Source: Ancylobacter vacuolatus
GTDB lineage: Bacteria > Pseudomonadota > Alphaproteobacteria > Rhizobiales > Xanthobacteraceae
Direction of reading: 5' to 3'
DNA length: 64,000 bases
NCBI RefSeq assembly: GCF_030813595.1
Contig: NZ_JAUSUH010000006.1
Span: 1 to 64,000, forward strand
The position numbers were made by a program, and so were the translations under genes. Below the pieces are notes generated by a model that saw nothing but the letters and a program-made list of their open reading frames with translations, had not been told where the DNA came from and searched no databases. Within the stretch, counting starts at the first letter, position 1. The number at the start of each line of letters is the position of its first letter. Positions 1 through 64,000 of this stretch are shown piece by piece.

Positions 1-1131
1 CGGCTTGAAGCCCGGATGCACCACCGCCCCGTCCTTGGTCAGCAGCGTCGCCTTCACCAGCTCGTCGTCCCACTTCACCGCGAGCGCCTTGGTGCTCTTG
101 TCCACCAGCGTCTCGACAAAGGCGTAGAGGTTCTTGGCGTAGAGCTGCGAGGCGGTGGCCGCGAGGCGTCCCGGCACGTTGAGATGGCCGACGATTTTGA
201 CCCCGTTGGCCGTGGTCACCACCTCGCCGGCGACCGCGCCCTCGACATTGCCGCCGCGCTCCACCGCGAGGTCGATCAGGATCGAGCCCGGCTTCATCGC
301 CGCCACCGTGTCGGCGGAAACGAGCTTGGGCGCCGGCCGGCCGGGGATCAGCGCCGTGGTGATGACGATGTCCTGCTTGGCGATGTGGGCGGCGGTGAGC
401 GCCGCCTGCTTGGCCTGGTATTCCGCCGACATCGCCTTGGCGTAGCCGCCCGCGGTCTCCGCCTGCTTGAACTCCTCGTCCTCCACCGCGATGAACTTGG
501 CGCCGAGGGATTCGACCTGTTCCTTCGCCGCCGGGCGCACATCGGTGGCCGAGACCACCGCGCCGAGGCGCCGCGCCGTGGCGATCGCCTGCAGCCCGGC
601 AACGCCCGCGCCCATGATGAAGACGCGCGCCGCCGGCACGGTGCCGGCCGCCGTCATCATCATCGGGAAGGCCCGGCCGAACTCGGACGACGCGTCGATC
701 ACCGCGCGGTAGCCGGCAAGGTTCGCCTGAGAGGACAGCACGTCCATCACCTGCGCCCTTGTGATGCGCGGCATCAGCTCCATCGCGAAAAGCGAGGCGC
801 CGGTGCCGGCGATCTCGGTGAGCGCGGCCTCATGGCCATGCGGGTCGGCGATGGCGATGACGAGCGCGCCGGGGTTGATCCCCTTGAGCGCCGACGCCTC
901 CGGCCGCCGCACGGCGAGCACCAGATCCGCCCCCGAAACCGCCGCCGCATTATCCGCGACGACCGTGGCGCCCGCGCCCTCATACTCAGCATCGCCAATC
1001 CCCGACGCCACCCCCGCCCCAGAGGCGACAACAACAGTCGCACCAATACCGATATAGCGCTTTACCGTGTCGGGACTTCCCGCCACGCGCGGCTCAAGGC
1101 CCGCCTCTTCCTTCAGTATTGCCAATCGCAT
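1..1131 (-). CDS. pntA: NAD(P) transhydrogenase alpha subunit, 3' end cut by window
   Basis: This is the soluble NAD(H)-binding (domain I) subunit of the proton-translocating transhydrogenase, which uses the proton gradient to reduce NADP with NADH. The frame is open from an ATG at 1131 to the window edge, giving 377 residues. It begins MRLAILKEEAGLEPRVAGSP, the N-terminal fold shared by alanine dehydrogenase and PntA, and near the edge it reads LLTKDGAVVHPGF, typical of the end of domain I. Alphaproteobacterial split-type PntA proteins are about 380 aa, so probably only a few residues are missing. The gene lies 56 bp downstream of pyc on the same strand and could be cotranscribed with it. 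The membrane subunits would be expected just outside the window. Family assignment is confident; the three-subunit arrangement is inferred. Confidence 0.9.
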   Translation of the reverse strand, partial: MRLAILKEEAGLEPRVAGSPDTVKRYIGIGATVVVASGAGVASGIGDAEYEGAGATVVADNAAAVSGADLVLAVRRPEASALKGINPGALVIAIADPHGHEAALTEIAGTGASLFAMELMPRITRAQVMDVLSSQANLAGYRAVIDASSEFGRAFPMMMTAAGTVPAARVFIMGAGVAGLQAIATARRLGAVVSATDVRPAAKEQVESLGAKFIAVEDEEFKQAETAGGYAKAMSAEYQAKQAALTAAHIAKQDIVITTALIPGRPAPKLVSADTVAAMKPGSILIDLAVERGGNVEGAVAGEVVTTANGVKIVGHLNVPGRLAATASQLYAKNLYAFVETLVDKSTKALAVKWDDELVKATLLTKDGAVVHPGFKP

Positions 1132-1187
1132 TTTTGCCTGCCTCCCAAGATCGCCTTCCTCCCGAGAAGGTCGTTAACCGTTTCGTT

Positions 1188-4661
<3,474 letters not shown>

Positions 4662-5100
4662 GGCGTGGCGTCACCCGTGGTTGCGGTCAGCGAATGTTGA
4701 AAACTCGAAACCTGCATCCTGCTGCGGACCAAACGGGCGCCCCGCCTGCCTGCCGCTGCCGGAACCGGCAGAAGGGCGATGCATCAGCCATGCCGTATTC
4801 CGTGACGGGATACCGGCGCTCAGGCAGATGCCGCATGCGTGACACGCATAGTGGTATACAGAATTACGCATGCCAGCAAGATTTTTCAGCCGGACCGGCG
4901 TCGCGGGCGGCGTCCTGTCCCCGGCCTGGACGGTTGCCAATGCTGACCCAGCGTCACGCTTTTATGCGCCGCGCGGCCCTGCGCGTCGCGAAAGGGACAC
5001 GCTGCGGTGCAAGATAACATCCGAGAGACAGACGTAGACTTTTGGTCCATATGAGACGCGCCGGTGCCGCGCATCGGCGAGCCCACCGACGGAGGATATT
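4662..5100. other. pyc-pyk divergent intergenic region
   Basis: This 439-bp spacer between divergent pyc and pyk holds no convincing gene. The short open frames in it lack a good ribosome site and a recognisable product. It must carry the promoters of both genes, but I cannot place -35/-10 boxes with confidence. A palindromic block in its middle is listed separately, and a strong ribosome site (GGAGGATATT) abuts the pyk start. Confidence 0.6.
4833..4873. promoter_or_regulatory. nested palindromes, candidate operator
   Basis: GCATGCGT (4833-4840) is exactly repeated in inverted form as ACGCATGC (4866-4873). A second dyad, ATGCGT-GAC-ACGCAT, lies at 4835-4849, and a GTATAC core in TGGTATACAG lies at 4852-4861. 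A GTATAC core is typical of sites bound by FCD-type GntR repressors, but no such regulator is encoded nearby. Its position, about 170 bp from pyc and 230 bp from pyk, would allow control of either gene. The structure is seen directly; the operator role is inference. Confidence 0.35.
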
Positions 5101-6648
5101 ATGGTTAGCAGGCGTGGACGCGCGACCAAGATCGTGGCGACGCTGGGTCCGGCTTCTTCGAGCCCGGAAATGATCAAGGCGCTTTATGAGGCCGGGGTCG
5201 ATGTGTTCCGGCTGAATTTCAGCCACGGCACCCAGGAAAACCATGGCCGCGTTCTGGCCTCTGTGCGGGCGCTCGAAAAGGAAGTCCGCCGGCCGATCGG
5301 CGTGCTCGCCGACCTGCAGGGCCCCAAGCTGCGCCTCGGCCGCTTCGAGAACGGCTTCATCAACCTGACCGCCGGCTCGACCATCCGCTTCGACACCGAC
5401 CCGACGCCCGGCAACGAGACCCGCGTCTCGATTCCCCACCCGGAAATTCTCGAAGCCCTCAATGAGGGCTCCACCGTGCTGCTCGACGACGGCAAGGTGC
5501 GGGTACGGGTGGTGAAGAAGGGCGCCGGCTATATCGACGCCGAAGTGGTCGCCGGCAACAAGCTGTCGAACAACAAGGGCTTCAACGTCCCCGACGTGCT
5601 GCTGCCGGTCTCGGCGCTCACCGACAAGGACCGCTCCGACCTGTTCTTCGCCCTCGACCTTGGCGTCGAGTGGATCGCGCTCTCCTTCGTGCAGCGCCCC
5701 GAGGACGTGATTGAGGCCAAGGAGCTGATCCAGGGCCGCGCCCAGATCAACCTGAAGCTGGAAAAGCCGCTCGCGGTCGAGCACCTCACCCGCCTCACCG
5801 AGCTGTCGGACAGCATCATGGTGGCGCGCGGTGATCTCGGCGTCGAGCTGTCGCTGCCGGAAATCCCGGCGCTGCAGAAGCGCGTCATCCGCGAATCCCG
5901 CCGCCTCGGCAAGCCGGTGATCGTGGCGACGCAGATGCTGGAATCGATGATCAGCGCCCCGGTGCCGACCCGCGCCGAAGTCTCCGACGTCGCCACCGCC
6001 GTCTATGACGGCGCCGACGCGGTGATGCTCTCGGCCGAAAGCGCCGCCGGCCAGTACCCGGTGGAAGCCGTGGCGATGATGGACCAGATCATCAAGCAGG
6101 TGGAGCGCGATCCCGGCTACCGCGCGATCATCGAATCGCAGCGTCCCGAGCAGGGCCATTCGGTGGCCGATGCGGTGACGCAGGCCGCCTATCACGCGGC
6201 GCTGTCGACCAATGCGGCGGCGATCGTCACCTACACCCTGTCCGGCACCACCACGCTGCACGCGGCGCGCGAGCGCCCGCGCATCCCGATCATCGGCATC
6301 GCCAGCCAGCTGTCGACCGCCCGCCGGCTCGTCATGTCCTATGGCGTGCATGTCGTGCACGCGCCGGAGGAAATCCACACCTTCGGCGAGATGGCGGCCA
6401 AGGCGACGCAGGTGACGGTGGAGCATGGCTTCGCCACCGAGGGCGACCTGATCGCCATCACCGCCGGCGTGCCCTTCGCCACCCCCGGCACCACCAATGT
6501 GCTGCGCCTCGTCACCATCGACAAGGCGATGGCCCACCGCACCCCGCGCCCGGAAGAGGCCGGCGATTCCATGCGCCCGCGCGCCGCGGCGATGAAGGCG
6601 GACGACGCCGTGCTGCGCTCCGCCCCGGTGGAACCGGCAGCGGAGTGA
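5101..6648 (+). CDS. pyk: pyruvate kinase
   Basis: This enzyme converts phosphoenolpyruvate and ADP to pyruvate and ATP, the last step of lower glycolysis. The 515-aa protein opens RRGRATKIVATLGPASSSPE and continues with the LNFSHGT motif of the PK barrel. The catalytic-loop and metal region follows (VMVARGDLGVELS, then KPVIVATQMLESM and PTRAEVSDVATAVYDGADA). It ends in the C-terminal effector domain. Most bacterial PKs are about 470-480 residues. The surplus is a tail of roughly 40 residues after LRLVTIDKAMAH, rich in Ala, Pro and charged residues and probably disordered. The start is supported by GGAGGATATT directly upstream. A strong terminator follows the gene. Confidence 0.97.
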   Translation: MVSRRGRATKIVATLGPASSSPEMIKALYEAGVDVFRLNFSHGTQENHGRVLASVRALEKEVRRPIGVLADLQGPKLRLGRFENGFINLTAGSTIRFDTDPTPGNETRVSIPHPEILEALNEGSTVLLDDGKVRVRVVKKGAGYIDAEVVAGNKLSNNKGFNVPDVLLPVSALTDKDRSDLFFALDLGVEWIALSFVQRPEDVIEAKELIQGRAQINLKLEKPLAVEHLTRLTELSDSIMVARGDLGVELSLPEIPALQKRVIRESRRLGKPVIVATQMLESMISAPVPTRAEVSDVATAVYDGADAVMLSAESAAGQYPVEAVAMMDQIIKQVERDPGYRAIIESQRPEQGHSVADAVTQAAYHAALSTNAAAIVTYTLSGTTTLHAARERPRIPIIGIASQLSTARRLVMSYGVHVVHAPEEIHTFGEMAAKATQVTVEHGFATEGDLIAITAGVPFATPGTTNVLRLVTIDKAMAHRTPRPEEAGDSMRPRAAAMKADDAVLRSAPVEPAAE

Positions 6649-6676
6649 CGCGCCGCGGCTCACCCGCACCGACACA

Positions 6677-6710
6677 CGAAAGGCCCGGCTTGCGCCGGGC
6701 CTTTTTCGTT
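6677..6710 (+). terminator. intrinsic terminator after pyk
   Basis: The perfect stem AGGCCCGGC / GCCGGGCCT (6681-6689 with 6694-6702) has a TTGC tetraloop and is followed by a T run. The outer CGAA/TTCG bases extend the stem. It is placed about 30 bp after the pyk stop, as expected for a rho-independent terminator. Confidence 0.92.
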
Positions 6711-6769
6711 GCAGGCGGGGCGGGGATCTGGCGGACTGGGGTGGCACTCGGCCAACCCAGGAGATCCCC

Positions 6770-7171
6770 ATGACCCTTACCGGTGGCTGCAATTGCGGGC
6801 AGGTCCGTTACCAGATCGAGGGGGCGCCGCTGCGCGTCGGGCTGTGCCATTGCGCCACTTGCCGCAAGCAGTCCGGCTCGGCCTTCTCCTTCTTCGCCAT
6901 CTGGCCGCGCGCACGCGTCAGCCTTTCGGGCGAGCTGGCCTGCTGGCAGGTCCGGGCGGGGGGAGAGCGCTTCTGCCCCACCTGCGGTTCGCAGCTGTTC
7001 TGCTGGGAGGAGGGCTCCGACGAGATCGAGGTCAAGCTCGGCACGCTGGACGCGCCGCCCAGCGCGCTGGTGCCGTCCTACGAACTGTGGACGATCCGCC
7101 GCGAGAACTGGCTGGCGCCGCAGGAAGGCTGCGCCCAGCACGCGCGCGACCGGGAGGAGAAAGGCGGATAG
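6770..7171 (+). CDS. GFA-family (Mss4-like) zinc-binding protein
   Basis: A 133-aa protein of the GFA family, named after the glutathione-dependent formaldehyde-activating enzyme. Most members have no proven substrate. The zinc-ligand layout is clear: C7-x-C9, then C26-x-C28-xx-C31 (CHCATC), then C69-xx-C72 (CPTC), with the usual RFCPTCGSQLF segment. The length is normal. The start follows AGGAG with good spacing (CCAGGAGATCCCC-ATG). It stands alone between the pyk terminator and a hairpin that begins at its own stop codon. The fold and zinc binding are confident; a role in formaldehyde metabolism should not be assumed. Confidence 0.9.
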   Translation: MTLTGGCNCGQVRYQIEGAPLRVGLCHCATCRKQSGSAFSFFAIWPRARVSLSGELACWQVRAGGERFCPTCGSQLFCWEEGSDEIEVKLGTLDAPPSALVPSYELWTIRRENWLAPQEGCAQHARDREEKGG

Positions 7172-7210
7172 AGCCATGCGCTGACCAAGGATCAGCGCAT
7201 GGCTCTACTT
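7169..7210. terminator. 16-bp perfect hairpin between convergent genes
   Basis: TAGAGCCATGCGCTGA (7169-7184) and its exact inverse TCAGCGCATGGCTCTA (7192-7207) enclose a 7-nt loop. The left arm starts at the GFA stop codon. The hairpin sits between two convergent genes and could stop transcription from both sides, though the flanking T run is weak. It also forms one end of a composite repeat of REP/RIME type (see the next feature). Confidence 0.65.
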
Positions 7211-7270
7211 ATTGTTTTGACGCATTTTCTTCACGCGAACCGGGCTCCACTTCGCTTGAAAATGCTTCGG
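7211..7270. repeat. Rhizobiales REP/RIME-like intergenic repeat
   Basis: The block contains GCATTTTC (7222-7229) and its inverse GAAAATGC (7258-7265), an inner GCGAA/TTCGC pairing, and the sequence TTCACGCGAACCGGG. I recognise this combination (a CGCGAACCGG core flanked by arms of GCATTTTC type) as a very common interspersed palindromic element in Rhizobiales intergenic DNA. Copy number in this genome cannot be judged from one window. Confidence 0.6.
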
Positions 7271-7277
7271 GACGCCC

Positions 7278-7793
7278 TCAGGGCAGCATCACCACCGTGG
7301 TGCCGACGCGCACGCGCTCATACAGGTCGATAATGTCCTCGTTCAGCATCCGCACGCAGCCATAGGAGGCGAAGGTGCCGATGGATTTCGGCTTGTTGGT
7401 GCCGTGAATGGCGTATTGCCCGCCGCCCGTCAGCGTCATGGCGCGGGCGCCCATCGGGTTTTCAGGCGTGCCGCCGGCGATGACATCCGGCAGCTTCGGG
7501 TTGTCGCGCTTGATCTCCTCGGGCGGCGACCAGGCCGGCTCGACATATTTGCGCTCGATCCGGGTCTCGCCCTGCCACTGCTTGCCCTTGCGCCCGACCG
7601 CCACGGGGTAGCGGATCGCCTGCCCCTCGCCGACCACGAGATAGAGGGTGCGCTCCTTGGTGCTGACCACGATGGTGCCGGGGCGGTAGGCCGGATTGGC
7701 GAACGTCACCGTCTCGCGCGCCAGGCTCATGGAGGCGGGAATCAGCAGCGCCGCCGCCGCGACCAGGGCCAGGAGGATTCCACGCCGCATCAT
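7278..7793 (-). CDS. L,D-transpeptidase (YkuD domain), periplasmic
   Basis: A 171-aa secreted peptidoglycan-modifying enzyme. The N-terminus is a signal peptide (MMRRGILLALVAAAALLIPA, with cleavage near residue 26). The YkuD domain carries the catalytic block with H130 in HGTNKP and C146 in SYGCVRM. Such enzymes form 3-3 cross-links or attach proteins to the wall through the catalytic cysteine. The PEEIKRDNPKLPDVIAGG segment is typical of the ErfK/YbiS-like subgroup. The double ATG at the start follows GGGGAG. It is transcribed toward the GFA gene. The exact reaction (cross-linking or anchoring) cannot be told from sequence. Confidence 0.93.
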   Translation of the reverse strand: MMRRGILLALVAAAALLIPASMSLARETVTFANPAYRPGTIVVSTKERTLYLVVGEGQAIRYPVAVGRKGKQWQGETRIERKYVEPAWSPPEEIKRDNPKLPDVIAGGTPENPMGARAMTLTGGGQYAIHGTNKPKSIGTFASYGCVRMLNEDIIDLYERVRVGTTVVMLP

Positions 7794-8060
7794 TCACTCC
7801 CCGCCCGCCGGCCCGTGCCGCATTGGCCTTCCTGATAGCAGCAACCCGCCCGCCCGGGGGCCCGGCCCCCTGCCGAGAGGCGATTCCCGGGAATCTTCGT
7901 GCCCTTTATGCAACAGTCGGCAAAATCCTAGACATGGCAGCGCGGTGCCCCCCTGCTGTCAATTGACCGCCACAAAGGAAGCGCTACTCAACATCTAGTT
8001 AAGACCCTGGCTCCGCCCGTCTCATTACTCCGAATTATTTCTAACCTAAGGTAATCCACC

Positions 8061-8219
8061 ATGATCAAGTCGCTCCTCGTCGTCTCCGCCTCCATCTTCA
8101 TGCTCGGCGCCGCCGTCGCCGCCGACATGCCCCAGCCCCAGCCGGTCAAGGCCCAGGCCGCGCCCGTCGGCAAGGCCCCGGTCGGCAAGGCTCCCGAGCC
8201 GATCGCCACCAAGGGCTGA
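8061..8219 (+). CDS. small secreted Ala/Pro-rich protein, 52 aa
   Basis: A short reading frame starting at an ATG with an AAGG ribosome site 9 nt upstream. The first 21 residues (MIKSLLVVSASIFMLGAAVA) look like a classic Sec signal peptide ending AVA-A. The predicted mature part is about 31 residues, rich in Pro, Ala, Gln and Lys, with a duplicated APVGK unit. No domain is recognisable. Its signal peptide, GC-rich codon thirds and ribosome site make it more than chance, and small proteins of this kind are common in Rhizobiales. Function unknown. Confidence 0.6.
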   Translation: MIKSLLVVSASIFMLGAAVAADMPQPQPVKAQAAPVGKAPVGKAPEPIATKG

Positions 8220-8318
8220 GCCTCTTCGCCAGCGCACCCCGTTTGAGGCGTGCTTGACATAAGCGCGGCCGGCCCGTCCGGCCGCGCGATGTGTTCGAGA
8301 GAAAGACGGAGTGCCGTT

Positions 8319-9026
8319 ATGACGATGATCTTCGCGATGACACGTTGCCGCCGCCTCGCCCTCGCGCTGTGCGCCCTCACGGCGTCCGGCCTGCTGGCCG
8401 CGCCGGCCTTCGCCACGCAGGCCGTTGCGACGCAGACGGCTGCGACGTCACCTTCCGGCACAAAGGTCGCCAGCATCAATGCCGGCGCCTCTGCCGCCAC
8501 CACCCCCGCCGCCGCCACCTCTGCCGCCAGCGCCCCCGGCGCCTCGGAAGCCGCCGCCGTGCCGGCGCCGGCGCCCTATTATGTCGATTTCCGCGCCCGC
8601 ACCGCCGCCACCTATGGCCATGCCTTCCTGTGGTACGGCAAGTCGAGCGAGCGCGCCGTTGAGGTGGCCGGCCTCCACCCGGCGACCGACAGCCCGGTGC
8701 CCTATGTGCTCGGGCACTTCATGTTCGTGCAGTCGGAAACCGGCGCCAGCTATGGCGATCTCGACGAGCAGTATCTGACCGCCAATTACCGGGTCTACCT
8801 GTCCGAGGAAGACGCGCCCAAGGTGTTCGCCTATATCCAGAAGCTGCAGAAGACGACGCCGTTCTGGAATGCCACCACCACCAACTGCACCTGGTTCATC
8901 GGCCAGGTCGCTTCCTTCATGGGTCTCGATACCCCCTCGCATCTTCTTCTTCCGGAGGATTATGTGAACGAGCTCAAGAAGATGAACGACAGCCGCAACA
9001 TGGCGAGCCTCGCGCCCGGCCGCTGA
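8319..9026 (+). CDS. secreted hypothetical protein with His...Asn-Cys motifs
   Basis: A 235-aa predicted periplasmic protein. I chose the ATG at 8319 because it follows ACGGAG and gives a proper signal peptide (CRRLALALCALTASGLLAAP, cut near AFA). A low-complexity Ala/Thr/Ser/Pro linker follows to about residue 85. The globular part contains TYGHAFLWYG and, later, TTNCTWFIGQVASFMG. A GHAF-type histidine followed by an NC-type cysteine resembles circularly permuted papain/NlpC-like enzymes (DUF4105/Lnb N-domain style), but the match is by motif only. If it is active, H and C would be the catalytic pair. The L,D-transpeptidase nearby fits a role in the cell envelope. Function not established. 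Confidence 0.75.
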   Translation: MTMIFAMTRCRRLALALCALTASGLLAAPAFATQAVATQTAATSPSGTKVASINAGASAATTPAAATSAASAPGASEAAAVPAPAPYYVDFRARTAATYGHAFLWYGKSSERAVEVAGLHPATDSPVPYVLGHFMFVQSETGASYGDLDEQYLTANYRVYLSEEDAPKVFAYIQKLQKTTPFWNATTTNCTWFIGQVASFMGLDTPSHLLLPEDYVNELKKMNDSRNMASLAPGR

Positions 9027-9219
9027 CAGCAGGGCTGCGCGTCTGGCCCGCGCGCAACGGCGCACGCCTACCGCACGCACCCCGCCCGCCTCCTCACACG
9101 CGACAATCCGGCACGGGCCGGTGGTCGGGACTTATTCCTATTCCCACCGCCGGCGATTTTGTGCTTTTAGGGCTTTCGCTTCAGGCGCCCGCGTGGGGCG
9201 CCCCTCCAGGAGAGCCGCG

Positions 9220-9786
9220 TTGCGGGTCACGAAAGCCAAGGTCGCCGAGCATCGCCGGGCGATCCTCGATTCCGCCTCCCGCCTGTTTCGCGAGCGCGGC
9301 TTCCGGGAGGTCGGCGTCGCCGAGATCATGCAGGCGAGCGGGCTGACCCATGGCGCCTTCTACGGCCATTTCCGCTCCAAGGCGGAGCTTGCCGATCACG
9401 TCTGCCAGGAGGCCTGCGCCAACGGGGCGCTGGCCTGGCTGAAATCGGCCTCGCTCACCGAGATTCTCGACCGCTACCTCACCCCCGCCCATCGTGACAA
9501 CCCGGCCGCCGGCTGCGCCCTCGCAGCGCTGGGCGCAGAGGTCGCGCGCCAGTCGGGCGAGGTGCAGAAAAGCTATGCCGAGGGCACGGGCCACTATGTC
9601 GACGCCCTTGAGCGCCACATGGACGACGCCCCGCCGGAAGCTCGGCGCAAGCAGGCCATGGCGGTGCTGTCCTGCATGGTCGGCGCCCTTACCCTGGCGC
9701 GCGGCGTGGCGAGCGGCGACCCGGCGCTCTCCGACGCCATCCTCGCCGCCGCGCGCGAGCAATTGCGCAGCCATTTCGGCGCGTAA
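9220..9786 (+). CDS. TetR/AcrR-family transcriptional regulator
   Basis: A one-domain repressor of 188 aa. The N-terminal helix-turn-helix is clear: RRAILDSASRLFRERGFREV, then VAEIMQASGLTHGAFYGHF, then RSKAELA. The C-terminal ligand domain is generic. I chose the TTG at 9220 because AGGAG lies 9 nt upstream and the protein then has the family length. The frame is open further upstream to 9121, but that part is not TetR-like. It lies 84 bp before amiC on the same strand and may regulate that locus or an unrelated target. The ligand cannot be predicted. Confidence 0.88.
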   Translation: MRVTKAKVAEHRRAILDSASRLFRERGFREVGVAEIMQASGLTHGAFYGHFRSKAELADHVCQEACANGALAWLKSASLTEILDRYLTPAHRDNPAAGCALAALGAEVARQSGEVQKSYAEGTGHYVDALERHMDDAPPEARRKQAMAVLSCMVGALTLARGVASGDPALSDAILAAAREQLRSHFGA

Positions 9787-9870
9787 AGGGGGCAAACGCC
9801 GTATTGCGCCGCGCGCCCCCGGCTGGTCGCATGGGCCGGACGAGGTTCCGGTGCGGAGTGCAGGCGGCCG

Positions 9871-11049
9871 ATGCGGAGAGCTTCCCCGGCTCATGAGACG
9901 AAAGACGCGGCCTGGCGGGTGGGACTGCTGTTCTCCGCCACTGGGGTGACGGCGGATGTGGAAACCTCGCAGCTCGGCGGCACGCTGCTTGCCATTGACG
10001 AGATCAACGCCGCCGGCGGCGTGCGCGGGCGGCGCATCGAGGCGGTGGCCTATGACCCTGCCTGCGACCCCCGCGCCTTTCGTGGCCTCGCCGAAAAGCT
10101 GCTGACCGAGGATGGCGTGCGGCTCCTCTTCGGCTGCTACATGTCCTCCACCCGCAAGGCGGTGCTCCCCATTGTCGAGGCGCAGGGCGGGCTGCTGTTC
10201 TACCCCACGCTTTACGAGGGCTTCGAGTATTCGCGCCACTGCGTCTATACCGGCGCGGCGCCGAACCAGAATTCGATCCAGCTCGCCGCCTATCTGCTGC
10301 GCCATTACGGCAACCGCTTCTTTCTCATCGGCTCCGACTACGTCTATCCCCACGAATCCAACCGCATCATGAGCGATTTCGTGGTGCAGTCGCGCGGGCG
10401 GGTGCTGGGCGAGGTCTATGTGCCGCTCAGTGCGCCCGAGGCCGCCTTCGCCGAGGTGATGGAGAAGGTGCGCGAGGCCGAACCGGACGTCATCTTCTCC
10501 ACCGTGGTCGGCACGGACACCGCCCGCCTCTATGCGGCGCACCACGCCGCCGGCTTCTCGGCCCGCCGGCTGCCGATCGCCAGCCTCACCACTAGCGAGG
10601 CGGAGGTGGCGCTGATGCCGCGCGAGGTGGCGGTCGGCCACATCACCGCCGCGCCTTTCTTCGAGACGCTGGGCACGCCGGCGGCGCGGCGCTTCGTCGC
10701 CGCCTTCAAGAAGCGCAACGGCGTGCACCGGCCGGTGACGGCGGCGGCGGAGGCGGCCTATTTCCAGCTGCACATCGCCATGCAGGCGCTGGAGCGCGCC
10801 GGCACCGATGCGCCCGAAGCGCTGCTGGCCGAACTCGGCGCCGGCAGCTTCGAGGCGCCGCAGGGGCGGGTGCGGATCGAGCCCAGCAATCACCATGCCT
10901 GGCTGCGCCCGCGCATCGCCGAGATCGGCGCGGATGGGCGCTTTCACATCGTGTGGGATGCCGGGGCGGCGGTGAAGCCGGACCCCTATTGCGTGGTTCA
11001 GAACCTAGACGACTGGCCGGCCGATGGCCGCCGGTTCGCGCTGTCGTGA
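9871..11049 (+). CDS. amiC: AmiC-like amide sensor, negative regulator of amidase
   Basis: In Pseudomonas, AmiC binds short amides and, when unliganded, holds the antiterminator AmiR inactive. This 392-aa protein has the periplasmic-binding (Peripla_BP) fold but no signal peptide, as expected for the cytoplasmic sensor. Recognisable AmiC segments include GCYMSSTRKAVLPIVE, YPTLYEGFEYS, APNQNSIQLAAYL, VVGTDTARLYA, IASLTTSEAEVALM and the C-terminal PDPYCVVQNLDDW. The amide-contact residues of known AmiC lie in the first two. It is followed after 14 bp by amiR. The alternative, a urea or amide ABC-transporter binding protein, is disfavoured by the missing leader and by the amiR-amiE neighbours. 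Confidence 0.92.
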   Translation: MRRASPAHETKDAAWRVGLLFSATGVTADVETSQLGGTLLAIDEINAAGGVRGRRIEAVAYDPACDPRAFRGLAEKLLTEDGVRLLFGCYMSSTRKAVLPIVEAQGGLLFYPTLYEGFEYSRHCVYTGAAPNQNSIQLAAYLLRHYGNRFFLIGSDYVYPHESNRIMSDFVVQSRGRVLGEVYVPLSAPEAAFAEVMEKVREAEPDVIFSTVVGTDTARLYAAHHAAGFSARRLPIASLTTSEAEVALMPREVAVGHITAAPFFETLGTPAARRFVAAFKKRNGVHRPVTAAAEAAYFQLHIAMQALERAGTDAPEALLAELGAGSFEAPQGRVRIEPSNHHAWLRPRIAEIGADGRFHIVWDAGAAVKPDPYCVVQNLDDWPADGRRFALS

Positions 11050-11063
11050 CGGGAGGCGGCGAG

Positions 11064-11702
11064 ATGGCGATGCAGGTGCTCAAGGATTTGCGCGGCCTTC
11101 GGGTGTCGGTGATCCACCCGCCCGACGAGGAGCGCCCGAGCCTCATCGAGCATCTGCGCCGCATCGGCTGCACGGTGGAAACGGTTTGGCCGGTGCCGGC
11201 GGAATGGCCCTTGGGCGCCGATGTCGTCCTGCTCGCCATCGAGCCGGACGCGCGCGCCGACATCAAGGCCCTGCTGAAAGGCGACCCCGCCCGGCGCCCG
11301 ACGCTGATCGCGGTGGTGGGCTACGAGAACCCGGCGACGCTGCAAATCGTGCTGGAAGCCGGCGCGGTGGCGGTGGTGGAGCGGCCGATCCGCCCCTTCG
11401 GCCTGCTCACCCACCTCACCATCGCCCGCACGCTATGGCTGGAGCGCGAAGAGGCGAGGAAGCGGGTCGCCCGGCTGGAGCACAAGCTCGCCGGCCTGCA
11501 GACGGTGCAGCGGGCGAAGTCGATCTTGATGGAAAATCTCGGCTTGAGCGAGGAGGACGCCTATCAGAGCCTGCGTCGGCAGGCGATGGCCAAGCGCATG
11601 CCGCTGGAGGACATGGCGGCCTCGCTGATCCACGCCTCCGAACTGTTGCAGATGTCGCCCCGCAGCCGCGACGCGCGGGCCGGGCCGCCGGCCGGCTCTT
11701 GA
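11064..11702 (+). CDS. amiR: AmiR-like ANTAR-domain antiterminator
   Basis: An RNA-binding antitermination regulator of 212 aa. The N-terminal half is a degenerate receiver-like domain (LKDLRGLRVSVIHPPDEERP, then LHRIGC-type text LRRIGCTVETVWPVP). A coiled coil (EREEARKRVARLEHKLAGLQ) follows, then the ANTAR module (VQRAKSILMENLGLSEEDAY, then QSLRRQAMAKRMPLEDMA). This is the AmiR architecture. The ATG at 11064 follows GGGAGGCGGC, and the gene starts 14 bp after amiC. In Pseudomonas the AmiC-AmiR complex controls read-through of a terminator ahead of amiE. A terminator is present in the matching place here. Confidence 0.92.
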   Translation: MAMQVLKDLRGLRVSVIHPPDEERPSLIEHLRRIGCTVETVWPVPAEWPLGADVVLLAIEPDARADIKALLKGDPARRPTLIAVVGYENPATLQIVLEAGAVAVVERPIRPFGLLTHLTIARTLWLEREEARKRVARLEHKLAGLQTVQRAKSILMENLGLSEEDAYQSLRRQAMAKRMPLEDMAASLIHASELLQMSPRSRDARAGPPAGS

Positions 11703-11814
11703 AGTCGCGCGGCGAGGGTGATTAGATAGTGCTCATGGACGATTTCCGGGCAGAGGGCCCGCGGATCGCTCTTCCGCCCGCCACCAATGCTGTTGGCCGG
11801 CCCTGGCACTGTCG

Positions 11815-11849
11815 CCCGAAAGGCTCGCGAGAGCCCGACGGGTTTTTTT
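11815..11849 (+). terminator. leader terminator between amiR and amiE
   Basis: This is a two-tier hairpin. CCCG (11815-11818) pairs with CGGG (11839-11842), and GGCTC (11822-11826) pairs with GAGCC (11831-11835) around a GCGA loop. It is followed immediately by seven T residues. It sits in the 281-bp gap ahead of amiE, so RNA from amiC-amiR would stop here unless read-through occurs. Upstream, CGGGC-AGAGG-GCCCG (11747-11761) forms another small stem-loop. ANTAR targets are normally paired hexaloop hairpins, and I could not find a clean example, so antitermination is inferred from gene context. Confidence 0.8.
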
Positions 11850-11983
11850 GTGCCTGATCTAGCGTGGACCGGCCACGGTCGCTCCTGGGAACAACGCGGT
11901 TCCGCCCCCATCCCCCTTCCCGACACCGCAAGGCCCCGGCCGCCCGCGAGGCGCGCCCGCGCGCCTTTTCGAGGAGACTTCCC

Positions 11984-13021
11984 ATGTTGCACGGCGACAT
12001 TTCCAGCAGCAAAGACACCGTCGGCGTGGCGGTGGTGAACTACAAGATGCCGCGCCTGCACACCAAGGCCGAGGTTCTGGAGAACGCCCGCAAGATCGCC
12101 GACATGGTGGTGGGCATGAAGATCGGCCTGCCGGGCATGGATCTTGTGATCTTCCCCGAATATTCGACCCACGGAATCATGTATGATTCCAAGGAGATGT
12201 ACGAGACCGCCTCGACCATCCCCGGCGATGAGACCGAGATTTTCGCCGAGGCCTGCCGCAAGGCCAAGGTGTGGGGCGTGTTCTCGCTCACCGGCGAACG
12301 CCATGAGGAGCACCCCAACAAGGCGCCCTACAACACGCTCATCCTGATGAACGACAAGGGTGAGATCGTGCAGAAATACCGCAAGATCATGCCCTGGGTG
12401 CCGATCGAGGGCTGGTACCCCGGCAATTGCACCTATGTCTCGGAAGGACCGAAGGGGATGAAAATCTCCCTCATCATTTGCGACGACGGCAATTACCCGG
12501 AAATCTGGCGCGACTGCGCGATGAAGGGCGCCGAACTCATCGTGCGCTGCCAGGGCTACATGTACCCGGCCAAGGAGCAGCAGGTGCTGATGTCGAAGGC
12601 GATGGCCTTCGCCAATAATGTCTATGTCGCGGTGGCCAATGCCTCCGGCTTTGATGGCGTCTATTCCTATTTCGGCCACTCGGCGATTGTCGGCTTTGAC
12701 GGGCGCACGCTCGGCGAATGCGGCGAGGAGGACTATGGCATCCAGTACGCCGCGCTGTCCGTGTCGCTGATCCGCGACGCGCGCAAGAACATGCAGTCGC
12801 AGAACCACCTCTTCAAGCTGGTGCATCGCGGCTATACCGGCCTGATCAATTCCGGCGACGGCGACAAGGGCGTGGCCGCCTGCCCCTATGATTTCTACGC
12901 CAAATGGATCGCCGACCCCGAGGGCACGCGGGAAATGGTGGAATCCTTCACCCGCTCCACAGTCGGCACCGAGGAATGCCCGATCGAGGGGATCCCGAAC
13001 CCCGACACCACCCATCGGTGA
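11984..13021 (+). CDS. amiE: aliphatic amidase
   Basis: This enzyme hydrolyses short aliphatic amides (acetamide, propionamide) to the acid and ammonia in the cytoplasm, allowing use of amides as carbon and nitrogen. The 345-aa protein is a nitrilase-superfamily member that follows Pseudomonas AmiE almost residue for residue. Catalytic E59 (FPEYST), K134 (KYRKIMPW) and C166 ([15 protein letters not shown]) fall at the same numbers as in that enzyme. The ATG at 11984 follows GAGGAGACTT. The gene is preceded by the amiC-amiR pair and a leader terminator. No amiB or amiS (chaperone or permease) genes accompany it. Confidence 0.97.
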
Positions 13022-13031
13022 GGCGGCAGCG

Positions 13032-13067
13032 CAGAAAGGCCGGGCAAAAGCCCAGCTTTTCTGTTTT
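13032..13067 (+). terminator. probable intrinsic terminator after amiE
   Basis: CAGAAAG and CTTTTCTG form the outer stem and GGGC-AAAA-GCCC the inner hairpin, followed by TTTT. It begins 10 bp after the amiE stop. Confidence 0.6.
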
Positions 13068-13126
13068 CCACCGCCGGCATGGGCGGGCTTAACCGGCTGT
13101 CAACCAAGAGCGGCTAGCGTCTGCCC

Positions 13127-14494
13127 ATGACGCGCGGCGTATCCTGGTTTTTCGTAGCCCCGCTCGTCCTTCTGGGGCTTTCCGGTTGCAAGTTCGGGCT
13201 GTACGAGCAGCGCGAACCCTGGCGCACGGAAGCCGAGGAACGGTGTCTGGCGGAGGGCCGGGTCAAGCCCTCCGCCTTCATCGTCCCGGACAGGGCGATC
13301 AATGGCGCCGGCACATGCGGCATGGACCATGCCTTCCGCATCACAGCTTTTTCCGAGGGATCTGTTGAGGTTAGCCCGCGTGCGACGCTGGCCTGTCCGA
13401 TGACCTCGGCCGTCGACCAATGGGTGACGCAGGACGTTCAGCCCGCCGCCATGGCCTGGTTCGGCCAGCCGGTGGTGAAGGTGAAGCAGATGTCGTCCTA
13501 TTCCTGCCGGCGGATGAACGGCGCGAAGACGGGCAAGATTTCCGAACACGCCTTCGGCAACGGCCTCGACATTGCCGGCTTCGTGCTCGCCGACGGACGC
13601 GAGATTTCGGTCAAGAAGGACTGGAAGGGCAGCCCCGATGCGCGCGGGTTCCTGTTGACCGTGCAGGCCGATGCCTGCGAGCGCTTCACCGTCGTGCTGG
13701 CGCCCGGCTCGAACATCTACCACTACGATCATATCCACATCGACCTGATGCGCCGCGCCTCCGGAAGCTCGACCTGCAAGCCTCTGGCGCAGCGTCCGAA
13801 GCCGCCGCGCCTGCCGGTGTTCAAGGCGCCGGCCTACAAGGCCCCGCCCTATGGCGCCTCGTGGCAGGCCGGGCCGATGTCGTCGGTGCCGGGTGCCGCC
13901 GAGCCAGCGGAGAATTACGGCCCGGAAGGCGCCGAGCAGGAGGGTTATGATGGCGAGGCCAGCGCGCCCGCGCCTCTGGCGCCGTCCCGCCCGGCGGCCG
14001 CGCGGACAATGCCCGCTGCCACCTATCCGGCGGCGCCGGCTCCCGCCTATTCCAACGCTCCCACCTCTCCGGCGGCAAGGCGCGTTCCCGCCGGCCCCGT
14101 GGGGGCGCCGATGGTGCTGACCCCGCCGGCGGTCGATCCGTATGCCAATGGCGGCTACGCACCGGACCCTCTCCCCGGCGCGCCGTCGCAGCAGGGCTAT
14201 CCCGCCCAGACCTACCCGGCCCAAGCCCGCCCGGCCCAAGCCCGCCCGGTCCAAGCCCGCCCGGCGCAGACCTACCCGGCCCAGACTTATCCCACTCCCG
14301 CGCCGGCGGCTCCCGCAGCGCCGGCCCGCACGCGGCCGCCCGGTCTTCTCCCGCCCGGCAGCATCCCGCTGGCGAAATGGCTGGGGCTCGACACGACGCC
14401 GACGGCGTCGACCGGCAATGTGCGCTCCTTCACCACCGAGCGGGAATTCGCCAGTCCGATACCAGGCGTGGACGTCGAAAAAGGTGCCGACTGA
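13127..14494 (+). CDS. extensin-like domain lipoprotein with Pro-rich tail
   Basis: A 455-aa predicted lipoprotein with lipobox LSGC (C21 as the lipidated residue). Residues about 25-230 form the extensin-like C-terminal domain common in Alphaproteobacteria. It has paired cysteines (TCGMDHAFRI, ATLACPMTSAVD, SSYSCRRMNG), EHAFGNGLDIAGF, and a His-rich end (YHYDHIHIDL). That fold is related to the D-Ala-D-Ala peptidase/VanY group, and the H-x-H and D residues suggest metal binding, so a role in wall peptide cleavage is plausible but unproven. The second half is a low-complexity Pro/Ala/Tyr linker containing a six-copy 5-residue repeat. Such linkers may cross the peptidoglycan. Confidence 0.85.
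   Translation: MTRGVSWFFVAPLVLLGLSGCKFGLYEQREPWRTEAEERCLAEGRVKPSAFIVPDRAINGAGTCGMDHAFRITAFSEGSVEVSPRATLACPMTSAVDQWVTQDVQPAAMAWFGQPVVKVKQMSSYSCRRMNGAKTGKISEHAFGNGLDIAGFVLADGREISVKKDWKGSPDARGFLLTVQADACERFTVVLAPGSNIYHYDHIHIDLMRRASGSSTCKPLAQRPKPPRLPVFKAPAYKAPPYGASWQAGPMSSVPGAAEPAENYGPEGAEQEGYDGEASAPAPLAPSRPAAARTMPAATYPAAPAPAYSNAPTSPAARRVPAGPVGAPMVLTPPAVDPYANGGYAPDPLPGAPSQQGYPAQTYPAQARPAQARPVQARPAQTYPAQTYPTPAPAAPAAPARTRPPGLLPPGSIPLAKWLGLDTTPTASTGNVRSFTTEREFASPIPGVDVEKGAD
14201..14290 (+). repeat. six tandem 15-bp units inside the extensin-like gene
   Basis: Six in-frame copies of a 15-bp unit encode PAQ(A/T)(R/Y). Three central copies are nearly identical (CCGGCCCAAGCCCGC), and the outer ones have drifted. 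The near-identity suggests recent expansion by slippage and probable length variation between strains. Confidence 0.85.
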
Positions 14495-14507
14495 GCCTTC
14501 GCGGGCG

Positions 14508-15317
14508 TCAGTCGAGCAGCGTGTCGAGGCCGCGCTTCACCCCGACCCATCCCCGCACCTTGCGGGCGGCGAGCAGCGTGCCGGCGACATAGGGCGCGGC
14601 CGAGGAGCCGGCGTCGTGGCGGATGGTCAGACGTTCGTCCGGGGCGCCGAAGATCGCCTCCACCCCCAGCACGAAGGAGGGCAGGCGCAGCGCGTGCACC
14701 CGCACCTCGCGCGGGCCCTCGCCAAAGGCACCGCCGCGGGTCTCGGGCACGCCGACCACTTCGGAAATCGGGCGCGATGTGGCCGGCTGGCGTACCCCCG
14801 TCAGCGCTTCTGCCAGTTCGCGGCCGGTACCGGAAGGAGCGTCCGGCTTGCCGGCTGAGGCGTAGTCGATGAGTTCGACATCGGCGACATACTTTGCCGC
14901 CTCCAGCGTGAAGCGCTTGAGCAGGGTGGCGGTGATGGAGAAATTGCCGGCCGCCAGCAGGCCGGCCTGATGCGCCCGCGCCACCTCATCGAGCTCGGCA
15001 TAATCGGCGGCACCTAGCCCCGATGTGCCGATGACCACGGCGAGACCTGATTCCAGCGCGGCGCGGGCATTGGCCTTCACCACGCCGGGCTTGGTGTAGT
15101 CGATCAGCACGTCGGCGGGAACGGCGAGAGCTTCGGCCACGCTGGCGAAGACCGGGACCCCGCTCGCGGCGCCGCCGAGCGCGGTGCCCAGGTCACTGCC
15201 GGCCTGCGAGCGGGCAATGGCGGCGACCAGTTCGAGGTCCGGGGCGGCGGCGATGGCCGGCGCGAGGGCGCAGCCGACCCAGCCGGTGGCGCCGGCGAGA
15301 ATGATGCGGATCGCCAT
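14508..15317 (-). CDS. DapB-like dihydrodipicolinate reductase homologue with altered active site
   Basis: A 269-aa member of the DapB family (lysine/DAP pathway reductase). The N-terminal Rossmann motif is GATGWVG (residues 9-15), and the family blocks IDYTKPG, VVIGTSGL and GNFSITATLLKRF follow. The usual catalytic stretch E-x-HH-x-x-K-x-D-x-PSGT is here DYASAGKPDAPSGT (151-164). K157 and the PSGT loop remain, but both histidines are replaced by Ala-Ser. It may therefore be a paralogue with another substrate, with the true dapB elsewhere. The ATG at 15317 follows AAGGAGC. It is convergent with the extensin-like gene and next to rnpB. The family is certain; the reaction is not. Confidence 0.8.
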   Translation of the reverse strand: MAIRIILAGATGWVGCALAPAIAAAPDLELVAAIARSQAGSDLGTALGGAASGVPVFASVAEALAVPADVLIDYTKPGVVKANARAALESGLAVVIGTSGLGAADYAELDEVARAHQAGLLAAGNFSITATLLKRFTLEAAKYVADVELIDYASAGKPDAPSGTGRELAEALTGVRQPATSRPISEVVGVPETRGGAFGEGPREVRVHALRLPSFVLGVEAIFGAPDERLTIRHDAGSSAAPYVAGTLLAARKVRGWVGVKRGLDTLLD

Positions 15318-15400
15318 GACGGGCTCCTTGGCGGCGGGCGGGGACCGCAGTCGTAGCAAGCCCGGCGCCCGGCGCCAAATGGCGCGCGGGGGAGGAGGGT

Positions 15401-15777
<377 letters not shown>

Positions 15778-15904
15778 GGCGCAGCAATGGGCGAGGCGCG
15801 TGGCTGCGTCAAGTGCGGGGAGGGGGATGGGCCGCCGGGCACGCCCAAGGCTGGGGACGACGCGGTCCGTTGCCTCTGCCACAGGCGCAAGCCCAGAGGT
15901 CGCG

Positions 15905-16423
15905 TCAGTTCGAGGCCATGATGGTGCGGGCCTTGCTGCAATAGCTGCGCGCCGCCGAGGACATGCGCTTGGCGCCATGCCCACCCTGGTAGCGCATCAC
16001 GGTGCCACAGGTGTCGCCGCCGGCCAGGCGATAGGCCCCGGCGAGGTAGCGCATGCCCCAGCGGATATTGGTCGCGGGTTCATAGAGCTTGGCGCGTGAG
16101 CCCTTATAGCCGAGGCCGCGCGCGGTCTGGTGCTTGATCTGCATAAGCCCGACCTCGCCGGCCCGGCCGGTCACATGGGGCTTCCAGTTGCTCTCGATAC
16201 GCACCACGGCGCGGGCGAGGGCGACCGGGATGCCATTGGCGCGGGCCTCACGATCGACAATGCCGACCAGTTTATTCTCGGAGGTGGAAACGTTTATCTC
16301 TGAAATTTCAGGAGATTCTGGGGCGGGGCGCTCGAAAATTGATTTAGCGCTGGCGATGTTCGCGGAAGAAGTAATGAAGAGGGTGGCGATGAAGGAAGCA
16401 GTTAGGAGATTGGAGACGTTCAT
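15905..16423 (-). CDS. lytic transglycosylase (SLT domain), secreted
   Basis: A small murein lytic transglycosylase of 172 aa that cleaves the MurNAc-GlcNAc bond in the periplasm. The chosen ATG gives a signal peptide (NVSNLLTASFIATLFITSSA, cut near ASA). The SLT fold shows the catalytic glutamate in VVRIESNWKPHV, then the family motifs GEVGLMQIKHQTARGLGY and NIRWGMRYLAGAYRLA, and a C-terminal CGTVMRYQGGHG. Codons continue upstream to 16519 and a longer product is possible, but it would bury the signal peptide. No clear Shine-Dalgarno precedes either start. Confidence 0.88.
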   Translation of the reverse strand: MNVSNLLTASFIATLFITSSANIASAKSIFERPAPESPEISEINVSTSENKLVGIVDREARANGIPVALARAVVRIESNWKPHVTGRAGEVGLMQIKHQTARGLGYKGSRAKLYEPATNIRWGMRYLAGAYRLAGGDTCGTVMRYQGGHGAKRMSSAARSYCSKARTIMASN

Positions 16424-16662
16424 TACGCGGCGAAAGCCTTTTCGTCCGGTTGCGACGGCCGGGAAAAGCCAAGAAAATCTGTTGCGAATGTGACGTTGAA
16501 AGCGCGAATAGGGTCGCAATCCAGACGTGCGACGGTCGCAAGCGAGGGGAAATACCGCGCAATGTGGTGCAATCGCAGCGATGTTGAACGATGCTTGCTT
16601 CGGCGGGGCAGGTTGCGCAACATCCTGTCGCGGTGCGCCTGGATTATGAGCGTGCCGCTATT

Positions 16663-17472
16663 TCAGGCGGAGGTGGGAGGCGTGGGTGGAGCGTCATCGA
16701 TGGCTCCCGGCCGGGCGGCGCAGAGCGCGTAGAGCGTCGCCAGCGTCGAGACATCGGCGATGCCGTCGATCCGGGCGCGGCGGAAATGGCGCTGGAAGGC
16801 GCGCACAACGGCCTGCGTCGTCTCGCAGAACGTCCCATTCACCGGCACGCCATAGCCATAGAGGGCGAGCATGGCCTGCAAGGCCTCGATGGGCTGACCA
16901 TGCTCGCCGCGCATGAAGAAGCGCCCGTCGCTCGGCGGGGCTTCCGGCACCAGATGACCGACGCCGAAACGGTGCAGCATCTCCCAGGGAAATTTCTCAC
17001 CCGGATCGTTCTTGCGCAGGGGGGCGACGTCGGAATGGGCGAGTACGCGGTCGGGGGGGATGGGGTGGCGCGACAGAATGTCCTTGGCCAGTGCGGTGAC
17101 GGCCTCGACCTGGATGGCGGGGAAGGGCGGGTAGCCGAAATCATGGCCCGGATTGGCGATCTCGATGCCGATCGAGTGCGAATTGATGTCGGTGGCTCCC
17201 GCCCAGAAGCCGGCACCGGCATGCCAGGCACGGCGCGCTTCAGGCACCAGCTGCAGGATGCGGCCATTTTCCAGCACGACATAGTGTGCCGAGACCTGCC
17301 GCTCCGGCGATCGCAGCCAGTCGACCGCCTCGGTCGTTGATTCCATGCCGGTGTAGTGCAGCAGCAGCATGTCCGGCCGGGCGACGCCCAGGCGCGGGCC
17401 ATGGTTCGGCGAGGGCAGCACCTGCGCAACCAGCGGCGAGTCGGGCGGAAAGGGGGCGTCGGTGTCGCTCAT
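16663..17472 (-). CDS. N-acetylmuramoyl-L-alanine amidase (Amidase_2) with PG-binding domain
   Basis: This enzyme cleaves the amide between MurNAc and the stem peptide, or acts on released anhydro-muropeptides as AmiD/AmpD-type enzymes do. The 269-aa protein has the zinc amidase domain (MLLLHYTGMES, SAHYVVLENGRILQLVPEAR, AWHAGAGFWAG, SIGIEIANPGHDFGY, VLAHSDVAPLRKNDPGEKFP). The ligands are H of LLHYT, H of RAWHAG/VLAHSD type, and D. A C-terminal peptidoglycan-binding repeat follows (IEALQAMLALYGYGVPVNG, then VVRAFQRHFR). No signal peptide is evident from the MSDTDAPF start. A longer start at 17526 also lacks a clean one, so location (cytoplasm or envelope) is uncertain. Confidence 0.9.
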   Translation of the reverse strand: MSDTDAPFPPDSPLVAQVLPSPNHGPRLGVARPDMLLLHYTGMESTTEAVDWLRSPERQVSAHYVVLENGRILQLVPEARRAWHAGAGFWAGATDINSHSIGIEIANPGHDFGYPPFPAIQVEAVTALAKDILSRHPIPPDRVLAHSDVAPLRKNDPGEKFPWEMLHRFGVGHLVPEAPPSDGRFFMRGEHGQPIEALQAMLALYGYGVPVNGTFCETTQAVVRAFQRHFRRARIDGIADVSTLATLYALCAARPGAIDDAPPTPPTSA

Positions 17473-17615
17473 CGCGCAGCAGCTAATCCCGACGGGCGGG
17501 TGATTCAACAGATTCTTAAGGTTCATGGGGCGTTAATCGCGAGATGCCGATCGCGGCGGAATCACCCCTGTGGACCCTCCACAGGACGTGGATTCGCAAC
17601 GGTCATTCCATTGAC

Positions 17616-17651
17616 GCCCATCGTGTCCCATGGTATCCCAAATCATCCCGT
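17616..17651 (+). promoter_or_regulatory. MraZ operator: four CCCA-type repeats at 10-bp spacing
   Basis: CCC(A/G) motifs begin at 17617, 17627, 17637 and 17647: CCCAT, CCCAT, CCCAA and CCCGT, each followed by 5 other bases. Read on the minus strand these are TGGGN units separated by 5 bp, the known binding pattern of the autoregulator MraZ. They lie about 115 bp upstream of mraZ and probably overlap the promoter of the dcw cluster. Confidence 0.8.
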
Positions 17652-17765
17652 TGCAGTACCGCGTAAGCAATGCCGATGGCGCCTTTCCGGCGCCAGTCGT
17701 CCGGCATTTCCTGTGCGGAGAAGACCCTGCCGCGGGGCGTGTTTGCGTAGGGGCGTACCGGGCCG

Positions 17766-18245
17766 ATGGAACGTTTCGTATCGACCTATCCGATGCGGCT
17801 CGATTCCAAGGGCCGGATGTCGATCCCGGCACTGTACCGCGCACTTCTGGCGCGGGACGGCCTGGAACACCTGTATTGCCATCCGGCGCTCGATCGTCCC
17901 GCCCTGCAGGCGGGCGGCGCGCGGCTGATGGCGGGGATCGACGCCCTGATCGCGCGCTATCCGCCCTATTCGGATGCGCGCGAGGAACTGGCGGGCGCGC
18001 TCTACGGGGCGATCGAGATGGTGAAGCTCGATCCGGAGGGCCGCGTGATGCTCAGCGAGGGGCTGAAAGCCCATGCGCATATCAAGGACGAGGCCGTGCT
18101 TGTCGGCCTCGGGGATCATTTTCGAATCTGGGAGCCCGATCGCTTCCGGGCGCATCTGGCGGAGGCCACCGCGAAAGTGCGCGCGCTGAAGCAGGAGATC
18201 GGCTCCCAGGGGGCGACGCGGGATTCCCGCGCCGATGGGGTATGA
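17766..18245 (+). CDS. mraZ: transcriptional regulator MraZ
   Basis: This is the DNA-binding autoregulator at the head of the division and cell-wall cluster. The 159-aa protein contains two AbrB-like MraZ repeats with the signature residues [13 protein letters not shown] near residue 13 and [13 protein letters not shown] near residue 89. The length is normal for Alphaproteobacteria. Its predicted operator lies upstream at 17616-17651. Its stop codon overlaps the rsmH start (ATGA). Confidence 0.96.
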
Positions 18246-19279
18246 TGGCGGGTCGCGGCGGTTCGGAGACGGACGCTGCCGGCGGACCGGCCCGTCATCT
18301 GCCTGTCCTTCTGAACGAGGTTCTCGACCATCTCGCCCCGCAGCCGGGCGGCGTCTATGTCGACGGCACCTTCGGCGCCGGCGGTTACACGCGCGCCATT
18401 CTCGAGGCGGCGGATTGCCGGGTGATCGCCATTGACCGCGATCCCAACGCCATTCGCGACGGGCAGGAATTGGTGGCGACCTTTGCAGGTCGGCTGACGC
18501 TGGTGCCCGAGCGCTTCAGCGCGCTCGACGCGGTGGCGCAGGCGGCCGGCGAAGCGCTGGTCGATGGCGTCGTGCTCGATATCGGCGTCTCTTCCATGCA
18601 GATCGACGAGGGCGAGCGCGGCTTCTCCTTCCGCCGCGACGGGCCGCTCGACATGCGGATGTCGCAGGACGGGCCCTCCGCCGCCGATCTGGTGGCGAAG
18701 CTGTCCGACACCGAGCTGGCAAACCTCATCTATCGCTTCGGCGAGGAGCGCCATTCCCGCGCCGTCGCCAAGGCCATCCTCGCGGCGCGGGCCGAGGCGC
18801 CGATCGAGCGGACGCTGCAGCTGGCCGATATCGTCTCCAAGGTGGTGTGGGCCAAGCCGCATGAGCCGCATCCCGCCACCCGCACCTTCCAGGCGCTGCG
18901 CATCGCGGTGAATGACGAACTGGGCGAACTGGCCCGTGCCCTTGCCGCCGCCGAGCGCATCCTCAAGCCCGGTGGGCGCCTGGTGGTGGTGACCTTCCAT
19001 TCGCTGGAAGACCGCATCGTCAAGAACTTCCTCGCCAACCGCTCCAAGGTCGCCTCCGGCTCGCGCCACCTGCCGGCGGTTGCGGGCGCGGCGCCGAGCT
19101 TCACGCTGCTGGCGCGCGGCGCGGTCGAGCCCGGCGAGGAGGAGCGCGCCGGCAATCCCCGGGCGCGCTCGGCCAAGCTGCGCGCGGCCGCCCGCACCAC
19201 GGCACCGGCCCACCCCTATGGCGATCTCGGATCGCTGCTGCCGCCTCTGCCCGTCCTTGACGCCCACCGCCGCCGCTGA
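18242..19279 (+). CDS. rsmH: 16S rRNA m4C1402 methyltransferase RsmH
   Basis: This SAM-dependent enzyme N4-methylates C1402 of 16S rRNA. The 345-aa protein begins [11 protein letters not shown] and quickly enters the family text [35 protein letters not shown] (SAM loop) and AIDRDPNAI, then the motifs [19 protein letters not shown]-like and [15 protein letters not shown]. The frame extends upstream through mraZ, but the ATG overlapping the mraZ stop is the logical start and gives translational coupling. Also called MraW. Confidence 0.97.
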
Positions 19280-19288
19280 GGTCGAGAC

Positions 19289-19882
19289 ATGTTCCGCATC
19301 TTCAATGCCGTCTCGGTCATCGCGCTGCTTGCCGCCGCCGGCACGGTCTACCATGTCAAATATTCCTCGGCTTTCGAGGCCCAGGAAATCGCCAAGCTGC
19401 GGACGGAAATCCGGGCCGAGCGCGACCGTATCGCCATTCTGCACGCCGAATGGGCCCGCCGCACCGCGCCCGACCGCGTCCAGGCGCTGGCGGAAAAGCA
19501 CCTCGACATGCAGCCGCTCGATGTCGACCACATGGACCGTCTCGCCAGCCTTCCCGCCAAGCCGAGTGCGGGTGGCGACGGGCTGAGCGGCATGATCGAG
19601 GCGCTGGTGGACGGCCCCTCGCTGAACCCGCCGGCGCCGGAAACCGCCGCGCCGAAGCCAGCCAAGCCGGCACGCAGCACTCCGGTCGCCCGGCTTCCCG
19701 ACGATGCACCGCTGCCCGAGCAGCCTTTCTCCGCCGAGCCGCTGCCGCTCTCGGCCATGCCGTCGGCCGGCGCGATGGGCACGCCGCGCCGCAGCCCGGC
19801 CGGGCCGCAGGGCGTTCTCGGCGCGCCGCTCAATCCAGCAGCGGCTGCGCCGCTGCTTCCCCCCGGCGATGTCGGCCAGTAG
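19289..19882 (+). CDS. ftsL: cell division protein FtsL
   Basis: This is a bitopic divisome subunit that bridges FtsQ/FtsB to the FtsW-FtsI synthase. The 197-aa protein has one N-terminal membrane span (residues about 4-22, IFNAVSVIALLAAAGTVYHV). A short periplasmic coiled coil follows (SSAFEAQEIAKLRTEIRAER, then DRIAILHAEWARRTAPDRVQ), then LAEKHLDMQPLDVDHMDRLA. The last ~100 residues are a Pro/Ala-rich extension, longer than the ~120-aa enterobacterial protein but common in this group. It lies between rsmH and ftsI with small gaps and follows a GAGG ribosome site. Confidence 0.92.
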   Translation: MFRIFNAVSVIALLAAAGTVYHVKYSSAFEAQEIAKLRTEIRAERDRIAILHAEWARRTAPDRVQALAEKHLDMQPLDVDHMDRLASLPAKPSAGGDGLSGMIEALVDGPSLNPPAPETAAPKPAKPARSTPVARLPDDAPLPEQPFSAEPLPLSAMPSAGAMGTPRRSPAGPQGVLGAPLNPAAAAPLLPPGDVGQ

Positions 19883-19898
19883 TCCCCGAGGTGGCACC

Positions 19899-21704
19899 AT
19901 GACCCACGTTCCCAAGATCTCCGCCTCGCCGATCGGCCGTGGCCTGCTGCGCCTGCCGCGTCGTCTGCTGCGCCTGCCGCACGCCCTGCTGCGCGGCCTG
20001 CTGGCCATCGTGCGCGCGGCCTTCGGGCGCGGCCGGCCGGAAGCCCATGCGGTGGCGCGGGCGCGCATCGTGCTGTGCATGCTGGTATTTGCCGGGGCCT
20101 ATCTCGCCATTGCCGGCCGCCTTGCCATCCTCGCCTCGGCGCCGGAAGGCGCGGTGGCGCGTCGGATCGTTTCCACCGACGCGGTGGCTTCGGCGCGGCC
20201 GGACATCGTGGATCGCAACGGGCTTGTGCTGGCCACCGATGTGAAGTCCGCCTCGCTCTATGGCGAGCCGCGCCGGCTGATCGATGTCGACGAGGCGGTG
20301 GAGGCACTCACCGCCGTGCTGCCGGACCTCGACGCCAATGAACTGCGCCAGCGGCTCTCCACCGATCGCGGCTTCATCTGGCTGCGGCGCGACATCACCC
20401 CGCAGCAGCAGCGCGAGATCCACAATCTCGGCCTTCCCGGCATCGGCTTCATGACCGAGAACCGGCGCATCTATCCCGGCGGCACGCTGGGGGCGCATGT
20501 GCTCGGCTCGACCAATATCGACAATCAGGGCATTGCCGGCATCGAGAAATGGGTCGACACGCGCGGCCTTGCCGACCTTCACCTCGCCGGCTTCGCCTCG
20601 GACCGGCAGCAGGAGCCGGTGGAACTGGCGCTCGATCTGCGCGTCCAGCACGTGCTGCGCGACGAACTCTTTGCCGCCAAGGAGAAATTCAAGGCGATCG
20701 CTGCCGCCGGCACGGTGGTCGATGTGCGGACCGGCGAGATCGTGGCCATGGCCTCGCTGCCGGATTTCGACGCCAACGACCCCGCCCGCTCGCTCGACCC
20801 GAAGAACCTGAACCGCCTGACCACCGGCGTGTTCGAGATGGGCTCGACCTTCAAGGCGCTGACCTTCGCCATGGCACTGGACAGCGGCCGCTACACTATC
20901 AACTCGACTCTGGACGCGCGCGGGGCGCTGAGTTTCGGCCGGTTCCGGATCAGCGACTATCACGCCGAGAACCGCGTGCTGACGCTGCCCGAAGTGTTCC
21001 TGTTCTCGTCCAATATCGGCACGGCCAAGATGGCGCTGTCGCTAGGCGTCGACGCCCACAAGGCGTTCCTCGCCAAGACCGGGCAACTCGACCGGCTGCG
21101 CACCGAACTGCCCGAGAGCGCCATGCCGATCGTGCCCAAGCGCTGGGGCGAGGTGAACACCGCCACCATCGCCTTCGGCCACGGCCTCGCGGTCGCGCCG
21201 TTGCAGGCGGTGATGGCGGTGAATGCGCTGGTGAATGGCGGCTACCTGATCCCGCCCACCTTCCTCAAGCGCACGCGCGAGGAAGCGCTTGCCGCCGGCA
21301 CGCCGGTGATCAGCCCGAAGACCAGCGCCCAGATGCGCTATCTGTTGCGCCTCAACGCCGAGAAGGGCTCGGCCAAGAAGGTCAACGTTCCCGGCTTCTA
21401 TGCCGGTGGCAAGACCGGAACGGCGGAGAAGGTGATCAATGGGCGCTACTCGAAGACCAAGCTGCTGACGACCTTCACCGGCGTATTCCCGATGGACAAT
21501 CCGCAATACCTCGTGCTGGTGATGCTCGACGAGCCGCAGGCGGTCGAGGGCACCTATGGCTACGCCACGGCGGGCTGGAACGCGGCGCCGACGACGGGCA
21601 AGATCATCTCCCGCATCGGGCCGATGCTCGGCATCATGCCACGCACCGAGGTGCCGCCGGCCGAAAGCCTGCTCGCCAACACCACGCTGGCGCGCGCGCA
21701 GTGA
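19899..21704 (+). CDS. ftsI: septal peptidoglycan transpeptidase FtsI (PBP3)
   Basis: This is the class B penicillin-binding protein that cross-links new septal wall. The 601-aa protein has a cytoplasmic basic N-terminus, one membrane span around residues 54-74 (RIVLCMLVFAGAYLAIAGRL), a dimerisation/pedestal domain (VDRNGLVLATD-type text) and the transpeptidase domain. The active-site S316 is in GSTFK, SSN is at residues 370-372 and K505 is in KTGTAEK. The ATG at 19899 sits 17 bp after ftsL. All three beta-lactam-reactive motifs are intact. Confidence 0.97.
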   Translation: MTHVPKISASPIGRGLLRLPRRLLRLPHALLRGLLAIVRAAFGRGRPEAHAVARARIVLCMLVFAGAYLAIAGRLAILASAPEGAVARRIVSTDAVASARPDIVDRNGLVLATDVKSASLYGEPRRLIDVDEAVEALTAVLPDLDANELRQRLSTDRGFIWLRRDITPQQQREIHNLGLPGIGFMTENRRIYPGGTLGAHVLGSTNIDNQGIAGIEKWVDTRGLADLHLAGFASDRQQEPVELALDLRVQHVLRDELFAAKEKFKAIAAAGTVVDVRTGEIVAMASLPDFDANDPARSLDPKNLNRLTTGVFEMGSTFKALTFAMALDSGRYTINSTLDARGALSFGRFRISDYHAENRVLTLPEVFLFSSNIGTAKMALSLGVDAHKAFLAKTGQLDRLRTELPESAMPIVPKRWGEVNTATIAFGHGLAVAPLQAVMAVNALVNGGYLIPPTFLKRTREEALAAGTPVISPKTSAQMRYLLRLNAEKGSAKKVNVPGFYAGGKTGTAEKVINGRYSKTKLLTTFTGVFPMDNPQYLVLVMLDEPQAVEGTYGYATAGWNAAPTTGKIISRIGPMLGIMPRTEVPPAESLLANTTLARAQ

Positions 21705-21743
21705 TGTGAAACGGCGCCGGATGCGGCGCGCAGGACGACGCCA

Positions 21744-23231
21744 ATGCCTGATCGGATGCGACCCACGGTCGACTGCGCCCGCCGCCTCTCGCTGAGGGGC
21801 CTGATCGGCGAGGATGCCGACTATGCCGGCGCCGATCCGGAGCTTTCCGTCGGCGAGCCCTCGCTTGACAGCCGCAGTGCGCGGGCGGGCGACGTGTTCT
21901 TCGCGCTTTCGGGAGCGAAGACCGACGGTCTCGCCTATGCCGGCGACGCCATCGGACGCGGGGCCGTCGCTGTCGTGGCCGAGGCGGAGCGGCCGGACTG
22001 GCTCGATCCCGCCATCTCCTATGTGCGCGTCGGCAATGCCCGCCGCGCGGTGGCGCTCGCCGCCGCGCGGGCCTTTCCGCGCCAGCCGGAGACCATCGCC
22101 GCCGTCACCGGCACCTCGGGCAAGACCTCGGTGGCCGCTTTCGCCCGGCAGATCTGGCAGGGCCTCGGCTTTTCCGCCGCCAGCCTCGGTACGCTCGGCG
22201 TTGTGGGGCCGTCCGGTGCGGTCTATGGCACGCTGACCACGCCCGACCCGATCGAACTGCACCGTACCCTTCACACGCTGGCCGAGCAGGGGGTGACACA
22301 TCTGTGCGTCGAGGCCTCCTCGCACGGCCTGGATCAGCACCGCCTCGACGGCGTGCGGCTGAAGGCTGGCGGCTTCACCAATCTCTCGCGCGACCATCTC
22401 GACTATCACCCTGATATGGAGGCCTATCTCGACGCCAAGATGCGGCTGTTCCGCGATCTGGTGCCTAGGGGCGGCGGGGCGGCGGTGTGGGTCGACACCA
22501 CCGAGGGGAGCCATGTCGCCCAGATCGCGGCCGAGCATGAGCTGAACGTGCTCGGCATCGGCGTCGCCGGGGCCGGCATCGCGCTGCTGTCGCGCGCGGA
22601 TGAGGGGCTTGGCCAGCGTCTGGAAATCGAGGTCGAGCGCGCCCGCCATACGCTCAAACTGCCGCTGGTCGGCGCCTTCCAGGCCTGCAACGCGCTGGTG
22701 GCCGCCGGCCTCGTCCTGCTTACCGGCAGCCCGGCGCGCGAGGTGATGCCGCTGCTGGAGACGCTTGAAGGGGTGCCTGGTCGGCTGGAGCTGGTCGGCA
22801 CCAGGAGCGGCGCCGGCGTGTTCGTCGATTATGCCCACAAGCCTGACGCGCTCGCCAACGTCCTGGACGCGCTGCGCCCCTATGCGAGCGGGCGGCTGAT
22901 CGTCGTCTTCGGCTGCGGCGGCGACCGCGACCGCGGCAAGCGCCCGATCATGGGCGCGATCGCCGCCGCGAAAGCCGACATCGTCATCGTCACCGACGAC
23001 AATCCGCGCAGCGAGGACCCCGCTTCCATCCGTGCCGCCATTCTCGCCAGCGCCGCCGGGGCGCGCGAGATCGGCGACCGCGCCGAGGCGATCGCAGCCG
23101 CCATTGCCCTGGCCGGGCCGGGGGATGTGGTGCTGATCGCCGGCAAGGGTCACGAAACCGGCCAGATTATCGGCGACCGGACATTGCCATTCTCCGACCG
23201 CGACGTCGCGGTCGGGCTTCTCGGGAGATGA
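21744..23231 (+). CDS. murE: UDP-MurNAc-dipeptide:meso-DAP ligase MurE
   Basis: This enzyme adds the third stem-peptide residue to UDP-MurNAc-L-Ala-D-Glu in the cytoplasm. The 495-aa Mur ligase shows the N-terminal SLDSRSARAGDVFFALSG, the P-loop GTSGKT (123-128), SSHGLDQHRLDGV and the C-terminal DNPR box (419-422). DNPR is the marker for meso-diaminopimelate rather than lysine, consistent with a Gram-negative wall. The ATG at 21744 follows AGGACGACG. Confidence 0.97.
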   Translation: MPDRMRPTVDCARRLSLRGLIGEDADYAGADPELSVGEPSLDSRSARAGDVFFALSGAKTDGLAYAGDAIGRGAVAVVAEAERPDWLDPAISYVRVGNARRAVALAAARAFPRQPETIAAVTGTSGKTSVAAFARQIWQGLGFSAASLGTLGVVGPSGAVYGTLTTPDPIELHRTLHTLAEQGVTHLCVEASSHGLDQHRLDGVRLKAGGFTNLSRDHLDYHPDMEAYLDAKMRLFRDLVPRGGGAAVWVDTTEGSHVAQIAAEHELNVLGIGVAGAGIALLSRADEGLGQRLEIEVERARHTLKLPLVGAFQACNALVAAGLVLLTGSPAREVMPLLETLEGVPGRLELVGTRSGAGVFVDYAHKPDALANVLDALRPYASGRLIVVFGCGGDRDRGKRPIMGAIAAAKADIVIVTDDNPRSEDPASIRAAILASAAGAREIGDRAEAIAAAIALAGPGDVVLIAGKGHETGQIIGDRTLPFSDRDVAVGLLGR

Positions 23232-23235
23232 CCGC

Positions 23236-24690
23236 ATGGGCGCTGGCTCGGCTGCCGCTTCGCCGCTCTGGACCCCGGACGCGCTCGCGCGGGCGACCGG
23301 CGGCACGCTGACGGGCCCGCCCGCCGGCACCATTGGCGGCATTTCCATCGACACCCGCACCCTGCAGCCCGGCGACGTGTTCTTCGCCATTCGCGGCGAG
23401 AACAGCGACGGCCATGCCTATGTCGGCACGGCGCAGCAGCGCGGCGCGGCGCTCAGCGTGGTGGAGCGCGGCCGCCTGGGCGAGATGCCGGAGGGCGCGG
23501 GCCTGCTGGCGGTGGATGATGTGCTCGGTGCGCTGGAGGCCGCCGGTCGCGCGGCCCGCGCCCGCACCTATGCCCGGATCATCGGCGTCACCGGCTCGGT
23601 CGGCAAGACAACGACCAAGGAGGCGCTTGCCCTGGCGCTGGGGGCGGATGGCCCGACCCATGCCTCGGCGGCCTCCTACAATAACCACTGGGGCGTGCCG
23701 CTCTCGCTCGCCCGCATGCCGGAGGCCAGCGCCTATGGCGTGTTCGAGCTCGGCATGAACCATCCCGGCGAGATCACCCCGCTGGTCGCCATGGTGCGAC
23801 CGCATGTGGCCATCGTCACCACCATCGAGCCGGTGCACATCGCGCAGTTCGACAGCGTCGAGGCGATCGCCGACGCCAAGGCCGAAATCTTCACCGGCGT
23901 CGAGCCGGGCGGGGCGGCCGTGCTCAACCGCGACAACCCGCATTTCGAGCGGCTCGCGGCGGCCGCGCGGGCGGCGGGCATCGCCACCATCATCGGCTTC
24001 GGCGAGGCGGAGGGGGCCGATGCCCGGCTTTCCTGCGTCAAGCTCAAGCCCGACATGTCGACCGCGATCGCCGACATCATGGGCGAGAGCGTCAGCTTCA
24101 AGGTCGGGCTTCCGGGGCGCCATATCGTGCAGAACGCGCTGGCCGTGCTCGCCGCCGCCAAGCTGGCGGGGGCGGATCTGTGCCTGGCGGCGCTGGCGCT
24201 GTCGGCGCTCGGGCCGCCCCCGGGGCGCGGCGTCCGCACGGTGCTGGCGGTGAAGGGCGGCGAGGCCCTGCTGATCGACGAGAGCTACAACGCCAACACG
24301 GCCTCGATGCGTGCCGCGCTGGCCGTGCTCGGCACGACCCCGGCGACGGGACGCGGGCGGCGGATCGCCGTGCTCGGCGACATGCTGGAGCTGGGGAGCG
24401 CGGGGGAGGCGATGCATCGCGACCTCGCCCCGGCGGCCGCCTGTGCCGATCTCGTCTTCTGCGCCGGCCCGCTGATGCGGGCGCTGTGGGAGGCGCTGCC
24501 GGAGAGCCGCCGCGGCGCCTGGGCCCCCGATTCGGCGGCGCTGCTGCCGCTGGTGGCGGAACGGCTGCGTGGCGGCGACGTCATCATGGTCAAGGGCTCG
24601 AATGGCAGCCGCATGGGACCGTTGGTACGTGCTCTCATCGAGCGATTTCCCGCCGCACGCCTTGCGGAAGCGGCGGAAACGTCGGAATGA
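23236..24690 (+). CDS. murF: UDP-MurNAc-tripeptide D-Ala-D-Ala ligase MurF
   Basis: This enzyme completes the pentapeptide by adding D-Ala-D-Ala. The 484-aa protein has the MurF N-domain (ISIDTRTLQPGDVFFAIRGE), the P-loop GVTGSVGKTTTKE (residues 117-129), NNHWGVPLSLARMP, FELGMNHPGEI, DESYNANTASMRAAL and GDMLELGSAGEAMHRD. It starts 4 bp after murE with GGGAGA upstream and is followed after 95 bp by mraY. Confidence 0.97.
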   Translation: MGAGSAAASPLWTPDALARATGGTLTGPPAGTIGGISIDTRTLQPGDVFFAIRGENSDGHAYVGTAQQRGAALSVVERGRLGEMPEGAGLLAVDDVLGALEAAGRAARARTYARIIGVTGSVGKTTTKEALALALGADGPTHASAASYNNHWGVPLSLARMPEASAYGVFELGMNHPGEITPLVAMVRPHVAIVTTIEPVHIAQFDSVEAIADAKAEIFTGVEPGGAAVLNRDNPHFERLAAAARAAGIATIIGFGEAEGADARLSCVKLKPDMSTAIADIMGESVSFKVGLPGRHIVQNALAVLAAAKLAGADLCLAALALSALGPPPGRGVRTVLAVKGGEALLIDESYNANTASMRAALAVLGTTPATGRGRRIAVLGDMLELGSAGEAMHRDLAPAAACADLVFCAGPLMRALWEALPESRRGAWAPDSAALLPLVAERLRGGDVIMVKGSNGSRMGPLVRALIERFPAARLAEAAETSE

Positions 24691-24785
24691 GCCCCGCCGG
24701 TCACTTCTTCCCGATTCCGGGGACGCCCCGCCATCTGGTGCGGCCCGCCGGCACGCTGCCCTGCCCACCCGAAGGTTGATCCTCC

Positions 24786-25871
24786 ATGCTGCAATGGCTC
24801 GCCGAATTCCAGGGAAGCGTCCCGGCGGTTAACGTCTTCCGCTACATCACCTTCCGCACCGGGGGGGCGATCATCACCGCGCTGCTCTTCGTGTTCATGT
24901 TCGGCCCGGCGATCATCGCCCTGCTGCGGCTGAAGCAGGGCAAGGGCCAGCCGATCCGCACCGACGGGCCGCAGTCGCATTTGCTGACCAAGAAGGGCAC
25001 GCCCACCATGGGCGGGCTGATGATCTTCTCCGGGCTGATGGTGGCGACGCTGCTGTGGGGGAACCTGTCCAACCCCTATGTCTGGGTGGTGCTGTTCGTC
25101 ACCATCGGCTTCGGGCTGATCGGCTTCTATGACGACTATCTCAAGGTGACGAAGCAGACCCATAACGGCCTGTCCGGCCGGGCCCGCCTCGCCATCGAGG
25201 CGCTGATCGCGGGCACGGCGGCGGTCGTCATCATGCATGTGGGGCGCGAGCCGCTGTCCTCCTCGCTCGCCTTCCCCTTCTTCAAGGACCTGCTGCTCGA
25301 CCTCGGCTGGTTCTTCGTCGTCCTCGGCGCCTTCGTCATCGTCGGCGCCGGCAATGCGGTGAACCTGACCGACGGGCTGGACGGCCTCGCCATCGTGCCG
25401 GTCATGGTGGCGGCCGGCAGCTTCGGGATGATCTCCTATCTCTCCGGCAACGTGCTGTTCGCCGATTATCTGCAGATCCACTATGTCGCCGGTGTCGGCG
25501 AACTGGCGGTGATCTGCGGTGCCATTATCGGCGCGGGCATCGGCTTTTTGTGGTTCAACGCCCCGCCGGCGCAGATCTTTATGGGCGACACCGGCTCGCT
25601 GGCGCTGGGCGGCCTGCTCGGCACCATCGCGGTGGCCACGAAGCATGAGATCGTGCTGGCCGTGATCGGCGGGCTGTTCGTGCTGGAGGCGGTGTCGGTG
25701 ATCGTGCAGGTCGCCTCGTTCAAGCTCACCGGCAAGCGCGTGTTCAAGATGGCGCCGATCCACCACCATTTCGAGCAGAAGGGCTGGACCGAGCCGCAGA
25801 TCGTCATCCGCTTCTGGATCATCGCCGTGGTGCTGGCCTTGATCGGGCTGTCGACGCTCAAGCTGCGGTGA
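24786..25871 (+). CDS. mraY: phospho-MurNAc-pentapeptide transferase MraY
   Basis: This inner-membrane enzyme transfers phospho-MurNAc-pentapeptide from UDP to undecaprenyl phosphate, making lipid I. The 361-aa protein has about ten membrane spans and the catalytic loops [13 protein letters not shown] (Asp pair), [25 protein letters not shown] and [17 protein letters not shown] (the HHH loop). It is the last gene of the first half of the cluster. A gene on the opposite strand lies between it and murD. Confidence 0.97.
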
Positions 25872-25894
25872 GGTTTTGCGTGGCTCCTCCCCTA

Positions 25895-26076
25895 TCCCGG
25901 ACGAGCGCAGCGAGGGCCGGGATCGTGAGCAGGGCCATCACTCCACGATCCCGGATTGATCCCTGGCCGTCGGGGATGATGGTTCCTTGAGCCCGCCGCC
26001 GTCATGGCCGGGCCATTGACGTTTTTCGCCTGCCAGGGAAAAGCGTGGATCCCCGGGCCAAGCCCGGGGATGACGC
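25895..26076. repeat. REP-like palindromes in the mraY-MBL gap
   Basis: Two palindromic blocks of the kind common in Alphaproteobacteria occupy this 238-bp gap. CCGGGATCGTG (25918-25928) is exactly inverted as CACGATCCCGG (25945-25955) and is preceded by a CCCGGACGAGCGCAGCGAGG motif. TCCCCGGG-CCAAG-CCCGGGGA (26051-26071) is a perfect 8-bp hairpin followed by ATGACG. They lie between convergent genes and may also work as terminators, although no T run follows. No gene is seen in the gap. Confidence 0.65.
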
Positions 26077-26109
26077 CGCGACATGGTGGCGGGACGCAGC
26101 TGCCGAGAT

Positions 26110-27006
26110 CTACGGCAGCGCCAGCACCTTCTTCACATTGTTGGCGTGGACCGCTTCATAGGGCGCGAAATAACTCAGCGCCCCGCTGGCGAGGTCGCCG
26201 GCGATGAAGGTGGACAGGTCCTGGTCGGCCAGCGCCATGTCGATGCGGGTGTGCAGCAGCTTGTTCAGATAGCGGATCGTGGCGTCGATCAGTTCCGGCC
26301 CGTAGCCGCCGGCGGCGATCACATCAGGCGCGCCGTGATTGGGCAGGATGCGGGTGTAGCCCCATTGCCGGATGCGTTTGAGCTCCTCGACATGGACCGG
26401 CAGGCGCTCGGGCTCGCCGACATAGGTGATCGGCTCCTCCAGCGTGTCGCCGGCCAGCATGAGGCCAAGCTCGGGCAGCAGCAGGATGAGCCCGTCATGG
26501 CTGTGGATCTCCGCCGGTTCCAGCTTCACGGTGAGCCGGCCGACCGTCAGTTCGCTCGGGCCGGTGATGATCTTGTTCGGCATGACAAGCGGGAAGATCG
26601 CCGGGTCGCCATTTTCCAGCGCCACCCGGTTGGCGGCGAGCGTGCGCTCGGTGCGGTCCAGCGCGATGATCTCGTCGGTGGCGAAGACCGCGTTGCCGGC
26701 GACATGGTCGTCGTGCCAGTGGCTCAACACCACGCGGAAGGAGGTGACGCCCGCCGCTTCCAGCGTGCGGCGCATCAATTGCGCGTGGGGGATCGAGATA
26801 TGCGTGTCGTAGAACAGCGCCTCGTTGCCATCCACCACCGCATAGACGCAGACGCCGAGCGCATAGGCCCCGTCGTCCAGCCAGTTCGGCGCCGGCGAAT
26901 GCGCCCGCGCGCCGTCGATTCGCCCGTCATAGAAGGCGTAGATATTGGGATGGGGCCGCAGGACCCGCATCGTCGAGCCGAGGGGAAGCAGGGCGGGGGC
27001 GGGCAT
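26110..27006 (-). CDS. MBL-fold metallo-hydrolase inserted in the dcw cluster
   Basis: A 298-aa metallo-beta-lactamase-fold hydrolase of unknown substrate. The metal motif is H96-W-H98-D-D100-H101 (LSHWHDDHVAGN). Further ligands are likely in EIHSHDG, the Asp of LMLAGDTLEEP and the His of ILPNHGAP. A signal peptide is not evident. It is transcribed against the surrounding cell-wall genes, ends where REP-like repeats begin and starts 132 bp before murD. Codon use does not look foreign, so a transfer event is not obvious. Such proteins range from thiolesterases to lactonases, and I cannot choose among them. Confidence 0.88.
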   Translation of the reverse strand: MPAPALLPLGSTMRVLRPHPNIYAFYDGRIDGARAHSPAPNWLDDGAYALGVCVYAVVDGNEALFYDTHISIPHAQLMRRTLEAAGVTSFRVVLSHWHDDHVAGNAVFATDEIIALDRTERTLAANRVALENGDPAIFPLVMPNKIITGPSELTVGRLTVKLEPAEIHSHDGLILLLPELGLMLAGDTLEEPITYVGEPERLPVHVEELKRIRQWGYTRILPNHGAPDVIAAGGYGPELIDATIRYLNKLLHTRIDMALADQDLSTFIAGDLASGALSYFAPYEAVHANNVKKVLALP

Positions 27007-27138
27007 GGCAAGCTCTCAGGCTGGGGGGCGGAAATGCTGTCGTGTGGAGCGTCGATCATTTCATCGGTGGGCGAAATGCGCTAGCGAGAGGCGCCCGCGC
27101 AGCCCCTTTCCCGGGTGCCGTTTCCAAGGTTGCTCGCC

Positions 27139-28527
27139 ATGATTCCCGTCTCCTCCTTCAAGGACCGCTCTGTCGCCCTGTTCGGGCTCGGCGGGTCGGG
27201 CCTCGCCACCGCGCGGGCGCTGCTTGCCGGTGGGGCCATGGTGACGGCGTGGGATGATTCGCCGGCCTCGGTGGAAAAGGCGGCGGCGGAGGGCGTTCCC
27301 ACCGCCGACCTCAGCGCGGCCGACTGGTCCGGCTTTGCCGCGCTGGTGCTGGCGCCAGGGGTGCCGCTCACCCATCCCGAGCCGCATTGGACGGTGAAGA
27401 GGGCGCAGGACGCCGGGGTAGAGATCATCGGCGATATCGAGCTGTTCTGCCGCGAGCGGCGGCGTGCCGTGCGCAGGCCGGCCTTCGCGGCGATCACCGG
27501 CACCAATGGCAAGTCGACCACGACGGCTTTGCTGGCCCATCTTCTCAAGGTCGGCGGGCGCGATGTGCAGATCGGCGGCAATTTCGGCCCGGCGATTCTC
27601 GGCCTCGAACCGCCCAAGGCGGGCCGCGTCTATGTGATCGAGTGCTCCTCCTACCAGATCGACCTCGCCCCCAGCCTCGATCCGGCGGTGGGCCTTCTGC
27701 TCAACCTGTCGCCCGATCATATCGACCGGCATGGGACGATCGAGAACTATGCGGCGGTGAAGGAGCGTCTGATCGCTGGCGTCGAGGCGGGTGGCACGGC
27801 GGTGGTCGGCGTCGACGACGAGTGGTCGCGCGCCATTGCCGACAGGGCGGCGGCGGCGGGCAAGAACGTCGTGCGGATCTCGGTGCGAGGGCCGCTCGAT
27901 GACGGCGTCTTTCTCGATGGCACCGACCTCGTCATGGCGGAAAAGGGCGTGCGGGTGTTCACCCTGAAGCTGGCCGGCATCGGCTCGCTGCGCGGCGCCC
28001 ATAATGCGCAGAACGCCGCCGCCGCTTTTGCGGCTGCCCGGGCGCTGGGGCTCGCGCCGGAGGTGATCGCCGCCGGCATGGCGAGCTTTCCGGGCCTCGC
28101 GCACCGGATGGAGCAGGTGCGGACCCTCGGAAACGTGTTGTTCGTCAACGATTCCAAGGCAACCAATGCCGATGCGGCGGAACGGGCGCTGACCTCGTTC
28201 GACGCTATTTTCTGGATCGCCGGCGGCAAGCCGAAGGAGGGCGGCATCGCGCCGCTGCGGCCGTTTTTCCCGCGCGTGCGAAAGGCCTATCTGATCGGCG
28301 TCGCCGCCGCGGAATTCGCCGCCACACTGGGTGAGGACGTGCCGTTCGAGATGTGCGGCACGCTCGACGTGGCGGTGGCGCGGGCGGCGGCGGAGGCGGC
28401 ATCGTCCGGTCTGGCCCATCCGGTGGTGCTGCTGTCGCCGGCCTGCGCCAGCTTCGACCAGTACCGCAATTTCGAAGTGCGCGGCGATGCCTTCCGCGAT
28501 CTCGTCAACGCGCTGCCGGATGTCTGA
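27139..28527 (+). CDS. murD: UDP-MurNAc-L-Ala:D-Glu ligase MurD
   Basis: This enzyme adds D-glutamate to UDP-MurNAc-L-alanine. The 462-aa Mur ligase has the N-terminal nucleotide fold ([20 protein letters not shown]), the P-loop GTNGKST (121-127), [25 protein letters not shown] and the C-terminal [17 protein letters not shown] and [17 protein letters not shown] preferred the ATG at 27139 to an upstream GTG because it begins the conserved fold and follows AAGG. As first gene after the inverted MBL gene it probably needs its own promoter in 27007-27138. Confidence 0.96.
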
Positions 28528-28604
28528 GCAACCGCGTCGGCATTAAGCGCCCGTCAACCTTAACCGTCCGATACTCCGGCAAAGCGTTTCCCGGAGTGGC
28601 GTAC

Positions 28605-29777
28605 ATGATATCGCGTGCCGAAAGGACGGTCGTCGGCGAGTGGTGGTGGACCATCGACCGACTGCTGCTCGGTGCTCTCGCCGCCTTGATGATCATCGGC
28701 ATCGTGCTGGCGCTGGCGGCGAGCCCGCCAGTGGCGGCACGCATCGGCATTCCCGACCCGTTCCACTTCGTGAACCGGCAGGTGATGTTCCTGGTGCCGG
28801 CGCTCATCATCCTGCTCGCCACCTCGTTCCTCTCGCCACGCAATATCAGGCGCATCTCGCTGGTGCTGTTCCTGTTCTTCCTGGCCCTGGTCTGCGCCAC
28901 GCTGGTGATCGGGCCGGAAGTGAAGGGCGCGCGGCGCTGGCTCAACATTGCCAGCGTCACCGTGCAGCCCTCGGAATTCCTCAAGCCCAGCTTCGTCATC
29001 ATCGCTGCCTGGCTGTTTTCCGAGAGCGTGCGGCGGCCGGAAATGCCGGGCCAGTTCCTCGCCATCGGCCTGCTCGGCATGGTGGTGACGCCGCTGGTGA
29101 TGCAGCCGGATTTCGGCCAGACCATGCTGGTCTCGCTGGTGTGGGGCGGCCTGTTCTTCCTGGCCGGGCTGCGCATCGTCTGGGTGGTGGGCCTCGCCGG
29201 CATCGGCGCCTCGGGCCTGTTCATCGCCTACAAGACGGTGCCGCACGTCACCCAGCGCATCGACCGCTTCATGAACCCGGATTCCGGCGACACCTACCAG
29301 ATCGACCTGTCGATCAATTCTTTCCTCAATGGCGGCTGGCTGGGGCAGGGGCCGGGCGAGGGCAGCTTCAAGAAGGTTCTGCCGGACGGGCACACCGATT
29401 TCATCTTCGCGGTGGCGGGCGAGGAGTTCGGCGCCGTGCTGTGCCTGATGATCGCCGGCCTGTTCGCCTTCATCGTGCTGCGCGCGCTCTCCCGGGCGCT
29501 GAACGACGAGGACCCCTTCGTGCGCTTCGCCACCGCCGGCCTCGCCATGCTGTTCGGGCTGCAGTCCTGCATCAACATGATGGTGAACCTGCACATGATG
29601 CCGGCCAAGGGCATGACGCTGCCCTTCGTCTCCTATGGCGGCTCCTCTCTGCTGTCGCTGGCCTATGGCATGGGCATGCTGCTCGCCTTGACACGCCGTC
29701 GCCCGCGCACCGCGACGCTGGCCGAGCTGGAACGGCTCGGCACGCGGCTCGGCGCGCCGATGCCGCGCCCGGCGTGA
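28605..29777 (+). CDS. ftsW: septal peptidoglycan glycosyltransferase FtsW
   Basis: This SEDS-family polymerase works with FtsI at the septum. The 390-aa membrane protein has about ten spans and shows SEDS signatures: GARRWLNIASVTVQPSEFLK, MQPDFGQTMLVSLVWGG, YQIDLSINSFLNGGWLGQG, AVAGEEFGAVLC and the C-terminal TLPFVSYGGSSLLSLAYGMG. The ATG at 28605 has GGAG upstream. The start of murG lies 8 bp after its stop. Confidence 0.96.
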   Translation: MISRAERTVVGEWWWTIDRLLLGALAALMIIGIVLALAASPPVAARIGIPDPFHFVNRQVMFLVPALIILLATSFLSPRNIRRISLVLFLFFLALVCATLVIGPEVKGARRWLNIASVTVQPSEFLKPSFVIIAAWLFSESVRRPEMPGQFLAIGLLGMVVTPLVMQPDFGQTMLVSLVWGGLFFLAGLRIVWVVGLAGIGASGLFIAYKTVPHVTQRIDRFMNPDSGDTYQIDLSINSFLNGGWLGQGPGEGSFKKVLPDGHTDFIFAVAGEEFGAVLCLMIAGLFAFIVLRALSRALNDEDPFVRFATAGLAMLFGLQSCINMMVNLHMMPAKGMTLPFVSYGGSSLLSLAYGMGMLLALTRRRPRTATLAELERLGTRLGAPMPRPA

Positions 29778-29785
29778 GGTCCGCC

Positions 29786-30898
29786 ATGGCACCCGCGTCC
29801 CGTCCGCTCGTCATGCTCGCCGCCGGCGGCACCGGCGGCCACCTCTTCCCGGCCGAGGCGCTGGCCGGCGTGCTGGCCGCGCGCGGCATCGAGGTCGATC
29901 TGGTCACCGATTCGCGCGCCGCCCGCTATGCCGGCCATTTTCCGGCGCGGCGCCTGCACGTGCTGCCGGCCGAGACGGTGCGTGGGCGCTCGCCCGTCGC
30001 GCTGGCGCGCACCGCGCTCACGCTGGGGCTGGGCTTTATCAAGGGCTTCCGGCTGATGCGGGCGATGCGGCCGGCCATCGTGGTTGGCTTCGGCGGCTAT
30101 CCCACCCTGCCGCCGATCCTCGCCGCCCATTACGCCGGATTCCCGACCTTGATCCACGAGGCGAACGCGGTGATGGGGCGGGCGAACACGCTGCTTGCTT
30201 CCCGCGTCACCGCCATCGCCTCCGGCTACCCTGACATCTGCGCCGGCAAGCCCACCCTCGCCGCCAAGGCGCACCACACCGGCAACCCGGTGCGCCCGTC
30301 CGTGATCGCCGCTGCCGATGTGCCTTTCGCAGCCCTGGAGCCGGGCGGGCCTGTTGACCTGCTGGTCACCGGCGGTAGCCAGGGCGCGCGGGTGATGAGC
30401 GAGGTGGTGCCGGCGGGCGTCGCCTTGCTCGACCCGACCCTGCGCGCGCGGCTGCGGCTGGTGCAGCAGGCGCGGCCGGAAGATGTTGAGGCGGTGCGTG
30501 CCACCTATGCCCGGCTCGGCGTGCGCGCGGAAGTCGAACCCTTCTTTGCCGACCTGCCGGCGCGCATCGCGGCCGCGCATCTCGTCATCTCCCGCTCGGG
30601 GGCGATGACGGTGGCGGAGCTGGGGGTGATCGGCCGGCCCTCCATCCTCGTGCCGCTGCCGGGGGCGCTCGACCAGGACCAGCTGGCCAACGCCACCGCC
30701 CTCGCCAACGGTGGCGGCGCGGTGGTGATGCCACAGAGCCATTTCACTCCCGAGAGCCTCGCTGCAGCGCTCACCCGCCTCGCCAATGAGCCCGGTCGCC
30801 TGGAGGCGATGGCAACCGCAGCCCGCGCCATGGGGCGCGCGGATGCCGCCGAGCGCCTCGCCGCGCTCGTGCTCACTATCGGCAAAATCGATGTCTAG
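29786..30898 (+). CDS. murG: UDP-GlcNAc:lipid I GlcNAc transferase MurG
   Basis: This peripheral inner-membrane GT28 enzyme adds GlcNAc to lipid I to form lipid II. The 370-aa protein has the N-terminal glycine-rich loop AAGGTGGHLFPAEALAG, GFGGYPTLPPILAAHYAGFP, LIHEANAVMGRAN, the C-domain LLVTGGSQGARVMSEVVP and the donor-binding segment SRSGAMTVAELGVIGRPSIL, ending LPGALDQDQLANATAL. The frame is open well upstream through ftsW, but this ATG begins the conserved fold. Confidence 0.96.
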   Translation: MAPASRPLVMLAAGGTGGHLFPAEALAGVLAARGIEVDLVTDSRAARYAGHFPARRLHVLPAETVRGRSPVALARTALTLGLGFIKGFRLMRAMRPAIVVGFGGYPTLPPILAAHYAGFPTLIHEANAVMGRANTLLASRVTAIASGYPDICAGKPTLAAKAHHTGNPVRPSVIAAADVPFAALEPGGPVDLLVTGGSQGARVMSEVVPAGVALLDPTLRARLRLVQQARPEDVEAVRATYARLGVRAEVEPFFADLPARIAAAHLVISRSGAMTVAELGVIGRPSILVPLPGALDQDQLANATALANGGGAVVMPQSHFTPESLAAALTRLANEPGRLEAMATAARAMGRADAAERLAALVLTIGKIDV

Positions 30899-31009
30899 AA
30901 CCGCACCGCCCGCTTGTACCAAAGGCCCGGTGACGGGCGTGGCGCGCTCGTCTATTCCTGCGCGCCGGCAAAGCACGCCCGCCGCTCGCGCGGGCGGAAG
31001 GAAGATCCC

Positions 31010-32419
31010 ATGAAGCTCCCGCTCTCTCTCGGCCCCATCCATTTCGTCGGCATTGGCGGCATCGGCATGAGCGGCATCGCCGAAGTGCTGCACAATCTCG
31101 GCTACACGGTGCAGGGCTCCGACGTCGCCGAGAGCGCCAATGTGAAGCGCCTCGCCGAGAAGGGCATCAAGGTGCTGATCGGCCATGCGGCGGAGAACAT
31201 CGACGGCGCCGAGGTGCTGGTCGTCTCCACCGCCATCCGCCGCGACAATCCCGAACTCGTCGCCGCCCGCGCCAAGCGCCTGCCGGTGGTGCGCCGGGCG
31301 GAAATGCTGGCCGAGCTGATGCGGCTGAAAAGCTGCGTCGCCATCGCGGGCACCCATGGCAAGACCACGACGACCTCGCTGGTCGCCACATTGCTCGATG
31401 CCGGCGGCTTCGACCCCACCGTCATCAATGGCGGCATCATCAACGCCTATGGCACCAATGCGCGCCTGGGCGATGGCGAGTGGATGGTGGTGGAGGCCGA
31501 TGAGAGCGACGGCACCTTCCTCAAGCTGCCGGTCGAGGTGGCCATCGTCACCAATATCGACCCCGAGCATCTCGACCACTTCAAGACCTTCGAAGCCGTG
31601 CAGGCCGCGTTCCGCAGCTTCATCGACAACCTGCCCTTCTACGGTTTCGCTGTCATGTGCACCGACCATCCGGTGGTGCAGGACCTCGTCGGCCATGTCG
31701 AGGACCGCCGGGTCATCACCTATGGCGAGAACCCGCAGGCGGATGTGCGGATCGTCGATGTCGACCTGCGCGGCGGACTGTGCCGCTTTGGCGTGCTGTT
31801 CCGCGACCGCACCGGCGTGGTGGTGCATGAATTGCGCGACCTCGTCCTGCCGATGCCGGGCAAGCACAACGCGCTGAACGCCACTGCCGCCATCGCGGTT
31901 GCCCATGAGCTGGGGGCCAGCGATGAGCAGATCCGCAGCGCGCTGGCCGGCTTCGGCGGGGTGAAGCGGCGCTTCACCCGCACCGGTGAGGTGAACGGGG
32001 TCACCATCTTCGACGATTACGGTCACCACCCGGTGGAGATCGCCGCCGTGCTGCGTGCGGCCCGCGCCTCCACCGAGGGGCAGGTGATCGCGGTGGTGCA
32101 GCCGCATCGCTACACCCGCCTGCAGTCGTTGTTCGACCAGTTCGCCACCTGCTTCAACGACGCCGACCACGTGATCGTCGCCGATGTCTATGCCGCCGGC
32201 GAGACGCCGATTGCGGGCATCGATCGCGACCATCTGGTCGAGGCGCTGCGCGCGCGCGGCCACCGCTCGGTGATGGCACTGAAGGGGCCGGAGGCGCTGG
32301 CAGGGCTGGTGGAGGGGCTGATGAAGCCGGGCGACTATGTGGTCTGCCTCGGTGCCGGCAACATCACCCAATGGGCCTATGCGCTGCCCGAGCAGCTGGC
32401 GGCCGGGGCCGGCGCATGA
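31010..32419 (+). CDS. murC: UDP-MurNAc:L-Ala ligase MurC
   Basis: This enzyme adds the first stem-peptide residue. The 469-aa protein has the N-terminal [20 protein letters not shown], the P-loop GTHGKTTT (114-121), [53 protein letters not shown] and [13 protein letters not shown]. The ATG follows GGAAGGAAGATCCC. The gap of about 110 bp after murG holds no other gene. Its stop overlaps the murB start. Confidence 0.97.
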
Positions 32420-33336
32420 CCTTCCCCGACCTCACCGCGGAACTTTCCGCCCGCCTGCCGGATCTGCGCGGCCGGCTGATCGCCAACCAGAGCCTGGCCG
32501 AGCTGACCTGGTTCCGCGTCGGCGGGCCGGCGCAGGTGCTGTTCACCCCGGCGGACGAGGACGATCTCGCTTATTTCCTCGCCAATCTGCCAGCCGAGAT
32601 CCCGGTGACGGTGATCGGCCTCGGTTCCAACCTCATCGTGCGCGATGGCGGCGTGCCGGGCGTGGTGATCCGGCTTGGGCGCGGCTTCAGCGAGATCGCG
32701 GTGGAGGAGGGGTGCCGGCTGCGCGTCGGCACGGCGGTGCCGGACGTGAAGCTCGCCCGCGCGGCGGCGGAGGCCGGCATCGACGGGCTGGCCTTCTATC
32801 GCGGCATTCCCGGCGGCATTGGCGGCGCGCTGCGGATGAATGCCGGGGCGCATGGCGGGGAGACCTGCAACCCGCTCATCGAGGCGCGCGGCGTCGATCG
32901 GGCAGGGCATGTCCGCACCTTCTCCAACGCCGATTTCGGCTTCAGCTACCGGCACTCAAAGGCCCCGGTCGATGTGATCTTCACCAGCGCGCTGTTTCAG
33001 GGGCGGCCGGGCGAGAGCGCGGCGATCCTCGCCGAGATGGACCGAATCACCGCCGCGCGCGAGGCCTCGCAGCCGATTCGCGAGAAGACCGGCGGCTCGA
33101 CCTTCAAGAACCCGCCGGGCCAGAAGGCCTGGCAATTGATCGACGTGGCCGGCTGCCGGGGGCTGACCCGTGGCGGCGCGCAGATGTCGACGATGCACTG
33201 CAATTTCCTGATCAACACCGGCGGCGCCACCGCCGCCGACATTGAGGGGCTCGGCGAAGAGGTTCGCCGGCGCGTGAAGGACCAGTCCGGCATCGAGCTG
33301 GAATGGGAGATCAAGCGTATCGGCCTTCCCGCCTGA
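32416..33336 (+). CDS. murB: UDP-N-acetylenolpyruvoylglucosamine reductase MurB
   Basis: This FAD enzyme reduces UDP-GlcNAc-enolpyruvate to UDP-MurNAc with NADPH. The 306-aa protein shows [59 protein letters not shown] and the catalytic [10 protein letters not shown] region. The last carries the serine proton donor. The start is an ATGA overlap with murC, implying coupled translation. Confidence 0.96.
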
Positions 33337-33368
33337 GCGATGCGGCCTCATCGGCCGCCGAGGAGAAT

Positions 33369-34292
33369 ATGATGGGCAAGCATGTCGCCGTCCTGATGGG
33401 CGGCTGGTCGCCGGAGCGGCAGGTGTCGCTGTGGTCGGGCGAAGCCTGCGCGAAGGCGGCGGAAAGCGTCGGCTACCGCGTCACCCGCGTCGATGTGGGG
33501 CGCGACATCGCGCAGGTGCTGAGCGCGCTCCAGCCCGACGTGGCACTGAACGTGCTGCATGGCCGGCCGGGCGAGGATGGCACGATCCAGGGCATTCTGG
33601 AGGTGCTGCGCATCCCCTACACCCATTCCGGCGTGCTGGCCTCGGCGCTGGCCATGGACAAGACGCAGGCCAAGATCATCCTCGCCGCCCATGGCATCCC
33701 GGTGCCGGAGGGCCGCATGGTATCGCGGGCCGAGGCGGCGCGCGCGCATGTGCTGCCGCGACCCTATGTGCTCAAGCCGAATACCGGGGGCTCCTCGGTG
33801 GGGGTGTTCATCGTCCGCGACGACCAGGAGCACCCGCCGCAGGAGCTGCATCGCGCGGACTGGGGATTCGGCGAGGAGCTGCTGGCGGAGCGTTATATCC
33901 CCGGTCTGGAGCTGACCTGCGCCGTGATGGGCGATCACGCGCTCGGCGTTATCGAAATCCAGTCCGACCTAAAGTTCTACGATTACGAGGCAAAATACGC
34001 CCCGGGCGGTTCCCGCCACATTCTGCCGGCCCAAATTTTACCGAATATTTACCAAAAGGCGCGGATGTTAGCGGTCAGGGCGCATCGCGCGCTCGGCTGT
34101 CGGGGCATCAGCAGGACGGACTTCCGCTACGACGACCAGGCCGGAGATGAATCCGGTCTTGTCTGTCTGGAGGTCAATACGCAGCCCGGAATGACCGAGA
34201 CGTCGCTTGTGCCCGAATTGGCAGCCCATGAGGGCCATTCGTTCGGTGAGCTAGTACGATGGATGGTGGAGGACGCTTCGCTCGATCGCTGA
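33369..34292 (+). CDS. ddl: D-alanine--D-alanine ligase
   Basis: This ATP-grasp enzyme makes the D-Ala-D-Ala that MurF uses. The 307-aa protein has HVAVLMGGWSPERQVSLWSG, NVLHGRPGEDGTIQGILEVL, AMDKTQAK, LKPNTGGSSVGVFIV and the metal-binding EVNTQPGMTETSLVPELA near the end. Two adjacent ATG codons (33369 and 33372) follow GAGGAGAAT, and either could be used. The gene end overlaps ftsQ by 34 bp. Confidence 0.96.
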   Translation: MMGKHVAVLMGGWSPERQVSLWSGEACAKAAESVGYRVTRVDVGRDIAQVLSALQPDVALNVLHGRPGEDGTIQGILEVLRIPYTHSGVLASALAMDKTQAKIILAAHGIPVPEGRMVSRAEAARAHVLPRPYVLKPNTGGSSVGVFIVRDDQEHPPQELHRADWGFGEELLAERYIPGLELTCAVMGDHALGVIEIQSDLKFYDYEAKYAPGGSRHILPAQILPNIYQKARMLAVRAHRALGCRGISRTDFRYDDQAGDESGLVCLEVNTQPGMTETSLVPELAAHEGHSFGELVRWMVEDASLDR

Positions 34293-35272
34293 CCCCGCGG
34301 CAGACGCCGGCGGGCAAGCGAACCGGCGCGGCCACCGGCGATTCGATCCGAGGCGAGCGGGCCCGTGTGCCGGTGCGCGCGGCGCCGGTGTCCCAGCGCA
34401 CCCGTCTTCTCGACCGCACCATCATCGGCGGCCGGCGGCTGCTCGTCGGCCTGTGCACCTCGCGCGCCGTCTTCACCGGCGCCGGGGCCTGGCTCACGGC
34501 GGCGCTGTTCGTCGCCACCGGGCTTTACGGCATGGAGCGTGGCGGCCACATGCCCGCAGCGATCGAGACCGCCCGCGACATGGGCGATGCTGCCGCCAAC
34601 CTCGCCGGGCTCAGGATCGCCAACGTCAATCTTTCCGGCCAGAATCACGTCACTCCCGGCGACATCCTCGCCACGGCCGGGGTGAAGCCGACCTCTTCGC
34701 TGCTGTTCCTCGATGCCGAGGGCGCGCGCATGCGCCTCGAAGAGCTGGCGTGGATCAAGCGTGCCACGGTGCAGAAGCTCTATCCCGACCGCCTCGACAT
34801 CCAGATTGTCGAGCGCGAGGGCTTCGCGCTCTGGCAGAAGGACGGCAAGATCAACGTCATCGCCCGCGACGGCACGGTGATCGCGCCCTATTCCGACGAT
34901 CCGCGCTATATCCGCCTTCCCATCGTGGTTGGTGACGGCGCGCAGACCAGCGTGGTCGAGATCGTCGAGGCGCTGAGCCTGGTGCCCGGCGTGCGCGACC
35001 AGGTGGCAGCCGCCATCCGCGTCGCCGACCGCCGCTGGACGCTTAAGATGCGCAACGGCGTCGATGTGCGCCTGCCCGAACAGGGGCTGAACGACGCGCT
35101 CGAACAGCTCGCCTTGCTCGACCAGCAGAAGTCGCTGCTCTCGCGCGACATCACCATTGTCGACCTGCGTCTTCCCGACCGGGTCTCGGTCCGTCTTTCC
35201 GACGCGGCCTATGCCGCCCGCGAGGCCGAGCTGAAAGCCAAGGCCAAGGCCAAGAAGGGCAGCAGCTCATGA
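34259..35272 (+). CDS. ftsQ: cell division protein FtsQ
   Basis: This is the divisome scaffold that recruits FtsL/FtsB. The 337-aa protein has a basic, flexible cytoplasmic tail of about 75 residues and one membrane span (AGAWLTAALFVATGLYGM). A POTRA domain follows (LRIANVNLSGQNHVTPGDIL), then the FtsQ beta domain (LEELAWIKRATVQKLYPDRL, then VEREGFALWQKDGKI). The C-terminus is Lys/Ala-rich. It overlaps ddl at its start and shares an ATGA with ftsA. Confidence 0.94.
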   Translation: MDGGGRFARSLTPRQTPAGKRTGAATGDSIRGERARVPVRAAPVSQRTRLLDRTIIGGRRLLVGLCTSRAVFTGAGAWLTAALFVATGLYGMERGGHMPAAIETARDMGDAAANLAGLRIANVNLSGQNHVTPGDILATAGVKPTSSLLFLDAEGARMRLEELAWIKRATVQKLYPDRLDIQIVEREGFALWQKDGKINVIARDGTVIAPYSDDPRYIRLPIVVGDGAQTSVVEIVEALSLVPGVRDQVAAAIRVADRRWTLKMRNGVDVRLPEQGLNDALEQLALLDQQKSLLSRDITIVDLRLPDRVSVRLSDAAYAAREAELKAKAKAKKGSSS

Positions 35273-36591
35273 GACCGCGTGCTCCCTTCGAGATCGCCCC
35301 GAAGATGCGGCCGCTGGCGCCGCGCCGCACCGGCGTGGTCGGCGTGCTGGAAGTCGGCACCTCCAAGATCGTGTGCATGATCGCCCGGCTGAAGCCGCGC
35401 GAGGCGACGTCGAGCCTGCGCCGGCGCACCCATTCGGTGGATGTGCTCGGCATCGGCCACACCAGCGCCCATGGCATCAAGGGTGGCACCGTCATCGACA
35501 TGGAGCGTGCCGAGCATGCGATTCGCCGCGCGGTGGACGCCGCCGAGCGGATGGCCGGGGCGCAGATTGCCTCCGTGATCGTCTCGCTGGCGGGCGGCCG
35601 GCTCGCCTCCGAGCATTTCAACGCCGAGGTCGATCTGCCGGAGCCGGCGGTGGCCGAGGGCGACATCCGCCGCGTGCTCGACGCCGCCTCCACCTTCGCC
35701 GTCGGCGAGGGGCGCACCATCCTGCACGCTTTGCCTGTGGGCTACGCGCTCGACGGCGCCGGCGGCATCGGCGAGCCGCGCGGCATGCTCGGGCGCCGGC
35801 TCGGCGTCGACCTCCACGTTGTCACCGCCGAGGCGGCCGCCGTGCGCAACCTGCTTCTGTGCATCGAGCGCTGCCATCTTGGCGTCGAGGCCATGGTGGC
35901 CGCTCCCTATGCCGCGGCGCTGTCCACACTGGCAGACGACGAATCGGAACTGGGCGTGACGCTGATCGATTTCGGTGCTGGCACCACGACGGTGGCGGTG
36001 GTCGAGAACGGCCATTGCGTGCATGTCGACGGCATCGCCATTGGTGGCCAGCACGTGACCAACGACGTCGCGCGCGGGCTCTCCACCCGCCTTGCCGATG
36101 CCGAGCGGCTGAAGAGCCTGCATGGCGGGGTGATGGCGATGGGCGCCGACGAGCGCGAAATGCTGACCGTGCCGAGCATTTCCGACGACCACGACCTGCC
36201 GCGCGCGATCCCCAAGGCACGGCTGGTGCGGATCGTTCGCCCGCGTGTCGAGGAAATCGTCGAGCTGGTGCGCGACCGCCTGCACGCCTCCGGCCATGCC
36301 GCCGGCGCGGGGCGGCGCATCGTTCTCACCGGCGGTGCCGCTCAACTCACTGGCCTTGCCGAGCTAGTCGGTAACATACTGGGACCACAGGTGCGAATCG
36401 GTCGCCCGCTCGGTATTTCGAAGCTGCCCGAGGCGACGCGCGGCGCGCCCTTCGCTGTCGCCACCGGGCTTCTGGTCTATCCGCAGGTCGCGGGGCTCGA
36501 ACATTTCGAGGCTCGCCGCCGCCGCCTCTCGCAGGGCGACGGCTCCGGCTATTTTTCGCGCGTCGGTCACTGGCTGAGGGAGGCCTTCTGA
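35269..36591 (+). CDS. ftsA: cell division protein FtsA
   Basis: This actin-like ATPase tethers FtsZ to the membrane. The 440-aa protein shows the phosphate-1 and connecting motifs GVLEVGTSKIVCMIARLKPR and VTLIDFGAGTTTVAVVENG, then RIVLTGGAAQLTGLAELV and a C-terminal amphipathic end (GHWLREAF) suited to membrane targeting. Its ATG overlaps the ftsQ stop. ftsZ begins 87 bp downstream with its own ribosome site. Confidence 0.95.
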   Translation: MRPRAPFEIAPKMRPLAPRRTGVVGVLEVGTSKIVCMIARLKPREATSSLRRRTHSVDVLGIGHTSAHGIKGGTVIDMERAEHAIRRAVDAAERMAGAQIASVIVSLAGGRLASEHFNAEVDLPEPAVAEGDIRRVLDAASTFAVGEGRTILHALPVGYALDGAGGIGEPRGMLGRRLGVDLHVVTAEAAAVRNLLLCIERCHLGVEAMVAAPYAAALSTLADDESELGVTLIDFGAGTTTVAVVENGHCVHVDGIAIGGQHVTNDVARGLSTRLADAERLKSLHGGVMAMGADEREMLTVPSISDDHDLPRAIPKARLVRIVRPRVEEIVELVRDRLHASGHAAGAGRRIVLTGGAAQLTGLAELVGNILGPQVRIGRPLGISKLPEATRGAPFAVATGLLVYPQVAGLEHFEARRRRLSQGDGSGYFSRVGHWLREAF

Positions 36592-36678
36592 CGTGCTCCA
36601 TCTAATCCGCGCCGGCGGAACCGGCACCACAGGGATCATGACGGGCCGCGCGCCCGCCGGCGTTAGGGGACACTAAAA

Positions 36679-38394
36679 ATGACCATCAACCTCCAGGTAC
36701 CGGACATCCGCGAACTGCGTCCCCGCATCACCGTCTTCGGTGTCGGTGGCGCCGGTGGCAACGCCGTCAACAACATGATCACGGCCGGCCTGACGGGGGT
36801 CGACTTCGTGGTCGCCAACACCGATGCGCAGGCGCTCACCCTCTCCAAGGCCGAGCGCATCGTGCAGATGGGCGTCGCCGTCACCGAGGGTCTCGGCGCC
36901 GGTTCGCAGCCGGAAGTCGGCCGCGCCGCCGCCGAGGAAGCGCTCGACGAGATCCGCGATCACCTGGCCGGCGCGCATATGGTGTTCATCACTGCCGGCA
37001 TGGGCGGCGGCACCGGCACCGGCGCGGCCCCCGTCATTGCCCGCGCGGCCCGCGAGCTCGGCATCCTCACCGTCGGCGTCGTGACCAAGCCCTTCCACTT
37101 CGAGGGCCAGCGCCGGATGCGTATCGGCGAGATGGGCATCAACGAGCTGCAGAAGGGCGTCGATACCCTCATCGTCATCCCGAACCAGAACCTGTTCCGG
37201 GTCGCCAATGAGCGCACCACCTTCGCCGACGCCTTCGCGATGGCGGACCAGGTGCTCTATTCGGGCGTCGCCTGCATCACCGACCTGATGGTGAAGGAAG
37301 GCCTGATCAATCTCGACTTCGCCGACGTCCGCGCCGTGATGCGCGAGATGGGCAAGGCGATGATGGGCACCGGCGAAGCCTCCGGCGAGCAGCGTGCCCG
37401 CCACGCGGCCGAGGCGGCGATCGCCAACCCGCTGCTCGACGAAGTGTCGATGCGCGGCGCGCGCGGCCTGCTGATCTCGATCACCGGCGGCAAGGACCTG
37501 ACCCTGTTCGAGGTGGACGAGGCGGCGACCCGTATTCGCGAGGAAGTCGATCCCGACGCCAACATCATCCTCGGCGCCACCTTCGACGAGACGCTGGAAG
37601 GCCTGATCCGCGTGTCGGTCGTCGCCACCGGCATCGACCCGGCGGTGATTCCCGAGCAGATCCCGCACGCCCTCAACAACCTTCCCGACCTCGGCGGGCG
37701 CCGCGTCTCGAACGCCGGCCGCGCCGCCGTGGAAGCGCGCCGCGACGCCGCCCTGCGCTCGGTCGCCTCGGCGCTCGACGCGGAGGATTTCGGCGCCCCG
37801 CATCACGAGCCGAGCTTCGCTGCCGCCCCGGTCAACGACCATCCCTATGGCGAGCCGTCCTATGCCCAGCCCGCCTATTCGCAGGCCTCCGCCGCGATCG
37901 ACGAGGTGACGATCCGCCAGATGGCGCCCAAGCAGCCGCTCTATGCCGAGCCGGAGCCCGCCCCTTACAATGAGGCGGCCTATGAAGAGCACGCGATCGA
38001 GCCCTTCATCCCGCCGCAGGCCGAGCGTCCCGCCCCGCGCATGCCGCGCGTCGACGAGCTGCCCATGCCGGCACAGAACCAGATCCGCGCGGCGCGCGGC
38101 GAGATGACCGATCATCATCACGCCGAGAAGAAGCGCATGACGCTGCTGCAGCGCCTCGCCAATGTCGGCCTCGGCCGCAGCCAGGACGAGGACGAGGTGG
38201 AGCCCCCGGCGGACATGCGTCCGGTGGTGCGCCGCGCGCCGGCCCAGCCCGAGGCCCGGCCGCTCGCCGAGATGCGCCCCGAGGCCTCCGAGTATGCCAA
38301 GCGCCCGGCGGCCCGCCCGGCCGATCCACGCGCGGCGCGCCCGGCCGAGGACGACCATCTCGACATCCCCGCCTTCCTGCGTCGTCAGGGTTGA
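36679..38394 (+). CDS. ftsZ: cell division protein FtsZ
   Basis: This tubulin-like GTPase forms the Z-ring. In the 571-aa protein the GTPase domain covers residues about 15-325: [13 protein letters not shown], the tubulin signature GGGTGTG (109-115) and the T7 loop around [12 protein letters not shown] long disordered linker (to about residue 555) is rich in Pro, Ala, Glu and Arg, followed by the conserved tail peptide [14 protein letters not shown] that binds FtsA and other partners. Long linkers are typical of Alphaproteobacteria. The ATG follows AGGGGA. It ends the dcw cluster. Confidence 0.98.
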
Positions 38395-38700
38395 GGCGGG
38401 CGCGACAGGCGGCCGCGTGCCGCCTGTTACACAAGGCGTGACGCAGTGCAGCGCCCGGATCGTGAGGTCCGGGCGTAGCTATTTGGAATTAAATGAATTT
38501 TCAGATTTTTGCGTCAGCGTAGAAACGGTAACAGACGGTAAGCAAGCGTGATTTGGCGCGGACTCACGGCGCCGTTATCTTGCCAGCCAACGATAAGCGT
38601 CCGCTGCGGATTCGGTTCCGCGCCTTTCATGGCGGCGCACTGTGTTGGTTTTGGGGATTGGGGAGAGCGGGGCGCCTTGAGCGGCCGCTTTTTGGGTCGA
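38395..38700. other. ftsZ-lpxC spacer with two hairpins
   Basis: This 306-bp stretch has no gene. Two perfect hairpins follow ftsZ: ACAGGCGGC-CGCGT-GCCGCCTGT (38405-38427) and CGCCCGGA / TCCGGGCG (38452-38459 with 38468-38475). Neither has a long T run, but together they probably end the dcw transcript. The AT-rich block after them (about 38476-38515) is the likeliest place for an lpxC promoter, although no clear -35/-10 pair is visible. Confidence 0.6.
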
Positions 38701-39639
38701 ATGAACGCTGTACGGCAGACCACCCTTGGCGACGACGTGACGCTTTCCGGCGTCGGCGTCCATTCCGGCAAGATGGCGCAGATGCACCTCTCGCCCGCCG
38801 AAGCCGACAGCGGCATCGTCTTTTTCCGCAAGGACACCAACCAGTCCGTGCGCGCCTGCCGGGGTGCGGTGCGCGGTAGCGACCTTGCCACCGTGCTGCG
38901 TGATTCGAGCGGCCCGGCCGTTTCCACGGTCGAGCATCTGCTGGCCTGCTTCGCCGGCCTTGGCGTCGACAATGCCCGGGTCGAGATCGACGGGCCGGAA
39001 GTGCCGATCCTCGACGGCAGCGCCGGCGATTTTGTGGCGGCCGTGGACGAGGCCGGTATTGTCGAGACCGGCCATGCCCGCCGCTATCTGCGCGTGCTCA
39101 AGCCGATTCGCGTCGAGACCGAAACCGGCTTCGGCGAGCTCATGCCCTATGACATGGGCTTCCGGCTCGAAGTCGAGATCGATTTCGACCATGCCGCCAT
39201 CGGCCGCCAGCGCTTCGCCGCCACCATGTCGCCCGAGGTGTTCCGCAAGGAGCTCGCCGCCGCGCGCACCTTCGGCTTTGTCAGCGATGTCGAGCGCCTT
39301 TGGCAGGCGGGCTATGCGCTCGGCGCCTCGCTCGACAACACGATCTGCCTGGGCGACGAGGGCGTGATCAACACCACCGGCCTGCGCTATGCCGACGAAT
39401 TCGTGCGCCACAAAGCCCTGGACGCCATTGGCGACCTCGCTATTGGCGGCCTGCCGCTGCTGGCCCGTTACCGTTCCTACCGCGGCGGCCACAAGCTGAA
39501 TTTCGCCGTCGTCGACGCGCTGCTGTCCGACCGCTCCGCTTATGAGATCGTCGAAGCTCGCATCCCGACCCGCCGCACCGTCAGCAGCAATGCCGGCCTG
39601 ATCGCGGTCGCCGTCCCGGCCTACGCGCCGGAGCTGTGA
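38701..39639 (+). CDS. lpxC: UDP-3-O-acyl-GlcNAc deacetylase LpxC
   Basis: This zinc enzyme carries out the committed step of lipid A synthesis. The 312-aa protein opens RQTTLGDDVTLSGVGVHSG and carries VSTVEHLLACFAGLG (zinc His), LDGSAGDF, AARTFGFVSDVE, ASLDNTICLGDEGV, DEFVRHKALDAIGDLA (zinc His and Asp) and GHKLNF. I chose the ATG at 38701 because it begins the family's usual N-terminus. A TTG at 38677 with GGAG 11 nt upstream, or an earlier in-frame start, is possible. Its position right after ftsZ is standard in this order. Confidence 0.95.
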   Translation: MNAVRQTTLGDDVTLSGVGVHSGKMAQMHLSPAEADSGIVFFRKDTNQSVRACRGAVRGSDLATVLRDSSGPAVSTVEHLLACFAGLGVDNARVEIDGPEVPILDGSAGDFVAAVDEAGIVETGHARRYLRVLKPIRVETETGFGELMPYDMGFRLEVEIDFDHAAIGRQRFAATMSPEVFRKELAAARTFGFVSDVERLWQAGYALGASLDNTICLGDEGVINTTGLRYADEFVRHKALDAIGDLAIGGLPLLARYRSYRGGHKLNFAVVDALLSDRSAYEIVEARIPTRRTVSSNAGLIAVAVPAYAPEL

Positions 39640-39731
39640 GGCTTCCGCCGCTGCGCCTTGGCGCGGGGCGCCGGAGCGGCTTCCTCCCAACTGGGTTTGC
39701 CCCATTGGCGCTTGCCGGCTGCGCGAGACAT
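39621..39731 (-). CDS. possible 36-aa basic protein, antisense to the lpxC end
   Basis: A short minus-strand frame whose ATG (39731) follows a near-perfect ribosome site, GGAGGAG with 5 bases of spacing. The product is basic (MSRAAGKRQWGKPSWEEAA, then PAPRAKAQRRKPHSSGA), has two Trp and no membrane span. Its end overlaps the last 19 bp of lpxC on the other strand. No homologue is recognised. The strong ribosome site is the main support; such a short frame can still be chance. Confidence 0.35.
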   Translation of the reverse strand: MSRAAGKRQWGKPSWEEAAPAPRAKAQRRKPHSSGA

Positions 39732-39957
39732 TTGGCTCCTCCGTTTCCTCGCCGCCTTGGCACGATCCGCCTGGGCCCCTTCTTTCCGCCCGCCCCCCAG
39801 ACCGCGTCCGGCGCGCAACAGGTGGCATGAAATGGTGGCCGGTGGCGCCTCTTTGCTCTTGGCATCCCGAGGCGCCATAATCCGGTCGGAAAGCCGCCTT
39901 AGCGCCTGACCACGTACTTGGCGTCGAAGCCGCGACCAGATCGGGATCCAACTTGTG
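39732..39957. other. lpxC-bamD spacer
   Basis: Apart from the short minus-strand frame at its left edge, the 318 bp between lpxC and bamD hold nothing I can name. It should contain the bamD promoter and, if the small frame is real, its promoter too. Longer open frames on either strand lack ribosome sites and recognisable products. Confidence 0.5.
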
Positions 39958-40866
39958 ATGCGTCTTCTCTGTCTCGGCCAGACTGTTCCCGCCCGCGGGA
40001 CCCCTGCCATCCGCCGCGCCGGCACGGCGCGCTCGGGTGTTGTCGCCGTGCGCCTGCTGGGCCTTGTCCTGGCCGGCGCCTCGCTCGGCGGCTGCGCCAG
40101 CCTGTTCGACACCAGCAAGGAAGAGACGGTCTACCCCGACGTCCCGGCCGAACAGCGCTACAATGAGGGCCTGACCCTCATGCAGAAGGGTGAGTATGCG
40201 CAGGCGATCACCCGCTTCGAGGATGTCGACCGCCAGCACCCCTATTCCGATTGGGCGCGCAAGGCGCTGCTGATGATCGCCTATGCCAATTACACCCAGG
40301 GCTCCTATGACGAGTGCATCGCTGCCGGGCGGCGCTACCTGGCGCTGCACCCGGGCTCGGAAGATGCGGCCTATGCGCAGTACCTGATCGCGGCTTCCTA
40401 TTTCGACCAGATTCCGGACATCTCCCGCGACCAGCAGCGCACCCAGCGCGCGATGGATTCGCTGGAGGAGGTGATTCGCAAATTCCCCAACACCGAATAT
40501 GCCGTCAGCGCCAAGAAGAAGCTCGAAGTCGCCCGCGACCAGCTCGCCGGCAAGGAGATGATGATCGGGCGCTACTATCTCGAACAGCGCAATTATGCCG
40601 GCGCCATCAACCGCTTCAAGGTGGTGGTGACACGCTATCAGACCACGCGCCATGTCGAGGAAGCGCTGTACCGCCTTACCGAAGCCTATATGGCGCTGGG
40701 CGTGATGAGCGAGGCGCAGACCTCGGCGGCGGTGCTCGGCTATAATTTCCCCGACAGTTCCTGGTATCAGGACGCCTACAAACTGGTGCAGTCGCGCGGC
40801 GTCGATCCGAAGATGAACGAGCAATCCTGGATCGCCAAGGCCTTCAAGGGCTTCACCCTCGGCTAG
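39958..40866 (+). CDS. bamD: outer membrane assembly lipoprotein BamD
   Basis: This essential lipoprotein of the BAM complex inserts beta-barrel proteins into the outer membrane. The 302-aa protein has a signal segment ending in lipobox SLGGC (C46) and then TPR-like helical repeats: PAEQRYNEGLTLMQKGEYAQ, HPYSDWARKALLMIAYANY, PGSEDAAYAQYLIAASYFDQ, RDQQRTQRAMDSLEEVIRKF and GRYYLEQRNYAGAINRFKVV. The ATG at 39958 overlaps a GTG at 39955, and the N-region before the hydrophobic core is longer than usual. It stands next to recN, as in many Rhizobiales. Confidence 0.95.
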   Translation: MRLLCLGQTVPARGTPAIRRAGTARSGVVAVRLLGLVLAGASLGGCASLFDTSKEETVYPDVPAEQRYNEGLTLMQKGEYAQAITRFEDVDRQHPYSDWARKALLMIAYANYTQGSYDECIAAGRRYLALHPGSEDAAYAQYLIAASYFDQIPDISRDQQRTQRAMDSLEEVIRKFPNTEYAVSAKKKLEVARDQLAGKEMMIGRYYLEQRNYAGAINRFKVVVTRYQTTRHVEEALYRLTEAYMALGVMSEAQTSAAVLGYNFPDSSWYQDAYKLVQSRGVDPKMNEQSWIAKAFKGFTLG

Positions 40867-41059
40867 GGACTGTCGAGGGCCCTTGTGACGGCTGATTCAG
40901 AGGTGATTTTTTCGGGCGCGGCGAGGAAGCAGGAAAACGTCTCTTTCGCCGCGCCGCGACCTGTGAGAACATAGCAAGAACACGAATGCGCGCCCTGCCG
41001 CGGCATGCTAGAAGGGCGCGCCCCCTTGTCCTGCGGGTAAACGTTCTGGAGCGTCACGC

Positions 41060-42733
41060 ATGCTGATCGCCCTGTCGATCAGGGATATCGTGCTCATCGA
41101 GCGGCTCGACCTCTCCTTCCATTCCGGCCTCACCGTCCTCACCGGCGAGACCGGCGCGGGCAAGTCGATCCTGCTCGATGCTTTCACCCTCGCCCTTGGC
41201 GGGCGGGGCGACGGGTCGCTGGTGCGCCAGGGCACGACGCAGGGGCAGGTGACGGCCGAGTTCGACCTCGCCGCCGACCACCCGGTGCGCGGGATGCTGG
41301 CGGAAGCGGGCATCGATGATGATGGCGCGCTGGTGCTGCGGCGGGTGCAGCACGCCGATGGGCGCACGCGGGCCTTCGTCAACGACCAGTCGGTGAGCGC
41401 GCAAATGCTGCGCAATCTCGGCCGGCGGTTGGTGGAAATCCACGGCCAGCATGATGACCGGGCGCTGGTCGACCCCGCCTCGCACCGGGCCCTGCTCGAC
41501 GCCTATGGCGGGCTGGTCGAGCTTGCCGAGGAAGTGGCCGCCCGGGCGCGCGGCTGGCGCGTGGCACGCACCGAGGCGGCGCAGGAAAAGGCGCGGCTCG
41601 ACGAGGCGGCCAAGGAGGCGGACTTCATCCGCCACGCGGTGGAGGAACTCACGGCCCTGGGTCCCGAGCCGGGCGAGGAAGAGCGGCTCGCCACGCGCCG
41701 CACCGAGATGATGCGCTTCGAGAAGATCGCTACCGATCTCGCCGATGCGCAGGACGCCGTCGGCGGCAATAATTCGCCCATTCCCGGCCTTGCCGCCGCT
41801 GTGCGCCGGCTGGAGCGCCGGGCCGGCGAGGTGGAGGCGCTGGTGCGGCCGGCGGTCGAGGCGATCGACGCGGCGCTGAACGCACTGGACCTTGCCCGCA
41901 CCCATCTCGACGCCGCGCTGCGCGAGGCCGATTTCGACCCGCACGAGCTGGAGCGCATCGAGGAGCGGCTGTTCGCCCTGCGTGCCGCCGGGCGAAAATA
42001 CGCCTGCACGGTGGATGACCTTGCCAATGTCGCGGCGCGCTTTGCCGACCAGATCGACGCGCTCGACCATGGGGCGGAGACGCTGAGGGGGCTGGAGGCC
42101 CGCGCCGACGCGATGGAGGCGGCCTATCGCCTGGCCGCGCGCGACCTGTCGCAGAAGCGCCGGGCCGCCGCGGTGGCGCTGGACGCGGCAGTGAACGCCG
42201 AACTGCCGCCGCTGAAGCTGGAACGCGCGCGCTTCCTCACCGACTGCCAAATGGACGAGGCGGCGCAGGTGGATGGCTATGACCGTATTGAGTTCTGGGT
42301 GCAGACCAATCCCGGCACGCGTCCCGGCCCGATGATGAAGGTGGCGTCTGGCGGCGAGCTGGCGCGCTTCCTGCTGGCGCTGAAGGTGGTGCTGGCCGAC
42401 AAGGGCTCAGCGCCGACGCTCGTCTTCGATGAAATCGACACCGGGGTTGGCGGGGCGGTGGCCGATGCCATCGGCGCCCGTCTGGCCCGGCTCTCGTCCC
42501 GTGTGCAGGTGGTGGCGGTAACGCACGCCCCGCAGGTCGCGGCGCGGGCGGGCAACCATTTTCGCATCGCCAAGGAGGCCATGGCCGATCTCGACCGGGT
42601 GGCGACGCGCGTGGCGCCGCTGGCGCCCGATCACCGGCGCGAGGAGATCGCCCGCATGCTCTCCGGCGCCGAAGTGACATCCGAGGCACGGGCGGCAGCC
42701 GACAGGCTGCTGAAAGGTGCCCTAGCCGATTGA
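41060..42733 (+). CDS. recN: DNA repair protein RecN
   Basis: This SMC-like ATPase acts in double-strand break repair. The 557-aa protein has the N-terminal Walker A GETGAGKS (29-36), the VEIHGQHDDRALVD block, a central coiled coil (RAEA-rich, residues ~150-360), then the C-terminal signature ASGGELARFLLALKVVLADK and Walker B LVFDEIDTGVGG, ending VVAVTHAPQVAARAGNHF. Length and order are normal. The start follows GGAGCGTCACGC. Confidence 0.96.
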   Translation: MLIALSIRDIVLIERLDLSFHSGLTVLTGETGAGKSILLDAFTLALGGRGDGSLVRQGTTQGQVTAEFDLAADHPVRGMLAEAGIDDDGALVLRRVQHADGRTRAFVNDQSVSAQMLRNLGRRLVEIHGQHDDRALVDPASHRALLDAYGGLVELAEEVAARARGWRVARTEAAQEKARLDEAAKEADFIRHAVEELTALGPEPGEEERLATRRTEMMRFEKIATDLADAQDAVGGNNSPIPGLAAAVRRLERRAGEVEALVRPAVEAIDAALNALDLARTHLDAALREADFDPHELERIEERLFALRAAGRKYACTVDDLANVAARFADQIDALDHGAETLRGLEARADAMEAAYRLAARDLSQKRRAAAVALDAAVNAELPPLKLERARFLTDCQMDEAAQVDGYDRIEFWVQTNPGTRPGPMMKVASGGELARFLLALKVVLADKGSAPTLVFDEIDTGVGGAVADAIGARLARLSSRVQVVAVTHAPQVAARAGNHFRIAKEAMADLDRVATRVAPLAPDHRREEIARMLSGAEVTSEARAAADRLLKGALAD

Positions 42734-42838
42734 TGCCACGCCCGGTCGGTGCGCGCGGCCGCGCGCGCCCGTCGACTTCCGCGCCGTGCTGTCCTATTCG
42801 ACCTTCGCACGCTCCGTTCCTCTCTCCGCCGGCTACTC

Positions 42839-43993
42839 ATGACGTCCTCGCTTCCCCTCGCGCCCGCCCATGCCGCGCCGGTCTCCTTTGGCGCAAACCC
42901 TGGCCCGGCCGTTGCTCCCGACCTGACGGTGGTCATCCCGACCTTCAACGAACGCGGCAATCTCGAGCCGCTGGTGGCGCGGCTGGCGCAGGTGCTGGCC
43001 GGCATCGCCTGGGAGGCGATCTTCGTCGACGACAATTCCCCGGACGGCACGGCGGACGCGCTGCGCGGCATCGGCCGGCGCGACCCGCGCATTCGCTGCA
43101 TCCGCCGCGTCGGGCGGCGCGGGCTGGCGGGGGCGTGCATCGAGGGCATGCTGGCGGCGCAGGCGCCGGTCGTGGCGGTGATGGACGCCGATCTCCAGCA
43201 TGACGAGAGCCTGCTGCCGCGCATGCTGGAGGCGATGGGCGCGGGGGCCGATGTGGTGGTGGCCACGCGCTACGCCCCCGGCGGCGATGCGGAAGGCTTC
43301 AGCGCCTGGCGCGGCCGGGGCAGCCGGCTCGCCACCACGCTCGCCCAGCGCGTGCTGAAGGTCACGTCCTCCGACCCGATGAGCGGCTTCTTCATGCTGC
43401 GGCGGGAGACGGTCGAGGAACTGGCGCCGAAGCTGTCGACGCAGGGGTTCAAGATCCTGCTCGACATCCTCGCCTCCGCGCGGGGGCGGCTGAAGGTGAC
43501 GGAGCTGACCTACAGCTTCGGCGTGCGGCAGAGCGGCGACAGCAAGCTCGACAACCGGGTGCTGATGGATTTTCTCGGGCTGATCGTCTCCAAGGCGACC
43601 GGCGGCCTCGTCTCGCTGCGCTTCCTTTCCTTCGCCACGGTGGGCGCGGCCGGGCTCGTCGTCCATCTCGCGGCGCTGCGCCTTGGCCTCGGCTTCGCGC
43701 TCAGCTTCCTGGTGGCGCAGACCATCGCCACGCTGACGGCGATGACCTTCAATTATGTGCTGAACAACCTTCTCACCTATCGCGACCGCCGGCTGTCCGG
43801 CTGGGCTTTCCTGCGCGGGCTGGTGGCGTTCTATGCGATTTGCGGGCTCGGCGCGGCGGCCAATGTCGGCGCCGCCGAATGGGCATTCTACCAGACCGCG
43901 CAATGGTGGCTTGCCGGCATCGCCGGTGCCTGCATCGGCGCGGTGTGGAACTACGCCATGAGCCGGACGCTGGTATGGAAAGACGCGGCATGA
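42839..43993 (+). CDS. GT2 polyprenyl-phosphate glycosyltransferase fused to GtrA domain
   Basis: A 384-aa two-domain protein. Residues ~20-250 form a GT2 (dolichol-phosphate mannosyltransferase-like) domain: VVIPTFNERGNLEPLVARLA, FVDDNSPDGTADALR and the acceptor motif VMDADLQHDESLLPRM, with SDPMSGFFMLRRE. Residues ~260-380 are a GtrA-like membrane domain of four spans (LRFLSFATVGAAGLVVHLAA, then TFNYVLNNLLTYRDR, then NYAMSRTLVWK). Such fusions make a lipid-linked sugar and probably help flip it across the inner membrane. Its stop overlaps the start of a GT39 transferase (ATGA), which would use the product. The sugar is unknown. Confidence 0.9.
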   Translation: MTSSLPLAPAHAAPVSFGANPGPAVAPDLTVVIPTFNERGNLEPLVARLAQVLAGIAWEAIFVDDNSPDGTADALRGIGRRDPRIRCIRRVGRRGLAGACIEGMLAAQAPVVAVMDADLQHDESLLPRMLEAMGAGADVVVATRYAPGGDAEGFSAWRGRGSRLATTLAQRVLKVTSSDPMSGFFMLRRETVEELAPKLSTQGFKILLDILASARGRLKVTELTYSFGVRQSGDSKLDNRVLMDFLGLIVSKATGGLVSLRFLSFATVGAAGLVVHLAALRLGLGFALSFLVAQTIATLTAMTFNYVLNNLLTYRDRRLSGWAFLRGLVAFYAICGLGAAANVGAAEWAFYQTAQWWLAGIAGACIGAVWNYAMSRTLVWKDAA

Positions 43994-45528
43994 GCACGCT
44001 TTCCGCCGGTCAGGCACCGTCGCCGATATCGTCGTCGGCCGTGGACATCGCCACGCGGGGCGCTCTGGCGCTGATCGGCCTTATGCTGGTCTGGCGGCTG
44101 GTGCTCGCCGCCTTTGTGCCGCTGGTGCCTGATGAGGCTTATTATGCGCTGTGGGCGCAGGGGCTCTCGGCCGGCTATGTCGATCATCCACCGATGATCG
44201 CGTTCTTCATCCGCGCCGGGCAGATGCTGCTGGGCGACACCCCGCTCGGGGTGCGGCTGTTCAGCGTGCTGGCCGCGCTGCCGGCGAGCTGGTTCGTCTG
44301 GCGGGCGGCGGAGGAACTGCTGGAGGATCGCCGCGCCGGCGCGCTGGCGGCGGTGCTGTTCAACGCGACGATCTTTGGCTTTCTCGGCATGACGCTGGCG
44401 ACGCCGGACGCGCCGCTGGCGCTGTTCTGCGCCGCCATGGTGTGGTGCGCCGCGCGGCTGGTGCGCGCGCCCCGTCCACTCTGGTGGCTGGCCATGGGGC
44501 TGGCGACCGGGCTGGCGGCGCAATCGAAATATTCCGGTGTGATGCTGGCCGGCGCGTTTTCGCTGGCGGTACTGGCGCTGGCGCCGTTGCGGCGGCAATT
44601 GCTCACCCCCTGGCCCTGGCTGGCGGCTCTGCTCGCACTGCTCGTCTTCCTGCCGAACATCGTCTGGAACGCGACCCATGACTGGGCGACGCTGACCAAG
44701 CAGGGCGGCCGGGTGACAGCGCAGGCGCCGTTCCGTCCCGGCTTCCTGCCGGAATTCGTCGGCTCGCAGATCGGGCTGGCGACACCGCTCATCTTCCTGT
44801 TCGCCGTACTCGGCCTGCTGCCCCGCCGCGCGGCGGCCGCTTTCCGCCCCGGCGGCGGGCGGGCGCTGGTGCTGATCCTGCTGTTCGTGCCGCTGGCTTA
44901 TTTTGCTGTGCATGCGCTGCGTTCGCGGGTCGAGGGCAATTGGGTCGGCTTCCTCTACCCGCTGGTGGCCATTGCGGCGGCGGCGGGCATGCTGGCCCCC
45001 GCGGGCAGCGGCTGGGTCGGGCGAAACCTGCCGGGGCTGGCGCGGGCGACGCTGCCGCTGGCGTTCGGCCTGATCCTGGCCTTAGGGATTCACGCGCTGT
45101 TTGTGCCCACCACGCTGGCGGGAAACAAGGATGCCGTGCTGCGGATGACGCGCGGCTGGCCGGAATTCGCCGCCGAGATCGACGCAAGGCGGCGCGCCAT
45201 CGGCGCCAGCGCTATCCTCACCAATGATTACCAGATGACCGCCATGCTGAAGCGGGAACTGCCCGGCGTCACCGTGCAGCAATTCGACGAGCGCCAGCGC
45301 TACGCCTTCATGGACGAGCCAGAGGCGCTTTCCTTGCCGGGGCCGCTGCTGCTCGTTCTGTCCACCTTCCGTTCCTTCAACGACATCACCGGCGCCTTTG
45401 GCGGGCGGGAGGATCTCGGCGAGGTGTCGCGGCGCTTCCGCGATGTGACGATGCCGCCGGTGCGGCTGTTCCGCCTCGACCCGGTGGAAACGCCCGCGCC
45501 TGCCGCAACGGCGCCGCCCGCGCCCTGA
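43990..45528 (+). CDS. GT39/ArnT-like membrane glycosyltransferase
   Basis: A 512-aa polytopic inner-membrane glycosyltransferase of the PMT_2/ArnT group. These enzymes transfer a sugar from a polyprenyl-phosphate donor to lipid A or proteins on the periplasmic side. After a short N-terminus and the first span comes the catalytic loop VPDEAYYALWAQGLSAGYVD (DEAYY acid pair) and HPPMIAFFIRAGQ, then about ten further spans and a soluble C-terminal part. It is translationally coupled to the upstream GT2-GtrA gene, which suggests donor synthesis and transfer by one pair. By analogy with ArnT and Rhizobium RgtA-D, lipid A or LPS core is the most likely acceptor. Confidence 0.9.
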   Translation: MSTLSAGQAPSPISSSAVDIATRGALALIGLMLVWRLVLAAFVPLVPDEAYYALWAQGLSAGYVDHPPMIAFFIRAGQMLLGDTPLGVRLFSVLAALPASWFVWRAAEELLEDRRAGALAAVLFNATIFGFLGMTLATPDAPLALFCAAMVWCAARLVRAPRPLWWLAMGLATGLAAQSKYSGVMLAGAFSLAVLALAPLRRQLLTPWPWLAALLALLVFLPNIVWNATHDWATLTKQGGRVTAQAPFRPGFLPEFVGSQIGLATPLIFLFAVLGLLPRRAAAAFRPGGGRALVLILLFVPLAYFAVHALRSRVEGNWVGFLYPLVAIAAAAGMLAPAGSGWVGRNLPGLARATLPLAFGLILALGIHALFVPTTLAGNKDAVLRMTRGWPEFAAEIDARRRAIGASAILTNDYQMTAMLKRELPGVTVQQFDERQRYAFMDEPEALSLPGPLLLVLSTFRSFNDITGAFGGREDLGEVSRRFRDVTMPPVRLFRLDPVETPAPAATAPPAP

Positions 45529-47817
<2,289 letters not shown>

Positions 47818-47846
47818 CGGCGGCGAGACCGCGAGAGGGGAAGCAC

Positions 47847-48404
47847 ATGACGAAGACGGCCCTGCTGATCATCGACTTGCAGAACGACTATTTCCCTGGT
47901 GGCCGCTACACGCTGGACGGCACGGAGGCGGCAGCCGCGAAGGCGGGCGAACTGCTCGCGCTCGCCCGTGAAGAGGGCGCGAACGTGGTGCATGTGCGCC
48001 ATGAAATGACGGGAGAGGACGCCCCGTTCTTCGCGCGCGGCACGCAGGGGGCGGAGATTCATCCCAGCCTCGCGCCGCTGGAGGGCGAGGCGGTCGTGGT
48101 CAAGGAAGCGGTGAATGCCTTCCTGAACACCGATCTCGATGCGCTGCTGCGCGGGCGCGGCATCACAAGCTTGGTGATCGTGGGGGCGATGAGCCACATG
48201 TGCGTGGATGCGGCGAGCCGCGCGGCGCTCGATCTTGGCTATGAGGTGACGCTCGCCCATGACGCGACCGCAACCTTGCCGCTCGCCTTCGGCGGCACGG
48301 ATGTGCCCGCGCCGGCGGTTCAGGCGGCGATGATGGCGGCGCTGGAATTTGCCGGGGCAAAGGTGGTGCCGGCGGCGGAAGCGGCAGCGGCGCTGCGCGG
48401 CTGA
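47847..48404 (+). CDS. isochorismatase-family cysteine hydrolase
   Basis: A 185-aa member of the nicotinamidase/isochorismatase family. The catalytic triad is visible: D10 in ALLIIDLQND, K86 in VVVKEAVNAF and C119 in GAMSHMCVDAA, the last just after the cis-peptide-type turn. The zinc-ligand pattern of true nicotinamidases is not evident, so hydrolysis of another amide or a chorismate derivative is equally likely. The ATG follows GAGAGGGGAAGC, 29 bp after ligA. A strong terminator follows. Confidence 0.9.
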   Translation: MTKTALLIIDLQNDYFPGGRYTLDGTEAAAAKAGELLALAREEGANVVHVRHEMTGEDAPFFARGTQGAEIHPSLAPLEGEAVVVKEAVNAFLNTDLDALLRGRGITSLVIVGAMSHMCVDAASRAALDLGYEVTLAHDATATLPLAFGGTDVPAPAVQAAMMAALEFAGAKVVPAAEAAAALRG

Positions 48405-48432
48405 ACCGGCCCGGCGTGGGCCCGACAACGTA

Positions 48433-48468
48433 GAAAAGCCGCCGCGGGGGGAGACGCGGCGGCTTTTC
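48433..48468. terminator. bidirectional intrinsic terminator
   Basis: The perfect 12-bp stem AAAAGCCGCCGC (48434-48445) with GCGGCGGCTTTT (48456-48467) has A and T runs on either side. It can therefore end both the hydrolase transcript on the plus strand and the DUF3309 transcript on the minus strand. Confidence 0.9.
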
Positions 48469-48486
48469 AGATTCGGCGCGCGACGG

Positions 48487-48639
48487 TCAGAGGCGGCCGG
48501 TAAGCATCATCACGATCAGGATCACCAGCAGGATGGTGACAAGACCGCTGGGGCCATAGCCCCAATTGCGGCTGTAGCCCCAGCTCGGCAGGGCGCCGAC
48601 AAGAATGAGGATCAGAATAACAATCAGAATAGTCGTCAT
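48487..48639 (-). CDS. DUF3309 small membrane protein, 50 aa
   Basis: A very short hydrophobic protein. It starts MTTILIVILILILVGALPSW, has the family's central GYSRNWGYGPSG loop and ends in a second hydrophobic stretch (LVTILLVILIVMMLTGRL), a two-span hairpin. This is the typical pattern of the DUF3309 family, widespread in Proteobacteria and of unknown function. The ATG at 48639 follows GGAGACTCGGCG. It lies between a bidirectional terminator and the end of the aminopeptidase gene. Confidence 0.88.
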   Translation of the reverse strand: MTTILIVILILILVGALPSWGYSRNWGYGPSGLVTILLVILIVMMLTGRL

Positions 48640-48767
48640 CGCCGAGTCTCCAGCCGTCCCGTTACATTGGTCGCCGGGATAACGTCGTGGGTCGACGATG
48701 GTTCCATTGAACCATCATCAATATCCGCGCCTTGCGAGCGCCGGTACGGAACGGTGGATCGGCGACG

Positions 48768-50600
48768 TCAGCCGGCCAGCGGCGCCGTGGCGGCCTGCAG
48801 CCAGGAGCGCGTCGCCTCGTCCACCAGCGGCCCGATCTCGGCGAACACGCGCGCATGATAGGCGTCGAGCCAGGCGACCTCGTCCGGGGTGAGTAGCGCG
48901 GTGTCGATGCCGCGCCGGTCGAAGGGGGCGAGGGTGAGCGTCTCAAAGGCGAGCAGCGTCCGCTCCGCCCCGGGAATCGCCGGACCGTCGACGACGATCT
49001 CCAGGTTCTCCAGCCTTATGCCATAGGCGCCGGTTTTGTAGTAGCCGGGCTCGTTTGAGAGCACCATGCCGCGCGCCAGCGCCACCGTGCCGAGCTTGGA
49101 GATGCGCGCCGGCCCCTCATGCACCGAGAGATAGGCGCCGACGCCATGGCCGGTGCCGTGGTCGAAGTCGAGCCCCGCCGCCCACAGATGCTGGCGGGCG
49201 AAGCTGTCGAGCTGGGCGCCCGATGTGCCGAGCGGGAACACCGCGCGGGCGATGGCGATATGCCCCTTCAGCACGCGGGTGAAGCGGTCGCGCATCTCCG
49301 CGCTCGCTGTGCCAACAATGAGCGTGCGAGTAACGTCGGTGGTGCCGTCCTCATATTGCGCGCCGGAATCGATGAGGAACAGCTCATCGGGGCGGATCGC
49401 CCGGTTGGTCGCCTCGCTGACGCGGTAATGCACGATGGCGCCATTGGGCCCGGCGCCGGAGATGCTGGGGAAGGAGACATCCTTCAGCGCGCCGGTGTCG
49501 CGGCGGAAGGTCTCCAGCGCGCAGACGGCGTCGATCTCGGACAGCGCACCTTTCGGCGCCTCGGCATCGAACCAGGCGAGGAAGCGGGCAAGCGCGGCGC
49601 CGTCGCGCCGATGCGCGGCGCGCATGCCGGCAAGCTCGGCCGCGTTCTTCGCCGCCTGCATCAACGCCACCGGGCTCACCCCGTTTGAGGCCTTGCCGCC
49701 AGCGGACTCGATTCGCGCGGCCAGCAGCGACGGGGCCGTTGCCTGGTCGAGCCGCACCGTGGCGCCGCTGGCGGCCGCCTTCTCCACCGCGCGCTCGAGC
49801 AGCATCGGCTCGGCGATTTCGGTGAAGGTGGCCAGGGCGTCGCGCGCGGCGTTGGAGAGCTTGCGGCCGTCGACGAACAGGGTCGGTCGGCCGCTGCGCG
49901 GAATGAGCGCCCAGGCGAGCGGCAGCGGGGTGAAGTTCACGTCGCCGCCGCGAATATTGAAGGCCCAGGCGACCGAATGCGGATCGGAGATAACCAGCGC
50001 ATCGAGCTTCTGCTCAGCAAGCGCCGCCTGCACGCGGGCAATCTTGTCAGGCGCGCTCTCGCCGGCCAGCGCCGGGTCGCGCAATGTGACGGGGGCGAGC
50101 GGCGGCGCCGGCCGGTCGTGCCACACCGCGTCCAGCGGGTTGCCGTCCACCGCGACCAGCACGCCCCCGGCAGCGGTGGCGGCGCGGCGCAGCTTCTGCT
50201 CGCTCTCCACCGTAGTCAGCCACGGGTCGTAACCGAAATGCGCGCCGGCCGGCAGGTGCTTTTCCAGCCAGCGGTCGGGCGCGGTCTCGGCCAGTGGAAC
50301 GACCGTGAAGGAGGCAGTGTCGACCTGCGCGGCGGCCTGCAGCGTGTAGCGCCCGTCGACCACGATGGCGGCTTCGTCGCGCAGCACCAGCGCGACGCCG
50401 GCCGAGCCGGTGAAGCCGGTGAGCCAGGCGAGCCGCTCGTCGCAGGGCGGCACATATTCGTTCTGGTGCGCGTCGGCGCGGGGGATGAGAAAACCGTCCA
50501 GCCCGCGCCGCTGCAGTTCCTCGCGCAGCCGTTTCAGTCGGGCGGTGCCGAGCGCGGGGGCGGCGGAATCGGCGAACGTCTGGTACTTGGCTTCAAACAT
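48768..50600 (-). CDS. pepP: Xaa-Pro aminopeptidase (M24B family)
   Basis: This cytoplasmic metallopeptidase removes N-terminal residues that precede proline. The 610-aa, three-domain form has two creatinase-like N-domains (RRGLDGFLIPRADAHQNEYV, VPPCDERLAWLTGFTGSAG) and the pita-bread catalytic domain. Metal ligands are visible in FLIDSGAQYEDGTTDVTRT (Asp pair), DHGTGHGVGAYLSVHEGP (His), MVLSNEPGYYKTGAYGIRLE (Glu) and LENLEIVV (Glu). I chose the ATG at 50600, which follows AAGG. An in-frame ATG at 50624 is possible. The symbol is used loosely: the long form is also called PepP-like or aminopeptidase P. Confidence 0.93.
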   Translation of the reverse strand: MFEAKYQTFADSAAPALGTARLKRLREELQRRGLDGFLIPRADAHQNEYVPPCDERLAWLTGFTGSAGVALVLRDEAAIVVDGRYTLQAAAQVDTASFTVVPLAETAPDRWLEKHLPAGAHFGYDPWLTTVESEQKLRRAATAAGGVLVAVDGNPLDAVWHDRPAPPLAPVTLRDPALAGESAPDKIARVQAALAEQKLDALVISDPHSVAWAFNIRGGDVNFTPLPLAWALIPRSGRPTLFVDGRKLSNAARDALATFTEIAEPMLLERAVEKAAASGATVRLDQATAPSLLAARIESAGGKASNGVSPVALMQAAKNAAELAGMRAAHRRDGAALARFLAWFDAEAPKGALSEIDAVCALETFRRDTGALKDVSFPSISGAGPNGAIVHYRVSEATNRAIRPDELFLIDSGAQYEDGTTDVTRTLIVGTASAEMRDRFTRVLKGHIAIARAVFPLGTSGAQLDSFARQHLWAAGLDFDHGTGHGVGAYLSVHEGPARISKLGTVALARGMVLSNEPGYYKTGAYGIRLENLEIVVDGPAIPGAERTLLAFETLTLAPFDRRGIDTALLTPDEVAWLDAYHARVFAEIGPLVDEATRSWLQAATAPLAG

Positions 50601-50756
50601 CGGGGGCCTTGGAGCGTGCTGCACGGGTGGGATTCCGTGCGATCAGACCATGCCCAGCCCGCCGATGCCAGCGCCGTTAAACAGCTCCACCGCCTTATGC
50701 CGGGCACGGGATCGGTGCGCCGGCTGCGCCTGCCAAGGCCGCTGCCGGCGCAGCCC

Positions 50757-53065
<2,309 letters not shown>

Positions 53066-53140
53066 AATCTCCGCCATTGCGCGCCGCCCTCGCCAAACGG
53101 GCATGCCGGTGCCATTTTGTTCCGCCAAGAATCATCCATC

Positions 53141-55636
53141 ATGACTGAGAGCAGGCCTTTGGCCGATCCCCGAAATACCCCGGATGGCGACCCGTCCGAC
53201 TTCCCCTTCGACCTACCGGCTGCCACCCCGCGCCCCGGCGGCATCGCCGCGCGTGCGGCGGCGCTGGCCAATCCCGGCCATGGCGCGCAGGGGCGCGGCG
53301 TCTATCTCGACGGGCTGAACCCCGAGCAGCGCCAGGCGGTGGAAGCCACCGAGGGCCCGGTCCTCGTGCTCGCCGGCGCCGGCACCGGCAAGACGCGGGT
53401 GCTGACCACACGTATCGCGCACATCCTCTCGCTCGGCCTCGCCTGGCCCTCGCAGATCCTCGCTGTCACCTTCACCAACAAGGCGGCGCGGGAGATGAAG
53501 GACCGCATCGGCGCCATGGTCGGCGAGCAGGTGGAGGGCATGCCCTGGCTCGGCACCTTCCACTCCATCGGCGTGCGGATGCTGCGCCGGCATGCCGAGC
53601 TGGTGGGGCTGCGCTCCGGCTTCACCATCCTCGACACCGACGACCAGATCCGACTTTTGAAGCAGCTGCTCCAGGCAGAGAATATCGACGAGAAGCGCTG
53701 GCCGGCGCGGCTGCTCGCCAACACCATCGACGGCTGGAAGAATCGCGGCCTCGGCCCGGCGCAGGTGCCGGCCGGCGAGGGGTCGGCCTTCGCCAATGGG
53801 CGCGGCGGGGCGTTCTATGCCGCCTATCAGGCGCGGCTGAAGGCGCTGAACGCGGTCGATTTCGGCGATTTGCTGCTGGAGAGCATCCGGCTGCTGCGCG
53901 AGAATCCGGACGTGCTGGCGGAATATCACCGCCGCTTCCGCTACATTCTCGTCGACGAGTACCAGGACACCAACGTCGCGCAGTATCTCTGGCTGCGCCT
54001 GCTGGCGGCTGGTTCGCGGAATGTGTGCTGCGTCGGCGACGACGACCAGTCGATCTATGGCTGGCGCGGGGCGGAGGTGGACAACATCCTGCGCTTCGAC
54101 AGCGATTTTCCCGGCGCCACCGTGGTGCGGCTGGAGCGCAATTACCGCTCCACCGGCCACATCCTCGGCGCGGCGGCGCACCTCATCGCCCATAATGCCG
54201 GGCGGCTCGGCAAGACGCTGTTCTCCGAAGGCGAGAGCGGCGAGAAGGTGACGGTAACGGGCGCCTGGGACAGCCAGGAAGAGGCCCGCGCCATCGGCGA
54301 GGAGATCGAGCAGCTGCAGCGCGCCGGCCATGCGCTGTCGCAGGTCGCCATTCTCGTGCGCGCCTCGTTCCAGATGCGGGAATTCGAGGAGCGCTTCGTC
54401 ACGCTGGGGCTGAACTACCGCGTCATCGGCGGCCCGCGCTTCTATGAGCGGGCGGAAATCCGCGACGCGCTGGCCTATCTCAGGGTCATAGCCTCGCCCA
54501 CCGACGACCTCGCCTTCGAGCGCATCGTCAACGTGCCCAAGCGCGGCCTTGGCGACGCGGCGCTGCGGCAGATCCACGACCATGCCCGCGCCGCCCAGCT
54601 GCCGCTTGCCGAGGCGGCGCGCGAGCTGGTGGCGAGCGAGGAGCTGAAGCCCAAGGTTCGGCTCACCTTGCGCGACCTCGTCGCCTCCTTCGACCGCTGG
54701 CGGGCGCAGATGGCCACCATGCGCCATCACGAACTGGCCGAGATCGTGCTGGACGAGTCCGGCTATACCGAGATGTGGCAGAAGGACCGTTCCGCCGATG
54801 CGCAGGGCCGGCTCGACAACCTCAAGGAACTTGTGCGCTCGATGGAGCCGTTCGAGAACCTGATCGGCTTTCTCGAACATATTTCGCTGGTCATGGATGT
54901 CGATCGCGGCGCCGGCGGCGATGCCGTCAGCATCATGACGCTGCATTCGGCCAAGGGGCTGGAATTCGAGACCGTGTTCCTGCCGGGCTGGGAGGAGGGC
55001 GTGTTCCCCAATCAGCGCGCGCTGGACGAGCAGGGCCGCGCCGGGCTCGAGGAGGAGCGCCGCCTCGCTTATGTCGGCATCACCCGGGCGCGGCGGCGCG
55101 CCAAGGTGTTCTTCGCCTCCAACCGGCGTATCCACGGGCAGTGGCAGTCGGCCGTGCCGAGCCGCTTCCTCGACGAATTGTCGGAGAAGGACGTGGAGGT
55201 GACGGAATCGCGCGGCGGCCAAGGCTGGGGCGGCGGCCAGTCGGGTCGCTATGGCTACGGGCCGAGCCGCTTCGACGAGGCGCAGACCTTCGGCTCCTCC
55301 TATTCCACGCCCGGCTGGCAGCGGGCGCAGAACGCCGCGCGTGCTGGCGCGGGTGCGTCGGGCGGATCGGGATCAGGGTTTTCCGGCGGCAGCTTCACCG
55401 ACAGCCGCCCTTCGCGCTTCGCGGCGAGCGAGAAGGCGCGGAGCGGGCTGACGATCGAGGGCGAGCTCATCGCCCGCTCCACCGGCCCAGCGACGCGCTT
55501 TGCTGTCGGCGACCGGGTGTTCCACCAGAAGTTCGGCTATGGCGAGGTGGCCTCGGTGGAAGGCAACAAGCTCACCGTGCAGTTCGACAAGGCCGGCGAG
55601 AAGAAGGTGGTCGACAGCTTCGTCGAGGCAGCGTGA
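53141..55636 (+). CDS. uvrD: UvrD/PcrA-type SF1 DNA helicase
   Basis: This 3'-5' helicase acts in nucleotide excision and mismatch repair. The 831-aa protein has a disordered N-terminal ~55 residues, then LNPEQRQAVEATEGPVLVLA, Walker A AGAGTGKTR (79-87), TFTNKAAREMKDRI, LGTFHSIGVRMLRR, Walker B RYILVDEYQDTN, CVGDDDQSIYGWRGA, LERNYRST, TLHSAKGLEFETVFLPGWEE and ERRLAYVGITRARR. A Gly/Ser-rich linker leads to a C-terminal Tudor-like PcrA/UvrD domain (FAVGDRVFHQKFGYGEVASV), which binds RNA polymerase in related helicases. It starts 75 bp after dgdR. Confidence 0.95.
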   Translation: MTESRPLADPRNTPDGDPSDFPFDLPAATPRPGGIAARAAALANPGHGAQGRGVYLDGLNPEQRQAVEATEGPVLVLAGAGTGKTRVLTTRIAHILSLGLAWPSQILAVTFTNKAAREMKDRIGAMVGEQVEGMPWLGTFHSIGVRMLRRHAELVGLRSGFTILDTDDQIRLLKQLLQAENIDEKRWPARLLANTIDGWKNRGLGPAQVPAGEGSAFANGRGGAFYAAYQARLKALNAVDFGDLLLESIRLLRENPDVLAEYHRRFRYILVDEYQDTNVAQYLWLRLLAAGSRNVCCVGDDDQSIYGWRGAEVDNILRFDSDFPGATVVRLERNYRSTGHILGAAAHLIAHNAGRLGKTLFSEGESGEKVTVTGAWDSQEEARAIGEEIEQLQRAGHALSQVAILVRASFQMREFEERFVTLGLNYRVIGGPRFYERAEIRDALAYLRVIASPTDDLAFERIVNVPKRGLGDAALRQIHDHARAAQLPLAEAARELVASEELKPKVRLTLRDLVASFDRWRAQMATMRHHELAEIVLDESGYTEMWQKDRSADAQGRLDNLKELVRSMEPFENLIGFLEHISLVMDVDRGAGGDAVSIMTLHSAKGLEFETVFLPGWEEGVFPNQRALDEQGRAGLEEERRLAYVGITRARRRAKVFFASNRRIHGQWQSAVPSRFLDELSEKDVEVTESRGGQGWGGGQSGRYGYGPSRFDEAQTFGSSYSTPGWQRAQNAARAGAGASGGSGSGFSGGSFTDSRPSRFAASEKARSGLTIEGELIARSTGPATRFAVGDRVFHQKFGYGEVASVEGNKLTVQFDKAGEKKVVDSFVEAA

Positions 55637-55764
55637 GGGGAGCTCGTCGGCTTCCTGCCCACGTGCCTCACTGCGTTTCCCTCCGGCGCTGGCATTCGGG
55701 CGCGTCCTCGCTTACAGAGCGCGCACCGCCCTGAGAACCCGCCCGCCACCCCGTGAGGACCGCC

Positions 55765-56697
55765 ATGCTCGAAGGATTGCCGCCCAATGGCGCGTCGCAT
55801 GTGATGCGGGTGGATGCGCCCGAACATGAGGCGCGGGCGATCGCCGAATATCTCGGCGAGAGCTTCGACCCGGCCGAGGTGGCCGCTGCCGCCTTCGAGG
55901 TGGAAAACCGCGCCGAAGGGGCGGGCTGGGCGGTCGAGGTGTATTTCGGCGACCCGCCTGATGAGGAGATGGTGCGCGAGCTGGTGGCGCTTGTGTCGCC
56001 CGAGGCGGCTGAAGCGGCGGTTTTTTCCCTGCTCGACAAGAAGGATTGGGTGGCGGCCTCGCTGGAAGGGCTCGCCCCGGTCGCTATCGGCCGCTTCGTC
56101 GTCCATGGCTCGCATGATCGTGGGCGGCTGGCGCCGAGCCGGATCGGCATCGAGATCGAGGCGGCACTGGCCTTCGGCACCGGCCATCATGGCACCACCA
56201 AGGGGTGTCTCGCCGCCATCGCCGCCTATGGCAAACAGCGCCGCCCGGCCCGCACGCTCGATGTCGGCACCGGCACCGGCGTTCTCGCCATGGCGGCCGC
56301 GCGGCTGTTCCACGCGCCGGTTCTGGCCAGCGATATCGACCCGGTGGCGGTGACGACGGCGCGGGCCAATGCGGTGGCCAACCGCGCCGCGCCTCATATC
56401 CAGTTTCTGCACGCCCCGGGGCTGGGCGCGGGAGCGTTCCGTCGCCACGGCCCTTACGACCTGATCCTCGCCAATATCCTGCTGCCGCCCCTCAAGGCGA
56501 TCGCCCGCCCGCTCAGCCTGCTGCTGGCGCCGGGGGGCACGGTGGTGCTGTCGGGGCTGCTACCCTCGCACGCCAATGCGGCACTGGCCGCCTATCGCGC
56601 GCAGGGGCTGCGGCTCAAGCGTCGCCGCACCATCGAGGGCTGGACCACGCTGGAACTCGTGGCCGACCGCGGGCGCAACGAGACGCCCGCCGCCTAG
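55765..56697 (+). CDS. prmA: ribosomal protein L11 methyltransferase PrmA
   Basis: This SAM-dependent enzyme methylates ribosomal protein L11. The 310-aa protein has a divergent N-terminal substrate domain and a class I methyltransferase core: EIEAALAFGTGHHGTTKGCL (the PrmA hallmark), LDVGTGTGVLAMAAARLF (motif I), LASDIDPVAVTTARANAVAN, YDLILANILLPPLKAIA (NxxxxP-type motif) and GGTVVLSGLLPSHANA. The ATG at 55765 follows GAGGACCGCC. Confidence 0.93.
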   Translation: MLEGLPPNGASHVMRVDAPEHEARAIAEYLGESFDPAEVAAAAFEVENRAEGAGWAVEVYFGDPPDEEMVRELVALVSPEAAEAAVFSLLDKKDWVAASLEGLAPVAIGRFVVHGSHDRGRLAPSRIGIEIEAALAFGTGHHGTTKGCLAAIAAYGKQRRPARTLDVGTGTGVLAMAAARLFHAPVLASDIDPVAVTTARANAVANRAAPHIQFLHAPGLGAGAFRRHGPYDLILANILLPPLKAIARPLSLLLAPGGTVVLSGLLPSHANAALAAYRAQGLRLKRRRTIEGWTTLELVADRGRNETPAA

Positions 56698-56727
56698 CGG
56701 TGAGAGTGGTTCCGCAGCGCCGGCCGC

Positions 56728-57240
56728 TCAGCTCAGCCGGATCGGCATGTTGACCGGCCGTCCGAGTCCTTCCGGCACCGGCAGCGCGCCGTGGGCCGCC
56801 TTCATCAGCGCCAGCCGCTCCAGCACCTCGTCGGGGAAGGGCACCACGCGCCGGGTGCCGGCTTCCACATGCTGGGCGATCTGCTCATAGGTCGAGGCGA
56901 TCCAGCCCTCGCGGGCGTGGTGCAACTCCTGGAACAGATGCATGCGCTTGTCGTCGTAATTGATGAGGCGCAGCGTGGCCCGCACCTCCTGACCGGCGCG
57001 AAGCTCGCGCTGGAAACGCTGATGAGCCTCCATCGTGACGAAGGAGGCGCTGCGGCTTTCCACCAGATGCGGGCCAAGCCCGACCAGGAACACCGCCTCG
57101 TCGACCGCGCGGTCGAACAGGAGGCTGTAGAAGGCCGCATGCAAATGCCCGTTGTGATCGGCCCAGCCCGCATCGACCGTCATCACGGACGACACGAAAG
57201 GCGCGAAAAATACGGGTTCGAAATCGATCCCGTCCAGCAT
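56728..57240 (-). CDS. thioesterase-family (hotdog fold) protein
   Basis: A 170-aa acyl-CoA thioesterase-like protein. The hotdog signature VDAGWADHNGHLHAAFYSLL carries the D/N-H-N catalytic-type region, and FVTMEAHQRFQRELRAGQEV with LRLINYDDKRMHLFQELHHA follows, the usual layout of 4HBT members. I chose the ATG at 57240 where the conserved fold begins. An ATG at 57294 is in frame and would add 18 residues. The substrate cannot be predicted; some close relatives sit with carnitine-degradation genes, none of which are here. It is convergent with prmA, 30 bp away. Confidence 0.85.
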   Translation of the reverse strand: MLDGIDFEPVFFAPFVSSVMTVDAGWADHNGHLHAAFYSLLFDRAVDEAVFLVGLGPHLVESRSASFVTMEAHQRFQRELRAGQEVRATLRLINYDDKRMHLFQELHHAREGWIASTYEQIAQHVEAGTRRVVPFPDEVLERLALMKAAHGALPVPEGLGRPVNMPIRLS

Positions 57241-57493
57241 GACACCATCCCGACCGCCGAGCGCGAGATACCGCGCTGCCTTATTGACAAGCATTGTGCC
57301 GACATTCCGTGCAGTCGTCACCTGTCGCGATGGCAAATGAGTGACCGAATTCTTGCTTCGGCGGGGTTTCAGGGTGCTTTTTGCGCGGCAACCGGGCCCG
57401 CCGTGAGTCGCGGCCTGCCTTGATAAGGTATATGCCGTTGGCGCTGCCGGCTCTGCTGCCGCGCGGCGGGGGAACAAGCCGAAGGAGAGCGGG

Positions 57494-58909
57494 ATGGAAA
57501 CCACGGTCGAGCAGCGTCCCGCGACGCAGGCGGGCCATGCCCCTGTGCAGGAGGTGATCGCCGCCCTTTCCGCCCATTTTGGTGAACGGCTCGCCATTGG
57601 TCGGGCGATCCGCGAGCAGCACGCCAACACCATCACCTGGCTGGCCAATGAAGCGCCCGACGCCGTGGTGTTCGTGGAGAGCACCGAAGAGGTTCAACTG
57701 GTCGTGCGCGCCTGCGCCCGGCATGGCGTGCCGGTGATCGCCTTCGGCACCGGCTCCTCGCTGGAGGGGCAGATCAATGCCCCGCAGGGCGGCCTTTCCA
57801 TCGACCTCTCGCGCATGAACCGGGTGCTGTCCGTGCATCCCGAAGACCTCGATTGCGTGGTCGAGCCGGGGGTGACGCGCAAGCAGCTGAACGAGCATCT
57901 GCGCGATGCCGGCCTGTTCTTCCCCATCGATCCCGGCGCCGATGCCTCGCTGGGCGGCATGGCCTCCACCCGCGCCTCGGGCACCAATGCGGTGCGCTAT
58001 GGCACGATGAAGGACAATGTCGTCGCGCTCACCGCCGTGCTGGCCAATGGCGAGGTGATCACCACCGCGAGGCGGGCGAAGAAATCCGCTGCCGGCTACG
58101 ATCTCACCCGGCTGCTGGTGGGAGCGGAGGGAACGCTCGGCATCATCACCAGTCTGACGCTGCGGCTGGCGGGCATCCCCGAGGCGATCTCCGGCGGCGT
58201 CTGCGCCTTTCCCACCATCCGCGCCGCCTGCGACGCGGTGATCCTCACCATCCAGTCCGGCCTGCCGGTAGCGCGCATCGAACTGCTGGACGAGGTGCAG
58301 GTGCGGGCCTGCAACGCTTACTCAAAGCTCGACCTCGCCGAGCAGCCAACGCTGTTCGTCGAGTTCCACGGCACGGAGGCGAGCGTTCACGAGCAAAGCG
58401 AGAGGTTCAGCGAGATCGCGGCGGAGTATGGCGGGGGCGGCTTCAGATGGGCGACACGGCCCGAGGAGCGCACCAAGCTGTGGCAGGCGCGGCACGACGC
58501 CTACTGGGCCTGCCTGCCGCTGAAGCCCGGCGCCAAGGCGCTGGCCACCGATGTGTGCGTTCCGCTCTCCCGCCTCGCCGACTGCGTCGACGAGACCAAG
58601 CGCGACATCGAGGAGATGGGCATGCTGGCGCCGATCGTCGGCCATGTCGGCGATGGCAATTTCCACACCGTGACGCTGGTCGACATGAGCGACCCGCAGG
58701 ATGTGGCGAAAGCGAAGGACTTTATCTCCCGCATGGTGAAGCGTTCGCTGGCCATGGGCGGCACGGCCACCGGCGAGCACGGCGTCGGACAGGGCAAGCG
58801 CGGCTATATGGAGGCCGAGCACGGTGCCGCCACGCTCGATGCGATGCGTGCGATCAAGCAGGCGCTTGACCCGCAGAACATCATGAATCCCGGCAAGATC
58901 CTGCCCTGA
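57494..58909 (+). CDS. FAD-linked D-2-hydroxyacid dehydrogenase (D-lactate/glycolate type)
   Basis: A 471-aa flavoprotein of the GlcD/D-lactate dehydrogenase (cytochrome) family that oxidises a D-2-hydroxyacid and passes electrons to the respiratory chain. The PCMH-type FAD domain shows PVIAFGTGSSLEGQINAPQG, VEPGVTRKQLNEHLRDAG, FPIDPGADASLGGMASTRAS, GTNAVRYGTMKDNVV and LLVGAEGTLGIITSLTLRL. The C-terminal substrate domain has GHVGDGNFHTV (metal/substrate His) and GTATGEHGVGQGKRGYMEAE, ending PQNIMNPGKILP. The ATG follows AAGGAGAGCGGG. D-lactate is the most likely substrate. Confidence 0.92.
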   Translation: METTVEQRPATQAGHAPVQEVIAALSAHFGERLAIGRAIREQHANTITWLANEAPDAVVFVESTEEVQLVVRACARHGVPVIAFGTGSSLEGQINAPQGGLSIDLSRMNRVLSVHPEDLDCVVEPGVTRKQLNEHLRDAGLFFPIDPGADASLGGMASTRASGTNAVRYGTMKDNVVALTAVLANGEVITTARRAKKSAAGYDLTRLLVGAEGTLGIITSLTLRLAGIPEAISGGVCAFPTIRAACDAVILTIQSGLPVARIELLDEVQVRACNAYSKLDLAEQPTLFVEFHGTEASVHEQSERFSEIAAEYGGGGFRWATRPEERTKLWQARHDAYWACLPLKPGAKALATDVCVPLSRLADCVDETKRDIEEMGMLAPIVGHVGDGNFHTVTLVDMSDPQDVAKAKDFISRMVKRSLAMGGTATGEHGVGQGKRGYMEAEHGAATLDAMRAIKQALDPQNIMNPGKILP

Positions 58910-59081
58910 GAGGCGAGAGCGAGGGAGGCGGCCGCAGATCCGCCGGGGTTTTGGGTCGCCTCTGCATCAATTCGCGCCTTGCGCGCGGCGCGGAGAACGC
59001 GAAAATTATCAACAATCTAGCGTAGAGTGTTCCGGTATCCGCCAGGCGGCGGGAACCGGGGCCGAAAGGCCGGAGGAACGT

Positions 59082-62000
59082 GTGCAGAACCTGCTGTTGA
59101 CGATTGCGGGCGCGATCATATTGGCCGTTGCTGCGGCCTTTGCGGCGCCGTTCGTCGTCGACTGGTCGCAATGGCGCTCGACCTTCGAGGCGCAGGCGGC
59201 CCGAACGCTCGGCGCTCCTGTCATCATCCGGGGCCCGATCGACGCGCAGATCCTGCCGACCCCGCGCGTGGTGCTGCGCGACGTGTCGATCGGTCTCGAT
59301 GGCGGCGGCACCGGCATCACCGTGGCGGAGCTTTCCGGTCGGCTCAATCTGGGCGCGCTGATGCGCGGCGAGGTGGTGGCCGACCATGTCGGCCTGCTGC
59401 GCCCGCGCGCCCGGCTCGTGGTCGACACGACAGGCAAGCTCTCCCTGCCCACCGGCGTCACCCGACCGGGCGGTTTCAGCATCGCCGGGCTCTCTGTCAC
59501 CGAGGGCAGCTTCGAAATCCTCGACCGCGCCAATGAACGCACGCTGAAGCTCGACACGGTCGATCTTACCGGAGAAGTCGGCGGGCCCACTGGCCCGGTC
59601 AGGCTGGAGGGTGAGGCCAATGCGGCCGGTCTGCGCCGCCGGGTGCGGCTCAATCTGACGCAGTTCGCCGCCGACGGCACCGCCAAGCTGCGCCTCGGCG
59701 CGCAGAATGTCGGCTCGCCGCTGAGCGTCGATGCGGATGGGGTGCTGAGCCTTGCCGGCGGGGCGCCGAGCTTTCGTGGCCGGGCGGCGCTGGTGCGCGC
59801 CGCGCCGACTTCCGCGCCTACGCCCGCCACGGGCGGCGCCGGTGCCGACATGCTCAAGGCCTGGAGCCTGTCGGCCAAGGTGGAGGCGACGCCGCAGGCG
59901 GTTGCCGCCACCGATCTGAGCCTGACGCTCGACGCCGCCGAGAGGCCGGTGGCGCTTTCCGGCTCCGCCCGCCTGGTCGGGGCGGGGCCGGGCAACCCCG
60001 ATTCGCGGCTCGACCTCACCTTGGCGGCGCGCCAGCTCGATCTTGGCGCCATGACCGGCGGCGCGACACCGCTGGCGGCGACCGACGCGCTGGCCCGCCT
60101 GCTGGCGCCGCTGGCCGATCTCGCGGTCGTGGGCTCGCTCGATCTGTCCAGCGACACGGTGCTGCTCGCCGGGTCGGCGGCGCGTGACGTGAAGGCGGGT
60201 CTGGATTGGTCGCCCGGCGGCTGGCGCGCGCGCACGCTGGAAGCGCGGCTGCCCGGCGGGGCCCATGTTGCGCTCTCCGGAAGCTTGCCGCGGGTGGCTG
60301 GGACCCGCGATCCAAACGCCGCCCTGTTCGGCGGCAGCGGGGTGCTGGAAGCGCAGGATCTGCCGGCCTTCGTCGCCTGGGCGGTGCCACAGGCAAGCGG
60401 GCTCGTCGCCAGCCTTCCCGCCGGCGCGGCTCGGCTTTCCGCCGAGCTCAGCGTCAGCGCCGGCGGCTTTGCGCTGGACAAGATCGCTCTCTCGGCTGGC
60501 GAGAGCCGGTTTGCGGGTACGGCTGCCTATACGCTGCCCCCAGCCGGCGGGCGTGGACGGGTCGACGCGGTGCTGACGACCTCGGATGTCGATGTCGACG
60601 CACTGCTGCCGCCGATTCAGCGCCTTGTGAACCTCGGCCTGGGAACGACGGATCTCAATCTCAGCCTCAGCGGCCGGCAGGTCCGTCTTGCCGGGGGCAG
60701 TGCCCGCAGCCTGGACGTCATCCTCAAGGGTGGGGCCGACGGGCTCGGCATCGAACGCCTCGCCATTGAGGATTTCGCCGGGCTCGACCTCACCGGCTCC
60801 GGCCGGCTTGCCGCGTTTGGCGGTGGCAATGCCCGCTTCGCCGCCAAGCTCTCAGGGCCCCGTGCCGATGGCCTGCCGGGCCTGGCGGGCGCCTTCGGCC
60901 TGACCCAGATCCAGTCTTTCCTCACCGCGACGCAGGCAAGCCTCGCGCCGGTGGATCTCACCCTCACCCTGGTGTCGCAGGGCGGACGCACCACGATCGA
61001 TGCGGACGGCCGGCTCGGCGGTCTGTCCGGTACCGGACAGATCGGCTTCGGCGCCGATGGCAAGCTCAGCGGGCGCGCCGCGCTCGATGCGCGCGATGGC
61101 AGCGCCGTGCTCTCCGGCGTGGGCGTGCCGGGCCTGCGCCCCGCTCTTGGCCCGGCCCGCCTCGTGCTTGATCTCGATCAGCGGATCGAGGCGACGCTCG
61201 AATTCGCCGGGGCACGCCTGCGCGGCGAGGGCACGGCGGCACTGGACGCCGCCGGCCGCCTCGACCCGACGCTCGCGCTGACGCTGGAAAGTGCCGACCT
61301 GACGGCGCTGCTGCCGCAACTGGCGGCGGCCGGCGCGGGCGCGGTGCCGGCTCGGTTCACCGGCAAGCTCGGCCGGGAAGGAGAGGGCTGGTGGATACGC
61401 GAGCTTTCCGGCGCGCTGGGGGAGCAGCGGCTCGACGGCGGCCTCGCCTATATTCCGGGCGAGCCGGTGCGGGCGGAGCTCGCCATGCCGCGCTGGAGCG
61501 TCGCGAGGGCGCTGGGGCTCGTCGTCGGCGCCTCTGACGCGGGCGAGGCGGAGGGATGGTCGCGGGCACGCTTCGGCCCGGCTCCGCTCTCCACCCTTGC
61601 CGCCGAGCTGAAGCTCAGCGTCGAGCGCTTCGATCTTCCTGGTGGGCTGGCGCTCGGCGAGGCGAAGATCGCGGCGCGGCTGACCGCGGGACGGCTCACC
61701 GTGGAGAGCGTCACCGGTTCGCTGGCCGGCGGGTCATTCTCCGGCAAATTCAATCTCGCGCGCGCCGGCGAGGCCGTGCAGTTTGACGGCCGGCTGGGCC
61801 TGACCAGCGCCGACAGTGCCGCGCTCTTCGCCGCCCTCGGCGTGACCCAGCCGAAGCTGCGCGGCCGTCTGAGCACGACGCTGGACATGACCGGGCGGGG
61901 CAACTCGCCTTTCGCGCTGGCAAGCCAGCTGCAGGGGCAGGGCAGCCTCGGCATCGAGGGGCTGGAGGTCGACCAGAGCGACCCGAAGGCGCTGCACTAT

Positions 62001-62699
62001 GTGATGCTGGCGACCGAGCGGGGGCCGCCACCGGACCAGCAGCGCCTGGCGCAGCTGCTGAGCGACGGCCTGGCGCGCGCGCCGCTCAAACTGGCGCGGG
62101 TGGAGAGCGCCGTCAGCGTGGTCGACGGCGTGGCACGCACCAGCGCCGCCCGGCTGGCGATGGGCGAGCAGCGTTTCGGGCTGAGCGGGGCGCTCGATAT
62201 TCCCGCCCTGAGCTTCGAGGCCACGCTGGAGATGCAGGACGTCGCCAGTGTGGGCCTGCCGGCGGCTCCGGCGGCGGCTGTGCAGTGGCGGGGCCCACTT
62301 GCGGCGCCGGAGCGCCGTTTCGACCTGACGGCGCTGAGCACCGCCATCAACATGCGGGCGCTGGAGCGGGAGACCAAGCGGCTGGAGGCAGAATATGGCC
62401 GCACGCCGCTGACCGATGGCGGCGAGGCGACGGACACCCCGCCGGTGCGCCGGCCCGCCCCCGCCCCGCAGGCGGCGCCGCGCGCGGCCGCCCCGAATGC
62501 CGCGCCGCGGCGGGTGCCGGCAACACCGGCCGTCCCGCGCGTGCCGGGCAGCCCGGCCGTGCCGCCGCCTTATTATGGGCAGTATACCCCGCCAGAGGCG
62601 CTCGCACCGGGCAGCGCCGCGCCGCCGCTGGCCCCGCCGGTGGACATTCCCAATGACCCGCTGCGCAACCGCATCATTCTGCCGCCACTTGCGCCGTGA
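59082..62699 (+). CDS. AsmA-family protein, 1205 aa
   Basis: A large inner-membrane-anchored periplasmic protein of the AsmA/TamB-like group, a family implicated in lipid movement to the outer membrane. A single N-terminal span (residues ~4-22, LLLTIAGAIILAVAAAFAAP) leads into the AsmA N-domain (FVVDWSQWRSTFEAQAARTL, GAPVIIRGPIDAQILPTPRV, VLRDVSIGL). A long beta-rich body repeats G-(L/T)-D patterns, followed by the C-terminal AsmA_2 segment (LRGRLSTTLDMTGRGNSPFA, LASQLQGQGSLGIEGLEVD). The last ~100 residues are Pro/Ala-rich. The GTG start follows GGAGGAAC. Confidence 0.92.
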   Translation: MQNLLLTIAGAIILAVAAAFAAPFVVDWSQWRSTFEAQAARTLGAPVIIRGPIDAQILPTPRVVLRDVSIGLDGGGTGITVAELSGRLNLGALMRGEVVADHVGLLRPRARLVVDTTGKLSLPTGVTRPGGFSIAGLSVTEGSFEILDRANERTLKLDTVDLTGEVGGPTGPVRLEGEANAAGLRRRVRLNLTQFAADGTAKLRLGAQNVGSPLSVDADGVLSLAGGAPSFRGRAALVRAAPTSAPTPATGGAGADMLKAWSLSAKVEATPQAVAATDLSLTLDAAERPVALSGSARLVGAGPGNPDSRLDLTLAARQLDLGAMTGGATPLAATDALARLLAPLADLAVVGSLDLSSDTVLLAGSAARDVKAGLDWSPGGWRARTLEARLPGGAHVALSGSLPRVAGTRDPNAALFGGSGVLEAQDLPAFVAWAVPQASGLVASLPAGAARLSAELSVSAGGFALDKIALSAGESRFAGTAAYTLPPAGGRGRVDAVLTTSDVDVDALLPPIQRLVNLGLGTTDLNLSLSGRQVRLAGGSARSLDVILKGGADGLGIERLAIEDFAGLDLTGSGRLAAFGGGNARFAAKLSGPRADGLPGLAGAFGLTQIQSFLTATQASLAPVDLTLTLVSQGGRTTIDADGRLGGLSGTGQIGFGADGKLSGRAALDARDGSAVLSGVGVPGLRPALGPARLVLDLDQRIEATLEFAGARLRGEGTAALDAAGRLDPTLALTLESADLTALLPQLAAAGAGAVPARFTGKLGREGEGWWIRELSGALGEQRLDGGLAYIPGEPVRAELAMPRWSVARALGLVVGASDAGEAEGWSRARFGPAPLSTLAAELKLSVERFDLPGGLALGEAKIAARLTAGRLTVESVTGSLAGGSFSGKFNLARAGEAVQFDGRLGLTSADSAALFAALGVTQPKLRGRLSTTLDMTGRGNSPFALASQLQGQGSLGIEGLEVDQSDPKALHYVMLATERGPPPDQQRLAQLLSDGLARAPLKLARVESAVSVVDGVARTSAARLAMGEQRFGLSGALDIPALSFEATLEMQDVASVGLPAAPAAAVQWRGPLAAPERRFDLTALSTAINMRALERETKRLEAEYGRTPLTDGGEATDTPPVRRPAPAPQAAPRAAAPNAAPRRVPATPAVPRVPGSPAVPPPYYGQYTPPEALAPGSAAPPLAPPVDIPNDPLRNRIILPPLAP

Positions 62700-62734
62700 G
62701 GCCGGGGCAGGCCATTCGCGCCCGGCGCGCCAGT

Positions 62735-63628
62735 TCAGGCGTCGACGAAGTCGTGGGCCGCGTAGCCCTGGAGATAGAGCAGGGCGGTGAGGTCGCCATG
62801 GTCGATGCGCACCTGCGCCGCCGCCGCCACCGCCGGCTTGGCGTGGTAGGCGACGCCGAGCCCGGCCTCGCCGATCATGGCGAGATCATTGGCGCCGTCG
62901 CCGACAGCGAGCGTTTCGGCAGGAGCGAGGCCGAGGCTGGTGCGCCACTCGACCAGCGAGGCCAGTTTGGCCTCGCGGCCGAGGATCGGCTCCTCGACCA
63001 GGCCGGCGAAGCTGTCGCCATCGGCGATCAGCACATTGGCGCGGTGGTCGTCGAAGCCGATCATCGCCGCGACGCGCTCCGTGAACAGGGTGAAGCCGCC
63101 GGAGACCAGCAGCGTGCGGGTGCCATGCGCCTTCATCGTCCGCACCAGTGCGGTGCCACCTGGGGTGAGGCGGATTCGCTCGGCGATCACCGTGTCGACC
63201 ACGGCGAGCGGCAGGCCTTTCAGCAGCGCTACCCGCTCGCGCAGCGCGGGCTCGAAGGCGATCTCGCCGCGCATGGCGCGCTCGGTGATGGCGGCGACAT
63301 GCGCCTTCATGCCGGCATAATCGGCCAGTTCGTCAATGCACTCCTGCCCGATCATGGTGGAATCCATGTCGGCGAGAAACAGCTTCTTGCGCCGTCCCTC
63401 GGCGGGCAGCAGCGCCACGTCGACCGGGGCGCCGGCCAGTGCCGTGCGCAACGCCGCGATGTCGGCCGCGCCGGCATGCTCGATCTCGGCGGCGATGCCG
63501 GGATTGAGCCACCGCGCCGCGCCGGGGGCGGGCAGGGCGGCGCGGGCACGGGCAAGCAGCGCGTCATCCACCACGGGGGCGGCCGGGTGCGCGATGAGGA
63601 CGACGATATGGGACAGGGATTCGGACAT
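62735..63628 (-). CDS. serB: phosphoserine phosphatase SerB
   Basis: This HAD-family enzyme hydrolyses O-phosphoserine in the last step of serine synthesis. The 297-aa protein has an N-terminal regulatory-like domain (~80 residues) and the catalytic motif [20 protein letters not shown], with the nucleophile D87 and D89. Motif II is [13 protein letters not shown], motif III KLASLV and motif [22 protein letters not shown]. The length is normal for alphaproteobacterial SerB. It is divergent from miaA across 50 bp. Confidence 0.96.
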
Positions 63629-63678
63629 GGCTGCGACTGGGACCTTGCCGCCGGGCCGGCGTCGGGCAAAAAGGCAGG

Positions 63679-64000
63679 ATGGAAACCCGGAAGAGCGAGG
63701 CGGACGTGACCGCGAGAGCTGCGCGCCCGCGCGCCGTGCTTATTGCAGGACCGACTGCGAGCGGCAAGTCGGCGCTGGCGCTTGACCTCGCCGAGCGCAC
63801 GGGCGGCGTGGTCATCAACGCCGATTCCATGCAGGTCTATCGCGACCTCCGGGTGCTCTCGGCGCGGCCGACGCGAGAGGAAGAGGCGCGGGCGCCGCAT
63901 CGGCTCTACGGCCATGTCGACGGGGGTGAGGACTATTCGGTCGCGCACTGGCTTGACGAGGCGGCGGCCGTGTTGGGCGAGGCGGAGCGCGCGGGCCGCC
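63679..64000 (+). CDS. miaA: tRNA dimethylallyltransferase, 3' part beyond window
   Basis: This enzyme isopentenylates A37 of tRNAs that read UNN codons. The first 107 codons are present. After a short N-terminus comes the P-loop [20 protein letters not shown], then [20 protein letters not shown] and [19 protein letters not shown], the standard MiaA start. The ATG at 63679 follows AAGGCAGG. A GTG at 63706 is an alternative. It is divergent from serB, a common arrangement in Rhizobiales. Confidence 0.95.

Follow-up and report, generated by a model that had tools for sequence, protein, structure and literature searches.

A third ANTAR-type hexaloop beyond the terminator of a probable amide-responsive antitermination leader upstream of amiE in Ancylobacter vacuolatus

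Introduction

In Pseudomonas, amiE is the first gene of the ami locus and the regulatory genes lie downstream. The ami operon of P. aeruginosa combines an amide sensor, an ANTAR regulator and an amidase with a leader that carries a terminator and a dual hexaloop, and both loops of the amiE leader have A at position 1 and G at position 4 (A1 and G4), according to the consulted part of the report (PMC3369931). The ANTAR model, as set out in the consulted parts of two papers (PMC3369931; PMC8934654), comprises a pair of A1/G4 hexaloops, with the second overlapping the terminator, and the linker between the hairpins is given as about 2–25 nt in the part of a third (PMC8164766). The same hexaloops (P1 and P2), with P2 overlapping the terminator, are found in the EutV/EutW leaders of Enterococcus faecalis, a system that differs in its signal and in its phosphorylated receiver. 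In the sections of PMC8934654 consulted, the conserved G4 is described as stacking on Tyr164 of EutV, the dimer contacts the hexaloops in succession, and the minimal, sufficient site is proposed to be a single hexaloop; an extra single hexaloop is present in the sponge RNA EutX, and not in the mRNA after the terminator. The NasS/NasT-type nitrate leaders of alphaproteobacteria have the same combination of a sensor and an ANTAR protein acting on leader terminators, but differ in their signal (nitrate) and their targets, and the consulted part of the source (PMC6759348) mentions no third hairpin.

Here we describe the amiC-amiR-amiE locus of Ancylobacter vacuolatus, where, compared with the P. 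aeruginosa operon (though not with the Pseudomonas leader itself), the regulators precede amiE and a third hexaloop lies past the terminator. The mechanism is a known one with a three-hexaloop variant: the third hexaloop, P3, is the new element, and the rest is the classic amidase antitermination switch.

Materials and Methods

The window is the whole stretch of DNA analysed, positions 1 to 64,000 of contig NZ_JAUSUH010000006.1, and the ami genes and leader elements described for it are on the + strand. Related loci (designated by L numbers) were drawn from one named collection, 296 genomes of the family and a number of added stretches. Leaders were collected with a pattern consisting of P2, terminator and T tract, which required G at position 4 of the P2 loop. 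Identical leaders were counted once, and 46 distinct leaders matched. The aligned set comprises 33 of these; left out were L044 and 12 leaders belonging to AmiR proteins of low identity (33–41%) to that of the window. The pattern was not found in L003, L011–L031, L041, L064 and L078, and a search for amiE in L011–L031 gave no match at 1e-10. Two covariance models were used. R1 includes the window leader and leaves out P3, and large samples were scored with it under stricter filters, while R2 was built from 12 leaders of other genera and contains no same-genus sequence.

The P3 finder fixed flanking bases only and left the loop free. A strict P3 was defined as a hairpin within 65 nt with at least 4 unbroken pairs, a closing C-G pair and A1/G4. 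The set of leaders from other families is independent, as it came from a search of the order with a model in which P3 is absent. Its 15 members are a subset of 21 places found; those left out are from the genome itself (2), a same-genus paralog (L106), two leaders already counted in the family set (L089 and L091) and one without the pattern (L107).

Results

The gene order amiC-amiR-leader-amiE, which a preliminary description had proposed, was borne out by matches to protein families and solved structures, and the three genes lie on one strand with short gaps between them. The amiC-like gene (9871–11049) codes for an amide sensor with a periplasmic-binding-protein fold (Pfam Peripla_BP_5, 1.5e-136), for which the best match among solved structures is P. 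aeruginosa AmiC (1pea, 1.5e-111). The product of the amiR-like gene (11064–11702) has an AmiR_N pseudo-receiver (1.1e-38) and an ANTAR RNA-binding domain (9e-16), both above the Pfam cut-off, and matches the AmiR structure 1qo0_D at 6.5e-28; its closest named relatives are from Xanthobacteraceae bacterium 501b (95% identical) and Ancylobacter species. The aliphatic amidase gene amiE (11984–13021) scores 726 bits against NCBIfam NF009802, where the cut-off is 427. The window holds the elements by which an AmiC/AmiR system is recognized: a regulator with AmiR_N and ANTAR domains, an adjoining AmiC sensor, an aliphatic amidase target and a terminator in the leader. The intergenic gap runs from 11703 to 11983, between the amiR stop codon (11700–11702) and the amiE ATG (11984), and an AGGAG sequence at 11972–11976 probably serves as the ribosome-binding site of amiE. 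The regulators-first order is common to relatives, with amiR directly followed by amiE in 22 distinct loci, and 21 of these carry the P2-terminator-T-tract pattern after amiR. The exception, L041, has an amiR-amiE leader (2098–2338) that has lost the T tract and kept P1 and P3. Elsewhere in the window, a bacterial RNase P RNA of class A is present at 15398–15776 on the - strand (313.7 bits).

Folding and conservation both place an intrinsic terminator at 11814–11849, with a T7 tract at 11843–11849. Its sequence, GCCCG-AAA-GGCTC[GCGA]GAGCC-CGA-CGGG-T7, gives five outer pairs, a 3x3 internal loop and five inner pairs, the outermost being a G-T pair that uses the first T of the tract, and the centroid energy is -17.5 kcal/mol. 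The simple terminator scan of the window did not list this hairpin, because the scan demands an unbroken stem. Taken alone, the terminator folds only mildly better than shuffled sequences (z -1.47; 14/200 shuffles as good), and the fold of the whole 286-nt leader is no better than its shuffles (z -0.08), while the fold of 11725–11852 beats them (z -2.76; 2/200). Among the 33 distinct related leaders, pairing holds in every cell (100%) of the outer helix and in 93.9% of those of the inner helix, and each of the five inner pairs shows two-sided changes. The terminator is real, and it is conservation that settles this rather than single-sequence statistics. The strong terminator with a T7 tract between amiR and amiE, as first noticed, is therefore upheld and conserved; loss of the hairpin in relatives, which would have spoken against it, was not seen. 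Two other structures were discarded. A long-range stem, with a 5' arm located before the predicted RNA start, appears in folds starting at 11700 or 11725 and is gone when the fold starts at 11735. A second terminator after P3, GGCGCG[CCCG]CGCGCC-TTTT at 11950–11969, is by eye not kept in all relatives.

Upstream of the terminator at 11814–11849 is the first hexaloop, P1 (GCCACC[AAUGCU]GUUGGC, 11780–11797), which has one C.U mismatch. RNAalifold recovered P1 and the terminator unprompted from the 33 aligned leaders. P1 is paired in 88.3% of cells, has two-sided changes in 6 of its 8 pairs, and keeps its closing C-G pair and loop G4 in 33/33 leaders; it was not part of the collecting pattern, so its conservation is unselected. 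An alternative pentaloop register (CCAA-N5-UUGG) was rejected, being paired in 77.3% of cells against 75.6% in shuffles and without covariation. The second hexaloop, P2 (GGC[ACUGUC]GCC, 11805–11816), follows after a linker of 7 nt (from 11797 to 11805), which is within the published range, and its 3' arm GCC (11814–11816) is also part of the 5' arm of the terminator. The GGC/GCC arms are present in 33/33 leaders, although P2 and its G4 were required by the collecting pattern. Both window loops, AAUGCU and ACUGUC, have A1 and G4 on stems of at least 3 bp, as the ANTAR model asks. The double hexaloop had previously been called not obvious and the RNA target thought perhaps atypical; with both loops located and P2 overlapping the terminator, that view does not hold, and the target as read from the window is canonical. 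Rfam covariance models gave no match at 11600–12050, even at E values up to 10.

Loop position 1 is looser in relatives than the published A1, which counts against the antitermination reading: in P1 it is A in 23/33 leaders and G in 10/33, and in P2 it is A in only 7/33, the window being one of the seven. The AmiR residue aligned to EutV Tyr164 is also Tyr, whereas Arg142, which likewise contacts G4 in EutV, aligns with Leu, which counts against (residue numbering was counted by hand). A further point against is that, by eye, AmiR-type leaders of betaproteobacteria and of some Rhizobiaceae and Stappiaceae have A instead of G at loop position 4 (loops AACAUU, AACAGA and AAAAAG), namely L082 (3886–3964), L027 (2621–2696, - strand), L080 (3600–3810) and L116.

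Over the 33 leaders, 93.1% of cells are paired compared to 81.5% in shuffles, two-sided changes occupy 85 cells compared to 26.5, and slid versions of the structure are all far worse than the true register. We claim covariation for P1 and the inner stem of the terminator only; as the outer stem and P2 show little or no variation, they offer little evidence on pairing. The model without same-genus sequences, R2, found the window leader (E 4.4e-13), and genome-wide it placed this leader first of the 8 listed (E 3.4e-11). Second came C9:156882-156958 (E 2.2e-3), beside a more distant second amiC/amiR pair. R1 matched 26/30 genomes of the genus, 6 of these via the weaker paralog leader only, and 20/397, 3/337 and 7/398 genomes in samples of the order, class and phylum, respectively, each of which includes the genome itself. 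Both models found the amiE leader of the Paraburkholderia plasmid pBN4, in a locus that begins with amiE and ends with amiCR. The comparison of leaders across related amiCRE loci, suggested at the outset, found the terminator, P1 and P2 conserved.

Overlapping the amiR stop codon is a conserved block, TTGAAG-N17-TTAGAT (11699–11727), which is the predicted promoter of the leader, with an RNA start predicted at about 11734–11735. The block is present in 21/21 same-genus, 11/12 other-genus and 11/15 other-family leaders (shuffle means of 0.17, 0.23 and 0.09), using a pattern that was written after viewing the leaders and allowed three alternatives for the second hexamer. This amounts to 43/48 leaders, and the spacer is 17 bases in 41 of the 43 matches when 16–18 were allowed. 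Where the block overlaps amiR, coding constraint may add to its conservation; in L008 it is preserved in non-coding DNA, some 100 nt past the amiR stop. A scan of the window for E. coli-type promoters gave nothing at 11699–11727. Given the block and its fixed 17-base spacing, the leader probably forms a separate transcription unit that starts near the amiR stop. It had been supposed that basal transcription makes AmiC/AmiR and then stops; the position of the terminator agrees with this, and the conserved promoter-like block speaks against a single run-on unit. Just past the predicted start, folds of same-genus leaders predict a 5' hairpin, P0 (11737–11775 in the window). A hairpin occupies this place in each of the 12 same-genus amiE leaders (-16.4 to -25.0 kcal/mol) with variable sequence; an alifold of their alignment gives no common P0 structure, and in a fold of 11735–11910 the window P0 is displaced by other pairs.

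A third ANTAR-type hexaloop, P3 (GGAAC[AACGCG]GUUCC, 11888–11903), begins 38 nt past the T tract. Among same-genus leaders its loop keeps G4 in 22/22 and A1 in 20/22, while positions 2, 3, 5 and 6 vary more. As background, 25 of 441 hairpins on both strands of the window (at least 5 pairs, a six-base loop and a closing C-G) have A1 together with G4. Strict P3 hairpins occur in 18/22 same-genus leaders (shuffle mean 0.30, maximum 3) and in 13 of the 15 leaders from other families of the order (mean 0.22, maximum 2), 8 of the 15 being from one family and L093–L095 near-identical. The 11 leaders from the family's other genera all lack it, which counts against P3, as do 11 leaders of the distant AmiR paralog (L059 left out). 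The arms covary: over 31 distinct rows 201 cells are paired, where shuffles average 160 and reach 177 at most. These rows had been selected for G4 and a minimum of 4 pairs, a choice that favours pairing, and L037 and L099, for which the finder returned no hairpin, are not among them. By eye, L117 and L118, leaders from a different order within the class, have GCCGAC[AGGGCU]GUCGGC at the P3 place, and no P3-type hairpin was seen in the 280 bases viewed of each of L119–L123. The P3 counts concern related sequences and do not stand for independent events. For most of the 15 other-family leaders the scan gave no further terminator downstream of P3, and L100 and L102 have weak candidates. We found no description of a hexaloop after the terminator in the search listings and openly accessible passages covered.

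Several other leaders deserve mention. The genome has three ANTAR matches. Elsewhere in the genome, a second amiC/amiR-like pair (L077, C9:154500-160500) has its own P1-P2-terminator leader (C9:156879-156957) with loops AGCGUU and UAUGCA and no P3, located before a carbon-nitrogen hydrolase gene (PF00795). Just before an amiC-like gene (L078, 1340–1417; C9:167839-167916), GGC[AACGAC]GCC leads into a terminator and may represent a third ANTAR leader, with a weak model score (E 6.1). In two of the 22 amiR-amiE loci, both of the same genus (L074 and L075), a TetR-type gene like that at 9220–9783 of the window stands in the place of amiC, while P1, P2, the terminator and P3 are kept. The same P2-terminator-T-tract pattern also precedes urt-type transporter genes. 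On Ancylobacter polymorphus plasmid pB (L081), a sensor gene, an ANTAR gene, a leader and urt transporter, amidase and urease genes form one run, a putative amide-to-ammonia cluster behind one AmiR-type leader. Apparent tandem antitermination modules, each made up of a hairpin pair and a terminator, were seen by eye in L115 (3492–3715; Rhizobium etli 8C-3), L116 (1607–1828, - strand; Roseibium aggregatum) and L080 (Shinella). The first two resemble the window in having an AmiR-type leader beside amiCR and a hairpin at the P3 place, but differ in having another hairpin and a second terminator downstream of it; neither was listed by R2 at E values up to 1.

Discussion

The genes, the dual hexaloop and the conserved terminator make it very likely that amiE is preceded by an amide-responsive AmiC/AmiR antitermination leader, and AmiR-type antitermination, already suspected in the preliminary description, stands as the most likely form of control. 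From the genes, the terminator, P1, P2 and P3, as read from the sequence and its comparison, a scheme can be drawn; in it we infer the promoter, the part of amide as the signal, the binding of AmiR, read-through and whatever role P3 may have. Transcription would start just after amiR, at about 11734. Without amide, AmiC would hold AmiR, the nascent RNA would form the terminator and polymerase would stop at the T7 tract. With amide, AmiC would release AmiR, and the AmiR dimer would encounter P1 followed by P2; as the 5' arm of the terminator is taken up by P2, the terminator could not close and amiE would be transcribed. L074 and L075 count against this scheme, as they keep the leader, amiR and amiE and have no amiC upstream of amiR. 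The sensor is thus not always kept beside the switch, and in these two loci it seems to have been lost or replaced while the RNA switch was kept.

Three other accounts of the leader were weighed. The order of amiC, amiR and amiE on one strand with short gaps, and the terminator between amiR and amiE, would also suit one operon transcribed from a promoter before amiC, with the terminator setting how much transcription passes from amiCR into amiE. This we think unlikely in view of the promoter-like block at or near the end of amiR in 43/48 leaders (17-base spacing in 41), its preservation in L008 within non-coding DNA, and the pBN4 leader of the same type, which precedes amiE far from amiCR. That the terminator merely insulates amiCR, with amiE expressed unattenuated from a downstream promoter of its own, is very improbable. 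The 134 nt from the T tract to amiE leave room for such a promoter, which the preliminary description had named as a way in which amiE might escape the terminator, but no sigma-70-type match was found there (11850–11983), a weak test as the scan also misses the conserved block at 11699–11727; an insulator would have no need of P1, which is nevertheless conserved and covarying, and P2 shares an arm with the terminator. Leader-peptide attenuation through a 40-codon ORF (11735–11857, MDDFRA...) we consider barely credible. The ORF starts at the predicted RNA start and spans the terminator, and MD-starts occur in 9 of 12 same-genus leaders, but its length and frame vary (20 to 52 codons), the CATGGA start is absent from the other 3, and conservation tracks base pairs; the ORF was rejected as a feature.

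For P3, another AmiR site is the most likely reading of the hairpin. P3 can play no part in what is decided at the first terminator, because it is made only after termination has failed. Since it exists only in RNA past the terminator, the simplest role for P3 on the read-through RNA would be to keep AmiR on the induced message, which could act as local feedback or protect the long untranslated leader. We favour this retention of AmiR, and the main rival is that P3 is the leftover first hairpin of a second antitermination module. That rival, taken together with the idea that P3 is a DNA operator, is possible but doubtful. P3 is indeed an inverted repeat, the Rhizobium etli, Roseibium and Shinella leaders appear by eye to have a second hairpin pair and second terminator at this place, and, again by eye, a GGAC-type stem bearing other loops persists in L010, L060, L062 and L063. 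A dyad operator, however, would not be expected to show lopsided conservation of the loop (positions 1 and 4 kept; 2, 3, 5 and 6 freer), nor G-T pairs and compensating arms with more paired cells than any shuffle, and a leftover module sits poorly with the scarcity of second terminators in the other-family leaders, L100 and L102 apart. That A1/G4 is kept steadily in several families, in most cases with no second terminator found by the scan, suggests that P3 is in present use.

We tentatively propose an alphaproteobacterial three-hexaloop class of leaders, in which P1 and P2 would decide termination and P3 would be a third AmiR site tying AmiR to the induced message. The analysis also yields a tested covariance model for AmiR-type leaders, which the Rfam scan did not match here. 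P3 would be a natural, conserved case of a single hexaloop serving as a full ANTAR site, as proposed in the consulted part of PMC8934654. If the proposal is true, the read-through RNA would limit its own induction, or be protected, a step that is absent from the two-hexaloop model.
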